Assembly: GCF_002563655.1 (NCBI RefSeq)
Contig: NZ_PDIY01000001.1
Span: forward strand, 2,144,001 to 2,208,000
Source: Bacillus sp. es.034
Lineage (GTDB): Bacteria > Bacillota > Bacilli > Bacillales > Bacillaceae_B
DNA length: 64,000 nucleotides
Direction: 5' to 3'
In this document: piece after piece, positions 1 through 64,000 of the stretch
Numbering within the stretch: position 1 is the stretch's first letter
Layout: the number at the start of each line of letters is the position of its first letter
Position numbers and translations under genes: made by a program
Notes under the pieces: model-generated
What the model was told of the DNA's origin: nothing
Databases searched by the model: none
The model's input: only the letters and a program-made list of their open reading frames with translations

Positions 1-78
1 CCCAGGATCTACATCCAGTTCAAAATCAACTTGTTCTTCCTCAAACTTTCGCTTCAGGTCCTCAATCTTCTCTCCCAT
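1..78 (-). CDS. Possible start of an unidentified minus-strand gene (partial)
   Basis: Reading leftwards there is an ATG followed by 26 open codons to the window edge, beginning MGEKIEDLKRKFEEEQ, an acidic helical-looking stretch. An AAAGG lies about 9 bases before the ATG. I do not recognise the product and the fragment is too short to identify. It could be chance, but the ribosome site and codon choice make a real 5' end plausible. It abuts the broken end of the DinB fragment on the other strand. Confidence 0.3.
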   Translation of the reverse strand, partial: MGEKIEDLKRKFEEEQVDFELDVDPG

Positions 79-80
79 AA

Positions 81-389
81 TATAAAACCTTTAAGTTTGC
101 GCTCGCTGAAGACGGAAGAAATTATAAGAATAATCCTTACGACCCCAATCTATGGGAAACGGGAACGAATTACAAAGGACGATCAATTGAAACCGAGGTA
201 TCCCTTTTTAAATTGATACGGGAACACGTACTCAATCTTTGTGAGAGCTTACCGGACTCCCTCGATAGAAAAATTCAAACAGAAGACCAGGGTGAGCTGA
301 CCGTTAGAAAAATGATCAAGATGGTAGCGGGACATGCAAAAGGGCATCTTGAACAGATTGAAGAAACAAGAGACATTCATCACGTGTGA
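81..389 (+). pseudogene. DinB-family protein, 5'-truncated fragment
   Basis: The open frame has no start codon or ribosome site; a stop lies directly upstream. Its translation resembles the C-terminal half of DinB/YfiT-type four-helix metal-binding proteins: NPYDPNLWETGTNYKGRSIE, then LFKLIREHVLNLCESLPDSL, then a final helix with MVAGHAKGHLEQIEE, whose GHxxxHLEQI is the metal-ligand helix of this family. The N-terminal half is absent and none of the upstream frames supplies it. I infer a gene remnant left after a deletion or rearrangement near position 80. A strong terminator follows it directly. Family assignment is moderately secure, function of the remnant doubtful. Confidence 0.5.
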
Positions 390-393
390 TGAG

Positions 394-430
394 AGAAGCT
401 TATCAATCTCTAATGATAAGCTTCTTTTTT
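394..430 (+). terminator. Rho-independent terminator after the DinB fragment
   Basis: A 12-base perfect stem, AGAAGCTTATCA with TGATAAGCTTCT, has an 8-base loop and is followed by a T run. Confidence 0.85.
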
Positions 431-541
431 ATAACTATATATTGAGTTGTTGTCAGTAAACTGGAATAATTGGAATTGTCAGTAATAAATCTGTTGTATC
501 AGATTGATAAGTCAGCTCTTAGTGGATCGAGGAGGAAGTAG

Positions 542-1312
542 ATGAAGTACAAAATCGTTTTCTTTGACATTGATGGAACGATTACACATCACGAAAATGG
601 AAGCATACCAGATAAGACGAAAGACGTCATACATACACTAAAGAACAAAGGGTTCAAATTGGTGGCTGCAACGGGCAGGCCATTATCCATGTGCGAGGAG
701 ATAAAGGATTTAGGAATCGATACTTTCATCACAGCCAATGGCGGCTATGTTAAACATAACGAAAAAGTGATTCATCAAGTTCCCATGGACAGGAATCTGG
801 TAAAAGAGATTGTGGATTTCGCCCATGACAAGCATGGCCTTTCTTTCTACACAGAAAGCTTCAGTATGAATGGAGTAGAGGAAGAAGAAATAGCCTGGGC
901 ATTGAAGGAAACGTTGTCGCTGGATGAATATCCTGAGAGGGACGATTTTATTGGGGAACAGGATGTCTACTTGATGTGTTTATTTGCCAGAGATGAAGTG
1001 GTGAAATCATATCAACAGAGGTTTCCTCATCTTACCTTCAGAAGGTGGCACCCATACGTTCTCAATGTGTTACAAGAAGATGTGTCAAAGTCATTAGCCA
1101 TACAGAAAGTGTTGAATTACTATGATTTGCGTCCATCGGAAGCCATTGCTTTCGGTGACGGAGATAATGATGTGGATATGTTGGAATTGGCTGGCCTTGG
1201 GATTGCGATGGGAAATGGCAGTGACAGGTTGAAAAAGGTTGCGGATTATGTGACGAAAACATCTGGGGAAGATGGTATTACGTTTGCGTTGGAGAAATTT
1301 GAGGTTATTTAG
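542..1312 (+). CDS. HAD-superfamily Cof-type phosphatase
   Basis: A 256-residue cytoplasmic hydrolase of the Cof/YcsE branch (C2 cap) of the haloacid dehalogenase superfamily. Motif I is FFDIDGT near residue 8 with nucleophile Asp9 and Asp11; motif II is the Thr of AATGRP near 44; the Lys motif lies in SKSLAIQKVL; motif IV is GDGDNDVDML near 203. The length is normal for the family. These enzymes dephosphorylate sugar phosphates, flavin or pyridoxal phosphates; the substrate here cannot be read from sequence. The ATG follows GGAGGAAG by 4 bases. It is followed by a lipoprotein gene 35 bases downstream, perhaps co-transcribed. Confidence 0.9.
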   Translation: MKYKIVFFDIDGTITHHENGSIPDKTKDVIHTLKNKGFKLVAATGRPLSMCEEIKDLGIDTFITANGGYVKHNEKVIHQVPMDRNLVKEIVDFAHDKHGLSFYTESFSMNGVEEEEIAWALKETLSLDEYPERDDFIGEQDVYLMCLFARDEVVKSYQQRFPHLTFRRWHPYVLNVLQEDVSKSLAIQKVLNYYDLRPSEAIAFGDGDNDVDMLELAGLGIAMGNGSDRLKKVADYVTKTSGEDGITFALEKFEVI

Positions 1313-1347
1313 TGTGGAAAAAATCAAGGTAAGGGGATGAGCACACG

Positions 1348-1719
1348 ATGAAGAAAATACTTTTCTTAATTGGAACTATGCTTCTATTAGCAGGCTGCAA
1401 CACCAAAGATTTCTCCTTCTCCGGAGATTCCGATCACTGGCATGCCGAACTAAACGTCAACCAGTCCAGTGATTTTGAAAAGAAGGATTTTGTCCTGAAG
1501 TATAAAGGGAAGGACAGTGATTCTGTGGGAGACGTTGCCTATGACGTAGAAGAAGTTGGTGGATTTGGCAGAACGGGAGTGACCCTTGAAAAGAATGGAG
1601 TCATCCGGGACAGTAGTGAATCAAATCCCACGAATGCCAAAATGAGTGAAGATACTGAGGTTAAGGTAACGGTGAAGTGGGATGATCAAGAGGAAACATT
1701 TACTCTAGAAAAAAATTAA
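1348..1719 (+). CDS. Small lipoprotein of unknown function
   Basis: A 123-residue protein with a type II signal peptide: MKK, a hydrophobic core, and lipobox LLAGC with the lipidated Cys near residue 17. The mature part is polar and beta-rich, with a segment VGDVAYDVEEVGGFGRTGV and ends in a strand pattern suggesting a small immunoglobulin-like fold (inference). I do not recognise the family. It should be anchored on the outer face of the membrane. A one-subunit membrane protein gene follows 16 bases later, so the two may form a pair. Confidence 0.75.
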   Translation: MKKILFLIGTMLLLAGCNTKDFSFSGDSDHWHAELNVNQSSDFEKKDFVLKYKGKDSDSVGDVAYDVEEVGGFGRTGVTLEKNGVIRDSSESNPTNAKMSEDTEVKVTVKWDDQEETFTLEKN

Positions 1720-1735
1720 AAAAAGGGTGGACTAT

Positions 1736-1936
1736 ATGTCAGAGAAAACGTTTCAAATGGGGTTGTGGTTGACAGCCGTACTGGGCTCGCTTGCCCTGTT
1801 TGTAGCAACAAAATTCATCTGGAAAGAAGCGAATGATGTACTTTTACTGGTTTATTTAGTCGTTGGGTTTCTGATGAATTTGGTTGTTTCGAAAATCAGA
1901 AGTATGAAGACTGGAGAAGCAAGACATATAGGGTGA
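1736..1936 (+). CDS. Small two-helix membrane protein
   Basis: A 66-residue protein with two predicted membrane helices, roughly residues 8-27 and 36-53, and a basic C-terminal tail (SKIRSMKTG). The ATG was preferred over an upstream in-frame GTG because the only ribosome site, AAAGGGTGG, ends 6 bases before it and would overlap the GTG. No known family recognised. It follows the lipoprotein gene closely and probably shares its message. Confidence 0.65.
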   Translation: MSEKTFQMGLWLTAVLGSLALFVATKFIWKEANDVLLLVYLVVGFLMNLVVSKIRSMKTGEARHIG

Positions 1937-1993
1937 ATGATCTTGAATCAGGTTGAATGATCGTTATGGTACATGTCACAAGGAGGAAAAATA

Positions 1994-2455
1994 ATGAACT
2001 ACGTCAAAGATCTACGAAAACTTGTTGGCACCAGACCCTTAATTCTCCCCGGGGCTGTCGTCATCATCTTAAACGACCAACATGAAGTCCTACTGCAGCA
2101 CCGGACAGACGGTGGCTGGGGGCTTCCGGGAGGATTGATGGAACTGGGTGAAAGTTTAGAGGAGACGGCAAGGAGAGAAGTGAAGGAAGAAACCGGTCTA
2201 GAGGTTGGGGAGCTGAAACTTGTAAATATCTTCTCTGGTAAGGACTATTATTTCAAAGTATCGAATGGGGATGAACTGTATTCCGTTACGGCTGTCTACG
2301 TCACCCGCGACGTAAAAGGAAAAATGGACATCGATGAAACCGAATCGGTTGAAGTCCAATTTTTCAAACTGAGTGAAATGCCGGGTGGATTAACGGATGA
2401 ATATAAAAGCTATATTACTCCATACATAGATCAATTAAAGAAGGTGCAAGAATGA
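1994..2455 (+). CDS. Nudix hydrolase
   Basis: A 153-residue Nudix-fold pyrophosphohydrolase. The Nudix box is complete: GGLMELGESLEETARREVKE followed by ETGL, with the metal-binding REVKEE near residue 70. These enzymes cleave nucleoside diphosphates linked to another group; the substrate is unknown, and the N-terminal part (LVGTRPLILPGAVVII) matches the ADP-ribose/MutT-like Firmicute subgroup. An ATG 21 bases upstream is rejected because AAGGAGG lies between the two and is spaced 7 bases from this start. The stop overlaps the next gene by four bases (ATGA), indicating translational coupling. Confidence 0.9.
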   Translation: MNYVKDLRKLVGTRPLILPGAVVIILNDQHEVLLQHRTDGGWGLPGGLMELGESLEETARREVKEETGLEVGELKLVNIFSGKDYYFKVSNGDELYSVTAVYVTRDVKGKMDIDETESVEVQFFKLSEMPGGLTDEYKSYITPYIDQLKKVQE

Positions 2456-3213
2456 ACGCTTCAGAAAGCATATTAAAAACATGGACAAAATTTAATGATT
2501 TTCCCATGGAAACGTTAACGAAAGTCTGGTTTTATCAGCAGGGGAGTGTAAAGAAGCAGCGGGATGTCTCTCTAATGCGTGAATATCGGGAACAATTCGG
2601 CATGTCGGGGAATTGTTTCGATCTCGCCCTCTGGTTACTGGATGAATTTAAAAGGGATGGTGTCGAGGCGTATCCCGTCGGTCATAACCTGAATTCGGAA
2701 GAGGCTCATGCGGCCGTCATTGCTTTGAATGAAAAAGGGGAACGATTTTTGTGTGACCTGGGTGATCAGTGGTTAAATCCTATTTTAATAGATACGAAGA
2801 GTCCCGATTATACCAACGAAAAGTTAAGTGGTTTCTTTCCTGCTGCAGGGGTGCAGGTTCAAGCTCATCCATCAGGAACTGAAATTCTGTACCATCGTCC
2901 TAATGGAAAAGTATCCAAACAAGTTTTCCAGACTGAACGAATTGAGATGGATACCTTCTTGAAGGCTGCAGAGCATTCTCAACATATGATAAAGAACCAT
3001 CCATTATTGGAGTGCAGAATCCCGTACCAATCCGAAACGGCGCATTGGGAGTTTTATAATTGGGAGAGCTTTCTGAGTACGACAGAAGGATTAATAAAAG
3101 ATTCGAAGCTTGAGACGGTGTCCGAATGGGCTGAAAGGATTCATGGGAAAACGGGCTACAACAAAGCAATTCTAACCGAGATAGTAGAGCATTATAAAAG
3201 CATACAAGTTTGA
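2452..3213 (+). CDS. Arylamine N-acetyltransferase-like / transglutaminase-fold protein
   Basis: A 253-residue protein I do not know by name. The segment GNCFDLALWLLDEF, then EAHAAVIAL, then FLCDLGDQW has the order and spacing of the Cys-His-Asp triad of arylamine N-acetyltransferases and related papain-like folds: Cys55, His86 and Asp102. In that family Cys is acetylated by acetyl-CoA. The rest of the chain is not obviously NAT, so this may be a distant relative with another acyl-transfer or hydrolase role. It starts inside the Nudix stop codon and ends just before a GNAT gene, so the three probably form one operon with acyl or nucleotide-detoxifying activity (inference). Confidence 0.65.
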   Translation: MNASESILKTWTKFNDFPMETLTKVWFYQQGSVKKQRDVSLMREYREQFGMSGNCFDLALWLLDEFKRDGVEAYPVGHNLNSEEAHAAVIALNEKGERFLCDLGDQWLNPILIDTKSPDYTNEKLSGFFPAAGVQVQAHPSGTEILYHRPNGKVSKQVFQTERIEMDTFLKAAEHSQHMIKNHPLLECRIPYQSETAHWEFYNWESFLSTTEGLIKDSKLETVSEWAERIHGKTGYNKAILTEIVEHYKSIQV

Positions 3214-3227
3214 AAGGAATCATGACT

Positions 3228-3774
3228 ATGAAAACAACCGCATACGTGACACTAAGGGAATTGACGCTGGACGATGCAGAAGACCGCTACCATTGGTGCC
3301 TGGACCAAGAAGTGACCAAACACTTAAACATGCCAGAAAAATATCCTCCCTTCAGCCTGGAAGAAACCCGTGCCTGGATCGACATGTGCATCAACAAAAC
3401 CAATGGGTATGAACAAAAGGCGATCATGACGGATGAGGGCAAACATATCGGTTGGATTGATTTAAAAAACATAGACCGGTTAAATAAACATGCGGAACTC
3501 GGGATCGCCATTGGGGATAAAACATACTGGGGCAAAGGATACGGATTAGCTGCCATGCGTGAAATGCTTCTGTGGGGATTCAAGGAACTCGGGCTGAACA
3601 AGATTTGGCTCAGGGTAGAGATCGATAATGAGAAAGCCATTAAATCGTACAGAAATGGGATATGTGGAAGAAGGCATTTTAAGGCAGGATCGATTGAGAA
3701 ACGGAGAGTTCGTCGACCGACTGCGGATGAGTATTCTCAGGGAGGAATTTGTCTATGAAACAGAAGTTAAATGA
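3228..3774 (+). pseudogene. GNAT-family acetyltransferase, frameshifted near its C-terminus
   Basis: The N-terminal 140 residues are a RimJ/RimL-type GNAT: LRELTLDDAEDRYHW, IGWIDLKNID, then the acetyl-CoA loop YWGKGYGLAAMREML and NEKAIKSY. After the run AGAAATGGGA at 3651 the annotated frame turns to low-complexity residues, while the +1 frame gives GYVEEGILRQDRLRNGEFVD and RLRMSILREEF, the usual GNAT ending, and stops at 3774. Restoring two A bases would give SYRKMGYVEEG, the family norm. So either a real two-base deletion or an assembly error in the homopolymer. The start is set by AAAGGA nine bases before the ATG. The restored gene overlaps the next by 20 bases. Confidence 0.75.
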
Positions 3775-4267
3775 GTTTATTGAAATTGCCAGAAAGCTAA
3801 ATGGGATGGGAGTTACACCTCTACTAATGGGCTCGGTGGGATTGGAAGTGGTCACCGGCAGGAGCTGGGATGCACAGGACCTGGACATTCATGTGCCTGG
3901 CGATAAGAGGGGATGGGAAGTGCCTGCAGAAACATCCATACATAACTGGAGTGATATTGTAGAGCTCATGAATACCATGGGCTATGCGCTGATCGATTTG
4001 CATGAACATGAATTTTCGAAAGATGGACTATCCGTGGAGTTCGGAATCATCGATACGCTGCCGGAATTTGCTGGAGTTCGTATGGAAGATTTAAAGATTC
4101 ATCGAATGGGAGAAGTGACCTATTATTTGTTGAATCAGGAACAATATTTGCGTGTCTATGAAGCGTCATCTAAAGACAGCTATCGGGCAGATCAGAATAA
4201 TCATAAGGATTTGGGGAAGATCGAGTTTTTGAAACATGTAAACTCTCATAGAGAAGCAAACTCATAA
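3755..4267 (+). CDS. Nucleotidyltransferase-fold protein (MazG/AbiEii-like), function unknown
   Basis: A 171-residue cytosolic protein. GSVGLEVVTGRSWDAQDLDI near residues 26-46 has the G-S then D-x-D layout of the nucleotidyltransferase fold, with Asp43 and Asp45 as likely metal ligands, and VEFGI near 89 could supply the third carboxylate. Relatives are common in Bacillus and are sometimes mislabelled phosphoribosylanthranilate isomerase. No antitoxin-like partner is adjacent, so a toxin role is unsupported. The ATG is chosen because GGGAGGAA ends 7 bases before it; two upstream residues in frame would need a TTG inside the ribosome site. Confidence 0.6.
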   Translation: MKQKLNEFIEIARKLNGMGVTPLLMGSVGLEVVTGRSWDAQDLDIHVPGDKRGWEVPAETSIHNWSDIVELMNTMGYALIDLHEHEFSKDGLSVEFGIIDTLPEFAGVRMEDLKIHRMGEVTYYLLNQEQYLRVYEASSKDSYRADQNNHKDLGKIEFLKHVNSHREANS

Positions 4268-4311
4268 ACCATATATGTTACAGTGAATATAAACCAAGTG
4301 GAGGTGTAATT

Positions 4312-4521
4312 ATGTATTTCTTGATTTTTCTGGGAATCGTCATCTTATATTTTGCCATTCGCATTTTCATCGGTTCAAGGAAAATGAAGTTTTATGGAGA
4401 CAGTATAAAAAAGAATTCGTCAGACCCAAGAGACGAAGCTTATCAAAAGGCGGCTCAACATACTCAACAAGCCACGAATGCCAATAATCAAACAGGTGGC
4501 GGTGGTGGGCCTTCAGCTTAA
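4312..4521 (+). CDS. Small single-pass membrane protein
   Basis: A 69-residue protein with an N-terminal membrane helix (residues 2-17), a basic stop-transfer patch GSRKMK, and a polar tail rich in Gln/Asn/Thr that ends in a glycine run before PSA. A clear GTGGAGGTG precedes the ATG. No homologue recognised. The glycine-rich tail is unusual for so short a protein. A lipoprotein gene follows 29 bases later. Confidence 0.6.
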   Translation: MYFLIFLGIVILYFAIRIFIGSRKMKFYGDSIKKNSSDPRDEAYQKAAQHTQQATNANNQTGGGGGPSA

Positions 4522-4550
4522 TTTCTTGAACAGAAAGTGAGATGTTACCC

Positions 4551-4955
4551 ATGAGAAGCCTGCCGCTCTCCCTCTTTCTCGTATTCGTTTTGATCGTTGG
4601 CTGTAGTCATATTGATATTGAGCACAATAAAGGCTTGGAGAAGTCCATATATTCGATGGTTAAAGATCGAAATAACAGGGAAATTGAGGTCAATTCAATA
4701 ACGGATTTCAAATGGGACAAGGCTTACCTGTTTGAACCCTATTCACCTGAAGAACATATTGAAAAGCAGCTGGGGGTTGAATATGAAGACCCAAGCAATA
4801 TCAGTAGTAGAGATGATATCTACTTACTTGTTTTTCTACATGAGGGTAAAGTGGTTCAATATGCAGAAATATATCGTCAAAAAGCTGATTTCACACTTGG
4901 GGATAAAGAGTATCTGTCTCCTTCTGAGGATGTATTGAATGTGGAAAGGCATTAA
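4551..4955 (+). CDS. Lipoprotein of unknown function
   Basis: A 134-residue secreted lipoprotein: MRSLPLSLFLVFVLIVGC gives a basic start, hydrophobic core and lipobox IVGC with Cys18. The mature part is acidic and contains the repeated-looking AYLFEPYSPEEHIEKQLG region, seen in small Bacillus lipoproteins that have a C-terminal 'YLFEPYTS' motif. An in-frame ATG nine bases upstream is possible, but AAAGTGAG is placed better for this start. Function unknown. Confidence 0.65.
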   Translation: MRSLPLSLFLVFVLIVGCSHIDIEHNKGLEKSIYSMVKDRNNREIEVNSITDFKWDKAYLFEPYSPEEHIEKQLGVEYEDPSNISSRDDIYLLVFLHEGKVVQYAEIYRQKADFTLGDKEYLSPSEDVLNVERH

Positions 4956-4991
4956 ATTAGCAGGCTCTTATTAATTATATTTAATAAACGA

Positions 4992-5021
4992 ATGGGACCT
5001 TCTTCGATTAGAAGTTCCCAT
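4992..5021. terminator. Hairpin between convergent lipoprotein genes
   Basis: ATGGGACCTTCT pairs with AGAAGTTCCCAT apart from one mismatch, with a six-base loop. It lies between convergent genes. The flanks lack a good T run, so it is a weak, possibly bidirectional terminator. Confidence 0.45.
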
Positions 5022-5037
5022 GATTGTGTCCAAGAGT

Positions 5038-5532
5038 TTACTGATTCAATTTTTCCAACAATCCACCAACATCCATATTTCGAATGGAGACAATCTTCCC
5101 GTCTTCGTTTAGATTTATTCTGGCCGCGACGGTCGCCGTGCTCGGTTCACCATTCTTACTGTATTCCACATCCACCCTACAATCATAGGCAAGGTCTGAA
5201 TCCTTTATAATTTCAATGTTTGTCGGCTTCATCAGATAGCCATATTCAAAAGCCATGCGCTGATAAAACAAGATATAATTCTTATTCATCATATCTTCCC
5301 AATCCATCACAAGAGGCTCATAGTTCTCATCTACATACTCATTTAATTCTGGTGGGAAGGCACCATCTTGTTTAAAAGCGGCTGAAAGTTCATCATCTGG
5401 TCCAGTGAATTCGTTATTCAAAAAGGTTTGGATGGTTTTCACATTCTCATCACTTTCCTTATGTGCACTGCATCCTGCGACTAAGGTCAAGAGTGACGTT
5501 AAGATTAATAATTTCATAACCAGGTTCTTCAT
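5038..5532 (-). CDS. Lipoprotein of unknown function
   Basis: A 164-residue lipoprotein with signal peptide MKNLVMKLLILTSLLTLVAG followed by Cys21. The mature domain has ADNEFTGPD-like surroundings (LNNEFTGPDDELSAAF), then MNKNYILFYQRMAFEYGYLM and alternating strands resembling a small NTF2/cystatin-like fold (inference). GAGGTGATTT precedes the ATG in this orientation. It is monocistronic, convergent with the preceding lipoprotein gene. No known name. Confidence 0.7.
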   Translation of the reverse strand: MKNLVMKLLILTSLLTLVAGCSAHKESDENVKTIQTFLNNEFTGPDDELSAAFKQDGAFPPELNEYVDENYEPLVMDWEDMMNKNYILFYQRMAFEYGYLMKPTNIEIIKDSDLAYDCRVDVEYSKNGEPSTATVAARINLNEDGKIVSIRNMDVGGLLEKLNQ

Positions 5533-5640
5533 CTGCTAAATCACCTCTTATTAGTGTATACGAATAGTAATGGGAAATGTTTCAATTTTAGATTGAGTCT
5601 TTTTCCGGGTTCTCGATAGAATCTAACAGTAAGAACAAGT

Positions 5641-6177
5641 TTGTTATCTAACGAAACCAATGCCGATAATAAACATAACTATTCTTGTTTTAGAACGACC
5701 CTCGCAAGCCGTCTCCAAAATTCATTAACCGAGCCATGGTTGAGATTCAGCATTGATGACCTGATCGAGTCTATGCCTGATGCTATGTTAAAAGAAGACA
5801 GCGGAATGAAATTCGGTGAAGACGGATCGGTCCGCCCAGGTACAGAATTTCAAGAACTGGAATCGGCATGGATGTACGGTATTGGAGAGATAGCACGAAG
5901 AGGAGCCAGGATCATCATCGACGATATTTTCCTGAATGGAGTGGAAGCCCGCAAACGATGGGAAGGTTGCTTGGAAGGATTGCAGGTGCTGTGGGTTGGC
6001 GTCTTCTGTGATCCGGTTGTCGCTGCTGCACGTGAGAAAGAAAGAGGAGACCGCATTGAAGGGATGGCAGTATCACAGGCTTTTATCGTGCACAAAGGTA
6101 TGAATTATGATGTGACGGTGGATACATCCAAGTCATCGGCTGAGGAATGTATTCGATTGATTAAACAAAAAGTGTAA
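5641..6177 (+). pseudogene. Chloramphenicol phosphotransferase-like protein with degenerate P-loop
   Basis: From residue 24 on the translation follows the CPT/zeta-like kinase family: RTTLASRLQNSL, EPWLRFSIDDLIESMP, GARIIIDDIFLNG, VLWVGVFCDPVVAAAREKER and HKGMNYDVTVDTS. The N-terminus should read like MIIILNG-PSSSGKTT, yet here the residues before RTTLA are NKHNYSCF, so the Walker A glycine and the catalytic lysine are gone. The only in-frame start is a TTG with no ribosome site; an ATG at 5660 opens a different frame. I infer a decayed gene that lost its kinase activity, though a diverged non-enzymatic protein cannot be excluded. Confidence 0.6.
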
Positions 6178-6211
6178 GTTTAATATCTTATTTTTTCTTG
6201 GAGGAAAATTC

Positions 6212-6406
6212 ATGAATCATGTAACAAAAGGTATCGTATTTGTATTAGCAGGAATTTTATTCTTATTATTATCATTTATTCTCCCGCTCCCAACGCCGTG
6301 GTGGGCTGTCATCCTTAGTGCGAGTATTATTCTAAACTGCGCAGGGACTGCATTTCTTATAAGATTTATTCAGGAATCTGGTCAGAAGGAGAAGGAGTTG
6401 GAATAG
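6212..6406 (+). CDS. Small two-helix membrane protein
   Basis: A 64-residue protein with two membrane helices, about residues 8-27 and 31-52, joined by a short PLPTPWW turn, and a charged C-terminus (SGQKEKELE). TTGGAGGAAAA gives a strong ribosome site. No family recognised. Confidence 0.65.
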   Translation: MNHVTKGIVFVLAGILFLLLSFILPLPTPWWAVILSASIILNCAGTAFLIRFIQESGQKEKELE

Positions 6407-6461
6407 AAAGTTCTATGAAAAACAGCAGAAGTTATCTGGCATTCTTTTTATTTTAGAATAC

Positions 6462-6493
6462 AAAAAAATAGCTTACCAACAACACTGGTAAGC
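6462..6493 (-). terminator. Terminator-like hairpin in a 289-base gene-free stretch
   Basis: GCTTACCA and TGGTAAGC form an eight-base stem with a seven-base loop; read leftwards it is followed by a TATTTTTTT run. No minus-strand gene lies upstream of it to terminate, so it may be a relic. The rest of 6407-6695 holds no convincing gene, only AT-rich sequence leading to the next ribosome site. Confidence 0.45.
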
Positions 6494-6695
6494 CGCTACA
6501 AATAAGGAATTTTTCGATTTACAATAAGGGGTCCTGCCTTAAACCACTATCTTCAAGATGAAGAATAATTTCAGTATACTATTTATTTCAGGTTAGTAAA
6601 GGTGATATGCCTAGATGAATATTTTTTTCTTAATGTGTTGATCAGAATTAGTTATTCTACGATTGGAAATATAAGTGATTCAGTGGAGGTAGGAA

Positions 6696-7148
6696 ATGAT
6701 TATAAGAAAACGAAACAAGGATGAAGAACTTCCCCTGGAGTTGCTTCTTCTGGCAGATCCTTCAGAGACCATTGTGAAGGAATATACCGCCAGAGGAGAA
6801 TGCTTTGTAGCGGAGTTCGAAAAGAAAATCGTTGGCGTTTACGTCTTACTGCCAACAAGACCGGAAACCATCGAGCTAGTGAATGTGGCGGTTGCAGAAG
6901 AGCTACATGGGAGAGGGATTGGTAAACAGCTGGTGATGGATGCCGTAAAGGTGGCCAAGGAGAAAGGGTACAAGACCATTGAAGTTGGGACCGGGAATTC
7001 AGGCGTTGGCCAATTGGCCCTTTATCAAAAATGTGGATTCAGGATCGTTGGAGTGGATTTGGACTTCTTCGTCAGACATTATCCTAAGGAAATTTACGAA
7101 AATGGCATTCAGTGCAGGGATATGGTTCGGTTGTCACAGGATTTATAA
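6696..7148 (+). CDS. GNAT-family N-acetyltransferase
   Basis: A 150-residue acetyltransferase. Motif A is VNVAVAEELHGRGIGKQLV near residues 68-86, containing the RGIGKQ pyrophosphate loop; motif B includes LALYQKCGFRIVGVDLDFF. The family transfers acetyl from acetyl-CoA to amines; the closest annotated Bacillus type is a YvbK-like GNAT, so substrate is unassigned. GTGGAGGTAGG precedes the ATG. It is monocistronic and ends in a terminator shared with the convergent oxidoreductase gene. Confidence 0.85.
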   Translation: MIIRKRNKDEELPLELLLLADPSETIVKEYTARGECFVAEFEKKIVGVYVLLPTRPETIELVNVAVAEELHGRGIGKQLVMDAVKVAKEKGYKTIEVGTGNSGVGQLALYQKCGFRIVGVDLDFFVRHYPKEIYENGIQCRDMVRLSQDL

Positions 7149-7150
7149 GA

Positions 7151-7184
7151 AGAGACCCCTTCCGAGTTGGAAAGGGTCTCTTTC
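7151..7184. terminator. Bidirectional terminator between GNAT and quinone oxidoreductase genes
   Basis: AGAGACCCCTTCC and GGAAAGGGTCTCT form a 13-position stem with one mismatch and a 5-base loop, with T-rich flanks on both sides. Confidence 0.8.
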
Positions 7185-7191
7185 AATTTAT

Positions 7192-8157
7192 TTAAGGGAT
7201 CAATAATATCTTCCCTGTGCTTTTCCTGCTTTCTAAATACTCATGCGCTTTTGCACCCTCGCTTAAAGGAAAGACAGTTGGTTCAGAAACCTTCAATTTC
7301 CCTTCCTGGATCCAACCGAACAATTCGTGGGAACGGTTCACCCGTTCTTCGTGAGACGTTAATACATTCCATAAATCCCCGCCGGTCAGGGTTTTCGAGG
7401 TGTCCATCAGCATCCGTGGATCAACTGAAACAGGATCGCCTCCCGCCATTCCGAAGAATACGACCGTCCCTCCGATGCGGGTGGATTCAAAACTGTCCAT
7501 TAACGTTGAACCAACTGATTCATATACGACGTCCACACCGTTGCCACCTGTCACTTCTTGGACTTGCTCCTTCCAGTCTTCACTGTATAAAAACATATGG
7601 TCCGCTCCAACCGCAAGCGCTGCCTGTCTTTTTTCTTCCGTTGAAGTTAACCCGATGACTGTGCCGCCTAATATCTTGATGATCTGGACAAGCAACTGCC
7701 CGACTCCGCCTGCAGCTGCATGGACTAAAACGGTGTCCCCACTCTTGATACTATAGCTGTCTTTCGTTAAGTAATGAGCTGTAAGTCCTTGTAACAAAAG
7801 GGATGCAGCCGTTTCATACGAGATGTCATCCGGCAATGGGATGGCTTTATCCTTTGGCACGGCCACCATTTCCGCATTCGCATAAGGTACATCGGCAAAA
7901 GCGATGCGGTCCCCAACAGCCAATCCCTGCACGTTGTTCCAAACCTTTTTGACGACGCCTGCTCCTTCATATCCACAAATGTACGGTGGCTCTCCTGCTA
8001 AGTGATAATTCCCTTTTCTTCTATATACATCGGCGAAATTAAGGCCGATTGCATTCATTTCCACTAACATTTCATCCGGGCCCAATTGGGGAGAATCAAT
8101 CTCCTGATAGTGGAGGACATCCGGTCCGCCGAACTTTTCAAATACAAGTGCTTTCAT
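7192..8157 (-). CDS. NADPH:quinone oxidoreductase (zinc-free MDR family)
   Basis: A 321-residue medium-chain dehydrogenase/reductase. The N-terminal GroES-like domain has GLNFADVYRRKGNY, and the Rossmann domain has VHAAAGGVGQLLVQI near residue 150, the nucleotide-binding motif of quinone reductases. The cysteine/histidine zinc ligands of alcohol dehydrogenases are absent. TGGNGVDVVYESVG is also typical. The enzyme should reduce quinones or enals with NADPH in the cytosol. It is divergent from an MFS exporter across a 375-base region full of repeats, so both may answer to one electrophile- or drug-sensing repressor (inference). Confidence 0.9.
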   Translation of the reverse strand: MKALVFEKFGGPDVLHYQEIDSPQLGPDEMLVEMNAIGLNFADVYRRKGNYHLAGEPPYICGYEGAGVVKKVWNNVQGLAVGDRIAFADVPYANAEMVAVPKDKAIPLPDDISYETAASLLLQGLTAHYLTKDSYSIKSGDTVLVHAAAGGVGQLLVQIIKILGGTVIGLTSTEEKRQAALAVGADHMFLYSEDWKEQVQEVTGGNGVDVVYESVGSTLMDSFESTRIGGTVVFFGMAGGDPVSVDPRMLMDTSKTLTGGDLWNVLTSHEERVNRSHELFGWIQEGKLKVSEPTVFPLSEGAKAHEYLESRKSTGKILLIP

Positions 8158-8255
8158 TATGTACTCTCCTCTTTAACATCATTCTCTTTTAGTGTAACCA
8201 GTTGTTTGGTTTTTGACTAGGGAAGAGCTTATCTTTCAGACTCATGGGTACTTCC

Positions 8256-8290
8256 AAGTGCCTATGCCACTTCAAAGTGCGTTCTTCCCA
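8256..8290 (+). repeat. Copy 1 of a 35-base intergenic repeat
   Basis: It matches the copy at 8403-8437 at about 27 of 35 positions, with identical cores AAAGTGCGT and flanking CTTC.CA. It begins AAGTGCCTATG and contains ACTTCAAAGT. Confidence 0.7.
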
Positions 8291-8402
8291 AAAAGTTAGC
8301 TAGCCCTCATAATTCAATTTAGCTTTTCAAACAGTACCTGCCTATTTTCATCGAAGAGGTTTGAAAGGAATATAGGCACTTGGGAGTCCCTAGGTTACAA
8401 AA

Positions 8403-8437
8403 AAGTACCTACATGACTTTAAAGTGCGTACTTCTCA
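8403..8437 (+). repeat. Copy 2 of a 35-base intergenic repeat
   Basis: It begins AAGTACCTACATG and contains the perfect dyad ACTTTAAAGT followed by GCGTACTTCTCA. It lies 96 bases before the exporter start codon, a plausible operator position. Confidence 0.7.
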
Positions 8438-8532
8438 TAAATGATTGTACCCATTATCATATGTGTACAGAGAAACGGAAGGCGCCTTCGTTTTCTCATT
8501 TCAATTAAAAAATTTTAGGAGGAAGTTACGTT

Positions 8533-9741
8533 ATGAGTTCAACTTCAGCTACTATACATCAGTCAAAAACGAAAGGCGGCACGCCGGCGTTACTTGCTCT
8601 TGCCATCAGTGCCTTTGGAATCGGGACAACAGAGTTTGTTCCCGTTGGATTATTATCATCGATTGCCGATGATTTGTCGATATCGATCACACTCGCAGGA
8701 TTATTGATTTCAGGTTATGCCATTGGAGTCGCCATCGGGGCACCGGTATTAACCGCACTAACAAGTAAGATGAGCAGAAAAACACTGCTTATGTCCTTGA
8801 TGCTATTATTCATTTTAGGAAACTCGGTAGCAGCCATGTCCACAAGCTTTGGACTGTTGCTCGTAGCCCGTTTTATCACAGCATTTTCACACGGGATTTT
8901 CTTCTCGATAGGATCGACGATTGCGGCCGATCTAGTGCCTGCCCATAAGCGGGCCAGTGCGATTGCCTTTATGTTCACAGGATTAACGGTTGCAACCGTT
9001 ACAGGAGTACCACTCGGAACCTTCATCGGACAGGCATTCGGATGGAGAGCCACATTCTGGGGAGTAGCTCTTCTCGGTGTAGTAGGGATCATTGCCAGTT
9101 CCATTCTTGTCCCAAAAAATTTGAAAGAATCACCACCCGCTAAATTTAGCGAACAGTTAAAGATTCTAACGAACGGTCGATTATTATTAGCTTTTGCCAT
9201 CACAGCACTTGGATACGGCGGAACGTTTGTCGCGTTCACTTATTTAACACCTTTATTGCAAGACGTAACAGGATTCAGTGCCAAATGGGTGAGTATCATC
9301 CTTCTAGTGTACGGAATTGCTGTTGCTATCGGAAATGTCGTCGGAGGAAAAGCATCCAATAAAAATCCATTAAAAGCGTTATTCTGGATGTTTGCTATGC
9401 AGGCCATCATTCTAGTAATTCTTACATTTGCAGCACCATTTAAAGTGGCAGGTCTCATCGCGATCTTCCTAATGGGATTATTCGCCTTCATGAACGTGCC
9501 GGGACTGCAGATCCTTGTGGTGAACCTGGCTGAGAAATACGTTCCTTCAGCAGTCAATGTAGCATCTGCTTTGAATATCGCCGCGTTTAACGTCGGGATT
9601 GCCATTGGTTCTTTCGTCGGAGGACTCATTGTGGATGAGGTTGGTTTGATTCATACGCCGTGGATCGGTGCCATTATGGTGGCTGGGGCGGTTCTGTTGA
9701 CCGCATGGCTGCGAGGAATTGAACGGAAGACAGTCGGTTGA
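8533..9741 (+). CDS. MFS exporter, DHA1 drug:H+ antiporter type (AraJ/YdhP-like)
   Basis: A 402-residue inner-membrane transporter with 12 predicted helices. GTTEFVPVGLL in helix 1 and the glycine-rich helix 2 (ISGYAIGVAIGAPVLTAL) are typical of the AraJ/SotB/YdhP branch of DHA1 antiporters; RMSRKTLLM-like loop 2-3 (SKMSRKTLLMSLML) is the MFS A motif. It should expel small toxic molecules or sugars using the proton gradient. The ATG follows TAGGAGGAAG. The upstream repeat cluster suggests inducible control by an unlinked repressor. Confidence 0.85.
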   Translation: MSSTSATIHQSKTKGGTPALLALAISAFGIGTTEFVPVGLLSSIADDLSISITLAGLLISGYAIGVAIGAPVLTALTSKMSRKTLLMSLMLLFILGNSVAAMSTSFGLLLVARFITAFSHGIFFSIGSTIAADLVPAHKRASAIAFMFTGLTVATVTGVPLGTFIGQAFGWRATFWGVALLGVVGIIASSILVPKNLKESPPAKFSEQLKILTNGRLLLAFAITALGYGGTFVAFTYLTPLLQDVTGFSAKWVSIILLVYGIAVAIGNVVGGKASNKNPLKALFWMFAMQAIILVILTFAAPFKVAGLIAIFLMGLFAFMNVPGLQILVVNLAEKYVPSAVNVASALNIAAFNVGIAIGSFVGGLIVDEVGLIHTPWIGAIMVAGAVLLTAWLRGIERKTVG

Positions 9742-9752
9742 GATTGTTTCTT

Positions 9753-9863
9753 ATTTCTCAGGGATTCGCGAAAAATGAAATTAACCATCCAGAACACGGT
9801 CTCCAATTTAAAACGTTAAAAGAAATCCAGCCTTTTCATTGGTATGAAGCCTATAGAAAGTAA
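9753..9863 (+). pseudogene. Possible remnant of a gene's 3' end
   Basis: A 36-codon open stretch without start or ribosome site reads HPEHGLQFKTLKEIQPFHWY then EAYRK and stops. The composition looks like real protein and its stop is followed by a perfect terminator, as for the end of a gene. The body of the gene is missing. I do not recognise the family. Confidence 0.3.
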
Positions 9864-9867
9864 ATGT

Positions 9868-9904
9868 AAGGAACATTTCAAAAATACGAAATGTTCCTTT
9901 TTTT
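9868..9904 (+). terminator. Rho-independent terminator
   Basis: AAGGAACATTTC and GAAATGTTCCTT pair perfectly over 12 bases around an 8-base loop, followed by a T run. It ends transcription from the MFS gene and insulates amj. Confidence 0.9.
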
Positions 9905-9944
9905 AATGCTATAATATGGTTGGATAAAAAAGGGAGTTGTCATC

Positions 9945-10766
9945 GTGGAGTTAATATCGGTACCAGTACTCTTTATTGCATTATTCATTTTAATCATACA
10001 TAGCATTGAAACACTTGCTTATGCGGTCAGATTATCCGGGGCAAGGGTGAAGTTGATTGCCTCAGGTCTTTCCCTGTTCAATATGATGGTGATTGTTTCA
10101 AGGATGTCGAATATGATGCAGCAGCCTTTTACAGGTGGGCTCACCGATGCTGCACCTGCGGGCCGGAAATTAGAAGTGGTAGAAGAACAGTTCAGGGTGC
10201 TGATCGGTGCCTCGACTTTAGGTACTCTCCTGGGGATCGTGTTGCTCCCTACGTTTGTTGCATTGTTTTCAAGGGGGATTATCCACCTATCCGAGCAAGG
10301 AGGATCTGTACCGAGGTTAATTAAGCTTGGGTTTAAGAATGATCTTTATAAAAGAGGAATGAACCATTTTGCTAAACCAGGAAGAAGATATTTGACCGGA
10401 ATCAATTTCAGGAGGATTCCAAAAAGGTTGTTTTTCATCAATATGGTCATTACGGCAGTGTACACGATTGGCGTTCTTTCAGCGCTATATGCTGCGCTTC
10501 TCGTACCAGATCGACCAGGCAGTGCCACAATGGCCTCGGGATTGATCAATGGCGTCGCAACGATCTTATTGACGCTGTTTATTGATCCAAAGATTTCCGT
10601 TCTGGCTGATGATGTGGCAAATGGGAAGGGGAATTACCATGAGTTGAAGGGTCTTTCCATCATGATGGTCATCTCCAGGCTGTTCGGGACACTGCTCGCT
10701 CAACTGATCTTTATTCCCGGTGCTTATTATATTGCCTGGATGACTCAGTTTTTTGTAATGAAGTAA
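9945..10766 (+). CDS. amj: Lipid II flippase Amj
   Basis: A 273-residue polytopic membrane protein matching the Amj/YdaH (DUF2837) family: HSIETLAYAVRLSGARVKLI, SLFNMMVIVSRMSNMMQQPF, then long hydrophobic segments. In B. subtilis Amj flips the peptidoglycan precursor lipid II and substitutes for MurJ, and is induced under envelope stress by sigma-M. Length is as expected. Start is GTG, placed after AAAAGGGAG. The visible promoter has a TATAAT at 9910 but no good ECF-type -35, so I do not see the sigma-M site known in B. subtilis. A second membrane gene follows 12 bases later. Confidence 0.85.
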   Translation: MELISVPVLFIALFILIIHSIETLAYAVRLSGARVKLIASGLSLFNMMVIVSRMSNMMQQPFTGGLTDAAPAGRKLEVVEEQFRVLIGASTLGTLLGIVLLPTFVALFSRGIIHLSEQGGSVPRLIKLGFKNDLYKRGMNHFAKPGRRYLTGINFRRIPKRLFFINMVITAVYTIGVLSALYAALLVPDRPGSATMASGLINGVATILLTLFIDPKISVLADDVANGKGNYHELKGLSIMMVISRLFGTLLAQLIFIPGAYYIAWMTQFFVMK

Positions 10767-10778
10767 GGAGGGATTTTT

Positions 10779-11198
10779 TTGTCTGGAAGTACATTTTTTT
10801 ATGCAATGGCAATACTTATTCTTCTTTTTTTGATTCCTTATCTAATTATCAGGGACCTGAAAAAAGGAAGGAGACTCTCTGCCATATTTACCTCTCACGT
10901 CATGCTGTTGATCTTGCTCTTTGTGGCATTAGGTGAAGTGTTGAAAGTGTTTCTGTCTGAATCCTCGATTGCGTATTACAATCAGGTGTTTTTTCTTGGA
11001 ATCATAGTACTGATCGTTTTGCCTCTGATCCTGCTATTCTTTTACACTTTGAAAAACGATAGTAAGAAGTGGAAGGATCCTAATGAATATAAGTACCAGT
11101 GGCTTTTTAAATTCAGATACTTATTAATGGCTACTGTGGGTGCATTATTCCTCGGGGCAATGTTTCGGTTTTACCAAATTTTTATGGTTCTGTTTTAA
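10779..11198 (+). CDS. Four-helix membrane protein of unknown function
   Basis: A 139-residue protein with four predicted membrane helices (about 6-23, 38-57, 67-88, 113-135) and a charged cytoplasmic loop KNDSKKWKDPNEYKYQW. The TTG start is set by AAGGAGGG nine bases upstream. It follows amj so closely that they are probably co-transcribed, hinting at an envelope role (inference). Confidence 0.65.
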   Translation: MSGSTFFYAMAILILLFLIPYLIIRDLKKGRRLSAIFTSHVMLLILLFVALGEVLKVFLSESSIAYYNQVFFLGIIVLIVLPLILLFFYTLKNDSKKWKDPNEYKYQWLFKFRYLLMATVGALFLGAMFRFYQIFMVLF

Positions 11199-11278
11199 CG
11201 ATGGGTGTTTGCAAAAAAACTTATAGGTGTTTTCAGGAAAAGGGGTACTAGATATAGAGTTTATTAGGGGGGAAATAG

Positions 11279-12307
11279 ATGGGAAATCAAAAATGGCTGT
11301 GGATGCTTGGGATTATCTTCTTTCTTCTCACAGGATGTCAGGAAACCGATCAAGCCGCACAACCTGTTGACGAAGATGATTCTGAACTGAATGCGGATGT
11401 AGTGAACGTGCATGGTGGGATTTCAGGATTGGATAAAATGGAGAACTATTTTCAGCAGGTAAAGAAGCAGAAAAAAGGAGATTTGAGAGTCGTATCCTAC
11501 ACGATTGAGGGAGATCCCATACTCACGGATTTAGTTTACGATGGGAACCACATCAATGTGACATTTGACCATACAAGAGACCAGTATGGTAATGGCGAGG
11601 TAAAGTCCTTTCAATGCGGAAAACTGAAACGGGAAGAGAATCCTACCAATTTGTCCTATTATCTGACAGATTGTGATGGGGTAAAGGGTGAAACCTGGGG
11701 GGTTCTCGAGACTTCTTATGATGTAAAGCGCCAGGATGTGTTTGAAGTGGAGTTAAGGTACGGTCCCAAAGAAGGAGAAAAACAAACGATTCAAGTGAAT
11801 GATGAGGATAAGCAGGAGGTCTATAAGCAGTTGGTGTTGGCGAATTATCTAAACTCCAAGCCTACGAGTGATGAGTGCCCTAAAGGAAAACAAGCGGACA
11901 ACTATCTGATGAAAGTGAAGATAAATGGAGGAGGCCGCACGCTTAATTGGAATGCCTGCGGTTCTCATGAAAGCTCTAAACCGTTCACTGATATTGCTGA
12001 ATACATTATTTATGCATCCAAACATCCCACAAAAACCAGTGAAAATGTCGTCTACGGTTACATTTTGGAGGTGAAGGAAAATCAGATCTTGATTGGAGAA
12101 GATTTGACGGCTCCTGATTTAGTGTCCCTGGAAAAAGTAAAAGGGGAAGATTTAGCGAATTTAAACGGTACCTTTTTATATGTAGAAACGGAAGACGCCC
12201 AAGAATTTTCAAAGGGAGACAAAATTGTCATGAAGATCGATGAAGTGCTGGAGGAAGGCTCTCCCGGCAGGGTCAGGGCAAGTGATATTCAAACGATAAC
12301 GGAATAG
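11279..12307 (+). CDS. Lipoprotein with DUF4362 and DUF3221 domains
   Basis: A 342-residue lipoprotein: signal peptide ends in lipobox LLTGC near residue 20. Residues 35-140 match DUF4362 (DVVNVHGGISGLDKMENYF ... LTYDG-like VYDGNHINVTFDHTRDQYG). Residues 160-250 form a second strand-rich module (NYLMKVKINGGGRTLNWNAC). Residues 258-340 match DUF3221 (YGYILEVKENQILI ... GDKIVMKIDEVLEEGSPG), an OB-like module frequent in Bacillus lipoproteins. Combining both in one chain is less common than either alone. Function unknown; expected on the outer membrane face. GGGGGGAAATAG precedes the ATG. Confidence 0.7.
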   Translation: MGNQKWLWMLGIIFFLLTGCQETDQAAQPVDEDDSELNADVVNVHGGISGLDKMENYFQQVKKQKKGDLRVVSYTIEGDPILTDLVYDGNHINVTFDHTRDQYGNGEVKSFQCGKLKREENPTNLSYYLTDCDGVKGETWGVLETSYDVKRQDVFEVELRYGPKEGEKQTIQVNDEDKQEVYKQLVLANYLNSKPTSDECPKGKQADNYLMKVKINGGGRTLNWNACGSHESSKPFTDIAEYIIYASKHPTKTSENVVYGYILEVKENQILIGEDLTAPDLVSLEKVKGEDLANLNGTFLYVETEDAQEFSKGDKIVMKIDEVLEEGSPGRVRASDIQTITE

Positions 12308-12357
12308 ATATGATTAATGATTGAACTTTAAATGAAACTCGAAAAGGAGTGTGCTTG

Positions 12358-12984
12358 ATGGTACATAAAGTTACGAAAGGGGATTTGCGTGGGACAGCTT
12401 CTGGTGTTTTATTCATGGCGTTTTTCGGTACTCTATGGGCGTATACAGGTGTGATGGGGCTGCAAGGTTGGGGAAGCCCCTGGTTGTTAACCGCTGCTTT
12501 AGCAATCGGAATGGTGTTAGTCATCGGCGGCTTCTCATTGATTTCGGCGTCGAAGGGGTTTCCCCAAGGGGCATCCACCCACAGTGGGAATGACGGCATG
12601 AGGATGTGGTTTAACATCATTTTCGCCGGGGAGGGGATAGCAATCGGAATTGCCATTGCAGTGTGCAATGCCGTTGGACACACGGAAAATATTCCGATCG
12701 TCATTGCCGTTATCGTCGGACTTCATTTTCTACCATTGGCCCAACTATTCCGGGTCAGGATTTATTATTACACGGGCATTTTACTATGTGTGGTTCCTAT
12801 AATTACCTGGCTTTTCATACCAGAGACCATGACGTTAAGTGATCATGAGATGAATGCCTACATGTCTGTTGTCGGACTAGGATCTGCATTGATTCTGTGG
12901 GTGACGAGCCTTGCCATCTGGATGACAGGCAGAAGATTGATGGGTCTTGCAGCAGATCAGTTGTCAAATGATTTAACGTACTAA
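12358..12984 (+). CDS. Polytopic membrane protein of unknown function
   Basis: A 208-residue protein with six or seven membrane helices; it resembles the uncharacterised DUF7010-type family of Firmicutes (moderate certainty). Features are a Gly-rich first helix (GTASGVLFMAFFGTLWAY) and VRIYYYTGILLCVVPIITWL. The ATG follows AAAAGGAG by nine bases; an in-frame GTG further upstream overlaps the ribosome site and is rejected. No partner genes visible. Confidence 0.7.
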   Translation: MVHKVTKGDLRGTASGVLFMAFFGTLWAYTGVMGLQGWGSPWLLTAALAIGMVLVIGGFSLISASKGFPQGASTHSGNDGMRMWFNIIFAGEGIAIGIAIAVCNAVGHTENIPIVIAVIVGLHFLPLAQLFRVRIYYYTGILLCVVPIITWLFIPETMTLSDHEMNAYMSVVGLGSALILWVTSLAIWMTGRRLMGLAADQLSNDLTY

Positions 12985-13017
12985 AGTGAAACATCCCTGC
13001 TTGCGGAGAAGCCAATC

Positions 13018-13134
13018 TTGAGGTTGTATATATTATCAGTCGTCGGTTACCTTGCCTTTTCTCTGTACTTCTGGGTGAATCCAAGCTTGAAGAATTTGAA
13101 TAAGCCTTTAAGCGTCCGATTTGAAGAATCGTGA
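13018..13134 (+). CDS. Possible small membrane peptide (38 aa)
   Basis: A TTG preceded by GCGGAGAAG opens a frame encoding LRLYILSVVGYLAFSLYFWV and a short polar tail ending RFEES. One helix would span the membrane. It is followed immediately by a terminator, which supports a transcribed unit. Equally it could be a remnant of a larger gene; codon use is acceptable but the length gives little power. Confidence 0.3.
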   Translation: MRLYILSVVGYLAFSLYFWVNPSLKNLNKPLSVRFEES

Positions 13135-13140
13135 TTGATC

Positions 13141-13168
13141 AGGTTTCCCATTTCGGGAAGCCTTTTTT
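13141..13168 (+). terminator. Rho-independent terminator
   Basis: AGGTTTCCC and GGGAAGCCT form a nine-position stem with one mismatch and a five-base loop, followed by a T run. Confidence 0.8.
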
Positions 13169-13192
13169 AAAAGTGAAAAAAGGGGTGAAAGG

Positions 13193-14044
13193 ATGGAAGC
13201 ATGGGAAAGAAAGTTACTGCATACAGCACGGGGATTATTTGAAGTTTTCATCAAGGGAGAAGGAGATCCTCTATGTGTCACCCACCATTATTCCGAATTC
13301 AATGAGACGGGGGACTATTTCGCAGAGACGTTCACTGGGACCAACCGGGTCTTCTTGACTAACTTACGGGAAGCAGGAGGCTCTGGCAAAGCACATGAAT
13401 CCTATCAGTTGAGTATGCTGGAAACCATATTTGACCTCGAGGCGATCCGGGAAGCATTAGGGTTACTTCATTGGGGATTTGCCGGGCATTCTGCTGGTGG
13501 GATGTTAGGGATCCTTTACGGAATTCACTTCTCAAAAAGTCTGGATTTCTCAGTGATTGTCGGAGGTGCTGCGAGGGAGTATATGACCTTCTCGGTGGAC
13601 TGCATATACAACGAAGCGCATCCGGATTACGTAAGGATGCAGGAACTGATTGAGGCATTGAAACAACCGGACTTACCACTTGAAAAAAGAAAAGAGCTAT
13701 CAGTGGAAAGGACAAAGTTGTCTTTACATAAACCTGAAAGATATAGTGAGCTATTTTCCCTCGACATTCATAAAGGGATGTCGGCAGCGCGAATGAACTT
13801 CTTTATCCGCGAACTGCAAATATATGATGTGACGAGAAAGCTGGAGTTTATTGGGGTGCCGACGTTAATCATGTGTGGCCGCTTTGATGTGCAATGTCCA
13901 TTGAAGTACTCAATTGAAATGGCTGAAGGGATACCCGATTCCAGACTGATCATCTTCGAGAGGAGTAATCACTATCCGTTTCTTGAGGAAGCAGTGCGGT
14001 TCAAAGAGGAGTTCGGGTTGTTTTTGAAGCAAGGGGGACGCTGA
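13193..14044 (+). CDS. Alpha/beta hydrolase (proline iminopeptidase-like)
   Basis: A 283-residue hydrolase with nucleophile elbow GHSAGG (Ser100), acid in CGRFDVQCP and His in SNHYPF, the complete triad in standard order. The cap region (residues about 125-210) is helical, as in prolyl aminopeptidases and related hydrolases. Substrate cannot be assigned. Its stop overlaps the next gene by one base (TGATG), so it is translationally coupled to a GNAT acetyltransferase. Confidence 0.85.
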   Translation: MEAWERKLLHTARGLFEVFIKGEGDPLCVTHHYSEFNETGDYFAETFTGTNRVFLTNLREAGGSGKAHESYQLSMLETIFDLEAIREALGLLHWGFAGHSAGGMLGILYGIHFSKSLDFSVIVGGAAREYMTFSVDCIYNEAHPDYVRMQELIEALKQPDLPLEKRKELSVERTKLSLHKPERYSELFSLDIHKGMSAARMNFFIRELQIYDVTRKLEFIGVPTLIMCGRFDVQCPLKYSIEMAEGIPDSRLIIFERSNHYPFLEEAVRFKEEFGLFLKQGGR

Positions 14045-14496
14045 TGGAAGAAATCAGAACAAAGTCCATTCACCCCAAGATTAGAAAACTATTATCCTAT
14101 GCAACTTCTGTAGAAAAAGTTGACGAGGAATATGATCTGTACATCCATTCCATCAAACGGAAATTATATGGGTTTACGGCTGGAGATGAAATGGTCGGAT
14201 GTATAGGAGTTGAATTCCAGAATGAGGGAGAGTGTGAAATAAAGCATGTAGCCGTGATGCCGAAACACCGGGGCATGGGGATAGGCCATAAGATGATCGA
14301 TAATCTCGTCCATTGCACTAGGATCACTGCTGAAACGGATCAGGATGCAGTGGTATTTTATAAGAAACTTGGGTTTGATATTACGAGTTTGGGTGAGAAA
14401 TATCCTGGGGTTGAGCGGTTTAGGTGTGTGCTGGAAAAGATAAAGTGTGGCCATCTGGTAAGATCCCACTTTTATAAAAAACAAATCCCCTATTAA
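14044..14496 (+). CDS. GNAT-family N-acetyltransferase
   Basis: A 150-residue GNAT: IKHVAVMPKHRGMGIGHKMI is motif A with the HRGMGIG acetyl-CoA loop, and DQDAVVFYKKLGFDI is motif B. The C-terminal 20 residues (RSHFYKKQIPY end) are basic and unusual, reading into the downstream hairpin, whose first arm contains the stop codon. It is coupled to the alpha/beta hydrolase gene, suggesting a joint modification or detoxification role (inference). Substrate unknown. Confidence 0.85.
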   Translation: MEEIRTKSIHPKIRKLLSYATSVEKVDEEYDLYIHSIKRKLYGFTAGDEMVGCIGVEFQNEGECEIKHVAVMPKHRGMGIGHKMIDNLVHCTRITAETDQDAVVFYKKLGFDITSLGEKYPGVERFRCVLEKIKCGHLVRSHFYKKQIPY

Positions 14497-14518
14497 AATC
14501 GTTCAATTTCAATAGGGG
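14474..14518 (-). terminator. Terminator of the sigma/anti-sigma operon
   Basis: CCCCTATT and AATAGGGG form an eight-base stem; read leftwards it is followed by ATTTGTTTTTTATA. It overlaps the 3' end of the convergent GNAT gene. Confidence 0.75.
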
Positions 14519-14526
14519 AATGGGAA

Positions 14527-15543
14527 TTATTTTTCTAAATCAATGACAATCGGTTCAAGTTCAATTTCTGTATGACCTTCCCCCGACCCGAGACTGGCAA
14601 TTTCAATGGGTTGGATGATGAGTCGGCTGGCTCCATCCTGGATGGTTCCGAACTCTGTTGTCCCTTCGTATGTTTTTCCGTTATCTGTTGAGAAACCGCC
14701 ACCGCCCGTTCCGTCCATATATACATGACCCAGGTCGTCGGTCACTTTGAAGACGGGTGAAACCTCAGGCCACTCCTCGAGCAGATTGTCCGTCGCCACT
14801 TGTTTGTATGCAATGACGGTTGATACATCGGTGAACTCAACAGATTTCAACGTGAAGGTTACATCTTTACTCTGAACCGTTTCATTGATTAGCTGCAGGT
14901 CGCCTTCCAGCCGTTTTAATGAGAAGGCGAAAGACCAGTCTCCTTTGACTTCTGTATCATTGGACGTACTATAAAGAGTCTCTGGTTCCCACGTGATTTC
15001 CACCTTTTCCGGAAAGTGCCCGCCTTTAAAGCTAGGAGTGATGGAAGACAATCCGACATAGCGGGTAGGGCTGATCTTGGTGAGTTGACTGCTTCCGCCG
15101 CTTCCGTTCGCACCCTTAACGTCAAACCAATTCCCTCCGCTGTGTATGTCTTCCCCGAAGTCTTTGTCTGTTTCGATGGCATAGGATATTTTGATATTCG
15201 TGCCGTCATAAACGGCGTTATCAATCAGGATGGTCACACCATTACTTGTCTGGGTAAGTCCGATATCTGTCGAGTAGTCTTCAAACTCTTTGTATGGCTC
15301 ATCAGTAAAATAGCGTATGACATCGTCCATGAACGGGAGCTGTGTGGCAAAAGACGGATACGCAAAACTTGCCGCTGTGGAGAGGCCGATCAGCATAACC
15401 GATGCGACGGCCATATTCCTCCAAACAGTTGTCTTTTTCCTATTGTTTAATACATGTTGTTTAACGCGCTTTTTTTCCAATTCGGTCACTTCTTCGAGTT
15501 CAAGTGAATCTATATCTAAATCCATCCATTCCTTCATGCTCAT
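14527..15543 (-). CDS. DUF4179-domain anti-sigma factor
   Basis: A 338-residue single-pass membrane protein. A cytoplasmic N-terminal acidic segment (residues 1-40, including DSLELEEVTELEKKRVKQHV) would hold the sigma factor; a membrane helix spans about 43-62; the remaining 270 residues are extracellular, starting with the DUF4179 domain and ending in a strand-rich domain. DUF4179 proteins are regularly encoded beside ECF sigma factors and act as membrane anti-sigma factors. Its ATG overlaps the sigma gene's stop (ATGA), so stoichiometric synthesis is likely. The signal sensed is unknown. Confidence 0.8.
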   Translation of the reverse strand: MSMKEWMDLDIDSLELEEVTELEKKRVKQHVLNNRKKTTVWRNMAVASVMLIGLSTAASFAYPSFATQLPFMDDVIRYFTDEPYKEFEDYSTDIGLTQTSNGVTILIDNAVYDGTNIKISYAIETDKDFGEDIHSGGNWFDVKGANGSGGSSQLTKISPTRYVGLSSITPSFKGGHFPEKVEITWEPETLYSTSNDTEVKGDWSFAFSLKRLEGDLQLINETVQSKDVTFTLKSVEFTDVSTVIAYKQVATDNLLEEWPEVSPVFKVTDDLGHVYMDGTGGGGFSTDNGKTYEGTTEFGTIQDGASRLIIQPIEIASLGSGEGHTEIELEPIVIDLEK

Positions 15544-16103
15544 ACCAGCCGCTCCTTTAATTTCACATTCGTCGCTAATTTTTTCTTTCCGCGGTATAAC
15601 CGGTTATCCACAGCCGCTTTCGAAAGATGTAATTGATCCGCAATTTCCATATTGGATAAATCTAAATAATACTTCATCATGAAAATATCCCGGTCCAATT
15701 CCTCCAGCTGACTGATCGCTGCCAATAATTCGTTTTTTTCTTCCCGATGCAATATGGATATATCGGTTCCGGGAGTACTTGATTTTTTAAGGAGGGATTC
15801 GTCCTGCTGTTCACGGGCGTTCCGTTTTTCAGCCTGCCGGTATCGGTCGATTGCCTTGTATTTCGTGATCATCCCAATCCACTTTCTGAAATCTTCAGAC
15901 TCTCCTTTAAACTGATGGGCGTTTTGCCAGACGGTCAGGAAGACATCGTTGATACATTCATCGACGTCCAGCCGATTTTGATTGTGTAGGATTTTTGTAG
16001 CGATAGTTTTCACAAGCTGCATGTAAGTATCAATGATATACTCCAATGCATCCTCTTTTTTCTTTTTTAATCTTTTGATGAAATTGGTCGGTGAACTTTT
16101 CAT
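15540..16103 (-). CDS. ECF-type RNA polymerase sigma factor
   Basis: A 187-residue sigma-70 family protein with region 2 (DVDECINDVFLTVWQNAHQF, FRKWIGMITKYKAIDRYR) near residues 45-90 and region 4 (LDRDIFMMKYYLDLSNMEIA, then ADQLHLSKAAVDNRLYRGKK) near 135-180; regions 1 and 3 are missing, as in ECF factors. With the membrane anti-sigma partner it should direct a small envelope-signal regulon. AAGGAGCG precedes the ATG. The upstream 306 bases contain a pair of TGACGCAAT direct repeats, but I could not see an unambiguous autoregulatory ECF promoter. Confidence 0.9.
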   Translation of the reverse strand: MKSSPTNFIKRLKKKKEDALEYIIDTYMQLVKTIATKILHNQNRLDVDECINDVFLTVWQNAHQFKGESEDFRKWIGMITKYKAIDRYRQAEKRNAREQQDESLLKKSSTPGTDISILHREEKNELLAAISQLEELDRDIFMMKYYLDLSNMEIADQLHLSKAAVDNRLYRGKKKLATNVKLKERLV

Positions 16104-16250
16104 TTGATTCGCTCCTTATATGGTTGAAAGGCCTTTACACTATGTACAACGAATGGATGTGGAAGTTATTCTCATGTAAGTTGAAATTCTTTTTTGACTT
16201 ATTCCAGTATACAATTAAGGCAGGGGTCAGAGATGGGTGATTTTGTCATT

Positions 16251-16280
16251 TGACGCAATGATCGATGGGAATGACGCAAT
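16251..16280. repeat. Pair of TGACGCAAT direct repeats
   Basis: TGACGCAAT occurs at 16251-16259 and 16272-16280, 21 bases apart, two helical turns, in the 306-base gene-free region upstream of the ECF sigma operon. The spacing fits a regulator binding one DNA face. The rest of the region holds only a TATAAT-like element and the terminator of ytrI. Confidence 0.4.
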
Positions 16281-16369
16281 CACGACTAAATCTGAAGACG
16301 ATGCCCCTATAATACCTGTCAAAGAGGGAATCAAACGGCTATTTTAAAACCATCCCGAACAAAATCAAA

Positions 16370-16395
16370 CAAAAAAACCCGCCACCCGGCAGGTT
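16370..16395 (-). terminator. Terminator of the ytrH-ytrI operon
   Basis: AACCCGCC and GGCAGGTT pair with one mismatch around ACCC; read leftwards the hairpin is followed by a run of seven T. Confidence 0.8.
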
Positions 16396-16410
16396 CACAG
16401 TAGACTACTC

Positions 16411-16917
16411 TTAATCATCCTCATACTTCAACTCCAACGTAATCTGCGTGGTCGTATAAAAGTACATTTCCTTCACTTTCAGCCGGAAATTCTTATCATT
16501 CAGCTTCACGGTTTTGTTTTCAATGATTTTCTTGATGAGCTCTTTATTCCCGTACACGGTTTCTAAGTCCTTGGTCAAAAGGCTCCGTAAATCTTCACTC
16601 AGTTTGTCCTCGGTTTCATGGATGCTGAGCAGCTCCACTTTTGTCTTGGTCGTGTTGATGATCTTGATTTTCACTTCTTGGATAACCAGTTCATTTTCGT
16701 TTTCCTGATTCAGCTGCTTATATTCTTCCTGTAAGTAGGACAGGGTGTTCTTCAATTTACTGATTTCATTTTTCTGTTCTTCAATCTTAAGGGCCTGTTT
16801 TTCATGCATGGTGCCGAACATGAAGAGGAAGATCATCCAGCTGATGATGCCTCCCACGACCATTCCGGCGAAGAACCGCTGCCAGGAAGGGAGCCGGTAG
16901 AAAGGGGGGATCCTCAT
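16411..16917 (-). CDS. ytrI: Sporulation membrane protein YtrI
   Basis: A 168-residue protein with one membrane helix (about residues 14-33, RFFAGMVVGGIISWMIFLFM), a coiled coil (EEQKNEISKLKNTLSYLQEE) and a C-terminal strand-rich domain. In B. subtilis YtrI and YtrH are made in the forespore line and are needed for efficient sporulation. The start is the ATG at the ATGA overlap with ytrH; the longer open frame upstream is only read-through of ytrH sequence. Position beside dnaE is the conserved Bacillus arrangement. Confidence 0.85.
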   Translation of the reverse strand: MRIPPFYRLPSWQRFFAGMVVGGIISWMIFLFMFGTMHEKQALKIEEQKNEISKLKNTLSYLQEEYKQLNQENENELVIQEVKIKIINTTKTKVELLSIHETEDKLSEDLRSLLTKDLETVYGNKELIKKIIENKTVKLNDKNFRLKVKEMYFYTTTQITLELKYEDD

Positions 16918-17249
16918 GACGGCATATGTTCCTGGGTCAGCCAGGTAATAATCATCGCAGCGGTATTGGCCCCTCCGAGTGCAGACAAGATCCACAGGAA
17001 TTGTTTGAAGAGTTCTTTTGTTTCCCCGTTCAGGAAGCCTTTTTCAAAGCTGTATACTGTATCGAATGTGCCGCCGATCGCTGCGATGATGGCCCAGATC
17101 CGCAGGAAATCGGATAGTCGTCTCATTTCAATGAATAGGGGCTGCCCCATGGCAAACGAGGCAAGTCCCCCGAGCAGTGATCCACCGAGCAGTACCCCCA
17201 TAGCGATAAAGAAGCTTTTGAATAATTCCGGAAAGAAAGCTTCCGCCAT
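16914..17249 (-). CDS. ytrH: Sporulation protein YtrH
   Basis: A 111-residue protein with three membrane helices (about 12-33, 48-63, 84-103). FFPELFKSFFIAMGVLLGGS and the loop TKELFKQFLWILSALGGANT match YtrH. It is the first gene of the ytrH-ytrI pair, overlapping by four bases, divergent from dnaE as in B. subtilis. GATGGAGATGATGA precedes the ATG. Sporulation-specific expression is known from B. subtilis; I cannot clearly see the promoter. Confidence 0.85.
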   Translation of the reverse strand: MAEAFFPELFKSFFIAMGVLLGGSLLGGLASFAMGQPLFIEMRRLSDFLRIWAIIAAIGGTFDTVYSFEKGFLNGETKELFKQFLWILSALGGANTAAMIITWLTQEHMPS

Positions 17250-17386
17250 TTCATCATCTCCATCTATTACGTGTCTTTACGATAACTATATGGGATTCGG
17301 GGACAAGATATGAGGGAGAACATATTTTCTTTTTTTCGGTTTCTTACCTATAATAAAGGTATATTGAAAAAAAGGTTGTGCATAAC

Positions 17387-20300
17387 ATGTCATTTGTTCA
17401 TTTACAAATAGCGAGTGCCTATAGTCTCTTGTCTAGCACGATATCGATAAATGGACTTGTACATAAAGCGAAAGAATCAGGATATAAGGCGCTTGCCTTG
17501 ACCGATAAAAATATGATGTATTCCGCGATCCCTTTTTATAAGGCGTGTGTAAAAGAAAACATCCAACCGATCATCGGATTGACCGCAGATATTGCCTCAG
17601 AGGAAGGCTCCCATCCCCTTGTTCTCCTTGTAAAAAATCAGACGGGCTATCAGAATCTATTAAAAATCTCGAGTGCCATCGGGGCAAAGTCGAAAGAAGG
17701 ATTACCGCTTAAGTGGCTCTCTTCCTACAGTAAGGGATTGATCGCCATCTCTCCAGGCGTCAAGGGTGAGATCGAAAACCTCTTATTGAATGATGAAAAA
17801 GAAAAAGCGAAGGAATGTATCCGCACCTATCAACAGATGTTCGGTCGGGATTCCTTTTATTTGAGCATTCAAAAGCACGGCATTGCCTCTGAAGATACCC
17901 TTATCCCTTTACTGCAGGAGGTGGCGGAAGAGACCGGTACGGAAATGATCGCGACGAATGATGTGCAGTACCTGGAGCAGAAAGATCATTTTGCCCATGA
18001 GTGTATGGCTGCGATCAGGGACGGGGTGAAATTGGCTGAGGATGATCGGGACGTCCTCGGGTCACAGGAGTATTATTTCAAGAACAAGGATCAGATGGTG
18101 GAGCTATTCTCTGATCATGTGGAGGCACTGGAAAATACGATGAAGATTGCCGACCGCTGCCATCTGACCATTCCTTTCCATCAACAGCTCCTTCCGAAAT
18201 ATCCTCTGCCTGAAGGAGTCACCGCCCTCGAGGAATTGACCCATCTTTGCGAAAAAGGGTTAAGTGAGCGGGTGGAAACCGTTTCCGATGAGTATATCGA
18301 ACGGTTGGATTATGAGCTTGAAGTCATCGGCAGGATGGGGTTCAGCGACTACTTCCTGATCGTATGGGATTTCATGAAATACGCGAAGGACAAAAAGATC
18401 CTGACCGGACCGGGACGTGGGTCGGCAGCAGGTTCCCTCGTGTCCTACGCCCTCCGGATCACGGACGTGGATCCCCTGGAGCACCATCTGCTGTTTGAAC
18501 GATTCCTGAACCCTGAACGGGTCTCTATGCCGGATATCGACATCGATTTCCCGGATCATCGGCGCGACGAAGTGATCGAATATGTGGAAGGGAAGTACGG
18601 CAGCCTGCATGTTGCTCAGATCATCACGTTCGGGACGTTTGCAGCGAAAGCGGCCCTCCGTGATACGGGTCGTGTGTTCGGACTCAATATGAAGGAGCAG
18701 GAGCAGGTCTCGAAGCTGGTTCCGAATCAGCTTGGGATCACATTAAAGGAAGCGTATGAAAAGTCGAAGGGCTTCCGAGAATTTGTGACGGGCTCTGATC
18801 ATTATAAAAAGTTGTTTCAGACGGCCCTTAAACTGGAAGGACTTCCGAGACACACCTCCACCCATGCGGCGGGAGTGGTGATGAGTGAAGCACCTTTAGT
18901 GCAGTGGGTACCGATCCAGGGGAGTTCATCTGGTATTCATCTGACTCAGTATTCTATGGATATTTTAGAAGAAATCGGATTGTTGAAGATGGATTTCCTC
19001 GGACTTCGCAATCTGAGTATATTGGAAAGAATCGTGAAGAACGTTGAAATCGGGACCGGAAAACCGTTTGCCATCGAGTCGATCCCAATGAATGATGCCA
19101 AAACGTTCGAGCTGCTCACTAAAGGGCAGACGAATGGGATCTTCCAGCTGGAATCGGAGGGGATGCGGAACGTACTGAAAAGGCTCAAACCCAATTCCTT
19201 TGAAGACATCGTGGCGGTGAACGCCTTATACCGTCCGGGACCGATGGAGAACATCCCGATGTATATCAATCGTAAACATGGGAAAGAACAGGTGGAATAT
19301 CCTCATCCCGATTTGAAACCGATCCTTGAAATGACGTATGGAGTCATTGTGTATCAGGAGCAGATCATGCAGATCGCTTCGAAAATGGCCGGATTTTCCC
19401 TCGGAGAAGCGGATCTCCTCAGGCGGGCCGTTTCCAAGAAGAAAAAGGATGTCCTCGATCAGGAGCGGGAGCATTTCGTTTCTGGTTCGATCCGTAAAGG
19501 CTACAGGGAAGAGGTCGCCCATACGATTTATGATTTGATCGTCCGCTTCGCCGATTACGGTTTCAACCGGTCACATGCCGTTGCGTACAGCATGATCGCC
19601 TATCAGCTCGCTTACCTGAAAGCACACTATCCTGCGTTTTTCTTATCATCTCTCCTGACGTCCGTCGTTGGGAATGAAACGAAGGTGGCTCAGTATATAC
19701 GGGAGGCGACGCAGTATGACATTGAAATTCTGCCTCCTTCCATCAATCGCAGCCAGTTTGTTTTTACAGTAGAAGGAAAGAATGTGATCCGCTATAGCAT
19801 CGGGGCGATTAAAGGAATCGGGGCTGCGGCTCTAAAGGAAATCATCCGTGCGAGAAAGGAAAAGCCATTTCAGGATCTGTTCGATTTCTGCATGAGGGTG
19901 TCTTCGAAAACGATCAATCGGAAGATCTTAGAGAATCTTGTGCTCTCCGGGGCGTTTGATGAATTCGGGATCGACCGCGCTACCTTGCTTGCAAGCCTCG
20001 ATGTGGCAGCCCAGCATGCAGAGCTTGTGAATCCTGATGACGATCCTGACCTGTTCCATGAAGAAGAGGCGTTTATGCTAAAGCCTAAATATGTGGAAGT
20101 GGATGACATGACCATCGATACGAAGCTTCAGTTTGAGAAACAGGTACTTGGACTATACTTATCGGATCACCCGGTTTCTTCATACCGTCCTTTATTTGAA
20201 AATCTTGGATTGCAGCAAATAGCCGATCTTCAAAAAGGCTCGAAAATGTCACTCGGCGGTTATATTACCGGGATGAAATCGATCCGGACCAAAAAAGGGG

Positions 20301-20737
20301 AAGTGATGGCTTTTCTTGAAATCGGGGACGAAAGCGGTGAGATGGAAGCCGTCGTGTTTCCGAATGTGTACAAACATAATATGCCGCTACTCAAAGAAGG
20401 GAATATTCTCCTATTCGGGGGCAATGTAGAAGACCGCAACGATAAGCTGCAATTCATCGTGAACCAGCTGGAAACGATGGAAGACGTTCAGGCAAGAGTG
20501 AAAGAGAGCAGCCAGAAGCTCTATTTAAAAATCGCCGCAGGTCAGGATGAAGAAGCTTGTATGGAGGGAATCCATAGAGCCATTAACCGGTTCAAAGGGA
20601 AGAATCCGGTCATCGTCTACTACGAGCAAGCCAAAAAGAGTATAAGACTTCCGGATCATCTCCGCATAAGTCCTTCACAGGAGGCTCTTAGGGAATTTTA
20701 CCGAATTCTTGGTGAGTCAAATGTGATATTGCAATAA
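17387..20737 (+). CDS. dnaE: DNA polymerase III subunit alpha (DnaE)
   Basis: A 1116-residue DnaE1-type replicative polymerase. Order: PHP domain (HLQIASAYSLLSSTISI start), polymerase palm with GPGRGSAAGS and the catalytic PDIDIDFPD (Asp383, Asp385 and neighbours), a second catalytic region VYQEQIMQIAS, tandem helix-hairpin-helix and a C-terminal OB fold (MAFLEIGDESGEMEAVVFP). In Bacillus it extends RNA primers on the lagging strand before PolC takes over. The ATG matches the B. subtilis start (MSFVHLQ); an in-frame GTG three codons earlier lies in the ribosome site AAAGGTTG. It is divergent from ytrH. Confidence 0.97.
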   Translation: MSFVHLQIASAYSLLSSTISINGLVHKAKESGYKALALTDKNMMYSAIPFYKACVKENIQPIIGLTADIASEEGSHPLVLLVKNQTGYQNLLKISSAIGAKSKEGLPLKWLSSYSKGLIAISPGVKGEIENLLLNDEKEKAKECIRTYQQMFGRDSFYLSIQKHGIASEDTLIPLLQEVAEETGTEMIATNDVQYLEQKDHFAHECMAAIRDGVKLAEDDRDVLGSQEYYFKNKDQMVELFSDHVEALENTMKIADRCHLTIPFHQQLLPKYPLPEGVTALEELTHLCEKGLSERVETVSDEYIERLDYELEVIGRMGFSDYFLIVWDFMKYAKDKKILTGPGRGSAAGSLVSYALRITDVDPLEHHLLFERFLNPERVSMPDIDIDFPDHRRDEVIEYVEGKYGSLHVAQIITFGTFAAKAALRDTGRVFGLNMKEQEQVSKLVPNQLGITLKEAYEKSKGFREFVTGSDHYKKLFQTALKLEGLPRHTSTHAAGVVMSEAPLVQWVPIQGSSSGIHLTQYSMDILEEIGLLKMDFLGLRNLSILERIVKNVEIGTGKPFAIESIPMNDAKTFELLTKGQTNGIFQLESEGMRNVLKRLKPNSFEDIVAVNALYRPGPMENIPMYINRKHGKEQVEYPHPDLKPILEMTYGVIVYQEQIMQIASKMAGFSLGEADLLRRAVSKKKKDVLDQEREHFVSGSIRKGYREEVAHTIYDLIVRFADYGFNRSHAVAYSMIAYQLAYLKAHYPAFFLSSLLTSVVGNETKVAQYIREATQYDIEILPPSINRSQFVFTVEGKNVIRYSIGAIKGIGAAALKEIIRARKEKPFQDLFDFCMRVSSKTINRKILENLVLSGAFDEFGIDRATLLASLDVAAQHAELVNPDDDPDLFHEEEAFMLKPKYVEVDDMTIDTKLQFEKQVLGLYLSDHPVSSYRPLFENLGLQQIADLQKGSKMSLGGYITGMKSIRTKKGEVMAFLEIGDESGEMEAVVFPNVYKHNMPLLKEGNILLFGGNVEDRNDKLQFIVNQLETMEDVQARVKESSQKLYLKIAAGQDEEACMEGIHRAINRFKGKNPVIVYYEQAKKSIRLPDHLRISPSQEALREFYRILGESNVILQ

Positions 20738-20782
20738 CATACTTTACTAAAACCATAATTTATATTATTGTTTAATAGAAAA

Positions 20783-20799
20783 AGGTGGTCTGACCACCT
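20783..20799. promoter_or_regulatory. FadR-subfamily operator upstream of ytsJ
   Basis: AGGTGGTCTGACCACCT is a perfect 8+1+8 palindrome whose centre TGGTCTGACCA fits the TGGTNNNACCA signature of the FadR/PdhR/LldR class of GntR regulators. A GntR regulator with a FadR-type DNA-binding domain is the second gene of the operon it precedes. A weak promoter (TTTACT, then TATTGT near 20762) lies just upstream, so binding would block transcription start or elongation. No T run follows, so a terminator role for the palindrome is unlikely. Confidence 0.6.
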
Positions 20800-20900
20800 C
20801 TGAACTTATTATTTTATTTATCCATTTTTACATTTAGAAGAGTCGTCACAAGCACGATTCGATCCATAGCATGTAAAAGAATCAGAAGGAGTGAGTCAAT

Positions 20901-22139
20901 TTGTCATTACGCGAAGAAGCTCTGCATATGCATCGAGTGAATAAAGGGAAGTTAGAGTCGAAATCCAAGGTGGAAGTCCGAAATGCGGATGACTTGAGCT
21001 TAGCTTACTCCCCCGGGGTGGCGGAACCCTGTAAGGTGATCTATGACAAGCCTGAAACCGTCTATGATTACACGATGAAAGGGAATATGGTCGCGGTTGT
21101 TTCCGATGGTACGGCTGTTCTGGGTCTTGGGAATATCGGACCTGAAGCGGCTCTTCCCGTCATGGAAGGAAAGGCGGTACTATTCAAGAGTTTTGCAGGA
21201 GTCGACGCATTCCCGATCTGTTTGAACACAACAGATGTGGACAAGATCGTTGAAACCGTCAAGCTCCTTGAGCCGACATTCGGTGGCGTGAACCTTGAAG
21301 ATATCGCCGCTCCGAATTGCTTTGAAATTGAAGAACGCCTGAAGAAAGAAACGAATATCCCTGTTTTCCATGATGATCAGCATGGGACGGCGATCGTCAC
21401 TGTGGCGGGACTTGTGAACGCTCTCAAAATTGTCGGGAAGAAAATGTCCGAAATCAAAGTCGTGGCAAATGGCGCAGGTGCTGCGGGTATGGCCATTATT
21501 AAGCTTCTCTACCGGTACGGTGTAAGGGACATCATCATGTGTGATTCCAAGGGTGCGATTTATGAAGGGCGTCCTGAAGGGATGAACTCTACGAAAGACG
21601 AAGTGGCGAAATTTACGAACCGTGATCATATCAAGGGCGGCTTAGGTGAAGTATTGAAGGATGCCGACGTATTCATCGGTGTATCTGTTGCCGGTGCCCT
21701 GACGGAAGAGATGGTTTCCTCCATGAAACAGGATCCGATCATCTTTGCCATGGCGAACCCGGTTCCTGAAATCATGCCGGAGCTTGCCAAAGCAGCGGGA
21801 GCCAAAGTGATTGGTACAGGTCGATCTGATTTTCCTAACCAGGTGAACAATGTTCTTGCCTTCCCTGGGATCTTCAGGGGCGCACTGGACGTACGTGCAA
21901 CCCACATCAATGAAAAAATGAAGCAGGCTGCCGTTGAAGCGATTGCTTCTTTGATCACAGAAGACGAACTGAACGCGGACTATGTCATTCCGGCGCCATT
22001 CGATAAGCGTGTCGCTCCAGCCGTTGCTGCTGCTGTGGCCAAGACAGCGATGGAAACAGGGGTTGCCCGCTTAAAGGTGGACCCGGAAGAAATCCGTAAG
22101 AAAACAGAAGATTTAGCAGTCATCGGGAAGAGTGAATGA
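20901..22139 (+). CDS. ytsJ: NADP-dependent malic enzyme
   Basis: A 412-residue malic enzyme of the short bacterial type. SLAYSPGVAEPCK and VFHDDQHGTAIVTVAGL carry the malate and metal residues; VVANGAGAAGMAIIKLL is the dinucleotide-binding fold; IFAMANPVPEIMPE is also diagnostic. It converts malate to pyruvate, CO2 and NADPH. In B. subtilis YtsJ is the main NADPH-making malic enzyme for growth on malate. Start is TTG after AAGGAGTGAG. A FadR-type operator lies about 100 bases upstream, and the gene is coupled to the regulator gene that follows and then to accDA, linking NADPH supply with fatty acid synthesis (inference). Confidence 0.92.
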   Translation: MSLREEALHMHRVNKGKLESKSKVEVRNADDLSLAYSPGVAEPCKVIYDKPETVYDYTMKGNMVAVVSDGTAVLGLGNIGPEAALPVMEGKAVLFKSFAGVDAFPICLNTTDVDKIVETVKLLEPTFGGVNLEDIAAPNCFEIEERLKKETNIPVFHDDQHGTAIVTVAGLVNALKIVGKKMSEIKVVANGAGAAGMAIIKLLYRYGVRDIIMCDSKGAIYEGRPEGMNSTKDEVAKFTNRDHIKGGLGEVLKDADVFIGVSVAGALTEEMVSSMKQDPIIFAMANPVPEIMPELAKAAGAKVIGTGRSDFPNQVNNVLAFPGIFRGALDVRATHINEKMKQAAVEAIASLITEDELNADYVIPAPFDKRVAPAVAAAVAKTAMETGVARLKVDPEEIRKKTEDLAVIGKSE

Positions 22140-22795
22140 TGACAGAAGTGAACTCTCTCCAAACTCACGCTAAGGTATATATTGGAATTGTTCACCAGCT
22201 GAGAGAAATGATATCAAAGGACTGTCTGAAGCCGGGAGATAAGATCCCGTCAGAGAGAGAGCTGTCAGAGCGCCTTAATGTGGGGCGCTCTTCGGTGAGG
22301 GAAGCACTCCGGGCCCTTGAACTGTTAGGGCTGATTGAAACCCGCAGAGGGGAAGGTACCTTTCTGCGTGATTTTAGGGACCATCATCTGATCGACCTTC
22401 TTGGCATGTTCATCCTCCAGGACGACATGGCTCAGGAAGACATCCTTCAGACAAAGATGATGATTGAAAAAGAGGCACTGAAAGCTTTGTATTTAGAAAA
22501 GAAGAAAACAGATTCCCTGCATGTGAGTGTTTCAGAATGCGAGAATCTGGACGACGTGTTCAGGGAGATCGTCATGATGAGTTCGAATTACTTATCTCAA
22601 CGGATCTGGAATATCCTGAATGATTTCGAAACGTTGATCTGTGGTGAGAAGAAGCTCACTGCACCGATGAGGGAAGAATTGATCACAATGCTTAACGGCA
22701 TCGCTCAACAGGAGAAAGAGACTGTGCAAGAGACGTATAGAAGGGTTAGGAAAATTGTCGATGAAGACGCGACAATTTCCAACATCTTTTTTTAA
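22136..22795 (+). CDS. GntR-family transcriptional regulator, FadR subfamily
   Basis: A 219-residue regulator. Residues 15-80 form the winged helix: GDKIPSERELSERLNVGRSS, then VREALRALELLGLIETRRGE, textbook FadR-type. The C-terminal 130 residues are mostly helical but short for an FCD domain and lack obvious His metal ligands, so the effector domain may be reduced. It overlaps ytsJ by four bases and lies 128 bases before accD. The palindrome TGGTCTGACCA upstream of ytsJ is its likely operator, giving autoregulation. The ligand could be an acyl-CoA or organic acid (inference). B. subtilis lacks a gene at this position. Confidence 0.85.
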   Translation: MMTEVNSLQTHAKVYIGIVHQLREMISKDCLKPGDKIPSERELSERLNVGRSSVREALRALELLGLIETRRGEGTFLRDFRDHHLIDLLGMFILQDDMAQEDILQTKMMIEKEALKALYLEKKKTDSLHVSVSECENLDDVFREIVMMSSNYLSQRIWNILNDFETLICGEKKLTAPMREELITMLNGIAQQEKETVQETYRRVRKIVDEDATISNIFF

Positions 22796-22869
22796 ACACT
22801 TCCATTAAACTGATAGTCAAGCAGTTAATGCACTTACTATAGAGAAGCGAATGGGCAGCTGTCATGTAA

Positions 22870-22881
22870 GGGAATATTCCC
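22870..22881. promoter_or_regulatory. Palindrome GGGAATATTCCC upstream of accD
   Basis: A perfect 12-base palindrome 42 bases before the accD start codon and 20 bases after a TATAGAG -10-like element. It does not match FapR (TTAGTACC dyad) or the FadR-type site upstream of ytsJ. Possibly an operator; weak on its own. Confidence 0.3.
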
Positions 22882-22923
22882 CCGCTGAAGCAAGCTAGTG
22901 TCATTCGGTAAGGAGGTTTCACC

Positions 22924-23799
22924 TTGCTAAAGGAACTTTTTAACAAATCAAAAAAGGAAAAGAAAAAATATGCAACGATTCCTTCTGAAGCGGCCAAACA
23001 TGACGTTCCGGAAGGCATCATGACAAAATGTCCTGATTGCAAAAAAATCATGTACACAAAAGAACTTCAAAAAAACTTAAAGGTGTGCATCCATTGTGGT
23101 TATCACCATGGCATGAGCTCACCGGAGAGGGTCGATAGTTTTATAGATGAGGGTACATTCAAGGAGCTTGATCAAGACCTGACTTCGGGTAACCCGCTGA
23201 ATTTCCCTGACTATGAAAGTAAAGTGGAAAAAGACCGTAAGAAGACGGGCATGAACGAAGCCGTTCTGACAGGTTCAGGAAAGGTTAATGGAGTGGAAGT
23301 CGTGACAGCTATCATGGATTCCCGTTTCCGGATGGGAAGCATGGGATCGGTGGTAGGAGAAAAAATCACGAGAGCCATTGAAGAGGCCGATAAACGGAAG
23401 GTACCGTTCATCATCTTCACGGCTTCAGGCGGGGCGCGGATGCAGGAAGGTGTCCTTTCCTTGATGCAAATGGCGAAGACCAGTGTAGCGTTGAGACGTC
23501 TGAGCGATAACGGAGGGCTCTTCATCTCGATCATGACCCATCCGACGACAGGCGGAGTATCCGCAAGTTTCGCATCCGTCGGGGATTATAACTTTGCGGA
23601 GCCCGGGGCACTGATTGGATTCGCAGGCAGAAGGATCATCGAGCAGACAATCCGTGAAGACCTGCCGGAGGACTTCCAGACATCCGAATTTTTATTAAAA
23701 CATGGACAACTTGACGGAGTCATCTCGAGACTCGAGTTGAAAGAGAAAATCGGGACAATACTTGATATACATCAGTGGGACGGTGATCTGCCATGGTAA
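22924..23799 (+). CDS. accD: Acetyl-CoA carboxylase carboxyltransferase subunit beta
   Basis: A 291-residue subunit with an N-terminal zinc ribbon ([18 protein letters not shown] then CIHCG) and the crotonase-fold domain with [19 protein letters not shown] and [11 protein letters not shown]. With AccA it moves carboxyl from carboxybiotin to acetyl-CoA, making malonyl-CoA, the committed step of fatty acid synthesis. Start is TTG after AAGGAGG. It overlaps accA by seven bases, ensuring balanced subunits. The gene lies behind a FadR-type regulator and ytsJ, unlike B. subtilis where ytsJ directly precedes accD. Confidence 0.95.
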
Positions 23800-24773
23800 A
23801 TGAGATGGAATTTGAAAAGCCAGTATACGAACTCAAGAAGAAAATTGCCGAACTGAAGGAGTTCACCCAGAATTCGGACGTCGATTTATCGAAGGAAATC
23901 GAGAAGCTTGAGAACCGTCTCACAAAGCTTCAAAATGATATCTACGAAAACATGAAGCCATGGGAAAGGGTCCAGGTGGCCCGTCATCCGGAGCGTCCGA
24001 CGACTCTGGATTATATCAAGTATCTCTTCGCGGACTTCATTGAAATGCACGGAGACCGTCTGTATGGGGATGACGAAGCGATTGTTTCAGGAGTCGGGAA
24101 GTTTCACGATGTTCCTGTGACGATCATCGGTCACCAACGAGGGAAAGATACGAAAGAAAACATTCGCCGGAACTTCGGGATGCCACATCCTGAAGGGTAC
24201 CGAAAAGCTTTACGCTTGATGAAACAGGCGGACAAGTTCAATCGTCCGATCATCTGCTTCATCGATACAAAGGGTGCGTATCCCGGGAAAGCGGCAGAAG
24301 AACGCGGGCAGAGTGAAGCCATTGCACGGAATCTTGTGGAGATGGCCGGCCTCACGGTTCCCGTCATCTGCGTCGTTATCGGTGAAGGCGGTAGTGGCGG
24401 AGCATTGGCCCTAGGAGTGGGAAATCATATTCATATGCTTGAAAACTCCACCTACTCCGTCATCTCACCTGAAGGGGCAGCGGCCATCCTCTGGAAGGAT
24501 TCCACCCAGGCGAAACGCGCGGCTGAATCCATGAAGATCACGGCTCCCGATCTAAAGGAGCTTGGGATCATCGATGACATCATCACGGAAGTAAAAGGCG
24601 GAGCCCATAAAGATGTCGAGGAACAGGCGAAATATATCGACGAGGTCCTTAAGAGCTCGCTGAAAGAGTTGGTTCCGATGAAAAAGGACGAGCTCATCCA
24701 ACATCGTTATGAAAAATTCAAGACGATGGGTGAATATTCGGTTTTAAATGATCTTATCGGGGTAAAATCATAA
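23793..24773 (+). CDS. accA: Acetyl-CoA carboxylase carboxyltransferase subunit alpha
   Basis: A 326-residue subunit: N-terminal coiled region ([18 protein letters not shown]), [32 protein letters not shown], and the oxyanion-hole segment [17 protein letters not shown]. It forms the A2B2 carboxyltransferase with AccD. The ATG lies within the accD 3' end (overlap of seven bases). A strong terminator ends the operon ten bases later. Confidence 0.95.
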
Positions 24774-24782
24774 CAAACGATG

Positions 24783-24820
24783 GACTGACAAATAGGAGAT
24801 ACCATTTGTCAGTCTTTTTC
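24783..24820 (+). terminator. Terminator of the accDA operon
   Basis: GACTGACAAAT pairs perfectly with ATTTGTCAGTC over 11 bases around a 10-base loop, followed by TTTTT. Confidence 0.9.
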
Positions 24821-24885
24821 ATTCACTCTTCCTTAATCCTACCCGGATAAAGGGCATTGTGACGATATTTTGAAGGTTTTAACAA

Positions 24886-24899
24886 TTAAAACGCTTCCA
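24886..24899. promoter_or_regulatory. CcpA cre site upstream of pfkA-pyk
   Basis: TTAAAACGCTTCCA matches the cre consensus TGWAARCGYTWNCW at 13 of 14 positions. It ends 45 bases before the -35 of the best pfkA promoter, the upstream side position typical for CcpA activation. Activation of pfk-pyk by CcpA is known in Lactococcus; here it is inference. The remaining 332-base interval holds the accA terminator and the promoter. Confidence 0.5.
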
Positions 24900-24943
24900 T
24901 TTAATAGATTATTTCGTCTTTTGCTTTTCACCCTAGTAACTTG

Positions 24944-24972
24944 TTGAGAACCTTGAACCTTCGTGTTATTTT
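24944..24972 (+). promoter_or_regulatory. Candidate sigma-A promoter of pfkA-pyk
   Basis: TTGAGA and TATTTT are separated by 17 bases. It leaves a leader of about 135 bases before the start codon. Confidence 0.45.
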
Positions 24973-25085
24973 AGAAATAATCCAAAGTCTATTGGTCCAT
25001 AATAATGTAATGAATGAAAACTGGAATTTTCCTTTTCTTCGATTTATGTGAAACGAGTAACATGTAGTCCCATTCATTTACATAA

Positions 25086-26075
<990 letters not shown>

Positions 26076-26105
26076 ATTGTTGTAAGATTTCAGGAGGTAA
26101 AGAAA

Positions 26106-27866
26106 ATGAGAAAAACGAAAATAGTATGTACGATCGGTCCTGCCAGTGAAAGTGTAGAGAAGTTATCACAACTGATCGAAGCTGGAATGAACGTTTCCCG
26201 CTTGAACTTTTCACATGGTGACCACGATGAGCACGGACAGCGTATCATCAATATCCGCGAAGCAGCTGAAAAAGCAGGTAAGACAGTCGGGATCCTGCTT
26301 GATACAAAAGGTCCGGAAATCCGCACAAACAATATGCAGGACGGAGCTATCGAATTAACACAAGGGTCCAATATCATCGTTTCCATGAAAGAAGTAATGG
26401 GAACAACTGAGAAATTCTCCGTTACATACGAAGGATTGATCGATGATGTTCATGTTGGTTCTAAAATCCTTCTTGATGATGGATTGATCGGGTTGGAAGT
26501 AACGGAAATCGACAAAGCCAACGGTGAAATCCATACACATGTTGCCAACAGCGGAACACTAAAGAATAAAAAAGGTGTAAACGTACCGGGCGTATCTGTG
26601 AACCTTCCAGGAATCACTGATAAGGATGCCAGCGACATCGTATTCGGTATCGGACAAGGCGTTGACTTTATCGCAGCATCATTCGTTCGTCGTGCATCCG
26701 ATGTACTTGAAATCCGTCAATTACTGGAAGAGCACAATGCATCTCATATTCAAATCATTCCTAAGATCGAAAACCAAGAAGGTGTAGACAATATCGATGA
26801 AATCCTTGAAGTATCGGACGGATTGATGGTCGCTCGTGGAGACCTTGGTGTGGAAATCCCTGCTGAAGAAGTACCACTTGTGCAAAAAATGCTGATCAAG
26901 AAATGTAACTCACTAGGTAAGCCTGTCATCACAGCGACTCAAATGCTTGATAGTATGCAGCGTAACCCAAGACCGACAAGAGCCGAAGCAAGTGACGTAG
27001 CCAATGCCATCTTTGATGGTACAGATGCGATCATGCTTTCTGGTGAGACAGCTGCAGGTACTTATCCTGTAGAAGCAGTTCAAACGATGCATAACATCGC
27101 GTCAAGAGCGGAAACGGCCCTTGATTTCAACGCGATCCTGTCTTCCCGCAGCAAAGACAGCGAGCACAATATGACGGATGCCATCGGTCAATCCGTTGCC
27201 TATACAGCTCTTAATCTTGATGTGAATGCCATTGTCGCTCCGACTGAGAGTGGTCACACGGCACGCATGATCTCTAAATATCGTCCGAAAGCACCAATCG
27301 TAGCCGTGACTGGTACAGACTCTGTATCACGCCGCCTGGCACTTGTATGGGGCGTATACCCTACTGTCGGCCGCAAAGTGACGACAACCGATGAAATGCT
27401 CGATATGGCAGTAGAAGAGAGCGTCAACTCAGGTATGACGAAGCACGGAGACCGCATCGTCATCACAGCGGGTGTTCCGATTGGTGAATCTGGAACGACG
27501 AACCTGATGAAAATCCACGTAGTGGGCGATGTTGTTGCCAAAGGTCAAGGAATCGGCCGCAAATCTGCATACGGTAAAGCAATTGTTGCCACTTCAGCTG
27601 AAGAAGCCGTGACGAACATGACTGATGGTGCTGTCCTTGTCACAATCGGCACAGACAAAGAAATGATGCCTGCCCTTGAAAAATGTTCAGCACTGATCGT
27701 TGAAGAAGGCGGTCTGACAAGTCATGCAGCCGTAGTCGGAATCAGCCTTGGAATTCCTGTCGTGGTCGGAGTCGACCATGCCACTTCATTATTCAAGAAT
27801 GGCCAGGAAATCACGGTGGATGCGACTCATGGCGTGATTTATAATGGGTACGCGAGTGTATTGTAA
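26106..27866 (+). CDS. pyk: Pyruvate kinase
   Basis: A 586-residue type II pyruvate kinase with the extra C-terminal PEP-utiliser-like domain. [17 protein letters not shown] starts the barrel; [41 protein letters not shown] and [10 protein letters not shown] are the substrate and Mg sites. The extra domain (residues about 475-586) ends with [20 protein letters not shown], matching the swivelling His domain of PPDK; such a tail is usual in Bacillus. It makes ATP from PEP. AGGAGGTAAAG precedes the ATG. Confidence 0.95.
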
Positions 27867-27880
27867 GTAGATAGTTGGGG

Positions 27881-27914
27881 AACCAGAGTCTTTTTAAGGG
27901 CTCTGGTTTTTTTA
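27881..27914 (+). terminator. Terminator of pfkA-pyk
   Basis: AACCAGAG and CTCTGGTT form an eight-base stem, followed by a T run. Confidence 0.85.
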
Positions 27915-28065
27915 TATGGTGTGGAGAGTCTGTGGAGTGGAGCCAACTATTCGAAGGCACCGCAACTACAGTAACACGTACTGAATCTCCCAACATAAAA
28001 CACAATTTCTCTAATATGCTATAATAAATACTAAGCAAGTATTAAACCAAATGGAGGAATCCATC

Positions 28066-28452
28066 ATGAGATATATGCTTTTACTATTGATTATCGTACC
28101 GGCGCTTGAAATCGGCTTATTGGTCCTTTCCGGACAGGCCATTGGTCTTGTTCCGACTGTGTTGTTGATCATTACGACAGGGATCCTCGGAGCATACCTG
28201 GCTAAGAAGCAGGGAATCGAGACGATAAGAAGAGCTCAGCGGGACATGCAGTATGGGCAGATGCCCGGGGAAGCCATCATGGATGGTTTGTGTATCCTTG
28301 TGGGCGGAATCGTCCTGCTGACACCGGGATTCATTACGGATGCCCTTGGATTTCTCTTATTACTCCCGGCCACGAGGAAAATGTTCAAGCCCTTCTTCTA
28401 TCGGTTATTTAAACGCTGGTTCAATAAAGGGAACGTCATTATATACAGATAA
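28066..28452 (+). CDS. fxsA: FxsA-family membrane protein
   Basis: A 128-residue FxsA protein: helices about 3-22 and 26-46, cytoplasmic segment KKQGIETIRRAQRDMQYGQM, and third/fourth helices containing LTPGFITDALGFLLLLPATR, the family signature. In E. coli FxsA relieves exclusion of phage T7 by F plasmids; the Bacillus role is unclear. The ATG downstream of ATGGAGGAAT is preferred over the ATG that is part of that ribosome site. A TATAAT -10 lies near 28020. Confidence 0.88.
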   Translation: MRYMLLLLIIVPALEIGLLVLSGQAIGLVPTVLLIITTGILGAYLAKKQGIETIRRAQRDMQYGQMPGEAIMDGLCILVGGIVLLTPGFITDALGFLLLLPATRKMFKPFFYRLFKRWFNKGNVIIYR

Positions 28453-28454
28453 CG

Positions 28455-28491
28455 GAAAACGCACTGCTCACAGATGGAGCAGTGCGTTTTC
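28455..28491. terminator. Bidirectional terminator between fxsA and ytvI
   Basis: GAAAACGCACTGCTC pairs perfectly with GAGCAGTGCGTTTTC, giving a 15-base stem with A and T tracts in the stem base that can serve both directions. Confidence 0.9.
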
Positions 28492-29598
28492 TTATTTAGC
28501 ACCCATGATGAATTTCCAAGTATCTTCGAATACCCCGGCTCTTTTCAAAGTGGAGAGGATCACGAGCACAACGGGACCGACGATCAGTCCTAAAAATCCG
28601 ATCAATTTAAAACCGACAAATAAAGCAATCAAGGTAGCAAGTGGATCGAGTCCGATGCTTGAAGACAGCACTTTCGGTTCCATGATCTGCCGCTGGACGA
28701 CTACGACCAGGTAGAGGACCGAAAGCCCGATCCCCAATCCTGTATTGCCTGTGATGAATTCATAGATGATCCACGGCACGAATACGGCACCTGTCCCGAG
28801 ATAAGGGAGGATATCCACGAGACCTGTCACGAGTGCGATGGTGATTGCGTAATCTACTCTCAGGATGATCAAGCCGATCAGAACGATGATCGCGGTGATT
28901 GAAATAAGAGTAAATTGAGCCCGGATGAACCCGAACAGTGCCCGTTTTAAATCGACGAACACTTTCCTTCCACTGCTCATCGCCTTACCGGGAATGATTT
29001 TCTCCGCTTTAGCAGATAATGTATACCAATCCTTACTGATGAAGAATGTGGCAAGCGCCGCGAAGATCAGGACGGACGCAGCATTTGGGATCCATGAGAT
29101 CAGCTGGGGCAGTTTGGTGAAAAAGTTTTGCAGGAAATCACCAGCCGATGTGGCGATTTTCGTACCGGCTGTCTGGACATTTTCGAGTATCGTATCCTGT
29201 TGACCGGCTTCAAGATTTTTGAATAATCCTGCGAGCTGATTGTAAAGAGGGATGACGTGCCCGACGATGATATCCTCTGCATATGTAACAAGGGTTTGAA
29301 CATGCTTGGGAAGTTCTTCTGCCAGATAATTGGCTCCCGAAACGATTTCCGCAATCAATAACGTGATGAGCCCTGCGAAGATGGCGACGATCAAGATGAG
29401 GGACACGGTGACGGCCCATATCCTCGGAAGCCATTTCTCCAGCCCGTTCACCAGGGGATTGATCAACAAGGCGATGGCCACGGCGATGATGAATGGATAA
29501 GCAAGTCTCCATATGTAATAGAGTGAAATCAATGAGAGAATGATGATCGCTAACACGATCAGAAAGCGGATCGTTCGATAAACATAATCTAAATTCAA
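28492..29598 (-). CDS. ytvI: Sporulation membrane protein YtvI (AI-2E transporter family)
   Basis: A 368-residue polytopic protein of the AI-2E/PerM family with eight predicted helices. SLYYIWRLAYPFIIAVAIAL, KALFGFIRAQFTLISITAII-like sequence and the C-terminal LGLDPLATLIALFVGFKLIG, GLIVGPVVLVIL match YtvI. In B. subtilis YtvI is a putative permease made during sporulation. Start is TTG following GGTAGGAGGG; the annotated N-terminal MNLDYVYRTIRFLIV is preserved. Convergent with fxsA, divergent from ytwI. Confidence 0.88.
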   Translation of the reverse strand: MNLDYVYRTIRFLIVLAIIILSLISLYYIWRLAYPFIIAVAIALLINPLVNGLEKWLPRIWAVTVSLILIVAIFAGLITLLIAEIVSGANYLAEELPKHVQTLVTYAEDIIVGHVIPLYNQLAGLFKNLEAGQQDTILENVQTAGTKIATSAGDFLQNFFTKLPQLISWIPNAASVLIFAALATFFISKDWYTLSAKAEKIIPGKAMSSGRKVFVDLKRALFGFIRAQFTLISITAIIVLIGLIILRVDYAITIALVTGLVDILPYLGTGAVFVPWIIYEFITGNTGLGIGLSVLYLVVVVQRQIMEPKVLSSSIGLDPLATLIALFVGFKLIGFLGLIVGPVVLVILSTLKRAGVFEDTWKFIMGAK

Positions 29599-29756
29599 GG
29601 GTTTCCCTCCTACCGGGTCTAGTACTTCTATTTTATAGGAGACAGGAAATGAAAGGAAGATATATTTGCAGTGGCAGGAGCATTTTATGAATGATATGAA
29701 AAGTTGATATGGTAGGATAATGATTGGAGTACATTAAGGAGAGGCAGGGGAATGAT

Positions 29757-30215
29757 ATGACTCAGCCATTCATGTTTTTACTGCTTTTATTGGGAATCGG
29801 GCTGATGGCGAAAAATCAATCCATCATTATAGCCGTAGCATTTCTAATTGGACTAAAGCTGCTTGGGCTTGATGAGAAAATTTTCGCGACGATTCAGTCG
29901 AAAGGCATTAACTGGGGTGTGACGATCATTACGATTGCTGTCCTTGCACCGATTGCAACAGGGGAAATCGGCTTTAAGGATCTCTTTGATTCGTTGAAGT
30001 CCCCTTATGCCTGGATTGCACTCGCCTCTGGAATGGCAGTGGCATTGATTGCGAAGAATGGGTTGATTCTACTGGAAGATGACCCCCACCTGACAACGGC
30101 CCTCGTTCTTGGCACGGTGCTAGCCGTCGCTCTCTTTAAAGGGGTTGCCGTCGGGCCTTTGATCGGCGCCGGGATCGCCTATCTTGCTATGAAATTGTAT
30201 GAATTATTTCTGTGA
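29757..30215 (+). CDS. ytwI: DUF441 membrane protein YtwI
   Basis: A 152-residue protein with four or five membrane helices; the DUF441 family motif GLDEKIFATIQSKGINWGVT and ITIAVLAPIATGEIGFKDL are clear. Function unknown. The ATG is chosen after AGGGGAATGAT; an in-frame TTG 11 codons upstream would precede the ribosome site. Order ytvI-ytwI-citZ is that of B. subtilis. Confidence 0.85.
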   Translation: MTQPFMFLLLLLGIGLMAKNQSIIIAVAFLIGLKLLGLDEKIFATIQSKGINWGVTIITIAVLAPIATGEIGFKDLFDSLKSPYAWIALASGMAVALIAKNGLILLEDDPHLTTALVLGTVLAVALFKGVAVGPLIGAGIAYLAMKLYELFL

Positions 30216-30293
30216 ATATGCGTGGGCGATTCCCCGGTTCGATCCTCTTTTTATCGCTGGTTTATTTTTCTAGAAAAATAATTTTTATAGAAA

Positions 30294-30307
30294 TTGATGC
30301 GTTTTCA
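30294..30307. promoter_or_regulatory. CcpA cre-like site overlapping the citZ promoter
   Basis: The complement reads TGAAAACGCATCAA, 12 of 14 to cre (TGWAARCGYTWNCW). It abuts the -35 box, so bound CcpA would block RNA polymerase. Confidence 0.4.
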
Positions 30308-30336
30308 TTCACAAAAGTCAGATAATTGTTTATAAT
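30308..30336 (+). promoter_or_regulatory. Sigma-A promoter of citZ
   Basis: TTCACA (5 of 6) and a perfect TATAAT are separated by 17 bases. Transcription should start near 30343, giving a leader of about 190 bases. Confidence 0.75.
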
Positions 30337-30342
30337 AGGAAA

Positions 30343-30356
30343 TGTAAGCGCATCCC
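30343..30356. promoter_or_regulatory. CcpA cre-like site at the citZ transcription start
   Basis: TGTAAGCGCATCCC matches cre at 12 of 14. It sits at about +1, a repressing position. B. subtilis citZ is repressed by CcpA and CcpC; CcpC boxes (ATAA...TTAT) are partly visible at 30322-30334 but not convincing. Confidence 0.4.
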
Positions 30357-30408
30357 AAGCTCTCATGATAGAATAGGAAGAGCCGGGAATCATTTTTTGT
30401 ATAGGAAT

Positions 30409-30432
30409 TGAGCAATCGCTCAGCGTTTTTTT
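30409..30432 (+). promoter_or_regulatory. Terminator-like hairpin in the citZ leader
   Basis: TGAGC and GCTCA form a short hairpin around AATC, followed after GCG by TTTTTTT. The stem is weak; it may cause partial attenuation or be fortuitous. The 316-base gap between ytwI and citZ otherwise holds only the promoter and leader. Confidence 0.35.
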
Positions 30433-30532
30433 ACGTTCTTTTTAAACAAGCCTACTAGACTTAATAGATCGTTCTGTAGGGTTTTATACTCATATGAAAA
30501 TGGGTAAAGATTAACAAAAGGAGAGGTTTATT

Positions 30533-31651
30533 ATGACAGCAACTCGCGGATTAGAAGGCGTTGTAGCAACGACATCGTCCATCAGCTCCATCATTGACGA
30601 TACTCTTACATATGTTGGCTACAACATTGATGATTTAGCAAATAATGCAAGCTTCGAAGAGGTTATCTACTTATTATGGCATCTGAAACTGCCTAATGCA
30701 GCAGAACTTAAGGAATTTACAGAGCTGTTAGCAGCTAACGCTGAATTGCCTAAGGAAGTCATTGAGCATTTCAAGATGTACAACATCAAGGAAGTCCACC
30801 CGATGGCAGCTTTACGTTCAGCTGTATCCCTGCTTGGACTGTATGATGATAAAGCAGACGTAATGGAAGAGAAGGAAAACTACTTGAAAGCTGTTCGCCT
30901 TCAAGCGAAGATCCCGACGATTGTCACGAGCTTTGCCCGTATCCGCAACGGTCAGGAACCGATTGCACCACGTCAGGACTTAGGTTTTGCAGCTAACTTC
31001 TTATATATGCTGACAGGAAAAGATCCTGAGCCTGTTGAAGTTGAAGCATTCAATAAAGCCCTTGTCCTTCATGCGGACCATGAGTTAAACGCTTCCACAT
31101 TCACAGCACGTGTTTGTGTCGCGACTCTATCTGACGTCTATTCAGGTGTTACCGCTGCGATCGGTGCCTTAAAAGGACCTCTTCACGGTGGGGCAAATGA
31201 GCAGGTTATGAAGATGCTTACTGAAATCGGTTCTGTCGATAAAGCAGAAGAGTACATCCTCGACAAACTGGAGAAGAAAGAAAAAATCATGGGCTTCGGT
31301 CACCGCGTTTACCGTCAGGGAGATCCACGTGCCAAGCATCTGAAAGAAATGTCCAAGAAATTAACTGAATTGACAGGACAAAGTAAATACTACGAAATGT
31401 CCGTTAAGGTTGAAGATGTATTCACATCCAATAAAGGCTTACCGCCAAATGTTGATTTCTACTCAGCATCTGTTTACCACAGCTTAGGTATCGATCATGA
31501 CTTATTCACACCGATCTTTGCTGTAAGCCGTGTATCCGGCTGGTTGGCACACATCCTTGAACAATATTCAAATAATCGCCTGATCCGCCCTCGTGCTGAT
31601 TATGTAGGGCCTGGCAAGCAACAATATGTGCCGGTTGAACAAAGAGGTTAA
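30533..31651 (+). CDS. citZ: Citrate synthase
   Basis: A 372-residue type II citrate synthase of the short Gram-positive form. LHGGANEQVMKML contains the first catalytic His, GFGHRVYR the second, and NVDFYSASVYHSLGI the catalytic Asp. It condenses acetyl-CoA and oxaloacetate. A perfect-looking sigma-A promoter and two cre-like sites lie upstream. AAAAGGAGAGG precedes the ATG. First gene of citZ-icd-mdh. Confidence 0.96.
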   Translation: MTATRGLEGVVATTSSISSIIDDTLTYVGYNIDDLANNASFEEVIYLLWHLKLPNAAELKEFTELLAANAELPKEVIEHFKMYNIKEVHPMAALRSAVSLLGLYDDKADVMEEKENYLKAVRLQAKIPTIVTSFARIRNGQEPIAPRQDLGFAANFLYMLTGKDPEPVEVEAFNKALVLHADHELNASTFTARVCVATLSDVYSGVTAAIGALKGPLHGGANEQVMKMLTEIGSVDKAEEYILDKLEKKEKIMGFGHRVYRQGDPRAKHLKEMSKKLTELTGQSKYYEMSVKVEDVFTSNKGLPPNVDFYSASVYHSLGIDHDLFTPIFAVSRVSGWLAHILEQYSNNRLIRPRADYVGPGKQQYVPVEQRG

Positions 31652-31692
31652 TCATCAATATTTACAAATAGTAAAAATATTGGTGTAATAAT

Positions 31693-31741
31693 AAGAGAAG
31701 GGGAATGACTCAGCATGGGTAACTTACGGGTCATCCTCTTT
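31693..31741 (+). promoter_or_regulatory. Hairpin between citZ and icd
   Basis: GGAATGAC and GTCATCC, extended by AAGAG and CTCTT, form an imperfect hairpin without a T run. It could be an mRNA processing or stability element, as is known between these genes in B. subtilis, where citZ and icd are partly transcribed separately. Confidence 0.4.
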
Positions 31742-31767
31742 GATAATGATTAAATGGAGGTTACATA

Positions 31768-33042
31768 ATGACACAAGGTGAAAAAATTACAAACCAGAAT
31801 GGCCAACTTAATGTGCCTAACAATCCAATCGTCCCATTCATTGAAGGTGACGGAACGGGTCCAGATATTTGGGCAGCAGCCAAGCGCGTCCTGGATGCTT
31901 CTGTAGAGAAAGCATACAAAGGCGAACGCAAGATTTCATGGAAAGAAGTATATGCTGGGGAAAAAGCATTCAACAAAACGGGTGAATGGCTTCCAAACGA
32001 TACACTAGAAGCAATCCGTGAGTATTTCATCGCGATCAAAGGTCCACTTACGACTCCTGTCGGCGGCGGAATCCGTTCATTGAACGTTGCGCTTCGCCAG
32101 GAATTGGATCTATTCACATGCCTGCGTCCAGTACGCTACTTCGAAGGTGTTCCTTCACCTGTTAAGCGTCCTGAAGATACTGACATGGTGATCTTCCGTG
32201 AAAACACTGAAGATATCTATGCAGGTATCGAGTACGCTAAAGGTTCTGATGAAGTGAAGAAATTAATCAGCTTCTTACAGGACGAAATGGGCGTGAACAA
32301 AATCCGTTTCCCAGAAACATCAGGTATCGGAATCAAGCCTGTTTCTGAAGAAGGGACAAACCGTCTTGTTCGTGCAGCAATCAACTACGCGATCACAGAA
32401 GGCCGTAAATCAGTAACATTGGTTCACAAAGGGAACATCATGAAGTTCACTGAAGGAGCTTTCAAAAACTGGGGTTACGAGATTGCTGAGAAAGAATTCG
32501 GCGATAAAGTATTCACTTGGGCTCAATATGACAAGATCAAAGAAGAAGACGGATTGGAAGCAGCGAACAAAGCTCAATCTGATGCTGAAGCAGCTGGTAA
32601 GATCATCGTGAAGGATTCAATCGCTGATATCTTCTTACAGCAAATCCTTACTCGTCCTGCTGAGTTCGATGTTGTCGCAACAATGAACTTAAACGGGGAT
32701 TACATCTCTGATGCACTAGCTGCTCAAGTAGGTGGAATCGGTATTGCTCCTGGAGCAAATATCAACTACGAATCAGGACATGCGATCTTTGAGGCAACTC
32801 ACGGAACGGCTCCTAAATATGCAGGTATGGATAAAGTGAATCCTTCATCTGTCATCCTTTCAGGTGTACTTATGCTTGAACACCTTGGTTGGACTGAAGC
32901 TGCTAACCTGATCACAAAATCAATGGAAAAAACAATCGCTTCTAAAGTCGTAACATATGACTTCGCCCGTCTGATGGATGGAGCGACAGAAGTGAAATGC
33001 TCTGAGTTCGGTTCTGCTTTAATCGATAACATGGAAGCATAA
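31768..33042 (+). CDS. icd: Isocitrate dehydrogenase (NADP+)
   Basis: A 424-residue enzyme. [14 protein letters not shown]-like start ([20 protein letters not shown]), phosphorylatable loop region [10 protein letters not shown]-like [29 protein letters not shown], and the signature [20 protein letters not shown]. The insertion [15 protein letters not shown] is typical of Bacillus Icd. It converts isocitrate to 2-oxoglutarate with NADPH. TGGAGG precedes the ATG. Confidence 0.96.
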
Positions 33043-33052
33043 TAATGTGACA

Positions 33053-33091
33053 TAAGGGTGGGGTGCTTCGTATTGGAGCACTCCTTCCTTT
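33053..33091 (+). promoter_or_regulatory. Hairpin between icd and mdh
   Basis: GGGGTGCT and AGCACTCC pair around TTCGTATTGG, with a lower stem AAGG...CCTT. No clear T run; probably an intercistronic processing or attenuation element. Confidence 0.4.
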
Positions 33092-33120
33092 ACATAATGA
33101 GACGAATAGGAGGAATCATG

Positions 33121-34059
33121 ATGGCAATTAAACGTAGAAAAGTATCTGTAATCGGTGGAGGTTTCACCGGGGCGACAACGGCATTGATGCTCGCCCAGAA
33201 AGAGCTTGGAGATGTTGTATTGGTTGATATTCCGCAAAACGAGGATCCAACGAAAGGGAAAGCACTAGATATGCTTGAGGCAAGTCCTGTACAGGGCTTT
33301 GATTCAACCATCATCGGTACGTCCAATTATGAAGATACGAAGGATTCGGATATCGTTGTCATCACTGCCGGGATTGCCCGTAAACCGGGTATGAGCCGTG
33401 ATGATCTCGTTCAGACCAATCAAAAGGTCATGAAATCAGTGACCCAGCAAATCGTGAAGCATTCACCTGACTGTTACATCATCGTTCTGACCAATCCCGT
33501 AGATGCCATGACCTATACAGTGTTCAAGGAATCCGGTTTCCCGAAAGAGCGCGTGATCGGTCAATCAGGAGTCCTTGATACAGCCCGCTTCCGCACGTTT
33601 GTCGCACAGGAATTAAACCTGTCCGTGAAGGATATTACAGGTTTCGTCCTCGGCGGCCACGGTGATGACATGGTTCCTCTTATTCGTTACTCATACGCTG
33701 GAGGCATCCCACTTGAGACATTGATCCCTAAAGATCGCCTGGACGCCATCGTAGAGCGCACCCGTAAAGGCGGAGGCGAAATTGTCGGGCTCCTCGGTAA
33801 CGGAAGTGCCTACTACGCACCGGCGGCATCACTCGTCCAAATGGTCGAAGCCATCCTGAAAGACCAGCGCCGCGTCATCCCGGCCATCGCCTACCTCGAA
33901 GGCGAATACGGATTCGAAGGCATCTACCTCGGCGTCCCGACCATCCTAGGTGGAAACGGCCTCGAGAAAATCATCGAACTCGAACTCACAGAAGACGAAA
34001 AAGCAGCACTATCCAACTCAGCTGACGCAGTTAAAAACGTCATGGCTTCATTGGCTTAA
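33121..34059 (+). CDS. mdh: Malate dehydrogenase
   Basis: A 312-residue LDH-type malate dehydrogenase. [18 protein letters not shown] is the NAD fold; [20 protein letters not shown] holds the NAD-selective Asp; [16 protein letters not shown] and [11 protein letters not shown] contain the substrate Arg loop and site; [10 protein letters not shown] holds the catalytic His. It interconverts malate and oxaloacetate. The second of two adjacent ATGs is six bases from AGGAGG. The last 60 codons switch to C-ending codons (ATC, CTC, GAC), a local bias with no effect on the product. Note ytsJ uses the same substrate pool. Confidence 0.95.
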
Positions 34060-34068
34060 TTTTTTCCA

Positions 34069-34100
34069 AAACTGGCTTCCATAGTGGAGGTCAGTTTTTT
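34069..34100 (+). terminator. Terminator of citZ-icd-mdh
   Basis: AAACTGGCTTCC and GGAGGTCAGTTT form a 12-position stem with one mismatch and a 5-base loop, followed by TTTTTT. Confidence 0.85.
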
Positions 34101-34145
34101 CATAGTGAAAAGGGTGTAACTTGTATAGGAGCGATTAAAAACTCT

Positions 34146-34174
34146 TTGTATGGTAACCCTAAAAATGATAAAAT
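34146..34174 (+). promoter_or_regulatory. Candidate sigma-A promoter of the MaoC-like gene
   Basis: TTGTAT and TAAAAT are separated by 17 bases; start of transcription near 34181. Confidence 0.5.
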
Positions 34175-34216
34175 ACTAATAGACAGACAATAAAAACAAT
34201 TTTTATTATTTAAAAT

Positions 34217-34230
34217 TGTAATCGTTTACA
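34217..34230. promoter_or_regulatory. CcpA cre site over the leader of the MaoC-like gene
   Basis: TGTAATCGTTTACA is near-palindromic and matches cre (TGWAARCGYTWNCW) at 13 of 14. It lies about 40 bases after the predicted start and just before the ribosome site, a position that blocks elongation in known CcpA targets. Confidence 0.6.
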
Positions 34231-34248
34231 TACTTGGAGGTGCTTCTT

Positions 34249-34725
34249 ATGTTATTAGGGAAAAAGAGAAAACTGGGAAGAAAAATCGACGAAATGACGG
34301 TCGGTGAAAAACTGACCCTGACAGAAAAAATAGAAGACAATGAACTTCTTCTATACCTTGGGCTCACAAATGATGCCAATCCATTATATATCCAGCACGA
34401 CTATGCGTCACAGACACCATTTAAAAAACCAATCGTTCCATCCATCATGCTGACGGGGATCATTACATCGGCGGTGTCGAAGTATTTGCCGGGACCGGGC
34501 TCCCATATCGTTGAGCAAACCATTGAATTTCCGAAACCGGTCTATCATTACGCTACAGTTCAATTCCTCTTTGAAGTGACAGAAGTAAATCCACATAATC
34601 ATCTGGTTACCATTCAGGTATCGGCAACGAACGAGGAAGATGAAAAGGTGATCAACGGAACCATCAAGGTGTGTCCGCCTCATCGACTGGAAAAAATGAA
34701 TAGTAATGCATTGGAAAACTTCTAA
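34249..34725 (+). CDS. MaoC-like hot-dog dehydratase
   Basis: A 158-residue single hot-dog protein. NDANPLYIQHDYASQTPF carries the (R)-specific enoyl-CoA hydratase dyad (Asp and His in the D..NP.H motif), followed by PIVPSIMLTGIITSAVSKYL and the strand VEQTIEFPKPVYHYATV. It probably hydrates enoyl-CoA or a related thioester. TTGGAGG precedes the ATG; an in-frame TTG upstream is part of that ribosome site. It lies between mdh and phoP, a place that in B. subtilis has no such gene, and carries its own cre site and terminator. Confidence 0.85.
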   Translation: MLLGKKRKLGRKIDEMTVGEKLTLTEKIEDNELLLYLGLTNDANPLYIQHDYASQTPFKKPIVPSIMLTGIITSAVSKYLPGPGSHIVEQTIEFPKPVYHYATVQFLFEVTEVNPHNHLVTIQVSATNEEDEKVINGTIKVCPPHRLEKMNSNALENF

Positions 34726-34735
34726 TGCCGGAAGG

Positions 34736-34763
34736 GAGCTATGTGATCATAGCTCTTTTTTTT
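34736..34763 (+). terminator. Terminator of the MaoC-like gene
   Basis: GAGCTATG and CATAGCTC pair perfectly around TGAT and are followed by eight T. Confidence 0.92.
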
Positions 34764-34931
34764 AATGCAATAGGTTGAAGTGCATCCTATAAAAAAGTGG
34801 AGTGAAAAACTAAAAAGGATTAAATCTATCTAAATGATGGTAAGCACCGAGAATTATATTATAATGAAAGTACAATTACATAAACAGTTTGGATGTTGGG
34901 GTTAATTTTCTTTGGTATGGAGGCACAACAC

Positions 34932-35648
34932 ATGAGCAAAAAAATCTTGGTAGTCGATGATGAACAATCCATTGCAACACTCTTAAAGTACAATCTGGAG
35001 CAATCCGGTTATTCAGTGACAACAGCACATGACGGCGCGGAGGGGAGGGATCTTGCGATTGAACAGTCCCCGGATTTGATCGTCCTTGACCTGATGCTTC
35101 CGTCTATGGATGGAATCGAGGTATGCAAAGAATTGCGGCAGCGAAAGATCAATATCCCGATTCTGATGTTAACGGCGAAGGATGATGAATTCGATAAAGT
35201 CCTCGGTTTGGAGCTTGGTGCGGATGACTATATGACAAAACCATTCAGCCCCCGTGAAGTGGTGGCGAGGGTGAAGGCGATCTTAAGGCGAAGCCAGGCC
35301 ATCCGGGAAACGGAACCGGCAGCCGAGGAACCGACCGATTATAAGGAAGTCGGTGAACTAAAGGTATATCCTGAACAATATGAGGCGTATTTCCAAGGAG
35401 AATTACTTGAACTGACACCGAAGGAATTCGAGCTTTTATTATATTTGACGGATAACAAAGGGCGAGTCCTTACGCGGGATCAGCTGCTGAGTGCGGTATG
35501 GAACTACGACTTTGCAGGAGATACGAGAATCGTGGATGTGCATATCAGCCATCTCCGTGAAAAAATCGAGTCCAATACGAAAAAACCAACCTATATCAAA
35601 ACGATCCGTGGTCTCGGGTATAAATTGGAGGAGCCTAAAAATCGATGA
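34932..35648 (+). CDS. phoP: Phosphate-response regulator PhoP
   Basis: A 238-residue OmpR-type response regulator. Receiver: KKILVVDDEQSIATLLKYNL, phosphorylated Asp53 in LIVLDLMLP, Lys in DYMTKPFSPRE. Winged-helix effector: ELTPKEFELLLYLTDNKGRV, WNYDFAGDTRIVDVHISHLR. It activates the Pho regulon by binding TTWACA repeats spaced at 11 bases. The ATG is 8 bases after GGAGG. It overlaps phoR by four bases. A possible TATAAT lies near 34858; a Pho-box itself is not obvious upstream. Confidence 0.95.
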   Translation: MSKKILVVDDEQSIATLLKYNLEQSGYSVTTAHDGAEGRDLAIEQSPDLIVLDLMLPSMDGIEVCKELRQRKINIPILMLTAKDDEFDKVLGLELGADDYMTKPFSPREVVARVKAILRRSQAIRETEPAAEEPTDYKEVGELKVYPEQYEAYFQGELLELTPKEFELLLYLTDNKGRVLTRDQLLSAVWNYDFAGDTRIVDVHISHLREKIESNTKKPTYIKTIRGLGYKLEEPKNR

Positions 35649-37444
35649 CCAAATTTAGAACAAAGCTCCTATTTGCTCTCATTACGTTGATCATCGCTGT
35701 CTTAATAGGGCTTGGTCTGCTTTTAGGCCAGATTTTCAAGAACTTCTATTTAGATACGTTCAACTCCAGGATTCAAAAGGAGACCAGATTACTGGCAAGC
35801 TCTATTGAGGAGAACGGGGCACCGAAAGAAATCGATCCTGAAATGATCAAAGGGTTGAGCGACATATTGGATGTCCGGATCACCGTGCTCGATAAATCCG
35901 GGGATGTGGTCCACGATACGGATACAGCAGATTCACTGGTTGGTCCGCAGCAGAAGAAAATCGTAAAAGAAATCCAGAAAAACTGGGATGTGAAACAGAA
36001 GCATAAAAAACTCGTCACTTCTGGAAATGAATTTCGGTATTACTGGTATCCATTAAAAAATGCCAACGGTGAAATGATGGGACTTCTCATTATGAGCGCA
36101 GAGGTTGATGCCCTGGAAAGAGGGACTCAGCAAATTTGGTTTGTACTGTCCATTTCATTAGGACTTGCCCTGGTCCTCATCATCATTCTTGGCTCAAGGA
36201 TTACGGTGAGGTACACAAAGCCCATCGAATCAGCAACCAATGTGGCCATGGAACTTGCCAAGGGTAATTACCGTGCCAGGACCTACGAGGATCGGCTGGA
36301 TGAAACGAGTATGCTCAGCACCTCCATCAATATTCTGGCTCGAAACCTTCAGGAAATGGTAAATGCCCAGGAAATGCAGCAAGACCGCTTAACAACATTG
36401 ATTGAAAATATGGGGAGTGCTCTCCTATTGATTGATCACCGGGGTTTTGTCGTCTTAACGAACAGGACGTTCAGGGAATTCTTTAACCTGGAGGAAAGCC
36501 AACTGAAGAAAGTACGGTACCATGAGGTGATTCACTATTCTGAAGTGAATAAGCTTGTGGAGGAAATCTTTATGACGGAGGAGCGGTTGCGAAAGCAGAT
36601 TCTCCTTCCGTACAAGCTTGATCGAAAGCACTATGAAGTGTACGGAGCCCCCATTATCGGCAACAATGACGAATGGAAAGGGATCGTTGTCGTATTCCAT
36701 GACATCACCGAGCTTAAAAAGCTTGAACAGATGCGCAAAGATTTTGTGGCGAATGTGTCTCACGAATTGAAAACGCCGATCACCTCGATCAAAGGATTCT
36801 CAGAAACACTATTGGACGGGGCAATGAACGATCCCGATACGTTAAAATCCTTTTTAGACATCATTCTAAAGGAAAGTGACCGGCTGCAGTCCCTCATTCA
36901 GGATCTGCTGGAGTTGTCTAAAATTGAGAAGCAGGGATTCCAGCTATTCGTCGAGGAAGTGGAAGTGGCAGGGCTGATAGAAGATGTAATCCCGATTTTA
37001 AAAGAAAAAGCAAAGCCGAAGGACATTTCCCTTCAAGCCGATTTCGAATCAAGGGGAACGGCAGAAGTGGATTCCTACCGGTTAAAACAGGTGTTCATCA
37101 ACCTGATCAGCAATGCGATCGCTTATACTCCAAGAGGCGGAAATGTCTCGGTCAAGGTGCAGGACGATCAGGATAAGGTGTATGTAAAAGTGAAGGATAA
37201 CGGGATGGGGATCAGCCAGGAAGAGCTCCCCCGTATTTTTGAACGATTTTACCGGGTGGATAAAGCGAGAAGCCGGAATTCAGGCGGCACCGGTTTGGGC
37301 TTGGCGATTGTCAAGCACATCATTGAAGCCCATGAAGGTGATATTGAAGTGGAAAGTGAACTTGAAAAAGGAACGACTTTCACTGTCACATTGAATAAGA
37401 GCTCTTCATCCATCTCTCATGGTGGAAATCAAGGGAAACTTTAG
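35645..37444 (+). CDS. phoR: Phosphate-sensing histidine kinase PhoR
   Basis: A 599-residue membrane kinase: helix 1 (about 8-27), an extracellular sensor, helix 2 (about 163-184), HAMP, a PAS domain (about 250-345), dimerisation domain with phosphorylated His373 in NVSHELKTP, and an ATPase domain with NLISNAIAYTP, DNGMGIS and GGTGLGLAIVK. It phosphorylates PhoP on phosphate limitation. Its stop is followed after only 16 bases by a Pho-box, and by no pst genes. Confidence 0.95.
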   Translation: MTKFRTKLLFALITLIIAVLIGLGLLLGQIFKNFYLDTFNSRIQKETRLLASSIEENGAPKEIDPEMIKGLSDILDVRITVLDKSGDVVHDTDTADSLVGPQQKKIVKEIQKNWDVKQKHKKLVTSGNEFRYYWYPLKNANGEMMGLLIMSAEVDALERGTQQIWFVLSISLGLALVLIIILGSRITVRYTKPIESATNVAMELAKGNYRARTYEDRLDETSMLSTSINILARNLQEMVNAQEMQQDRLTTLIENMGSALLLIDHRGFVVLTNRTFREFFNLEESQLKKVRYHEVIHYSEVNKLVEEIFMTEERLRKQILLPYKLDRKHYEVYGAPIIGNNDEWKGIVVVFHDITELKKLEQMRKDFVANVSHELKTPITSIKGFSETLLDGAMNDPDTLKSFLDIILKESDRLQSLIQDLLELSKIEKQGFQLFVEEVEVAGLIEDVIPILKEKAKPKDISLQADFESRGTAEVDSYRLKQVFINLISNAIAYTPRGGNVSVKVQDDQDKVYVKVKDNGMGISQEELPRIFERFYRVDKARSRNSGGTGLGLAIVKHIIEAHEGDIEVESELEKGTTFTVTLNKSSSSISHGGNQGKL

Positions 37445-37459
37445 TCGTTTTTCACCTTA

Positions 37460-37498
37460 TTTACATTGTTTTTACAATCGCTTTAAATTCAATTAACA
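37460..37498 (+). promoter_or_regulatory. Four-repeat Pho box (PhoP~P binding site)
   Basis: TTTACA, TTTACA, TTTAAA and TTAACA start at 37460, 37471, 37482 and 37493, an exact 11-base period with 5-base spacers. This is the arrangement of activating PhoP sites (TT[A/T/C]ACA repeats) in Bacillus. A -10 like TACGAT or GATACT follows at 37508-37516, 10-13 bases after the last repeat, so a PhoP-activated promoter with a start near 37523 is likely. Confidence 0.75.
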
Positions 37499-37522
37499 AT
37501 GGGGTGTTACGATACTAAGTGA

Positions 37523-37592
37523 AACCCCTTCATCCAAGGTGTTGCGAAAAGACGAGAACCAACCCCGTTCTCGTCTTTTCGCTTTTTATTTT
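37523..37592 (+). ncRNA. Candidate PhoP-activated small RNA
   Basis: The predicted transcript from the Pho box promoter meets a strong terminator within about 70 bases and contains no start codon with ribosome site. Its unpaired parts are C-rich: ACCCCTTCATCC near the 5' end and AACCAACCCCG in the terminator loop. Such CCCC patches are how several Gram-positive regulatory RNAs (FsrA, RsaE type) bind Shine-Dalgarno sequences. The alternative is that the Pho box is a relic of a lost pst operon and the hairpin is merely the phoPR terminator. Confidence 0.45.
37544..37592 (+). terminator. Strong terminator downstream of phoR
   Basis: GCGAAAAGACGAGAAC pairs perfectly with GTTCTCGTCTTTTCGC around a 7-base loop, followed by TTTTTATTTTT. 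Confidence 0.93.
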
Positions 37593-37638
37593 TGATAACG
37601 CTTTCGAAACCTCTCTTGTCATCTTCCCTTAATATTAT

Positions 37639-37664
37639 TGAAACCTTTTTGTCTTACGCCCGTA
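37639..37664 (+). promoter_or_regulatory. Sigma-W type promoter of hflK-hflC
   Basis: TGAAAC, a 16-base spacer and CGTA: an exact match to the B. subtilis sigma-W consensus TGAAAC-N16-CGTA. It lies 52 bases before the hflK start, leaving a short leader with the ribosome site. Confidence 0.75.
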
Positions 37665-37715
37665 TATCCTAGTAAGCAGAAAATAAGATATAGAGATGGA
37701 AAAGGGAGGATGCAT

Positions 37716-38678
37716 ATGAGCTTGAAGCGTGTTTACACTGTAGCAGGAATGGTGCTCGCAGCCATTATTCTAATTGTTGTCCTACTGACATCCTGGTATA
37801 CCGTTGACGAATCAGAACAGGCACTGGTGTTGACGTTCGGGGATGCAGGCGAACCGGTTGTGGAACCTGGACTGCATTTCAAGATGCCGTGGCCGGTGCA
37901 GTCAGTGGAAGTGCTGTCGAAAGAAACCTTCAGTCTTCAATTTGGATATGAAGAAAAAGACGGGAAAATCAAGGACTTTCCTAAAGAGACAAAAATGATC
38001 ACGGGGGATGAGTACATTGTGCTTGCCGATCTTGTGGTTCAATGGAAAATCACGGATCCTGAAGCCTATTTATTCAATTCGGATAAACCGAAAGAAATTC
38101 TGTACGATGCAACTTCTTCTTCACTAAGAAGCATTATCGGAAGCTCATTGATCGATGATGCCTTAACGTCCGGGAAAGCCGAAATCGAGGCAGATGTAAG
38201 GGATTTATTGACGGAGTTGATCGATGATTATGATATTGGGATATCGATTCTTGCGGTGAAGTTGCAGGATGTTGAGCTGCCGAATGCAGAGGTCCGCTCG
38301 GCATTTACGGCGGTAACGGATGCAAGGGAAACGATGAATACGAAAATCAATGAAGCCAAGAAATATCGAAACCAGCGAACCAACGAAGCCAAAGGGGAAA
38401 AAGATGCCATCATGTCCCGGGCCAAAGGGGATAAAATCGCACGTGTGGAGCAGGCACGTGGAGATGTAGCGGTATTTGACAAATTATACAATGAGTATAA
38501 ATCGAATCCTGAAATTACAAGAAAGCGTCTCGTGCTGGAAACATTGGAAAATGTCCTGCCCGATGCAGAAATTTATATCATGAAGGATAGTGGAGAAACC
38601 CTGAAATACTTCCCTATCCGTCAAATGGAGAATCAGAATCCTCCGGTGAAGCAGGAAGGAAGTGATGAGAATGAGTGA
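37716..38678 (+). CDS. hflK: FtsH-modulator HflK (SPFH domain)
   Basis: A 320-residue protein with one N-terminal membrane helix (about 8-28), a prohibitin/SPFH domain (ESEQALVLTFGDAGEPVVEP, GLHFKMPWP) and a coiled coil rich in AKG, AR and EAK repeats. With HflC it forms a membrane ring that restrains the FtsH protease. AAGGGAGG precedes the ATG. It is expressed from a sigma-W type promoter, so the pair is probably part of the envelope stress response. B. subtilis has no hflKC at this site. Confidence 0.85.
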   Translation: MSLKRVYTVAGMVLAAIILIVVLLTSWYTVDESEQALVLTFGDAGEPVVEPGLHFKMPWPVQSVEVLSKETFSLQFGYEEKDGKIKDFPKETKMITGDEYIVLADLVVQWKITDPEAYLFNSDKPKEILYDATSSSLRSIIGSSLIDDALTSGKAEIEADVRDLLTELIDDYDIGISILAVKLQDVELPNAEVRSAFTAVTDARETMNTKINEAKKYRNQRTNEAKGEKDAIMSRAKGDKIARVEQARGDVAVFDKLYNEYKSNPEITRKRLVLETLENVLPDAEIYIMKDSGETLKYFPIRQMENQNPPVKQEGSDENE

Positions 38679-39606
38679 TCAAAACGTATTTGATATCAAT
38701 ACAAAGAAGAAAGAACCGATCGAGTGGAAGAGTTATACGAAATTAGGAATCTTTTTCGTGATCCTCATCGCTGTCATTCTTCTCCTCTTCACAAGTCTCT
38801 TCATTGTCAAAGAAGGAGAATATAAAGTCGTCCGTCAATTTGGAGAAGTGGTACGGATCGATAAGGAACCGGGTATGAAATATAAGATCCCGTTCATCCA
38901 ATCCGTCACGACCTTACCGAAGCACCAAATGACCTATGACGTGACTGAAGCAGAGATCAATACCAAAGATAAAAAGCGGATGCTCATCGACAATTATGCC
39001 GTGTGGCGCATTGAAGATCCTCTTAAGATGATCAAGAATGCCAGAACGGTGATCAATGCCGAGACGAAGATGGAAGAATTCATCTATTCCGTTGTCCGTT
39101 CAGAGCTCGGTCGATTGGAATATGATGAAATCATCAATGATGAGAAGTCATCAAGGGGAAGCTTAAACGATAAAGTGACAGATAAGGTGAATGAGCTGTT
39201 GCAGCGGGATAATTATGGTATCGTCGTTCAGGATGTCCGCATGAAGCGTACAGATCTGCCTGAAGCGAATGAAAACTCCGTCTATACCCGTATGATCTCG
39301 GAACGGGACTCCAAAGCACAGGAATACCTGTCCATGGGGGATGCCGAGAAACAAAGGGTGACGGCTGAAACCGATCGTGAAGTGAAAGAGCTCCTTGCTA
39401 AAGCAGGGGCAGACGCCAATGTGATCCGGGCAGAAGGGGAAGCCGAAGCCGCACAAATTTACAACAAATCCTTCACGAAGGATCCGAGCTTCTATGACCT
39501 TTATAAAACCCTCGAAACGTATAAGAAGACCGTGGATGACAAAACCGTCATCATCTTACCATCCGATTCGCCGTATGCGAGGCTGTTGATGGGGTACACG
39601 GAATAA
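38671..39606 (+). CDS. hflC: FtsH-modulator HflC (SPFH domain)
   Basis: A 311-residue partner of HflK with a membrane helix (about residues 28-47) and SPFH domain (VKEGEYKVVRQFGEVVRIDK, MKYKIPFIQS) then a helical tail VTAETDREVKELLAKAGADA. It overlaps hflK by eight bases. The ATG is 8 bases after GGAAG; two in-frame starts upstream are less well spaced. Translational coupling fits the hetero-oligomer. Confidence 0.85.
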   Translation: MSDQNVFDINTKKKEPIEWKSYTKLGIFFVILIAVILLLFTSLFIVKEGEYKVVRQFGEVVRIDKEPGMKYKIPFIQSVTTLPKHQMTYDVTEAEINTKDKKRMLIDNYAVWRIEDPLKMIKNARTVINAETKMEEFIYSVVRSELGRLEYDEIINDEKSSRGSLNDKVTDKVNELLQRDNYGIVVQDVRMKRTDLPEANENSVYTRMISERDSKAQEYLSMGDAEKQRVTAETDREVKELLAKAGADANVIRAEGEAEAAQIYNKSFTKDPSFYDLYKTLETYKKTVDDKTVIILPSDSPYARLLMGYTE

Positions 39607-39613
39607 TTTTAAG

Positions 39614-39659
39614 AAACTCTTGGAAATGGGTGGTTCACCTGATTTCCGGGAGTTTTTTT
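39614..39659 (+). terminator. Terminator of hflKC
   Basis: AAACTCTTGGAAAT pairs with ATTTCCGGGAGTTT (14 positions with two G-U pairs), followed by TTTTTTT. Confidence 0.85.
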
Positions 39660-39746
39660 CTTGGATAAGGTCCCCGTTTTTCCTTTCATTCCCCAACATG
39701 ATAGAATGACTATATAGAAACAGAAGCCTTTACAGGAGGTACTTAT

Positions 39747-42377
39747 ATGTCCAAAAAATTAGTCCTGATTGACGGTAACAGTATTGCTTACCGTGCATTC
39801 TTTGCCCTTCCACTATTGAATAACGACAAGGGTGTACATACAAACGCGGTATACGGCTTTACCACCATGCTGCAGAAGATACTGGAAGATGAAAAACCGT
39901 CTCATATCCTGGTGGCCTTTGATGCGGGAAAAACGACGTTCCGTCATAAGACATTCACGGAATACAAAGGCGGCAGGCAGAAGACCCCGCCTGAGTTGTC
40001 CGAGCAATTCCCTTATATCCGGGAGCTTCTGGATGCTTATGGGATCAAACGGTATGAAAAAGAAAACTATGAAGCGGATGATATTATCGGAACCCTCTCC
40101 CTGCAGGCAGAATCCGACGGGTTCGAAGTGAAAGTATACTCAGGGGATAAGGATTTAACCCAGTTAAGCTCCAAAGATACGACGGTGTGCATCACAAGAA
40201 AAGGAATCACGGATATCGAGGTGTATACACCCCAGCACATCAAAGAAAAATGGGAGATCACCCCTGACCGGATCATCGATATGAAAGGCTTGATGGGGGA
40301 CAGCTCCGATAATATCCCTGGTGTACCCGGTGTCGGTGAGAAAACGGCGATCAAGCTCCTGAAGGAATTCGATTCCCTTGAAAAGCTGCTGGAGTCCATC
40401 GACAAAGTGAGCGGAAAGAAATTGAAAGAGAAGCTTGAAGAAAATAAGGACCAGGCGATCATAAGTAAAGAACTGGCCACGATCCTCAGAGAAGCTCCCA
40501 TCGAAGTCACGGTAGAAGAACTGAATTATGATGGCTGGGATGAAGTGAAACTGAAGGAAGTGTACCGGGATCTTGGATTCAACTCCCTCCTTGAGAAAAT
40601 GGGTGAGTCCCCTCAAGAGGAGCCCCAGGAGCTGGATGATATCTCCTTTGAAGTGGTGGAAACCATTACAGACGAACATCTGGCAAGTGAGAGCTCCCTA
40701 TACATCGAAATGCTTGAAGAGAATTATCATCTTGGTGAAGTGATCGGCATGAGTCTTCATAACGAAAATGGGACGATTTTCTTTACCCTTGAAACGGCAC
40801 TGAATTCAGAAGCCTTTAAAAAGTGGGCGGAAGATGGATCGAAGTCGAAGAACGTCTACAACTCGAAAGAGACCGTCGTTGCCCTGAAGCGACAAGGAAT
40901 CGACATCAAAGGAATCGGTTTCGATCTATTGCTCGCGTCTTATATCATCAATCCATCTGAATCGAGTGAAGACTTCGCCTCCATCGCAAAAGGGCATGGT
41001 CAGCCATCCATCGAGTCGGATGAAGCGGTTTATGGAAAAGGGGCCAAGCAGAAGGTCCCTTCCACGGACGCATTATCCGAACATCTGGCAAGAAAGGCCT
41101 TCATCCTTCAAGACTTGAAGGAAACATGCATAAAAGAACTCGAAGAAAATGATCTTTATGAATTATACATGGAGCTGGAATTGCCTCTTGCCCTTATCCT
41201 GGCTGAGATGGAATTCACCGGTGTGAAGGTGGATCAGGATCGTTTGATGACCATGAAGGAAGAGCTTGCCCTCCGACTGGACGAACTGGAAAAGAACATT
41301 CATGAACTGGCAGGGGAGAGTTTCAACATCAATTCTCCGAAGCAGCTCGGCGTGATCCTTTTTGAAAAACTGGGTCTGCCGGTTGTGAAGAAAACGAAGA
41401 CTGGTTACTCCACTTCCGCAGACGTATTGGAAAAACTGCAGTCCAAGCATGAAATCATTGATCATATCCTTCACTACCGTCAGTTAGGAAAGCTGCAGTC
41501 CACTTATCTAGAAGGGTTATTGAAGGTGGTTCATAAAGATTCGAGCAAGATCCATACTCGGTTCAACCAGGCCCTTACCCAAACCGGCCGCCTGAGCTCA
41601 ACGGATCCGAACCTTCAAAACATCCCGATCCGCCTGGAAGAAGGCCGAAAGATCCGTCAGGCTTTCATTCCTTCTGAAAAAGGATGGGTCATGTTCGCTG
41701 CCGATTATTCACAGATCGAACTACGGGTCCTTGCCCATATAGCGGGGGATGAGAAATTGGTGGAAGCCTTCCGTAATGATATGGACATCCATACGAAAAC
41801 GGCCATGGACGTTTTCGGAGTGGAGAAGAGCGAGGTTACGTCCAATATGAGAAGGCATGCGAAAGCCGTTAACTTCGGGATCGTCTATGGAATCAGTGAC
41901 TACGGACTGTCACAAAGTCTTGATATCACACGAAAAGAAGCAGGGGAGTTCATTAAGAAGTACTTAGAAAGCTTCCCCGGCGTGAAAGAATATATGGATG
42001 ATATCGTACAGGATGCGAAACAAAAGGGGTATGTGACGACCCTGATGAATCGACGCCGTTACCTTCCTGAAATCACGAGCCGTAATTTCAATTTACGGAG
42101 CTTTGCAGAACGTACAGCGATGAACACACCGATTCAGGGAAGTGCAGCAGATATCATTAAGAAAGCCATGATTGATATGGCGGCCCGTTTGAAGGAAGAG
42201 AAACTTCAAACACGGATGCTCTTACAGGTGCATGATGAATTGATCTTCGAAGCTCCCGAGGATGAAATCGAAACATTGAAGAAAATTGTTCCTGAAGTGA
42301 TGGAGAACGCGATGGAGCTCGAAGTTCCATTAAAGGTTGATTACTCTTACGGACAAACATGGTACGACGCGAAGTAG
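39747..42377 (+). CDS. polA: DNA polymerase I
   Basis: An 876-residue PolA. The 5' nuclease domain (residues 1-300) has DAGKTTFRH, EADDIIGTL and SGDKDLTQL metal residues. The middle 3'-5' exonuclease-like domain is inactive: the DxE of active enzymes is replaced around SLYIEMLEENYH, as in Bacillus PolA. Polymerase motif A is ADYSQIELRVLAHIAGD, B is RRHAKAVNFGIVYG and C is LQVHDEL. It processes Okazaki fragments and repairs gaps. Phosphate regulator genes upstream and mutM next are as in B. subtilis. AGGAGG precedes the ATG. Confidence 0.96.
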   Translation: MSKKLVLIDGNSIAYRAFFALPLLNNDKGVHTNAVYGFTTMLQKILEDEKPSHILVAFDAGKTTFRHKTFTEYKGGRQKTPPELSEQFPYIRELLDAYGIKRYEKENYEADDIIGTLSLQAESDGFEVKVYSGDKDLTQLSSKDTTVCITRKGITDIEVYTPQHIKEKWEITPDRIIDMKGLMGDSSDNIPGVPGVGEKTAIKLLKEFDSLEKLLESIDKVSGKKLKEKLEENKDQAIISKELATILREAPIEVTVEELNYDGWDEVKLKEVYRDLGFNSLLEKMGESPQEEPQELDDISFEVVETITDEHLASESSLYIEMLEENYHLGEVIGMSLHNENGTIFFTLETALNSEAFKKWAEDGSKSKNVYNSKETVVALKRQGIDIKGIGFDLLLASYIINPSESSEDFASIAKGHGQPSIESDEAVYGKGAKQKVPSTDALSEHLARKAFILQDLKETCIKELEENDLYELYMELELPLALILAEMEFTGVKVDQDRLMTMKEELALRLDELEKNIHELAGESFNINSPKQLGVILFEKLGLPVVKKTKTGYSTSADVLEKLQSKHEIIDHILHYRQLGKLQSTYLEGLLKVVHKDSSKIHTRFNQALTQTGRLSSTDPNLQNIPIRLEEGRKIRQAFIPSEKGWVMFAADYSQIELRVLAHIAGDEKLVEAFRNDMDIHTKTAMDVFGVEKSEVTSNMRRHAKAVNFGIVYGISDYGLSQSLDITRKEAGEFIKKYLESFPGVKEYMDDIVQDAKQKGYVTTLMNRRRYLPEITSRNFNLRSFAERTAMNTPIQGSAADIIKKAMIDMAARLKEEKLQTRMLLQVHDELIFEAPEDEIETLKKIVPEVMENAMELEVPLKVDYSYGQTWYDAK

Positions 42378-42401
42378 TTTTATGAAGAAGGAGGTGGAAC
42401 T

Positions 42402-43226
42402 ATGCCAGAGCTGCCTGAAGTAGAAACGGTCAGAAGGACGTTGGAGCTCCTTGTATCGGGGAAGAAAATAAAGGATGTCAGTGTCTTTTGGCCAAAAATG
42501 ATCAAGAATCCACCTGAAACGGATGAATTCATCCATAGCTTGAGAGGTCAGGAAATTCATGAGATGAGAAGGAGAGGGAAGTTCTTGATCTTCTCTTGTG
42601 ATGATGTTGCCCTCGTTTCTCATTTGAGAATGGAAGGAAAGTATAATCTGGCTGATCATCGGGATCCCGTTGAAAAACACACTCATGTCATCTTCCACTT
42701 CACGGATGGAACGGAACTCAGATACCGTGATGTCCGGAAGTTTGGGACGATGCATCTCTTTAAGAAGGGGGAAGAACTACTCCACCTTCCCCTCCTTCAG
42801 TTGGGACCGGAGCCGTTTCTGTCAGAGTTTACACCAGACTATCTGGCTGAAAAGCTCGGCAGGACGGAGAGAATCGTGAAGGCCACCTTATTGGATCAAA
42901 CGGTGCTTGTAGGCCTTGGGAATATTTATGTGGATGAAGCCCTATTCCGTGCAGGCATTCATCCCGACCGGAAATCAAAGTCCCTGTCACGGGAAGAAAT
43001 CGAGCGGCTCCACAGTGAAATCATCCACACGTTGACGGAAGCGGTGGAAATGGGTGGCAGCACGATCCGGTCTTACGTGAATTCCCAGGGACAGATGGGG
43101 ATGTTCCAACAGAACCTGTATGTTTACAGCAGGAAAGAAGAGCCGTGCCGGAACTGCGGTACAGCCATCGAGAAGAAAGTATCGGCGGGGAGAGGGACCC
43201 ATTACTGCCCCCGCTGTCAGCGGTAA
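42402..43226 (+). CDS. mutM: Formamidopyrimidine-DNA glycosylase
   Basis: A 274-residue Fpg: starts MPELPEVETV with catalytic Pro2 and Glu3, contains the Lys of RGKFLIF near 60, the helix-two-turn-helix (GLGNIYVDEALFRAGIHP) and C-terminal zinc finger CRNCGTAIEKK ... CPRCQ. It removes 8-oxoguanine. AAGGAGGTGG precedes the ATG, 25 bases after polA, so polA-mutM-ytaF-coaE is probably an operon. Confidence 0.95.
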   Translation: MPELPEVETVRRTLELLVSGKKIKDVSVFWPKMIKNPPETDEFIHSLRGQEIHEMRRRGKFLIFSCDDVALVSHLRMEGKYNLADHRDPVEKHTHVIFHFTDGTELRYRDVRKFGTMHLFKKGEELLHLPLLQLGPEPFLSEFTPDYLAEKLGRTERIVKATLLDQTVLVGLGNIYVDEALFRAGIHPDRKSKSLSREEIERLHSEIIHTLTEAVEMGGSTIRSYVNSQGQMGMFQQNLYVYSRKEEPCRNCGTAIEKKVSAGRGTHYCPRCQR

Positions 43227-43294
43227 AAAGAACGTTTAACATTTGATAAGCCCTTACCATATAGTATTGTAATGATTTTCGGGAGGGCTATTAG

Positions 43295-43927
43295 ATGAGT
43301 GAAACAATCTCCTTATTACTGCTGGCGTTCGCTGTAAGTCTCGATAGTTTTAGCACCGGTTTAACTTATGGATTACGAAAAGTGAAAATCCCTACAAAAT
43401 CAATCAGCATCATATCGATCTGTTCAGCGAGCTCTTTATTGCTGGCGATGTTACTCGGTCAAACCATCGGGTCCATCATCACCCCGGTCTGGGCAGGACG
43501 AATCGGCGGACTGATCCTTGTCGTGATCGGCGCAGCTGTTCTCTACCAGTTCTTCAGACCGGAAAAAGAAACGGTACTGTCACATGAAAAAACATTGATC
43601 AATTTTGAAATCAAATCCATAGGTTTAGTGATTCAAATATTAAGAAGGCCGCTCACGGCGGACTTTGATAAATCGGGTACGATTACCGGAATCGAGGCAT
43701 TCATGCTTGGAATCGCCTTGTCACTGGATGCCTTCGGTGCTGGAATCGGTGCCGCGTTATTACATTTCTCGCCACTACTACTATCCCTGGCGATTTTTGC
43801 GATGAGCTTCGCGTTCTTATTTTCCGGATTAAAGATGGGGGAATTCTTCTCTCACCTGCGCTGGATTCACCGCGTTTCATTTCTTCCGGGCGTTCTGCTC
43901 ATCCTGATCGGGATCCTGAGGTTCTAG
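43295..43927 (+). CDS. ytaF: Sporulation membrane protein YtaF (MntP-like)
   Basis: A 210-residue protein with six membrane helices, the two halves related as in MntP/YtaF proteins: LLLAFAVSLDSFSTGLTYG and LGIALSLDAFGAGIGAALLH each carry the AVSLD[SA]F motif. Relatives export manganese or are induced in sporulation. The exact substrate is unknown. CGGGAGGGC precedes the ATG. Confidence 0.88.
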   Translation: MSETISLLLLAFAVSLDSFSTGLTYGLRKVKIPTKSISIISICSASSLLLAMLLGQTIGSIITPVWAGRIGGLILVVIGAAVLYQFFRPEKETVLSHEKTLINFEIKSIGLVIQILRRPLTADFDKSGTITGIEAFMLGIALSLDAFGAGIGAALLHFSPLLLSLAIFAMSFAFLFSGLKMGEFFSHLRWIHRVSFLPGVLLILIGILRF

Positions 43928-43957
43928 TGACCGGCGAGTATTGGAAAGGACACAATC

Positions 43958-44563
43958 ATGGCACGTATTATAGGATTAACAGGCGGAATTGCAAGTGGTA
44001 AAAGTACAATCTCAACCATGCTACATGAAAAAGGATATACTATAATCGACGCAGACCTCGCAGCCCGTATGGTAGTCGAGGTGGGGCAGCCTGCATATCT
44101 GGCGATTGTCGAAGAATTTGGTGAAGGTATCCTCCACAAAAACGATTCGACCATCAATCGCGAAAAACTCGGTGGAATCATCTTTAACTCAGAAGAAAAA
44201 AGGAAAGTGCTGAACAGCATCGTGCACCCTGCCGTCAGAAGCATGATGCTCCAGCATAAAGACGAAGCCATCGCGTCCGGCAAAAACACCATCTTCATGG
44301 ATATACCCTTGCTATTCGAAAGCGACCTCACGTGGATGGTGGAGCGTACACTACTCGTTTACGTAAACGAAGAAACCCAGCTGTCACGCTTAATGGAACG
44401 CAATCACTTAAACCGTCAAGACGCAGAAGCGAGGATCGCATCCCAATTCCCACTCAAAGACAAAGTCAACCTCGCCGACGCAGTCATCGACAACAACGGA
44501 ACACTGAGCGAAACCAAACAGCAGCTTGAATCCCTATTAACAGAATGGGACCTACAACCATAA
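43958..44563 (+). CDS. coaE: Dephospho-CoA kinase
   Basis: A 201-residue P-loop kinase: MARIIGLTGGIASGKSTIS gives Walker A GIASGKST; D in IIDADLAARMVVE and MDIPLLFES, and FYVNEETQLSRLMERNHL are the CoaE markers. It phosphorylates dephospho-CoA, the last step of CoA synthesis. GGAAAGGACA precedes the ATG, 30 bases after ytaF. Confidence 0.94.
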   Translation: MARIIGLTGGIASGKSTISTMLHEKGYTIIDADLAARMVVEVGQPAYLAIVEEFGEGILHKNDSTINREKLGGIIFNSEEKRKVLNSIVHPAVRSMMLQHKDEAIASGKNTIFMDIPLLFESDLTWMVERTLLVYVNEETQLSRLMERNHLNRQDAEARIASQFPLKDKVNLADAVIDNNGTLSETKQQLESLLTEWDLQP

Positions 44564-44574
44564 CATCACAAATG

Positions 44575-44603
44575 ACCGACAAGAAACCCTTGTCGGTTTT
44601 TTT
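44575..44603 (+). terminator. Terminator of the polA-coaE operon
   Basis: ACCGACAA and TTGTCGGT pair perfectly around GAAACCC and are followed by a T run. Confidence 0.88.
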
Positions 44604-44779
44604 GTCTAAGAGGATTAGGGGAGCGGAACTCAACCAGCACATGCTCCGAGAGAATGTGTGAATTAAACCTTCAAATCAAGTATGATTCCACCCCACAAAA
44701 ATATACATACAATAAGCCTATTTGTCAGAATAATAAAACATTAAAAATACGCAAAATACTTATTAACTAATTCTCCAAA

Positions 44780-44823
44780 TATGTTATACTATTTTTAGCA
44801 AATAAACATATAAGTATAACATT
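44780..44823. promoter_or_regulatory. CcpN boxes over the gapB promoter
   Basis: TATGTTATACT at 44780-44790 matches the CcpN consensus TRTGHYATAYW at all 11 positions; the inverted copy at 44813-44823 (AATGTTATACT on the other strand) matches at 10. The first overlaps the -10 TATACT. CcpN represses gapB and pckA during glycolytic growth in B. subtilis. The surrounding 282 bases are AT-rich and contain no gene. Confidence 0.65.
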
Positions 44824-44845
44824 AATATAGAGGGGAGCCGGATTT

Positions 44846-45874
44846 ATGAAGGCGAAAATTGCAATCAATGGTTTTGGACGTATTGGAAGAATGGTTTTCA
44901 GAAAAGCAATATTAGAGGAAAACTTAGAGGTTGTAGCCATTAACGCAAGCTACCCGGCTGAAACGTTAGCACATTTAATAAAGTATGACACAAATCATGG
45001 TACATTCCAGGCAGATGTAGTGGTGGAAGATCATGCACTCATCGTCAACGGGAAACGTGTCCTACTATTAAGCAATCGTGATCCTAAAGCATTACCTTGG
45101 GATGAACTGAACATCGATATCGTCATCGAAGCGACGGGGAAATTCAATTCAAAGGATAAAGCGAGCCTTCACTTAGAAGCAGGAGCGAAAAAAGTCATCC
45201 TGACGGCCCCTGGTAAAAATGAAGACGTTACCATTGTGATGGGTGTAAATGAAAGCGCATTAAATATAGAAGAACACAGCGTCATCTCCAATGCTTCCTG
45301 CACAACAAACTGTCTGGCTCCTGTAGCGAAAGTGCTGGATGAGCAGTTCGGAATTGAAAACGGTCTCATGACGACCGTGCACGCTTACACGAATGATCAG
45401 AAGAATATCGATAATCCACATAAAGATCTGAGAAGAGCGAGAGCATGCGGCCAATCGATCATCCCGACGACAACGGGTGCTGCAAAAGCATTATCATTAG
45501 TGCTTCCTCAACTAAACGGGAAGCTACATGGCATGGCGCTGCGTGTACCGACTCCAAACGTTTCATTAGTGGACCTGGTCGTGGATGTGAAAAGGGACGT
45601 AACCGTTGATGAAATCAACGAAGCATTCGTCACGGCATCCCTTGGTTCCCTGCACGGAGTCCTTGAATATACAACAGAACCACTGGTCTCAATTGATTTT
45701 AATACAAACCCACATTCTGCCATCATCGACGGCCTGTCCACAATGGTCATGGGCAACCGCAAAGTGAAAGTCCTTGCCTGGTACGACAACGAATGGGGCT
45801 ACTCATGCCGCGTCGTCGACCTGGTCAAATTCGTCGCCACCAAAATGAACGCCAAACAAGAAGTCAACGTTTGA
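44846..45874 (+). CDS. gapB: NADP-dependent glyceraldehyde-3-phosphate dehydrogenase GapB
   Basis: A 342-residue GAPDH: KIAINGFGRIGRMVFRKAI, catalytic Cys in SNASCTTNCLAP, and WYDNEWGYS. The segment VVAINASYPAETLAHLIKYD lacks the Asp that favours NAD, so NADP use is likely, as for B. subtilis GapB in gluconeogenesis. The upstream CcpN boxes fit this role. AGGGGAG precedes the ATG. Confidence 0.93.
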   Translation: MKAKIAINGFGRIGRMVFRKAILEENLEVVAINASYPAETLAHLIKYDTNHGTFQADVVVEDHALIVNGKRVLLLSNRDPKALPWDELNIDIVIEATGKFNSKDKASLHLEAGAKKVILTAPGKNEDVTIVMGVNESALNIEEHSVISNASCTTNCLAPVAKVLDEQFGIENGLMTTVHAYTNDQKNIDNPHKDLRRARACGQSIIPTTTGAAKALSLVLPQLNGKLHGMALRVPTPNVSLVDLVVDVKRDVTVDEINEAFVTASLGSLHGVLEYTTEPLVSIDFNTNPHSAIIDGLSTMVMGNRKVKVLAWYDNEWGYSCRVVDLVKFVATKMNAKQEVNV

Positions 45875-45907
45875 AAGAACCAACATAAATCATAAAGCAA
45901 AACCCTA

Positions 45908-45943
45908 GAACGTACCTTTATCAGGTGCGTTCTTTTCTTTTTT
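45908..45943 (+). terminator. Terminator of gapB
   Basis: GAACGTACCT and AGGTGCGTTC form a ten-position stem with one mismatch, then TTTTCTTTTTT. Confidence 0.85.
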
Positions 45944-45991
45944 GCATGTTTAATGAAGTGCAAATATGTGTAGCTATTGAAGTAGCACAGA

Positions 45992-46122
45992 GTGGATTGT
46001 AGCGGAAGGCACTTGACTCCTGCGGGAATAGCGGGAAAGTTGAGACCCCACAGGGCAAAAGCCCGAGGAGGCTCAACTCACGCCCCGCCGGAAAGCAAGT
46101 GCCTGCAGCGAAAAGGAACGGT
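45992..46122. repeat. Dispersed Bacillaceae palindromic element
   Basis: A 131-base G+C-rich element in AT-rich surroundings. Nested inverted repeats: AGGCACTTG with CAAGTGCCT, GTTGAG with CTCAAC, and GGGCAAAAGCCC at the tip. I recognise GCGGAAGGC..GACTCCTGCGGGA and GAGGCTCA..CACGCCCCGC as a consensus element widely scattered in Bacillus and Geobacillus intergenic regions. It could be a structured RNA processing signal or non-autonomous mobile element. Only one copy is visible in this window. Confidence 0.65.
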
Positions 46123-46178
46123 CATAGTTTTTACACTAAACGATTACCTACCCATCTAAAAAACTTTAAAAAAATTTA

Positions 46179-46207
46179 TTGCAAAAGAGTTTTAAACAAA
46201 GTATACT
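46179..46207 (+). promoter_or_regulatory. Sigma-A promoter of speD
   Basis: TTGCAA and TATACT are separated by 17 bases; the start near 46214 leaves a 150-base leader. Confidence 0.65.
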
Positions 46208-46245
46208 ATTTTTCGTGAACTTCTTATTAGCAAATGAATACTGAT

Positions 46246-46301
46246 TTAACTACTTAAAGGGTTAGGACCTCTTCGGACTAACTTTCCCCCGTGGTAGTTA
46301 A
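46246..46301 (+). promoter_or_regulatory. Structured leader of speD mRNA
   Basis: Within the predicted leader, TTAACTAC (46246-46253) pairs perfectly with GTAGTTAA (46294-46301), enclosing GTTAG/CTAAC (46261-46265, 46278-46282) and a C-rich strand TTTCCCCCG. The following GGGGGAAA ribosome site (AAAGGGGGAAAT near 46348) is complementary to the enclosed TTTCCCCC. So an alternative pairing that hides the ribosome site is possible, as in translational riboswitches. No named riboswitch class fits that I recognise. Confidence 0.5.
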
Positions 46302-46364
46302 GATTTTGCCAAAGGATACGTTCATTTTGACGAAAAAAATTATGTCAAAGGGGGAAATACGAAA

Positions 46365-46745
46365 ATGGAAACAATGGGTCGTCATGTAATCTCAGAATTA
46401 TGGGGTTGCGATTTTGAAAAATTAAACGATGTAGTAGGAATTGAGAAAACATTCGTAGATGCTGCGCTTAAATCAGGTGCAGAAGTGCGTGAGGTAGCTT
46501 TCCATAAATTTGCTCCTCAAGGTGTGAGTGGAGTTGTGATCATTTCAGAATCACACTTAACGATCCACAGTTTTCCTGAACATGGTTATGCCAGTATTGA
46601 TGTATATACTTGCGGTGATTTAGATCCAAATATCGCAGCTGAATATATTGCAGATGCTCTTGGTGCTGACACACGCGAAACAATTGAATTACCGCGTGGA
46701 ATGGGTCCTGTACAAGTGAAGAAGTCCCAGGCTCAAGCCCTTTAA
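46365..46745 (+). CDS. speD: S-adenosylmethionine decarboxylase proenzyme
   Basis: A 126-residue bacterial class 1B enzyme. The chain self-cleaves between Glu62 and Ser63 in [17 protein letters not shown] to create the pyruvoyl group; the donor Cys is in [11 protein letters not shown]. It makes the aminopropyl donor for spermidine. The gene follows a long structured leader. AAAGGGGGAAAT precedes the ATG. Confidence 0.93.
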
Positions 46746-46758
46746 TCGATAATAACTC

Positions 46759-46795
46759 AGAAGAGATGCGTGATTCATGCATCTCTTCTTTTTTT
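46759..46795 (+). terminator. Terminator of speD
   Basis: AGAAGAGATGC and GCATCTCTTCT form a perfect 11-base stem, then TTTTTT. Confidence 0.92.
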
Positions 46796-46877
46796 CGTGC
46801 GTTCCCACATGCACTTATGGGTTTTTCAATCGTGCCTTTTCGTGTAAAATAAGGGTAACTAAAGGGAGGAACTTGAA

Positions 46878-47258
46878 ATGAGTGGAATACGTACCCTGTT
46901 AAAGCGATTTCAATCGGAGTGTGAAACGTCCGATCAGCATGAAGATAAGGAACTGCAATCACGCTATTATAAATCCATGCATCAAGGTGCATTTAATGCA
47001 GTGCTGGGATTATTCTCATCGTCAGAGTATGACGTGATCTCCCAGTCAAAGGACAGAGGGGAAATCACGGTCCGGAAAAACGGGACGCCTCAATTATTTA
47101 TCGTTGCCACGGTCATTACCGTGCGTCCCCTTGAAACGGCAGTCGATTTCAAGGTCAGTGCGGATAAAGGAAAGATCTTTGGTACATACACCGTTTTAAA
47201 AGCGCAAATCAACCATTATTATCATCAGCTTGATGGCGAATTGAAAAAAGTGAAATAA
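46878..47258 (+). CDS. Conserved cytosolic protein of unknown function
   Basis: A 126-residue soluble protein found between speD and nrdR. It has a helical N-terminus with many charged residues ([19 protein letters not shown]), then strands [20 protein letters not shown] and [20 protein letters not shown]. No membrane segment. The family is small and annotated only as a cytosolic protein in Bacillus. AAAGGGAGGA precedes the ATG. Confidence 0.75.
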
Positions 47259-47340
47259 CGGTAAATCCCAGAGAAGCTTGTGTAAGTTGCAGCTTTTTTA
47301 TATGATGAAGGTAATAGTATGTAATAACGGAGCTGATATT

Positions 47341-47796
47341 ATGAAATGCCCGTCTTGCCAGCATAATGGTACCCGAGTGGTGGACTCACGACCTGCTGAT
47401 GAAGGACGTTCCATCAGGAGAAGAAGAGAATGTGAAGAATGTACATTTCGCTTCACGACCTTTGAGAAGGTTGAAGAGCTTCCTTTGATTGTGGTGAAAA
47501 AAGAAGGGGTAAGAGAAGAGTTTAGTCGAGAAAAGATTTTGAGGGGACTGATCAAGGCCTGTGAGAAGCGCCCGGTGCCTCTTGAAAGATTAGAAAAGAT
47601 CTCAACAGATATTGAAAAGGACCTCCGGAACCAAGGGGCCTCTGAAGTAGAATCTGTGAAGATCGGTGAGATGGTCATGGATCACCTTGCGAAAGTTGAT
47701 GAAGTGGCATATGTCCGTTTTGCATCTGTATATCGACAATTTAAGGATATTAATGTATTTATAGACGAATTAAAAGAATTAATAAAAAAAGAGTAG
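47341..47796 (+). CDS. nrdR: Transcriptional repressor NrdR
   Basis: A 151-residue NrdR: zinc ribbon [18 protein letters not shown] ... [13 protein letters not shown], then an ATP-cone ([20 protein letters not shown]). It senses dATP/ATP and represses ribonucleotide reductase genes. The ATG after AACGGAG matches family starts; the longer frame upstream is unlikely. Same order (speD-nrdR-dnaB) as B. subtilis, with a small extra gene. Confidence 0.95.
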
Positions 47797-47863
47797 AAGA
47801 ATGAGCTGAGGATGGGATTCTTTGGCTCTTTTCTCTTTATTTATTGAAAGGTAGAATCCAACT

Positions 47864-49252
47864 ATGATGAAGAAGCATTGGAATGAAATACAGCCAATCG
47901 ATCACTACACCGTAGGGACACATGGGATGCTTCAGGAATATGACCGGAAAATCATTACGTTTCTGTACCAGCCTTTAATTGGTTCCGTTTGCTACAGCCT
48001 CTACATGAGCCTATGGGGGGAAGTGGAGGAGAATCGGCTCTGGTCGACGGATTCCACCCATTATCATTTGATGAACGTCCTGTCCGTCAATCTTCAGGAC
48101 GTCTACGAAGCAAGGATGAAGCTCGAGGGGATCGGTTTGTTGAAGGTGTATGAAAAAAGGGATGATGAAGAACGCCGTTTTCTATATGAACTGCAGCCGC
48201 CCCTCTCCCCTCAGGAATTCTTTCATGATGGCATGCTGAATGTGTATTTGTACCGTAAGATCGGCCGGACCCATTATTTGCGTTTGAAGAAATTCTTCAC
48301 GGATGCGTCAGCTGATAAACATCAGTACACCGATATTACCCGATCATTCCAAGATGTCTTCACGTCGGAACCAATTAATTTCCTCCACCATGATGCGAAT
48401 GTGGATTCGGAAACCGGGTCCGGTGAACAATATATGAAATATGGCAAGAATGATGGACTAGCACTGGACGAAATCGATTTTGATTTTCAGCTGCTGCTGG
48501 CGGGGTTATCGGAATCCATGGTGCCGCGCAAAGCCTTTACGCCGAAAGTGAAGGAAACCGTATTGAAGCTGAGCTATCTGTACGGGATCGATCCTCTTCA
48601 AATGAAGAATATCGTCTTAAGCTCTCTGGATGCCGATGATACGATCGATATCGAATTGCTGCGTAAAACGGCCCGTGACTGGTACGGTATGCAAACGGGT
48701 GATCAACTGCCTGATTTGACAACGAGAGTGGAAACGAAGAAAGCTGTAGAACGGGATCAACCACTTTCACAGGAGGAAGAGCTCATCGACTACCTGGAAA
48801 CCACCTCGCCGAAGGATGTGTTATCGGACATCTCAAACGGGGGATCTCCTTCCAAGGCTGATCTTCAAGCCGTTGAGGAAGTGCTCATGTCCCAGAAGCT
48901 GCCGATCGGAGTTATGAATGTGTTGATTCAATACGTGTTATTGAAAACGGACATGAAGCTGACAAAAGGATACATGGAGAAGATCGCTTCCCATTGGTCC
49001 AGGAAAAAGGTTACGTCGGCGAGTGAAGCGATGATACTCGCGAAGAATGAACATAAGCAGTATCTCGAATGGGCTGAAGGCAAGAAGGATACTAAATCGA
49101 ACAGGCGGAGAAAACCGATCCGCACGGAGAAGCTTCCGGAATGGTTCAAGGAAGACGAATTATCGGAAGAATCCGATACCTCTGCAGAAGGATACGACTT
49201 CGAAGCAGAAAAGAAAAAACTTGAAGAAGAGCTTAAAAATTTTCGAAAGTAG
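47864..49252 (+). CDS. dnaB: Replication initiation and membrane attachment protein DnaB
   Basis: A 462-residue Gram-positive DnaB (not the helicase). N-terminal dimerisation domain (HYTVGTHGMLQEYDRKIITF) and the C-terminal DnaD/DnaB_2 domain (residues about 325-405: VEEVLMSQKLPIGVMNVLIQ). It helps load the replicative helicase with DnaD and DnaI. A second ATG follows the first directly. Next gene dnaI begins within a few bases. Confidence 0.92.
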   Translation: MMKKHWNEIQPIDHYTVGTHGMLQEYDRKIITFLYQPLIGSVCYSLYMSLWGEVEENRLWSTDSTHYHLMNVLSVNLQDVYEARMKLEGIGLLKVYEKRDDEERRFLYELQPPLSPQEFFHDGMLNVYLYRKIGRTHYLRLKKFFTDASADKHQYTDITRSFQDVFTSEPINFLHHDANVDSETGSGEQYMKYGKNDGLALDEIDFDFQLLLAGLSESMVPRKAFTPKVKETVLKLSYLYGIDPLQMKNIVLSSLDADDTIDIELLRKTARDWYGMQTGDQLPDLTTRVETKKAVERDQPLSQEEELIDYLETTSPKDVLSDISNGGSPSKADLQAVEEVLMSQKLPIGVMNVLIQYVLLKTDMKLTKGYMEKIASHWSRKKVTSASEAMILAKNEHKQYLEWAEGKKDTKSNRRRKPIRTEKLPEWFKEDELSEESDTSAEGYDFEAEKKKLEEELKNFRK

Positions 49253-49264
49253 GTGAACAAAACG

Positions 49265-50197
49265 ATGGAGAAAATCAATAACACCTTAAAGAGGCTGGCG
49301 ACTTCCGGGTCATTTCAACAGCGATATGAACAAATGAAAAAAGAGATCTTAGAAAATAATGATGTAAAAGATTTTATCCGCAGGAATGAAGGCCGGGTAA
49401 CAGGTGAAATGGTCAATGAAAGCCTGATGAAACTGTATGAGTACATCTCTCAAAGCAAGGAGTGCCGGTACTGTCCTTCTTTGCAGGAATGCAAGAATAT
49501 GATGGAAGGGTATGATCCTCATCTGGTGATCAGGGGGAATACCATCGACATCGATTATCATCGCTGTCCACGGAAGGTCATTCATGATGAAAGAACAAGT
49601 GCCCAGCGGCTGATCAAAAGCTTGTATGTCCCGAAGGATATTTTGCAAGCTTCCTTCCAAACCCTCGATCTTGATTCGAAGAGCCGTCTGGAGGCCGTGC
49701 GTCTTGCGAAGAATTTCGTAGAGACGTATACAGAAGGGACGAAAATGAAGGGTCTCTATTTCTACGGGAAGTTCGGTGTGGGCAAGTCCTATCTGCTAGG
49801 CGCCATGGCCAATGAACTCGCTGAGAAAAAAATCGGATCCCTTATCGTATATGTTCCTGAGTTCTTCAGGGAAATCAAACAATCACTCGGTGATAATACG
49901 GTGAATGAAAAGCTGGAAATGGTAAAATCGGCACCGATCCTCATGCTGGATGACATCGGAGCGGAAACCATGTCGAGCTGGGGAAGGGATGAAATCCTCG
50001 GCACCATCCTCCAATACCGGATGCTTGAGAATCTGCCGACCTTTTTCACCTCCAACTTCAACTTCAACGAGCTGACCCACCATTTGACGTACAGTCAGCG
50101 CGGGGAAGAAGAAAAACTGAAGGCCGCGCGGATCATGGAGCGGATTAAATATTTATCTAAGCCTGTGTTGATTGACGGCAAAAATAGAAGAGAATAG
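49265..50197 (+). CDS. dnaI: Helicase loader DnaI
   Basis: A 310-residue AAA+ ATPase with an N-terminal zinc-binding domain (CRYCPSLQEC and a later CPRK) and Walker A in YFYGKFGVGKSYLLGAM, Walker B ILMLDDIGAE. It loads the helicase DnaC at oriC and restart sites. ATG at 8 bases from AGGTGA is preferred over an upstream GTG, in agreement with B. subtilis DnaI (MEPIGRSL). It lies 12 bases after dnaB. Confidence 0.92.
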   Translation: MEKINNTLKRLATSGSFQQRYEQMKKEILENNDVKDFIRRNEGRVTGEMVNESLMKLYEYISQSKECRYCPSLQECKNMMEGYDPHLVIRGNTIDIDYHRCPRKVIHDERTSAQRLIKSLYVPKDILQASFQTLDLDSKSRLEAVRLAKNFVETYTEGTKMKGLYFYGKFGVGKSYLLGAMANELAEKKIGSLIVYVPEFFREIKQSLGDNTVNEKLEMVKSAPILMLDDIGAETMSSWGRDEILGTILQYRMLENLPTFFTSNFNFNELTHHLTYSQRGEEEKLKAARIMERIKYLSKPVLIDGKNRRE

Positions 50198-50204
50198 TCT
50201 GAAG

Positions 50205-50239
50205 GAAAGGGAATCGCGTGCGGTTCCCTTTCTTTTTTT
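50205..50239 (+). terminator. Terminator of dnaB-dnaI
   Basis: GAAAGGGAA and TTCCCTTTC form a perfect stem of 9 bases, then T's. Confidence 0.9.
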
Positions 50240-50333
50240 GATCACCCAAAAGAATTTCCCTCATCAACTTCTAATTTATACAAGCCTCCCATATATATAA
50301 ATCAGGGAATTGGGTTTAAGGAGGCGAGAAAGT

Positions 50334-51200
50334 TTGATTGAATTTATTTTTAAGCAAAAAAATGATGCGGTAAAGCTTCAAGAATACCTCAATAAAGAGT
50401 TCATCCAATCATGGTTTCATGAAACGCTCTTTCAACATACAACTCACTATAATCTGACGATAGAGGTTTCCCCCTTCTTCAAGGAGCGGGAAAAACTTTT
50501 CAACGGGGTTTCCAAATTCGTCATGAATGATAAATGCATGGACTGGTCCGAATCAGCCTTGAGAGAAAATTATTTGTATGAAGATAGTGATGAAATCAAT
50601 CAAATATTAGAAATCGTGTCAGAGATGAGGCTGGGGGAACGCCCTGAGTTGATGGAGCTGATCGGCGAATGGGACGAGGCTGAATACGTCCATGAGAGCC
50701 TTGAGCTTCTATTGGAAGGGAAGGCACCCATATCATTCGACTCCTTTAGCAAGTTCAGGTTGAAGAAGCTTCAGGAGAGGCTACTGCTGATGCTGGATCT
50801 GGCCATAGACGAATATAAGATGGAGCAGGAATATCAGATGTTCGTTCATATGCTCCGGGAATATCTCTCTTCAAGGGAGCAGAAAATGCGCACGGTCCAT
50901 CTTTACTCGACGGGGTATGGATTTCGTTTCTTTGATGAGGACATGAAAGAAGTGACAAGGCAGGAGCTGACGAAGGCGATCGATAAACGGCTGCTAACCA
51001 ATCACCCCTTATACGTGGATTCATTCACCATTGCCCCTTTATTATCCCTTGCCCCTGAGAAGATACACGTCTATGGAAATGGGGATCATCAATTGATCCG
51101 GACGCTTCAGAATATTTTTGAAGAACGGATCGATCTTCTGCCGTTGAGTTACTTTCCCGACACACTTCTTTATCCTTCGTGGGATATTGCGAATGAATAG
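50334..51200 (+). CDS. ytxC: Sporulation protein YtxC
   Basis: A 288-residue soluble protein of the YtxC family: FPENYLYEDSDEINQILEIV-like helices, YLSSREQKMRTVHLYSTGYG, and the C-terminal IHVYGNGDHQLIRTLQNIFE. Its role is unknown; linked to sporulation by annotation of B. subtilis. Start is TTG, nine bases after AAGGAGG; the alternative upstream start would precede the ribosome site. A GCCTCC 34 bases upstream can pair with this GGAGGC. Confidence 0.85.
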   Translation: MIEFIFKQKNDAVKLQEYLNKEFIQSWFHETLFQHTTHYNLTIEVSPFFKEREKLFNGVSKFVMNDKCMDWSESALRENYLYEDSDEINQILEIVSEMRLGERPELMELIGEWDEAEYVHESLELLLEGKAPISFDSFSKFRLKKLQERLLLMLDLAIDEYKMEQEYQMFVHMLREYLSSREQKMRTVHLYSTGYGFRFFDEDMKEVTRQELTKAIDKRLLTNHPLYVDSFTIAPLLSLAPEKIHVYGNGDHQLIRTLQNIFEERIDLLPLSYFPDTLLYPSWDIANE

Positions 51201-51202
51201 GC

Positions 51203-51231
51203 TTGCTTTTCAAAACATAACCGATTATAAT
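51203..51231 (+). promoter_or_regulatory. Sigma-A promoter of thrS
   Basis: TTGCTT and TATAAT with a 17-base spacer lie just after ytxC. Confidence 0.6.
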
Positions 51232-51237
51232 ACCTAC

Positions 51238-51530
51238 ATAATAAGTCAATAAATAAAGGTTATGATGAGGACAATAATATTTCTATTCATTCACAGAGAG
51301 GGAAGCCCTCAAGGCTGCAAGCTTCCTAATTCGGTAGTGATATTTACCACCTCGGAACTTCAATCATGAACGGAACCTTATTCGGTTCACAGTAATGGTT
51401 GACGGCTAAATGTCGTTATTCGTTTTTCAATGAAGTCATTGTCTTTAAACCAAGACAATGAGAAGTTGGGTGGAACCACGAGCTTACTTATTAACCTCGT
51501 CCCTTCAAACGTGAAGGGGCGGGGTTTTTT
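51238..51530 (+). ncRNA. T-box leader of thrS
   Basis: A tRNA-sensing riboswitch. The specifier codon ACC (51346-51348), read by tRNA-Thr, precedes ACCTC, and the T-box TGGAACCACG lies at 51471-51480: its TGGA pairs with the UCCA end of uncharged tRNA-Thr. The terminator (AACCTCGTCCCTTC with GAAGGGGCGGGGTT, then T's, 51493-51530) competes with the antiterminator. Low threonyl-tRNA charging turns thrS on. Confidence 0.92.
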
Positions 51531-51565
51531 ATGTTTTATAAAGATATTTCAAGGAGTGAAATCAC

Positions 51566-53497
51566 ATGTCAGAAATAGTGAAAATGCAGTTCCCGGATGG
51601 AAATGTCAAGGAATTTCCTAAGGGTACGACGACAGAAGAGATTGCTGCGTCCATCAGTCCGGGACTGAAGAAGAAGGCGCTCGCTGGAAAAATAAATGGT
51701 GTAATGATCGATCTGCGTACAGGAATTCAGGAAGATGGAGCGATTGAAATCGTGACGGCTCCTTCAACGGATGCCCTTGAAGTCCTTCGTCACAGTACGG
51801 CCCATTTAATGGCACAGGCCATCAAACGTTTATATCCTGAAACGAAGCTTGGAATCGGTCCGGTCATTGAAGGTGGATTCTATTACGATATCGATTCAGA
51901 GCATACGTTTACGCCAGAGGATCTTCCTGAGATCGAGAAGGAAATGAAGAAGATCACAGGTGAAAACCTGGAAGTGGTCCGTAAAGAAGTCAGCCGCGAC
52001 GAAGCGCAGAAAATGTATGAGGAAATCGGGGATGAGTACAAGCTTGAACTGCTTGAAGCCATTCCTGAAGGGGAACAGGTTTCCATTTACGAGCAGGGTG
52101 AATTCTTCGACCTTTGCCGCGGGGTCCACATCCCGTCAACAAATAAAATCAAAGAATTTAAGCTGTTGAGCATTGCCGGGGCTTACTGGCGTGGTAACAG
52201 TGATAATAAAATGCTTCAACGGATTTACGGTACGGCTTTCTTCAAGAAGGAAGACCTTGCAGAGCACCTTCGTCTTTTAGAAGAAGCGAAAGAGCGTGAT
52301 CACCGTAAAATCGGAAAAGAATTGAACCTGTTCATGAACTCACAAAAGGTGGGACAAGGCTTGCCGATGTGGCTGCCTAAAGGTGCAACGATCCGCCGCA
52401 TCATCGAGCGTTATATCGTGGATAAAGAAGAGCGTCTGGGCTATGACCACGTCTACACTCCGATCATGGGGAGCGTAGAGCTTTACAAAACAAGCGGTCA
52501 CTGGGATCACTATCAGGAAAATATGTTCCCGGTCATGGAAATGGATAATGAAGATCTTGTTCTTCGCCCGATGAACTGTCCTCATCATATGATGATTTAC
52601 AAAAACGGTATCCACAGCTACCGTGAGCTTCCGATCCGTATCGCCGAGCTTGGTACGATGCACCGTTATGAATTATCAGGCGCCCTGTCTGGACTTCAGC
52701 GTGTACGCGGGATGACTCTGAATGATGCTCATATCTTCGTGCGTCCGGATCAGATCAAGGAAGAATTCAAACGTGTCGTACGCCTCGTTCAGGAAGTGTA
52801 CAAAGACTTTGATCTGAATGACTATTCCTTCCGTCTTTCGTACCGTGATCCTGAAGATACAGAGAAGTACTTCGATGACGATGAAATGTGGAACCGTGCT
52901 CAAGGTATGATCAAGGAAGCGATGGATGAACTGGACGTTGAGTACTTCGAAGCAGAAGGGGAAGCGGCATTCTACGGCCCTAAACTGGACGTTCAAGTGA
53001 AAACGGCCCTTGGGAAGGAAGAAACGTTATCCACTGTTCAACTGGACTTCTTACTTCCAGAGCGCTTTGACTTAACATACGTAGGGGAAGACGGCAAGCA
53101 GCACCGTCCTGTCGTGATTCACCGTGGGGTCGTATCCACTATGGAACGCTTCGTTGCCTTCCTGATCGAGGAATACAAAGGAGCTTTCCCGACTTGGCTC
53201 GCTCCAACGCAGGTTCAGGTGATCCCGGTTTCTCCTGATGTCCACTTCGACTACGCAAAAGAAGTGAAAGAAAAGCTACAGGCTGAAGGACTGCGTGTGG
53301 AAATCGATGACCGCAATGAAAAAATCGGCTACAAAATCCGTGAGTCTCAGATGAGCAAAGTCCCTTATATGCTCGTCGTGGGAGACAATGAAATCAAGGA
53401 AACAGCTGTCAACGTCCGTAAATACGGAGAGCAGAAATCCGAAACCATCTCCCTTGACGAATTCATCGGCCACATCACAAAAGAAGCGAATCGCTAA
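51566..53497 (+). CDS. thrS: Threonine--tRNA ligase
   Basis: A 643-residue class II synthetase: TGS domain (residues 1-63), editing domain with [10 protein letters not shown] near 75, catalytic core with [12 protein letters not shown] and [11 protein letters not shown], anticodon domain at the C-terminus. It charges tRNA-Thr. CAAGGAGTG precedes the ATG. Regulated by the adjoining T-box. Confidence 0.96.
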
Positions 53498-53505
53498 AAT
53501 TAGAA

Positions 53506-53570
53506 GAGGGACGGACCTCCAAATGGTCATTGTGGTTTACCATAATGTATCCGTTGGAGGTCCGTCCCTC
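53506..53570. repeat. Large inverted repeat downstream of thrS
   Basis: GAGGGACGGACCTCCAA and TTGGAGGTCCGTCCCTC are perfect 17-base arms around a 31-base loop. No T run follows in the plus direction. Sequences like GAGGGACGGACC are scattered in Bacillaceae, so this is likely a dispersed palindrome rather than only a thrS terminator. Confidence 0.65.
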
Positions 53571-53650
53571 CCCAATTAATTTCAAAAAAACTGTTGCACT
53601 CTCCTTATATGTCTGATATTATGAAATACGTTGTGATATTAAATGATTAT

Positions 53651-53679
53651 TTGACAGCGGTATTGTCATGTGATATAGT
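53651..53679 (+). promoter_or_regulatory. Sigma-A promoter of the infC operon
   Basis: TTGACA (perfect) and TATAGT are separated by 17 bases; start near 53686. Confidence 0.85.
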
Positions 53680-53685
53680 ATCTAA

Positions 53686-53840
53686 GGTGAATTGAATACA
53701 GTTTGGTACAAGTAGGAGCTACCCGCTTCTCACCTGAATAACGCGTTTAAAGCTGTTACCAGGTATGTGATTGACTATTAAAGCCATTTATATATGCTTA
53801 ATAATCAGGTGCGGGTGTTTCGACACTCGCATCTTTTTTT
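53686..53840 (+). ncRNA. L20 leader of infC-rpmI-rplT
   Basis: In this position B. subtilis and relatives carry an L20-binding leader that ends in a terminator; excess L20 stabilises the terminator form. Here the leader runs from the promoter to a hairpin GGTGCGGGTGT/ACACTCGCATC with TTCG tetraloop at 53808-53833 and a T7 run. The upstream pairs (GGTGAATTG..CACCT) suggest the antiterminator. Identification rests on context and structure, not a covariance search. Confidence 0.75.
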
Positions 53841-53921
53841 GTGTCTTGGACATGGAAAAAGGAAGCGGGAGCGTCGGCCAAAGCCGTGTATTCTTTTAAT
53901 AAACCTTGGAGGTGGCTAATT

Positions 53922-54437
53922 ATTAGCAAAGACATGATTTTAAACGAAACGATTCGTGCCCGTGAAGTACGTCTTATCGATCAAAACGGTGAGCAACTTG
54001 GGATCAAAACCAAGAATGAAGCTCTTGAAATCGCTGAACGTGTAAATCTTGATCTTGTTCTGGTTGCTCCAAATGCAAAACCACCCGTTGCTCGTATCAT
54101 GGACTACGGTAAGTTTAAGTTTGAACAACAGAAGAAAGACAAAGAAGCACGTAAGAATCAGAAGATCATCAATCTTAAAGAGGTGCGTCTAAGCCCGACG
54201 ATTGATGAGCATGATTTCAACACCAAGCTTCGTAACGCTCGTAAGTTCCTTGAAAAAGGAGACAAAGTTAAAGCGTCAATCCGATTTAAAGGTCGTGCGA
54301 TTACGCACAAAGAAATTGGTCAACGCGTTCTGGATCGCTTCAGTGATGAGTGTAAAGATGTAGCAACCGTTGAATCAAAACCGAAAATGGATGGTCGCAG
54401 TATGTTCTTGGTGCTTGCACCAGTCAACGAAAAATAA
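53922..54437 (+). CDS. infC: Translation initiation factor IF-3
   Basis: A 171-residue IF-3. [20 protein letters not shown] starts the N-domain, [20 protein letters not shown] and [20 protein letters not shown] are the linker, then the C-domain with [16 protein letters not shown]. Start is the rare ATT (ISKDMI...) six bases after GGAGGTGG, the conserved non-canonical start that lets IF-3 limit its own synthesis. The larger open frame upstream includes leader sequence. An ATG at residue 5 has no ribosome site. Confidence 0.92.
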
Positions 54438-54460
54438 AGGACCCGAGGAGGAAAAGCATC

Positions 54461-54661
54461 ATGCCAAAAATGAAAACTCACCGCGGCTCAGCTAAGCGTT
54501 TCAAGAAAACAGGTTCTGGTAAACTTAAACGTTCACACGCTTACACAAGCCACTTATTCGCAAACAAATCTACTAAAGCAAAGCGTAAGCTACGTAAAGC
54601 GGCTGTTGTCTCTAAAGGAGATTTCAAACGCATTCGTCATATGCTTGACAACCTAAAATAA
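54461..54661 (+). CDS. rpmI: Ribosomal protein L35
   Basis: A 66-residue basic protein: [20 protein letters not shown] and [20 protein letters not shown] are the L35 signature. Second gene of the infC operon, 23 bases after infC; GAGGAGG precedes the ATG. Confidence 0.97.
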
Positions 54662-54671
54662 GAAGTATTAG

Positions 54672-55049
<378 letters not shown>

Positions 55050-55076
55050 TATACTGCTGACTGAGTCAGCAGACAA

Positions 55077-55106
55077 AAAGGACTGGCCCCTGGCCGGTCC
55101 TTTCTT
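55077..55106 (+). terminator. Terminator of the infC operon
   Basis: AAAGGACTGGCC and GGCCGGTCCTTT form a 12-position stem with one mismatch and a 3-base loop. A first hairpin, CTGCTGAC/GTCAGCAG at 55054-55072, precedes it. The tail is CTTATAT rather than a long T run. Confidence 0.7.
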
Positions 55107-55138
55107 ATATCAATCACTATAGAAAGCAGGTAGAACTC

Positions 55139-55415
55139 ATGGATGCATTAACAGGGATCTTATATCTTTATGTCGTCATCATCAATATCATCGGCTTTAC
55201 GGTCATGGGGAGAGATAAACGGAAAGCGGAGCGGCATGAATACCGCATCAGCGAGCGGGTCCTGTGGCAGGTCGCCATTGTGGGGCAGCGTCGGGGCGTA
55301 TATGGGGATGAAGGTGTTCAGGCATAAAACGAAACACAAAGCGTTTGCCATCGGCTTCCCATTGCTTGTCATCGTCCACTGTGTGCTGTTCATCTGGCTG
55401 AGCGCGAATCTGTGA
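55139..55415 (+). pseudogene. ysdA: DUF1294 membrane protein YsdA, frameshifted
   Basis: The first frame reads MDALTGILYLYVVIINIIGF, then RISERVLWQVAIVG, which are the DUF1294 helix 1 and linker, and then breaks down after TGGGG at 55281. Another frame continues GSVGAYMGMKVFRHKTKHKA and the last helix FPLLVIVHCVLFIWL, as in the family. Inserting two G bases, six in all, would restore AIVGGSVGAYMGMK. The gene is in the normal B. subtilis place after rplT, so either a true mutation or a G-homopolymer error. Confidence 0.8.
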
Positions 55416-55512
55416 CATCAAAGTTTTCATTCTTTAACCCGTCTTTCATACATACTATATAAAGAGGGGTTGTAGAAACAGCTTAGAATAGCAGAAGGAG
55501 GTCGCATAAGCC

Positions 55513-56082
55513 ATGGACGAACGGTTGGTTGCTGCATTCGCCCTGATGGAAGCAAGCGGATATATGGCTCCTGTTCTGTTTATCGTATTTCACATTCTGA
55601 GGCAGTTTCTGTTCATTCCTGTCGCCCTTGTCTGTATGGCGGGAGGGGTTCTGTTCGGAAGTCTCTTCGGCACTCTGTATTCGTTGATCGGATTAACGCT
55701 CTTATCTGTCACTTTTTATTTTGTCATCAAAAGTTTCAAATCGTTTTATGAAAAACTCCTGAGGCTGAAAGAAAAGTGGTTCGGCCGGAATGCCACCCTT
55801 ACCACAGGGCAGATTGCGGTTCTCAGGTTGATTCCCTTTGTCCATTACCAGCTCTTGAATCTTTGCCTGCTCGAGCGGAAGAAGGAACTCAAGCCCTTCA
55901 TTCGCGCCTCCCTTCTTTCCAATATTCCCCTGGCGTTTTTCTATACGGTATTCGGCCAATACATCAAACAATTTTCCCCGCCCATTCTCGTCATGATTTT
56001 CATCGCACTCATCGTCCTCTTTTACCTTTTAAGAGAAAAAGTCAGAGTCATTCAATGGAGAGAGTTTTTTCCGGGTAAATAA
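55513..56082 (+). CDS. VTT-domain (TVP38/TMEM64, DedA-like) membrane protein
   Basis: A 189-residue protein with five membrane segments. PVALVCMAGGVLFGSLFGTL is the core of the VTT/SNARE-associated domain, with the reentrant loop RLIPFVHYQLLNLCLL. Families in this clan move lipids across membranes. It is shorter than typical DedA proteins. AAGGAGGT precedes the ATG. Confidence 0.75.
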   Translation: MDERLVAAFALMEASGYMAPVLFIVFHILRQFLFIPVALVCMAGGVLFGSLFGTLYSLIGLTLLSVTFYFVIKSFKSFYEKLLRLKEKWFGRNATLTTGQIAVLRLIPFVHYQLLNLCLLERKKELKPFIRASLLSNIPLAFFYTVFGQYIKQFSPPILVMIFIALIVLFYLLREKVRVIQWREFFPGK

Positions 56083-56087
56083 AAATG

Positions 56088-56117
56088 AAAACGACCAGCT
56101 CTGCTAGTCGTTTTTTT
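56088..56117. terminator. Bidirectional terminator
   Basis: AAACGACCAGC pairs with GCTAGTCGTTT except one mismatch around a 3-base loop, with T's on one side and A's on the other. It separates convergent genes. Confidence 0.85.
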
Positions 56118-56502
56118 GTTGTGGTTTTTGAAGGAATTCGTGAATCGGACTTTTCCAGTCGAGTTTGGCATTCGGGTATCTTTCTTTGATTTCGTTCTGG
56201 AGGTATTCGAAATCCTCCCGGGTAAGGCCCTTTAATGAGGAAACATGTTTGGTCCATACGAATATGGAAACCACATCGAATGCCTTCTCCGTTGCCCCAA
56301 GATATTTTTCCCCTTCAAATCGTACACCCTTGTACGTTATGTGAAAGTTTTTCCGGACATTTTCCTGATCATCTAGAAAATAGAAACGTTTCTGCTCCTG
56401 GGCAAGCTCCAGTTTTCGCTTTGGGTTGATAATGTATTTCACGCTGCTGTATAAAAGATAAAGAATAAGGATCAAAAGCACTAACCGAATAAGCCAAAGC
56501 AT
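56104..56502 (-). CDS. ysdB: YsdB-like membrane-anchored protein
   Basis: A 132-residue protein with an N-terminal membrane helix (LWLIRLVLLILILYLLYSSV) and a cytoplasmic domain: KRFYFLDDQENVRKNFHITY, KGVRFEGEKYLG. It matches YsdB, placed in the sigma-W control pathway in B. subtilis. The ATG eight bases after GGAGG is used; an earlier in-frame ATG would add 22 residues with no ribosome site. Confidence 0.8.
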   Translation of the reverse strand: MLWLIRLVLLILILYLLYSSVKYIINPKRKLELAQEQKRFYFLDDQENVRKNFHITYKGVRFEGEKYLGATEKAFDVVSIFVWTKHVSSLKGLTREDFEYLQNEIKERYPNAKLDWKSPIHEFLQKPQQKND

Positions 56503-56647
56503 AACCATTACCTCCATAGGCATATTTCTTCCACTATTATTTACGGTTAAATCAGAAAAAGGTTTCATATTATTATAAATTTGTTTAAAAATTTGTCATA
56601 CTAAAAGGGTGTGTAATAAATAAAGGCATCGAAGGGGAGATATCACA

Positions 56648-57136
56648 ATGAATATTGAAACATTATTGGACATGCAGAAGAAGCTTGATCAGCATATCGA
56701 AGAGGAACACGGCCTGGAACAAGAAGATCTGATCGACAAAAAAATCCTTGCCCTCCTGGTTGAGGTAGGTGAACTGGCCAATGAAACGAGAAGCTTTAAG
56801 TTCTGGAGTACGAAACCTTCTTCATCAAAGGATGTAATCCTTGAAGAATTTGTGGACGGGGTCCATTTCATCCTGTCACTGGGGATCGAAATCGGCATTC
56901 AACAATTCGATATAGGGGAGACGAATTATACGAATGAAGATGTGACAAAGCAATTCATGGAAGTTTTCAAATATGCCAACCATTTTGCGGAAGAGCGTTC
57001 CGTTGAACATTTCCAGGAGTTATTCAGGCATTACGTGTACCTTGGCGAACTGCTCGGATTCACCCATGAAGAAGTGTTCGATGCGTATGTGAAGAAAAAT
57101 GAAGTGAATTATAATCGTCAAAAAGAAGGATATTAA
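56648..57136 (+). CDS. dUTP diphosphatase (all-alpha NTP pyrophosphatase type)
   Basis: A 162-residue dimeric-type dUTPase. ALLVEVGELANETRSFKFW carries ExxE metal ligands, and LEEFVDGVHFILSLGIEIG the second acidic pair, as in phage and Bacillus dUTPases. It removes dUTP and produces dUMP for thymidylate. AAGGGGAGAT precedes the ATG. Confidence 0.87.
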   Translation: MNIETLLDMQKKLDQHIEEEHGLEQEDLIDKKILALLVEVGELANETRSFKFWSTKPSSSKDVILEEFVDGVHFILSLGIEIGIQQFDIGETNYTNEDVTKQFMEVFKYANHFAEERSVEHFQELFRHYVYLGELLGFTHEEVFDAYVKKNEVNYNRQKEGY

Positions 57137-57229
57137 TGCATGATAGTAAAGAAGATTCAGGAAATTTTGATGAATCACACAGGTTTTAGTATAATGAAAA
57201 GGTAAAACAATATTTAGGGGGTCGAAACA

Positions 57230-58315
57230 ATGGCAAAATTAGATGAAACATTGACAATGCTCAAAGATTTAACCGATGCCAAAGGTGTACCGGGCAATGA
57301 GAGAGAAGTACGGGAAGTCATGAAAAAATACATAGAGCCATTTGCGGATGAAGTGACGACAGATAACCTGGGGAGTCTGATCGCGAAAAAAGTGGGCGAT
57401 GAAAACGGCCCTAAAATCATGGTGGCGGGACATCTTGATGAAGTAGGTTTCATGATCACACAGATCGACAGCAAAGGGTTCCTTCGCTTTCAAACCGTAG
57501 GTGGCTGGTGGTCACAGGTCATGCTTGCCCAGCGTGTGACGATTGTGACGAGCCAAGGGGAAGTGACAGGTGTGATCGGTTCCAAGCCGCCGCATATCCT
57601 GCCTCCGGAAGCACGCAAAAAGCCCGTCGACATCAAAGATATGTTCATTGATATCGGTGCGTCAAGCCGTGAAGAAGTACAGGAATGGGGAGTGAAACCG
57701 GGAGATATGGTGGTCCCTCATTTCGAATTCACGGTGATGAACAACGAGAAGATGCTCCTGGCGAAAGCATGGGATAACCGCATCGGATGTGCGATTGCCA
57801 TCGATGTACTAAGAAACCTGAAGGATGCGAGTCATCCGAACGTCGTATATGGAGTCGGTACCGTACAGGAAGAGGTCGGCCTTCGTGGTGCGAGAACGGC
57901 TGCTGCCAAGATTCAGCCTGATATCGGCTTTGGTGTGGATGTTGGAATCGCCGGGGACACACCTGGTGTTTCTGATAAGGAAGCGTCAAGCAAGATGGGT
58001 GAAGGTCCACAGATCATTTTATATGATGCTTCCATGGTTTCCCATAAGGGACTTCGCGACTTTGTGACGGATACAGCGGATGAGCATAACATTCCGTATC
58101 AATTCGATGCCATCGCAGGAGGTGGAACGGATTCAGGCGCGATCCATTTGACAGCCAATGGAGTTCCCGCCTTATCCATCACCATTGCGACACGCTATAT
58201 CCACTCACATGCAGCCATGTTGCATCGTGATGATTACGATAACGCCGTTAAATTGATTACAGAAGTGATCAAGAAGCTCGACAGCGACACTGTGGCAAAG
58301 ATTACGTTTGATTGA
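57230..58315 (+). CDS. ysdC: M42-family aminopeptidase YsdC
   Basis: A 361-residue metallopeptidase. [12 protein letters not shown] holds the first zinc His, [15 protein letters not shown] the bridging Asp, [13 protein letters not shown] the catalytic Glu pair, and [16 protein letters not shown] the last His. These enzymes form large tetrahedral complexes that trim peptides, or glucanases in early annotation. The order ysdA-ysdB-ysdC is conserved. AGGGGGTCG precedes the ATG; a -10 TATAAT lies at about 57190. Confidence 0.92.
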
Positions 58316-58323
58316 TTGCAGTG

Positions 58324-58357
58324 AAAGAGACCCTTTTGAATCAGGGTCTCTTTATTT
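58324..58357. terminator. Bidirectional terminator between ysdC and hydrolase genes
   Basis: AAAGAGACCC and GGGTCTCTTT form a perfect ten-base stem, flanked by AT-rich sequence. Confidence 0.85.
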
Positions 58358-58362
58358 TGTCC

Positions 58363-58908
58363 TTATTTAAACGTCATTTCTTTCGAAGAGGTCATATCGG
58401 CATCAATCGTCTTTTTGATGATGCGGATCGCACTTTCATTGTCTTCTTCGGTTTCTGATGCCATGCAGTCCTGCGGAATCGACATGTCATATTCCCTCAT
58501 ATAGGCATCATTGGCGGTATACAGGACGCAGATGTCACCAGCGATCCCTGTTAGAATCAGATGCTTCACATCCAGCTGATGAAGGAGGATATCAAGCTGT
58601 GTCCCGAAAAAACAGGAGTGCTTCGGTTTGATGATGAAAAAATCGTCTGTATCGGGATGGAGTTTTTCGATTACGTCTTTGCCTTTCCCTTTTTTGCATT
58701 TCTCTATGATATCATTCATATTGTCCTGCCATAGGCCGTAATTGTCATTCACATATATGACCGGCAACCCGGCTTCCTTCGCTTTCTTCTTCAAGTCCCG
58801 AATGTTTCCTACGATGTTCATGGTGTTTTCGTATAAATCTTCTCCACCCTGGAAATCAAACGTATTAATCATATCGATGATTAATAATGCGCTTTTCTCC
58901 TGACTCAT
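58363..58908 (-). CDS. Isochorismatase-family cysteine hydrolase
   Basis: A 181-residue hydrolase with ALLIIDMINTFDF (catalytic Asp near 12), a Lys in FFIIKPKHSCFFGTQLD and the nucleophile Cys in TGIAGDICVLYTANDAYMRE. Family members hydrolyse nicotinamide, ureidosuccinate or similar amides; the substrate here is not assigned. AAGGGGAGAC precedes the ATG. It is a single gene, convergent with ysdC. Confidence 0.88.
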   Translation of the reverse strand: MSQEKSALLIIDMINTFDFQGGEDLYENTMNIVGNIRDLKKKAKEAGLPVIYVNDNYGLWQDNMNDIIEKCKKGKGKDVIEKLHPDTDDFFIIKPKHSCFFGTQLDILLHQLDVKHLILTGIAGDICVLYTANDAYMREYDMSIPQDCMASETEEDNESAIRIIKKTIDADMTSSKEMTFK

Positions 58909-58999
58909 ACCGTTGTCTCCCCTTTCATTTCCTTATGTATGTTGTATTACCACTGAAGGAGACAGACTAAAACCATCCAGGGTAATGTAATTCATTCCC

Positions 59000-59036
59000 A
59001 ATAAACAAGGGCAACCCTATTCAGGATTGCCCTTGT
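59000..59036 (-). terminator. Terminator of sspI
   Basis: ACAAGGGCAA and TTGCCCTTGT form a perfect 10-base stem around a 12-base loop; leftward tail TTTATT. Confidence 0.8.
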
Positions 59037-59038
59037 CT

Positions 59039-59263
59039 TTATTGCATTTGCTGCTGCTGCAATGATTCCTCTAATGTTTCAAGGACCATTTTCTGTTCCT
59101 GGGGATCGGCGTTTTGCCAGAAGACTTCAAGGAGTACACCGAGACCTGGAAGGGTTTTTTCTTCCCCTCCCTGGATGGCATCGACAATGGTGTCTCTCAA
59201 TTCGTCCTGGTTGTTTCCAGATACATTGTGTATGATCGCTTTTCGTAAGTTAAGATTCATCAT
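59039..59263 (-). CDS. sspI: Small acid-soluble spore protein SspI
   Basis: A 74-residue protein (or 73 if the second ATG is used): [40 protein letters not shown], ending in the Gln-rich LQQQQMQ. It matches SspI, a minor spore-core protein made in the forespore. AAAAGGAG precedes the ATG pair. A CATAATA near 59322 could be a forespore -10, but I cannot make a full sigma-G promoter. Confidence 0.92.
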
Positions 59264-59384
59264 GCATTTCTCCTTTTTGCTAGGATGAGGAATTCATTGT
59301 TATCTTGTCTCAAATTGAATTTATTATGTAGGAAAGTTAAGGTATAATGAGACCTTGAATAGTAATCAAAAGGAGCGGATACGA

Positions 59385-60146
59385 TTGAAGTATATTCAAT
59401 CCTCGAAAAATCCTGTTGTGAAGCAGTGGAAGAAATTATTGACGAAAAAAGAACGGGATCTTACCCGTACATATATCATTGAAGGATTTCATCTTGTGGA
59501 AGAAGCTTTGAAGCAGGAGGATACGGTCCTTGAGCTGATCCAGGTGGAAGGAATCGATATCCCCCAGAAATGGACGGTGGACTCGGTTCCCATCACTATG
59601 GTGTCGGATGAAGTAGGGAAAACCCTCGCTGATACCGAGACCTCTCAAGGGATCTTTGCAATTTGCAGGCAAAAGGAAGATGAGCATGACCCCGAAAAGG
59701 CAGCAACATTCATGCTGCTCGACGGTCTCCAGGATCCGGGCAATATCGGCACGATCATCCGCACAGCCGATGCAGCGGGAATCGATATGGTCGTGCTGGG
59801 TAAAGGGACGGTGGACCCTTATAATCCGAAAGTATTACGATCGGCACAGGGAAGCCACTTCCATATCCCGATTGTCAGAAAAGAACTGCCTGAAACCATT
59901 TCATCCCTGAAAGAGCGCAGCATCCCCGTGTACGGGACGGCTCTTGAAAACGGAGTGGAGTACACGTCGATCAGCCCGCAATCTTCCTATGCCCTCATCG
60001 TAGGGAATGAGGGGAACGGCATGTCTCGGGACCTGTTAAAGGAAACCGACCGGAACCTCTACATCCCCATTTACGGTAAGAGTGAATCATTGAATGTGGC
60101 CATTGCGGCAGGCATTTTATTGTACTATTTTAAAAATGGGCAGTGA
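59385..60146 (+). CDS. ysgA: TrmH-family (SPOUT) RNA methyltransferase
   Basis: A 253-residue 2'-O-methyltransferase: N-terminal substrate-binding domain (RTYIIEGFHLVEEAL), then knot domain with LLDGLQDPGNIGTIIRTADA, ALIVGNEGNGMSRDLL and IPIYGKSESLNVAIAAGILL. Acts on ribosomal RNA or tRNA; the base is unknown. Start is TTG seven bases after AAGGAGCGG, agreeing with the B. subtilis start; the longer frame is not used. Confidence 0.9.
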   Translation: MKYIQSSKNPVVKQWKKLLTKKERDLTRTYIIEGFHLVEEALKQEDTVLELIQVEGIDIPQKWTVDSVPITMVSDEVGKTLADTETSQGIFAICRQKEDEHDPEKAATFMLLDGLQDPGNIGTIIRTADAAGIDMVVLGKGTVDPYNPKVLRSAQGSHFHIPIVRKELPETISSLKERSIPVYGTALENGVEYTSISPQSSYALIVGNEGNGMSRDLLKETDRNLYIPIYGKSESLNVAIAAGILLYYFKNGQ

Positions 60147-60161
60147 ATTTCGTGAAAAGGT

Positions 60162-60190
60162 TTGAATTATGCCATGAAATTCACTATAAT
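60162..60190 (+). promoter_or_regulatory. Sigma-A promoter of pheST
   Basis: TTGAAT and TATAAT with a 17-base spacer, just downstream of the methyltransferase gene. Confidence 0.8.
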
Positions 60191-60196
60191 AATGCA

Positions 60197-60462
60197 CATA
60201 TAACTTAAAAAACGTTGAAAGAGGAAAGTAACACATGACCTTCTTCAAGGGAGAGAATGCCCTGGACTGTAAGCATTCTTAAGAAAACATGATGTGAACA
60301 TTTCACCTCTCGAGTTGGCATCGGGACCATTCCACGAGTGAATGTAAAGATGCTCCGGCATAAGCCGTTATCCGAATGAAGTGAGTAGATCCCCCTGTGG
60401 ATATGCTTATAAGGGTGGTACCGCGATCTAAACCTCGTCCCTTTTTGGGATGGGGTTTTTTT
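60197..60462 (+). ncRNA. T-box leader of pheS-pheT
   Basis: The specifier codon TTC (60302-60304), read by tRNA-Phe, is followed by ACCTC, as in the thrS leader. The T-box TGGTACCGCG (60416-60425) pairs through TGGT with the ACCA tail of tRNA-Phe. The terminator AACCTCGTCCC/GGGATGGGGTT with T7 lies at 60431-60462. Uncharged tRNA-Phe switches the operon on. Confidence 0.93.
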
Positions 60463-60523
60463 ATTTGTTTAAAAACCAATCCAACGAAACATTCGGACGA
60501 TATACATTAAAGGAGGAAGAACA

Positions 60524-61561
60524 ATGGAGGACAAATTACGATCCCTTCAACAAGAAGCCATCGAAAAAGTGAACGAAGCACAAGACCTGAAAGAACTGAA
60601 CAACATCCGCGTTGCTTACTTAGGGAAAAAAGGACCTGTCACCGAAGCCTTAAAAGGCATGGGGAAACTTTCAGCAGAAGAGCGTCCTAAAATGGGGGCA
60701 CTTGCCAATGAAGTCCGTGGAGCAATCACCGAAACCATCGAAGCAAAGCAGGCTGTTCTTGAAAAAGAAGCGGTCCAAAAGAAGCTTCAATCTGAAACGA
60801 TCGATGTCACGTTACCTGGCCGTCCCGTGAAAAAAGGGAATCACCATCCCCTGACGATGATCGTGGAAGAAATCGAAGACCTCTTCATCGGCATGGGCTA
60901 CACGGTTGCTGAAGGACCGGAAGTGGAGAAGGACTATTATAATTTCGAAGCCTTGAACCTCCCTAAAGGACATCCGGCACGTGACATGCAGGATTCTTTC
61001 TATATTACAGAAGAAACCCTTCTGCGTACCCACACGTCACCGGTTCAGGCAAGAACGATGGAACGGGCCAAAGGAAAGGGTCCCATCAAGATCATCTGTC
61101 CTGGTAAAGTGTACCGACGTGATACGGATGACGCAACACATTCACACCAATTCACTCAGATCGAAGGCCTTGTCATCGACGAAAACATCCGTATGAGTGA
61201 TTTGAAAGGGACGCTGAATGTATTTGCCAAGAAAATGTTCGGTGAAGACCGTGAAATTCGCTTGCGCCCGAGCTTCTTCCCATTCACAGAGCCTTCTGTC
61301 GAGATGGATATTTCATGTAAGATCTGTGGAGGAAAAGGTTGTCGTGTATGTAAAGGAACGGGCTGGATCGAAATTCTCGGCGCAGGGATGGTTCATCCGA
61401 ATGTCCTTGAAATGGCTGGATTCGATTCGGAGAAATATACAGGTTTCGCCTTCGGTATGGGACCAGAGCGTATCGCCATGCTGAAATACGGCATCGATGA
61501 CATCCGTCATTTCTACACAAACGATACTCGCTTTGTGACACAGTTCGGAACACAAGAGTAA
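60524..61561 (+). CDS. pheS: Phenylalanine--tRNA ligase subunit alpha
   Basis: A 345-residue class II subunit: N-terminal coiled coil, then [20 protein letters not shown]-like motif 1 ([20 protein letters not shown]), motif 2 [32 protein letters not shown], a Cys-rich insert [17 protein letters not shown], and motif 3 [18 protein letters not shown]. It forms the (alpha-beta)2 enzyme. AAAGGAGG precedes the ATG. Confidence 0.96.
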
Positions 61562-61588
61562 AGAAAAACGATAGGGAGGTACTAACAC

Positions 61589-64000
61589 ATGTTTGTTTCA
61601 TATAAATGGTTAGAAAATTATGTAGACCTGTCAGGTGTCACACCTGAAGAGTTGGCAGAAAAGATTACAAGAAGCGGGATCGAAGTCGAAGGTGTCGAAC
61701 GGATCGGCGAAGAGATCAAAAATGTGGTCGTCGGCCATGTCCTGCAGTGTGAACCGCATCCCGCTGCGGATAAATTAAATAAATGCCAGGTGGACACAGG
61801 GGAAGAAGAGCCTGTCCAAATCATTTGCGGGGCACCAAACGTGGCAAAAGGCCAAAAGGTGGCCGTCGCGAAAGTAGGGGCGGTACTTCCTGGTAACTTC
61901 AAAATCAAAAAAGCCAAACTCCGTGGCGAAGCATCCCACGGAATGATCTGCTCCCTTCAAGAGCTTGGAGTCGAAGGAAAGCTCGTACCGAAAGAGCATG
62001 CAGACGGAATCTATGTATTCAGTGATGATGCCGAGGTAGGCAGAAATGCAGTTGAATTATTAAACCTGGATGATGCAATCCTCGAACTGGGATTGACACC
62101 CAATCGTTCAGATTGCTTAAGCATGCTGGGAGTGGCGTATGAAGTCGCCGCCATCCTGGACCGTGACGTAAAGCTTCCTGCATCCGAAGTGTCAGAAGGT
62201 AACGGAAAAGCGTCGGATTATATTTCGGTAAAAGTAGAAGCGAAAGAAGATAATCCTCTATACGGGGCCAAAATCATCAAGAATGTCAAAATCGGACCAT
62301 CTCCACTTTGGATGCAGAATGCACTGATTTCAGCCGGGATCCGTCCACATAATAACGTAGTCGACATTACAAACTACGTACTGTTGGAATACGGTCAGCC
62401 TCTTCACGCTTTCGACTACGACCGCCTCTGTTCAAAGGAAATCCTTGTTCGCCGTGCAAACGACGGCGAAACATTCGTGACCCTGGATGATGCGGAAAGG
62501 ACATTATCAAGCAGCCAGCTTGTGATTACGAACGGGACTGAACCCGTTGCCCTTGCCGGCGTGATGGGTGGAGCGAATTCAGAAGTCCAGAACGATACGA
62601 CCACTGTTCTTCTTGAAGCAGCATATTTCACCGGTGCCATTGTCAGAGGTGCATCGAAAGACCACGGACTTAGAAGCGAAGCCAGCACCCGTTATGAAAA
62701 AGGCGTGGATCCGAATCGTGTCCTGAAAGCCGGGGAAAGAGCGGCTGAACTGATGGCTGAATATGCCGGAGGGGAAGTTCTCGAGGGCACTGTTTTATTC
62801 AATGAATTGGACGTAGAGCCAGTAAAAGTGGAAATTACGCTAGAAAAAATCAATTCTTCACTTGGAACAGACATTTCCGTTGAAACAGTGGAAGATATCT
62901 TCCGCCGACTTCAATTTGATGCAGAAGTAAATGGCGAAACATTCGTCGTAACGGCTCCTACAAGAAGAGGGGATATCACCATCCCTGAAGATCTACTGGA
63001 AGAAGTGGCCCGCCTTTACGGGTATGACAATCTTCCAATGACACTTCCAGAAGGAGAGGCAACACCAGGTGGCCTTTCGAATCACCAGCTGAAGCGCCGT
63101 ACGGTCCGCCGTTATCTGGAAGGAGCGGGACTCCTGCAGGCGATCACGTATTCATTGACAAACGACAAGAAAGCAAGCCTTTATGCACTGGACGCAAGGG
63201 AACCTGTCCGCTTATTGATGCCGATGAGTGAAGAACGCAGCAACCTTCGTTTAAGCATCATTCCACAGCTTCTTGAAGTGGTTTCATATAACAAAGCCCG
63301 TCAAAATGATTCTCTTGCCTTTTATGAAGTAGGATCCGTCTTCTTAACGGAAACAGGCGAAGAACTTCCACAGGAAGAAGAGCATATTGCAGGAGCGCTG
63401 ACCGGCCTGTGGCACCAGCACCCTTGGCAAGGCGAGAAAAAGCCTGTCGACTTCTATGTGGCCAAAGGGATCCTTGAAGGTATGTTCGAAGAAATCGGTG
63501 TATCAGAAGCCATCTCATTCCGTCAGGCAACCGTAGATGGCATGCACCCTGGACGTACGGCTGAGATCCTGCTGGACAACGAAGTGATCGGTTTCGTCGG
63601 AGCGATCCATCCGGAAGCGGAAAAAGAATTGGACCTGAACGAAACGTATGTGTTCGAGCTGAAGGCATCACCTGTCTTCCATTATGAAAAGCCGGCATTA
63701 AGCTACACGCCGATCCCTCGCCATCCATCGATCACACGGGATATCGCCCTTGTAGTGAACACGGATGTGAAAGCCGGGGACCTGGCATCCATCATCAAAG
63801 AAGCAGGAGGAAAACTTCTGAAAGAAGTCTCCGTCTTTGATCTGTATGAAGGCGAGCATATGGAAGCAGGCAAGAAATCACTTGCGTTCTCCCTGAAATA
63901 CTTCGATCCGGCCAAAACATTGACTGATGAAGAAGTGGTGAAAGTGCATGATGGGGTACTTGCAGCCGTGAAAGAAAAAGCAGGAGCCGAATTGAGAGGA
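61589..64000 (+). CDS. pheT: Phenylalanine--tRNA ligase subunit beta (missing only the stop)
   Basis: An open frame of exactly 804 codons to the window end without a stop, which is the normal length for Bacillus PheT, so only the stop codon lies outside. EMAP-II-like tRNA-binding domain (residues 40-150: [20 protein letters not shown]), B3/B4 editing region, B5 domain ([20 protein letters not shown]-like), and C-terminal anticodon-binding FDX-ACB domain ([20 protein letters not shown]). AGGGAGGT precedes the ATG. Co-transcribed with pheS. Confidence 0.96.

Follow-up and report, generated by a model that had tools for sequence, protein, structure and literature searches.

Immediately behind phoR lies a short element that is most likely the Rossellomorea form of the small RNA (sRNA) PhoS, the comparison being with the published PhoS as reviews describe it. 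The element carries a perfect array of four Pho-type repeats, a C-rich 5' tail and a terminator, and the tail is complementary to a site in the phoP leader. We consider it probable that this RNA is a counterpart of PhoS which amplifies the Pho response in a feed-forward manner: under phosphate shortage, PhoP~P would bind the four repeats behind phoR and would switch on a 67-nt RNA ending at the terminator of the phoPR operon; the 5' tail of the RNA would then pair with the phoP leader, about 27 nt ahead of the start codon, and the pairing would free the ribosome site, with more PhoP as the result.

The window, i.e. the whole stretch of 64,000 nt that was analysed, is part of a 4.5-Mb single-contig genome, and its forward strand reads, in this order, phoP, phoR, the sRNA element, hflK (37716), hflC and polA (Table 1). 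hflK begins 271 bases past phoR in the same direction and, together with hflC (37716-39606), separates the element from polA; in some genomes of the order polA lies close behind the element and hflK is absent from the stretch. The name phoP is given from the gene order and from 1mvo (which we take to be PhoP of B. subtilis), the best PDB match of the receiver domain, with an alignment that starts at the first residue of the receiver; no NCBIfam model scored above its cut-off for this protein (best YycF, 289.9 of 340 bits). The longest ORF call for phoP begins at GTG 34893, within the leader site for the sRNA, and ATG 34932 is the better start. PhoR is 98% identical to that of Rossellomorea vietnamensis NBRC 101237, the closest named record at the locus.

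Table 1. Features of the phoPR locus and of the element behind it (positions of the window).
Feature	Positions	Strand	Basis or remark
Complementary site in phoP leader	34882..34904	+	core UUGGAUG-UU-GGGGUU at 34889-34903
phoP ribosome-binding site GGAGG	34919..34923	+	sequence
phoP	34932..35648	+	start ATG 34932, not GTG 34893 (SD spacing, receiver alignment)
phoR, PnpS-type sensor kinase	35645..37444	+	NCBIfam NF046044 above cut-off
Four Pho (PhoP) repeats, 11-base period	37460..37498	+	presumed activator site of the sRNA promoter
-10 box GATACT	37511..37516	+	TATAAT or TATACT in the same alignment column in some relatives
PhoS-like sRNA, predicted	37522..37590	+	ends in T run; R1 covariance model and fold
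Invariant seed ACCCCUUCAUCC	37524..37535	+	identical in 36/36 genus loci
Rho-independent terminator, loop CAACCCC	37544..37592	+	16 pairs in stem 37544-37582, loop 7, T tail

The initial annotation had pointed to four TTWACA-type repeats at 11-base intervals, and these are indeed present as TTTACA (37460), TTTACA (37471), TTTAAA (37482, with a single deviating base) and TTAACA (37493), with a spacing of exactly 11. When the 4.5-Mb genome was scanned with the pattern TTWACA-N5-TTWACA-N5-TTWAMA-N5-TTWACA, whose third unit allows TTTAAA, only two places matched perfectly, namely the one behind phoR and another upstream of pstS; with up to three mismatches there were five places (one being the same array read with an offset of 11), and the reversed pattern, used as a control on this genome, gave none. 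The second perfect array is found at G000:C1:2445605-2445643 (L232), with a permease-type ORF behind pstS; both gene names are presumptive, having been given by eye to the reading frames. The array scored above dinucleotide shuffles (p <= 0.05) in 36/36 genus loci and in 70/70 order loci scored (70 of 76, after dropping L162, L164 and four without a usable upstream stretch), with mean scores of 22.1 in the genus, 21.0 in the order and 14.7 in shuffles, out of 24 positions; L096 and L097 are counted in both sets. Relative to ACCCC/seed, 27 of the 36 genus loci have the best start of the array at -63 to -65, and nine have it at -75, with one extra repeat upstream; outside the genus it is mostly -65. 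The -10-like sequence noted after the repeats is best read as GATACT, since some relatives show TATAAT or TATACT in that column, and a start near 37522-37524 with a product of about 67 nt is therefore predicted. An activated promoter of this kind would need no -35.

A 16-base perfect terminator had been described within about 70 bases of the promoter, with CCCC in the 5' tail and in the loop, and both are found (the former CCCC at 37525-37528). The fold of 37522-37588 (67 nt) has a predicted energy of -30.1 kcal/mol (z = -9.3); the seed lies partly inside a weak predicted hairpin of four pairs, and the 5' segment is otherwise predicted to be single-stranded. The terminator presumably also serves as that of the phoPR operon. 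That no gene lies in between also held, as the ORF list for the phoR-hflK interval contains none of at least 40 aa; 37500-37600 is overlapped by three shorter ones (26-37 aa), of which one begins at GTG 37519, ahead of the predicted +1, and a small-peptide reading of them was set aside by inspection, since alignment A1 has indels. Rfam returned no family for the interval, with no match at E <= 5 on the strand of the element and two sub-threshold hits on the other. In a DNA search of its own genome the element is single-copy, the second match being the terminator palindrome on the opposite strand.

The initial annotation had proposed a search for the element in relatives. It was found behind phoR in every one of the 36 Rossellomorea genomes that make up the genus sample, and the 12-base seed as well as the loop ACCCCG are kept in 36/36 of these loci, a count that comes from related and thus not independent sequences. 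The covariance model gives one strong match in each genome, together with 11 further weak places (E 7e-4 to 0.009), of which four are the same palindrome on the other strand and seven lie elsewhere. In an ungapped comparison anchored on the seed, the first 10 bases have a mean column identity of 1.00 and the remainder of the RNA one of 0.71 to 0.91; the promoter reaches 0.64 to 0.80, and the DNA past the terminator 0.39-0.45. In the stem, 14 scored pairs are 100% paired across 36 distinct sequences and six of them are altered on both sides, a result that was reached by none of 500 shuffles; as any terminator would show such covariation, it speaks for an sRNA less strongly than the seed does. 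The Litchfieldia loci L022 and L023 are omitted from alignment A1 and from the model because their stem differs.

Across the order, the model matched 200/397 genomes and 69/135 genera at E <= 0.01, a figure that is inexact both ways, as inspection mainly covered matches below E 2.2e-4, as two of the inspected matches are false (L162, L164) and as diverged versions were missed (L307 and L308, possibly also L309, L313 and L316). Of 76 order loci inspected (16 given by the tool and 60 picked for diversity, hence not a random draw; two are genus members), 74 lie behind a phoR match on the same strand, at a distance of 57-352 bases. pst genes had been expected to follow phoPR in many bacilli, which the order does not bear out; a match to hflK or polA, whatever the genes in between, lies within 1 kb downstream at 73 of the 74 true loci, the remaining one (L170) running to the contig end. 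As controls, the loci of 16 genomes that the model did not match at phoR (10 from the order and 6 from outside it) were read by eye, and a diverged version with a Pho-like array was seen in L307 and L308; G080, G492 and G535 in this set have a weak match elsewhere, and the stretch of L312 showed no phoR. In the search of the class, 50/398 genomes matched, 24 in the order and 26 outside; among the latter, eight loci were inspected, all of which lack the exact seed as well as a PhoR match, and we take these as chance terminators.

According to two reviews (PMC12101431, PMC13001227), through which the source, Li et al. 2024 (NPJ Biofilms Microbiomes 10:115), is known here, PhoS is a 66-nt sRNA from the phoR 3'UTR of B. 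velezensis FZB42 and B. subtilis, with its own promoter stimulated by PhoP, and it acts via the phoP 5'UTR by enhancing translation of PhoP; a figure legend in PMC12101431 has it instead that PhoS stabilises phoR mRNA, while the text says that phoP translation is enhanced. The first listing of the RNA is credited to the FZB42 dRNA-seq paper (PMC13001227), the main text of which (PMC4634765) mentions neither phoR nor phoP. The element studied here is placed in the same way, on the 3' side of phoR with a terminator there; it has at sequence level its own Pho-type promoter between phoR and the RNA (perfect array and -10); its predicted length (67 nt, 37522-37588) compares with the published 66 nt; and it is complementary to the phoP 5'UTR. 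Because position, size, Pho boxes and target match, we filed it as Rossellomorea PhoS. It differs from PhoS of Bacillus in belonging to another genus and in having hflKC between itself and polA. The link to the B. subtilis group comes from a genome with a PhoP receiver 99% identical to 1mvo, in which the same seed is found behind phoR, and GGAUG-UC-GGGG at 22 nt from the phoP start on its upstream side. The predicted pairing is stronger in Rossellomorea than in this B. subtilis-group genome (-29.0 vs -16.9 kcal/mol, the latter a bare energy).

The element had been proposed as a new Pho-regulated RNA. The small RNA itself is well supported by conservation, but its novelty is at most that of a new PhoS member, since a PhoS in this position has already been described for Bacillus. 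What is new is the breadth of the conservation and the shared site in the phoP leader; among the matches listed from the open-licence literature, no paper dealt with conservation of PhoS beyond Bacillus. The range of a PhoS-type RNA thereby grows from two species of Bacillus to a large part of an order.

Comparison with RsaE/RoxS and FsrA, which are C-rich sRNAs of Firmicutes, shows that C-rich single-stranded patches are common to all of them. Rfam contains an RsaE model, and unlike RsaE/RoxS the element has no Rfam match on its strand at E <= 5; it also differs from both RNAs in its Pho-type promoter, which stands in place of the control that governs them (the FsrA promoter is Fur-controlled). 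The suggestion of an FsrA/RsaE-like contact with Shine-Dalgarno sequences is borne out only in part: the predicted partner of the C-rich tail is the phoP leader, at a site 14 nt upstream of the ribosome site and not at that site itself; judged by PhoS, such pairing should activate. An sRNA linked to a regulator named PhoP is also found in mycobacteria, in a case (Mcr7) where we take both the regulator and the RNA to be other than those here. Mcr7 is described as a PhoP-dependent ncRNA (PMC4038636).

The leader sequence UUUGGAUGUUGGGGUUA complements the 5' tail of the sRNA (AACCCC-UU-CAUCCAA) and ends 27 nt ahead of the phoP start and 14 nt ahead of GGAGG. The predicted duplex has -28 to -29 kcal/mol and stands out from its shuffles (p = 0.005, z = -4.7), and of the two exact matches to TTGGATGNNGGGGTT in the genome one is this leader site and the other lies within an ORF. 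Pairing was better than in shuffles (p <= 0.05) in 29/29 genus leaders (mean z -4.1; of the 36, L059 was dropped because its stretch starts past phoP, and L050 and L060-L064 have no phoP leader) and in 36/66 leaders outside the genus (mean z -2.0), where phoP starts were set by rule and some may be wrong. There is thus good support for predicted pairing throughout the genus leaders and in roughly half of those outside. For the other 30 of the 66, pairing did not fall below p = 0.05, and clades that keep the seed are among them. In 58 of the 65 significant leaders (29/29 in the genus, 29/36 outside), the distance from the end of the site to the start is 20-32 nt. The cognate RNA paired better than the mean of foreign RNAs in 27/29 genus leaders and in 45/66 outside (one-sided Wilcoxon p = 0.0012 for the 66), counts that are inflated by the relatedness of the sequences. 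A regular expression found the leader motif in 29/29 genus leaders, in 23/66 outside leaders with the element, this low number being due to the other spacings of many sites, and in 0/16 control genomes without a model match at phoR. The leader often follows a change in the RNA, as in L151 and L170 (RNA CCCCAUCAUCC with leader GGAUGA...GGGG), in L124 (RNA CCCCCUUUAUCC with leader GGAUAAGGG; overall not above shuffles) and in L111, where 23 pairs are predicted with the phoP leader (-39.9 kcal/mol). Since the target site is shared, the mechanism is testable by natural and designed compensatory pairs.

By analogy with the published PhoS, as the reviews present it, the pairing would activate and not repress phoP. 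When the leader site was blocked in genus sequences, predicted accessibility of the ribosome site rose from 0.49 to 0.67, against 0.54 for sites blocked elsewhere, and the real site was above the mean of the other blocked sites in 23/29 leaders. Outside the genus it changed from 0.54 to 0.60 against a control of 0.59, i.e. without an excess, and the real site exceeded the mean of the others in 21/41. A run without this control, which is less trustworthy than the controlled one, gave 0.49 to 0.69 (29 in the genus) and 0.55 to 0.69 (38 outside). The folding model lends modest support in the genus, and none outside it, to the idea that pairing may raise phoP translation.

It is possible, if rather unlikely, that the conserved function of this PhoS-type RNA is exerted on other targets, with seed and loop acting on several ribosome sites and phoP being one among them or a lineage-specific one. 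The seed is exact or near-exact in L123, L136, L144-L150, L160 and L165, while pairing with the phoP leader there does not exceed shuffles, and the hairpin loop ACCCC is kept in 36/36 genus loci though it lies outside the phoP duplex. For L144-L150, L160 and L165, with the seeds ACCCCTTCATCC or ACCCTTTCATCC (their phoP leaders are L203-L209, L219 and L222), this suggests another target; for loci of this kind, either the rule misplaced the start or leader, or the tail pairs over a longer range, or a different message is what the seed acts on. A search of the own genome for the seed complement with up to two mismatches gave 170 places against 69 for the reversed control, an excess that may be coding bias. 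Of the 170, 25 were examined by a simple rule (ribosome site and long ORF), and apart from a 78-aa ORF in L244 it was phoP alone that was picked, which speaks against several targets in this genome; the invariance of the seed may also reflect demands of RNA stability or of its promoter-proximal position. That the seed is near-frozen even in genomes where no phoP site is obvious points to undiscovered targets.

An action in cis, in which the PhoP boxes behind phoR work by looping or local loading of PhoP and the short RNA is a by-product of the operon terminator, appears improbable to us. In B. subtilis, PhoP boxes that lie past the phoR stop and ahead of the operon terminator are reported to augment phoPR autoregulation by a mechanism as yet unknown (PMC6232261), which fits such an action as well, and our results bear on this report of a boosted Pho response. 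However, the single-stranded 5' segment is the best-conserved stretch and has a matching site in the phoP leader, and a role as terminator only explains neither. Still less credit is due to promoter and terminator as an attenuator for hflKC-polA, disfavoured here despite the nearby hflK start in the same direction, as the DNA past the terminator lacks conservation in the ungapped comparison and the downstream gene varies (hflK or polA) while the element is constant. That the element is the relic of a lost pst promoter, as had also been proposed, is hardly credible and likewise disfavoured even though the array resembles that before pstS, since pstS exists elsewhere in the genome with its own perfect array, a match to hflK or polA lies within 1 kb at nearly all order loci inspected, and the RNA body is far better conserved than the DNA past the terminator.

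Returning to the PhoS counterpart, we tentatively suggest, at somewhat less than even chances, that PhoS is an ancient Gram-positive RNA arm of the Pho response, order-wide and with a co-evolving phoP site, that a further conserved target keeps its seed almost frozen even where the phoP site has been lost, and that it survives in one family beyond the order with the seed changed to ACCCCUUCAUUUUAG. In two genomes from outside the order (L317 and L318 of G492 and G534; 2.4-2.5 Mb), ACCCCUUCAUUUUAG is found behind phoR, where Pho-like repeats and TATAAT are followed by AGACCCCTTCATTTTAGAA and a terminator whose stem differs. This element, possibly a diverged PhoS, is missed by the covariance model (the sole match of G492, at E 0.01, lies elsewhere, and G534 was unmatched in the class search). 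In L130, L151 and L170 the seed variant CCCCATCATCC is followed by CTGGAT, with which CATCCA or ATCCA could self-fold as read by eye, so the seed there is possibly masked by its own hairpin. Elsewhere in the window, Rfam identifies an L20 leader (53704-53844) and a T-box (60206-60445), both of them ordinary.
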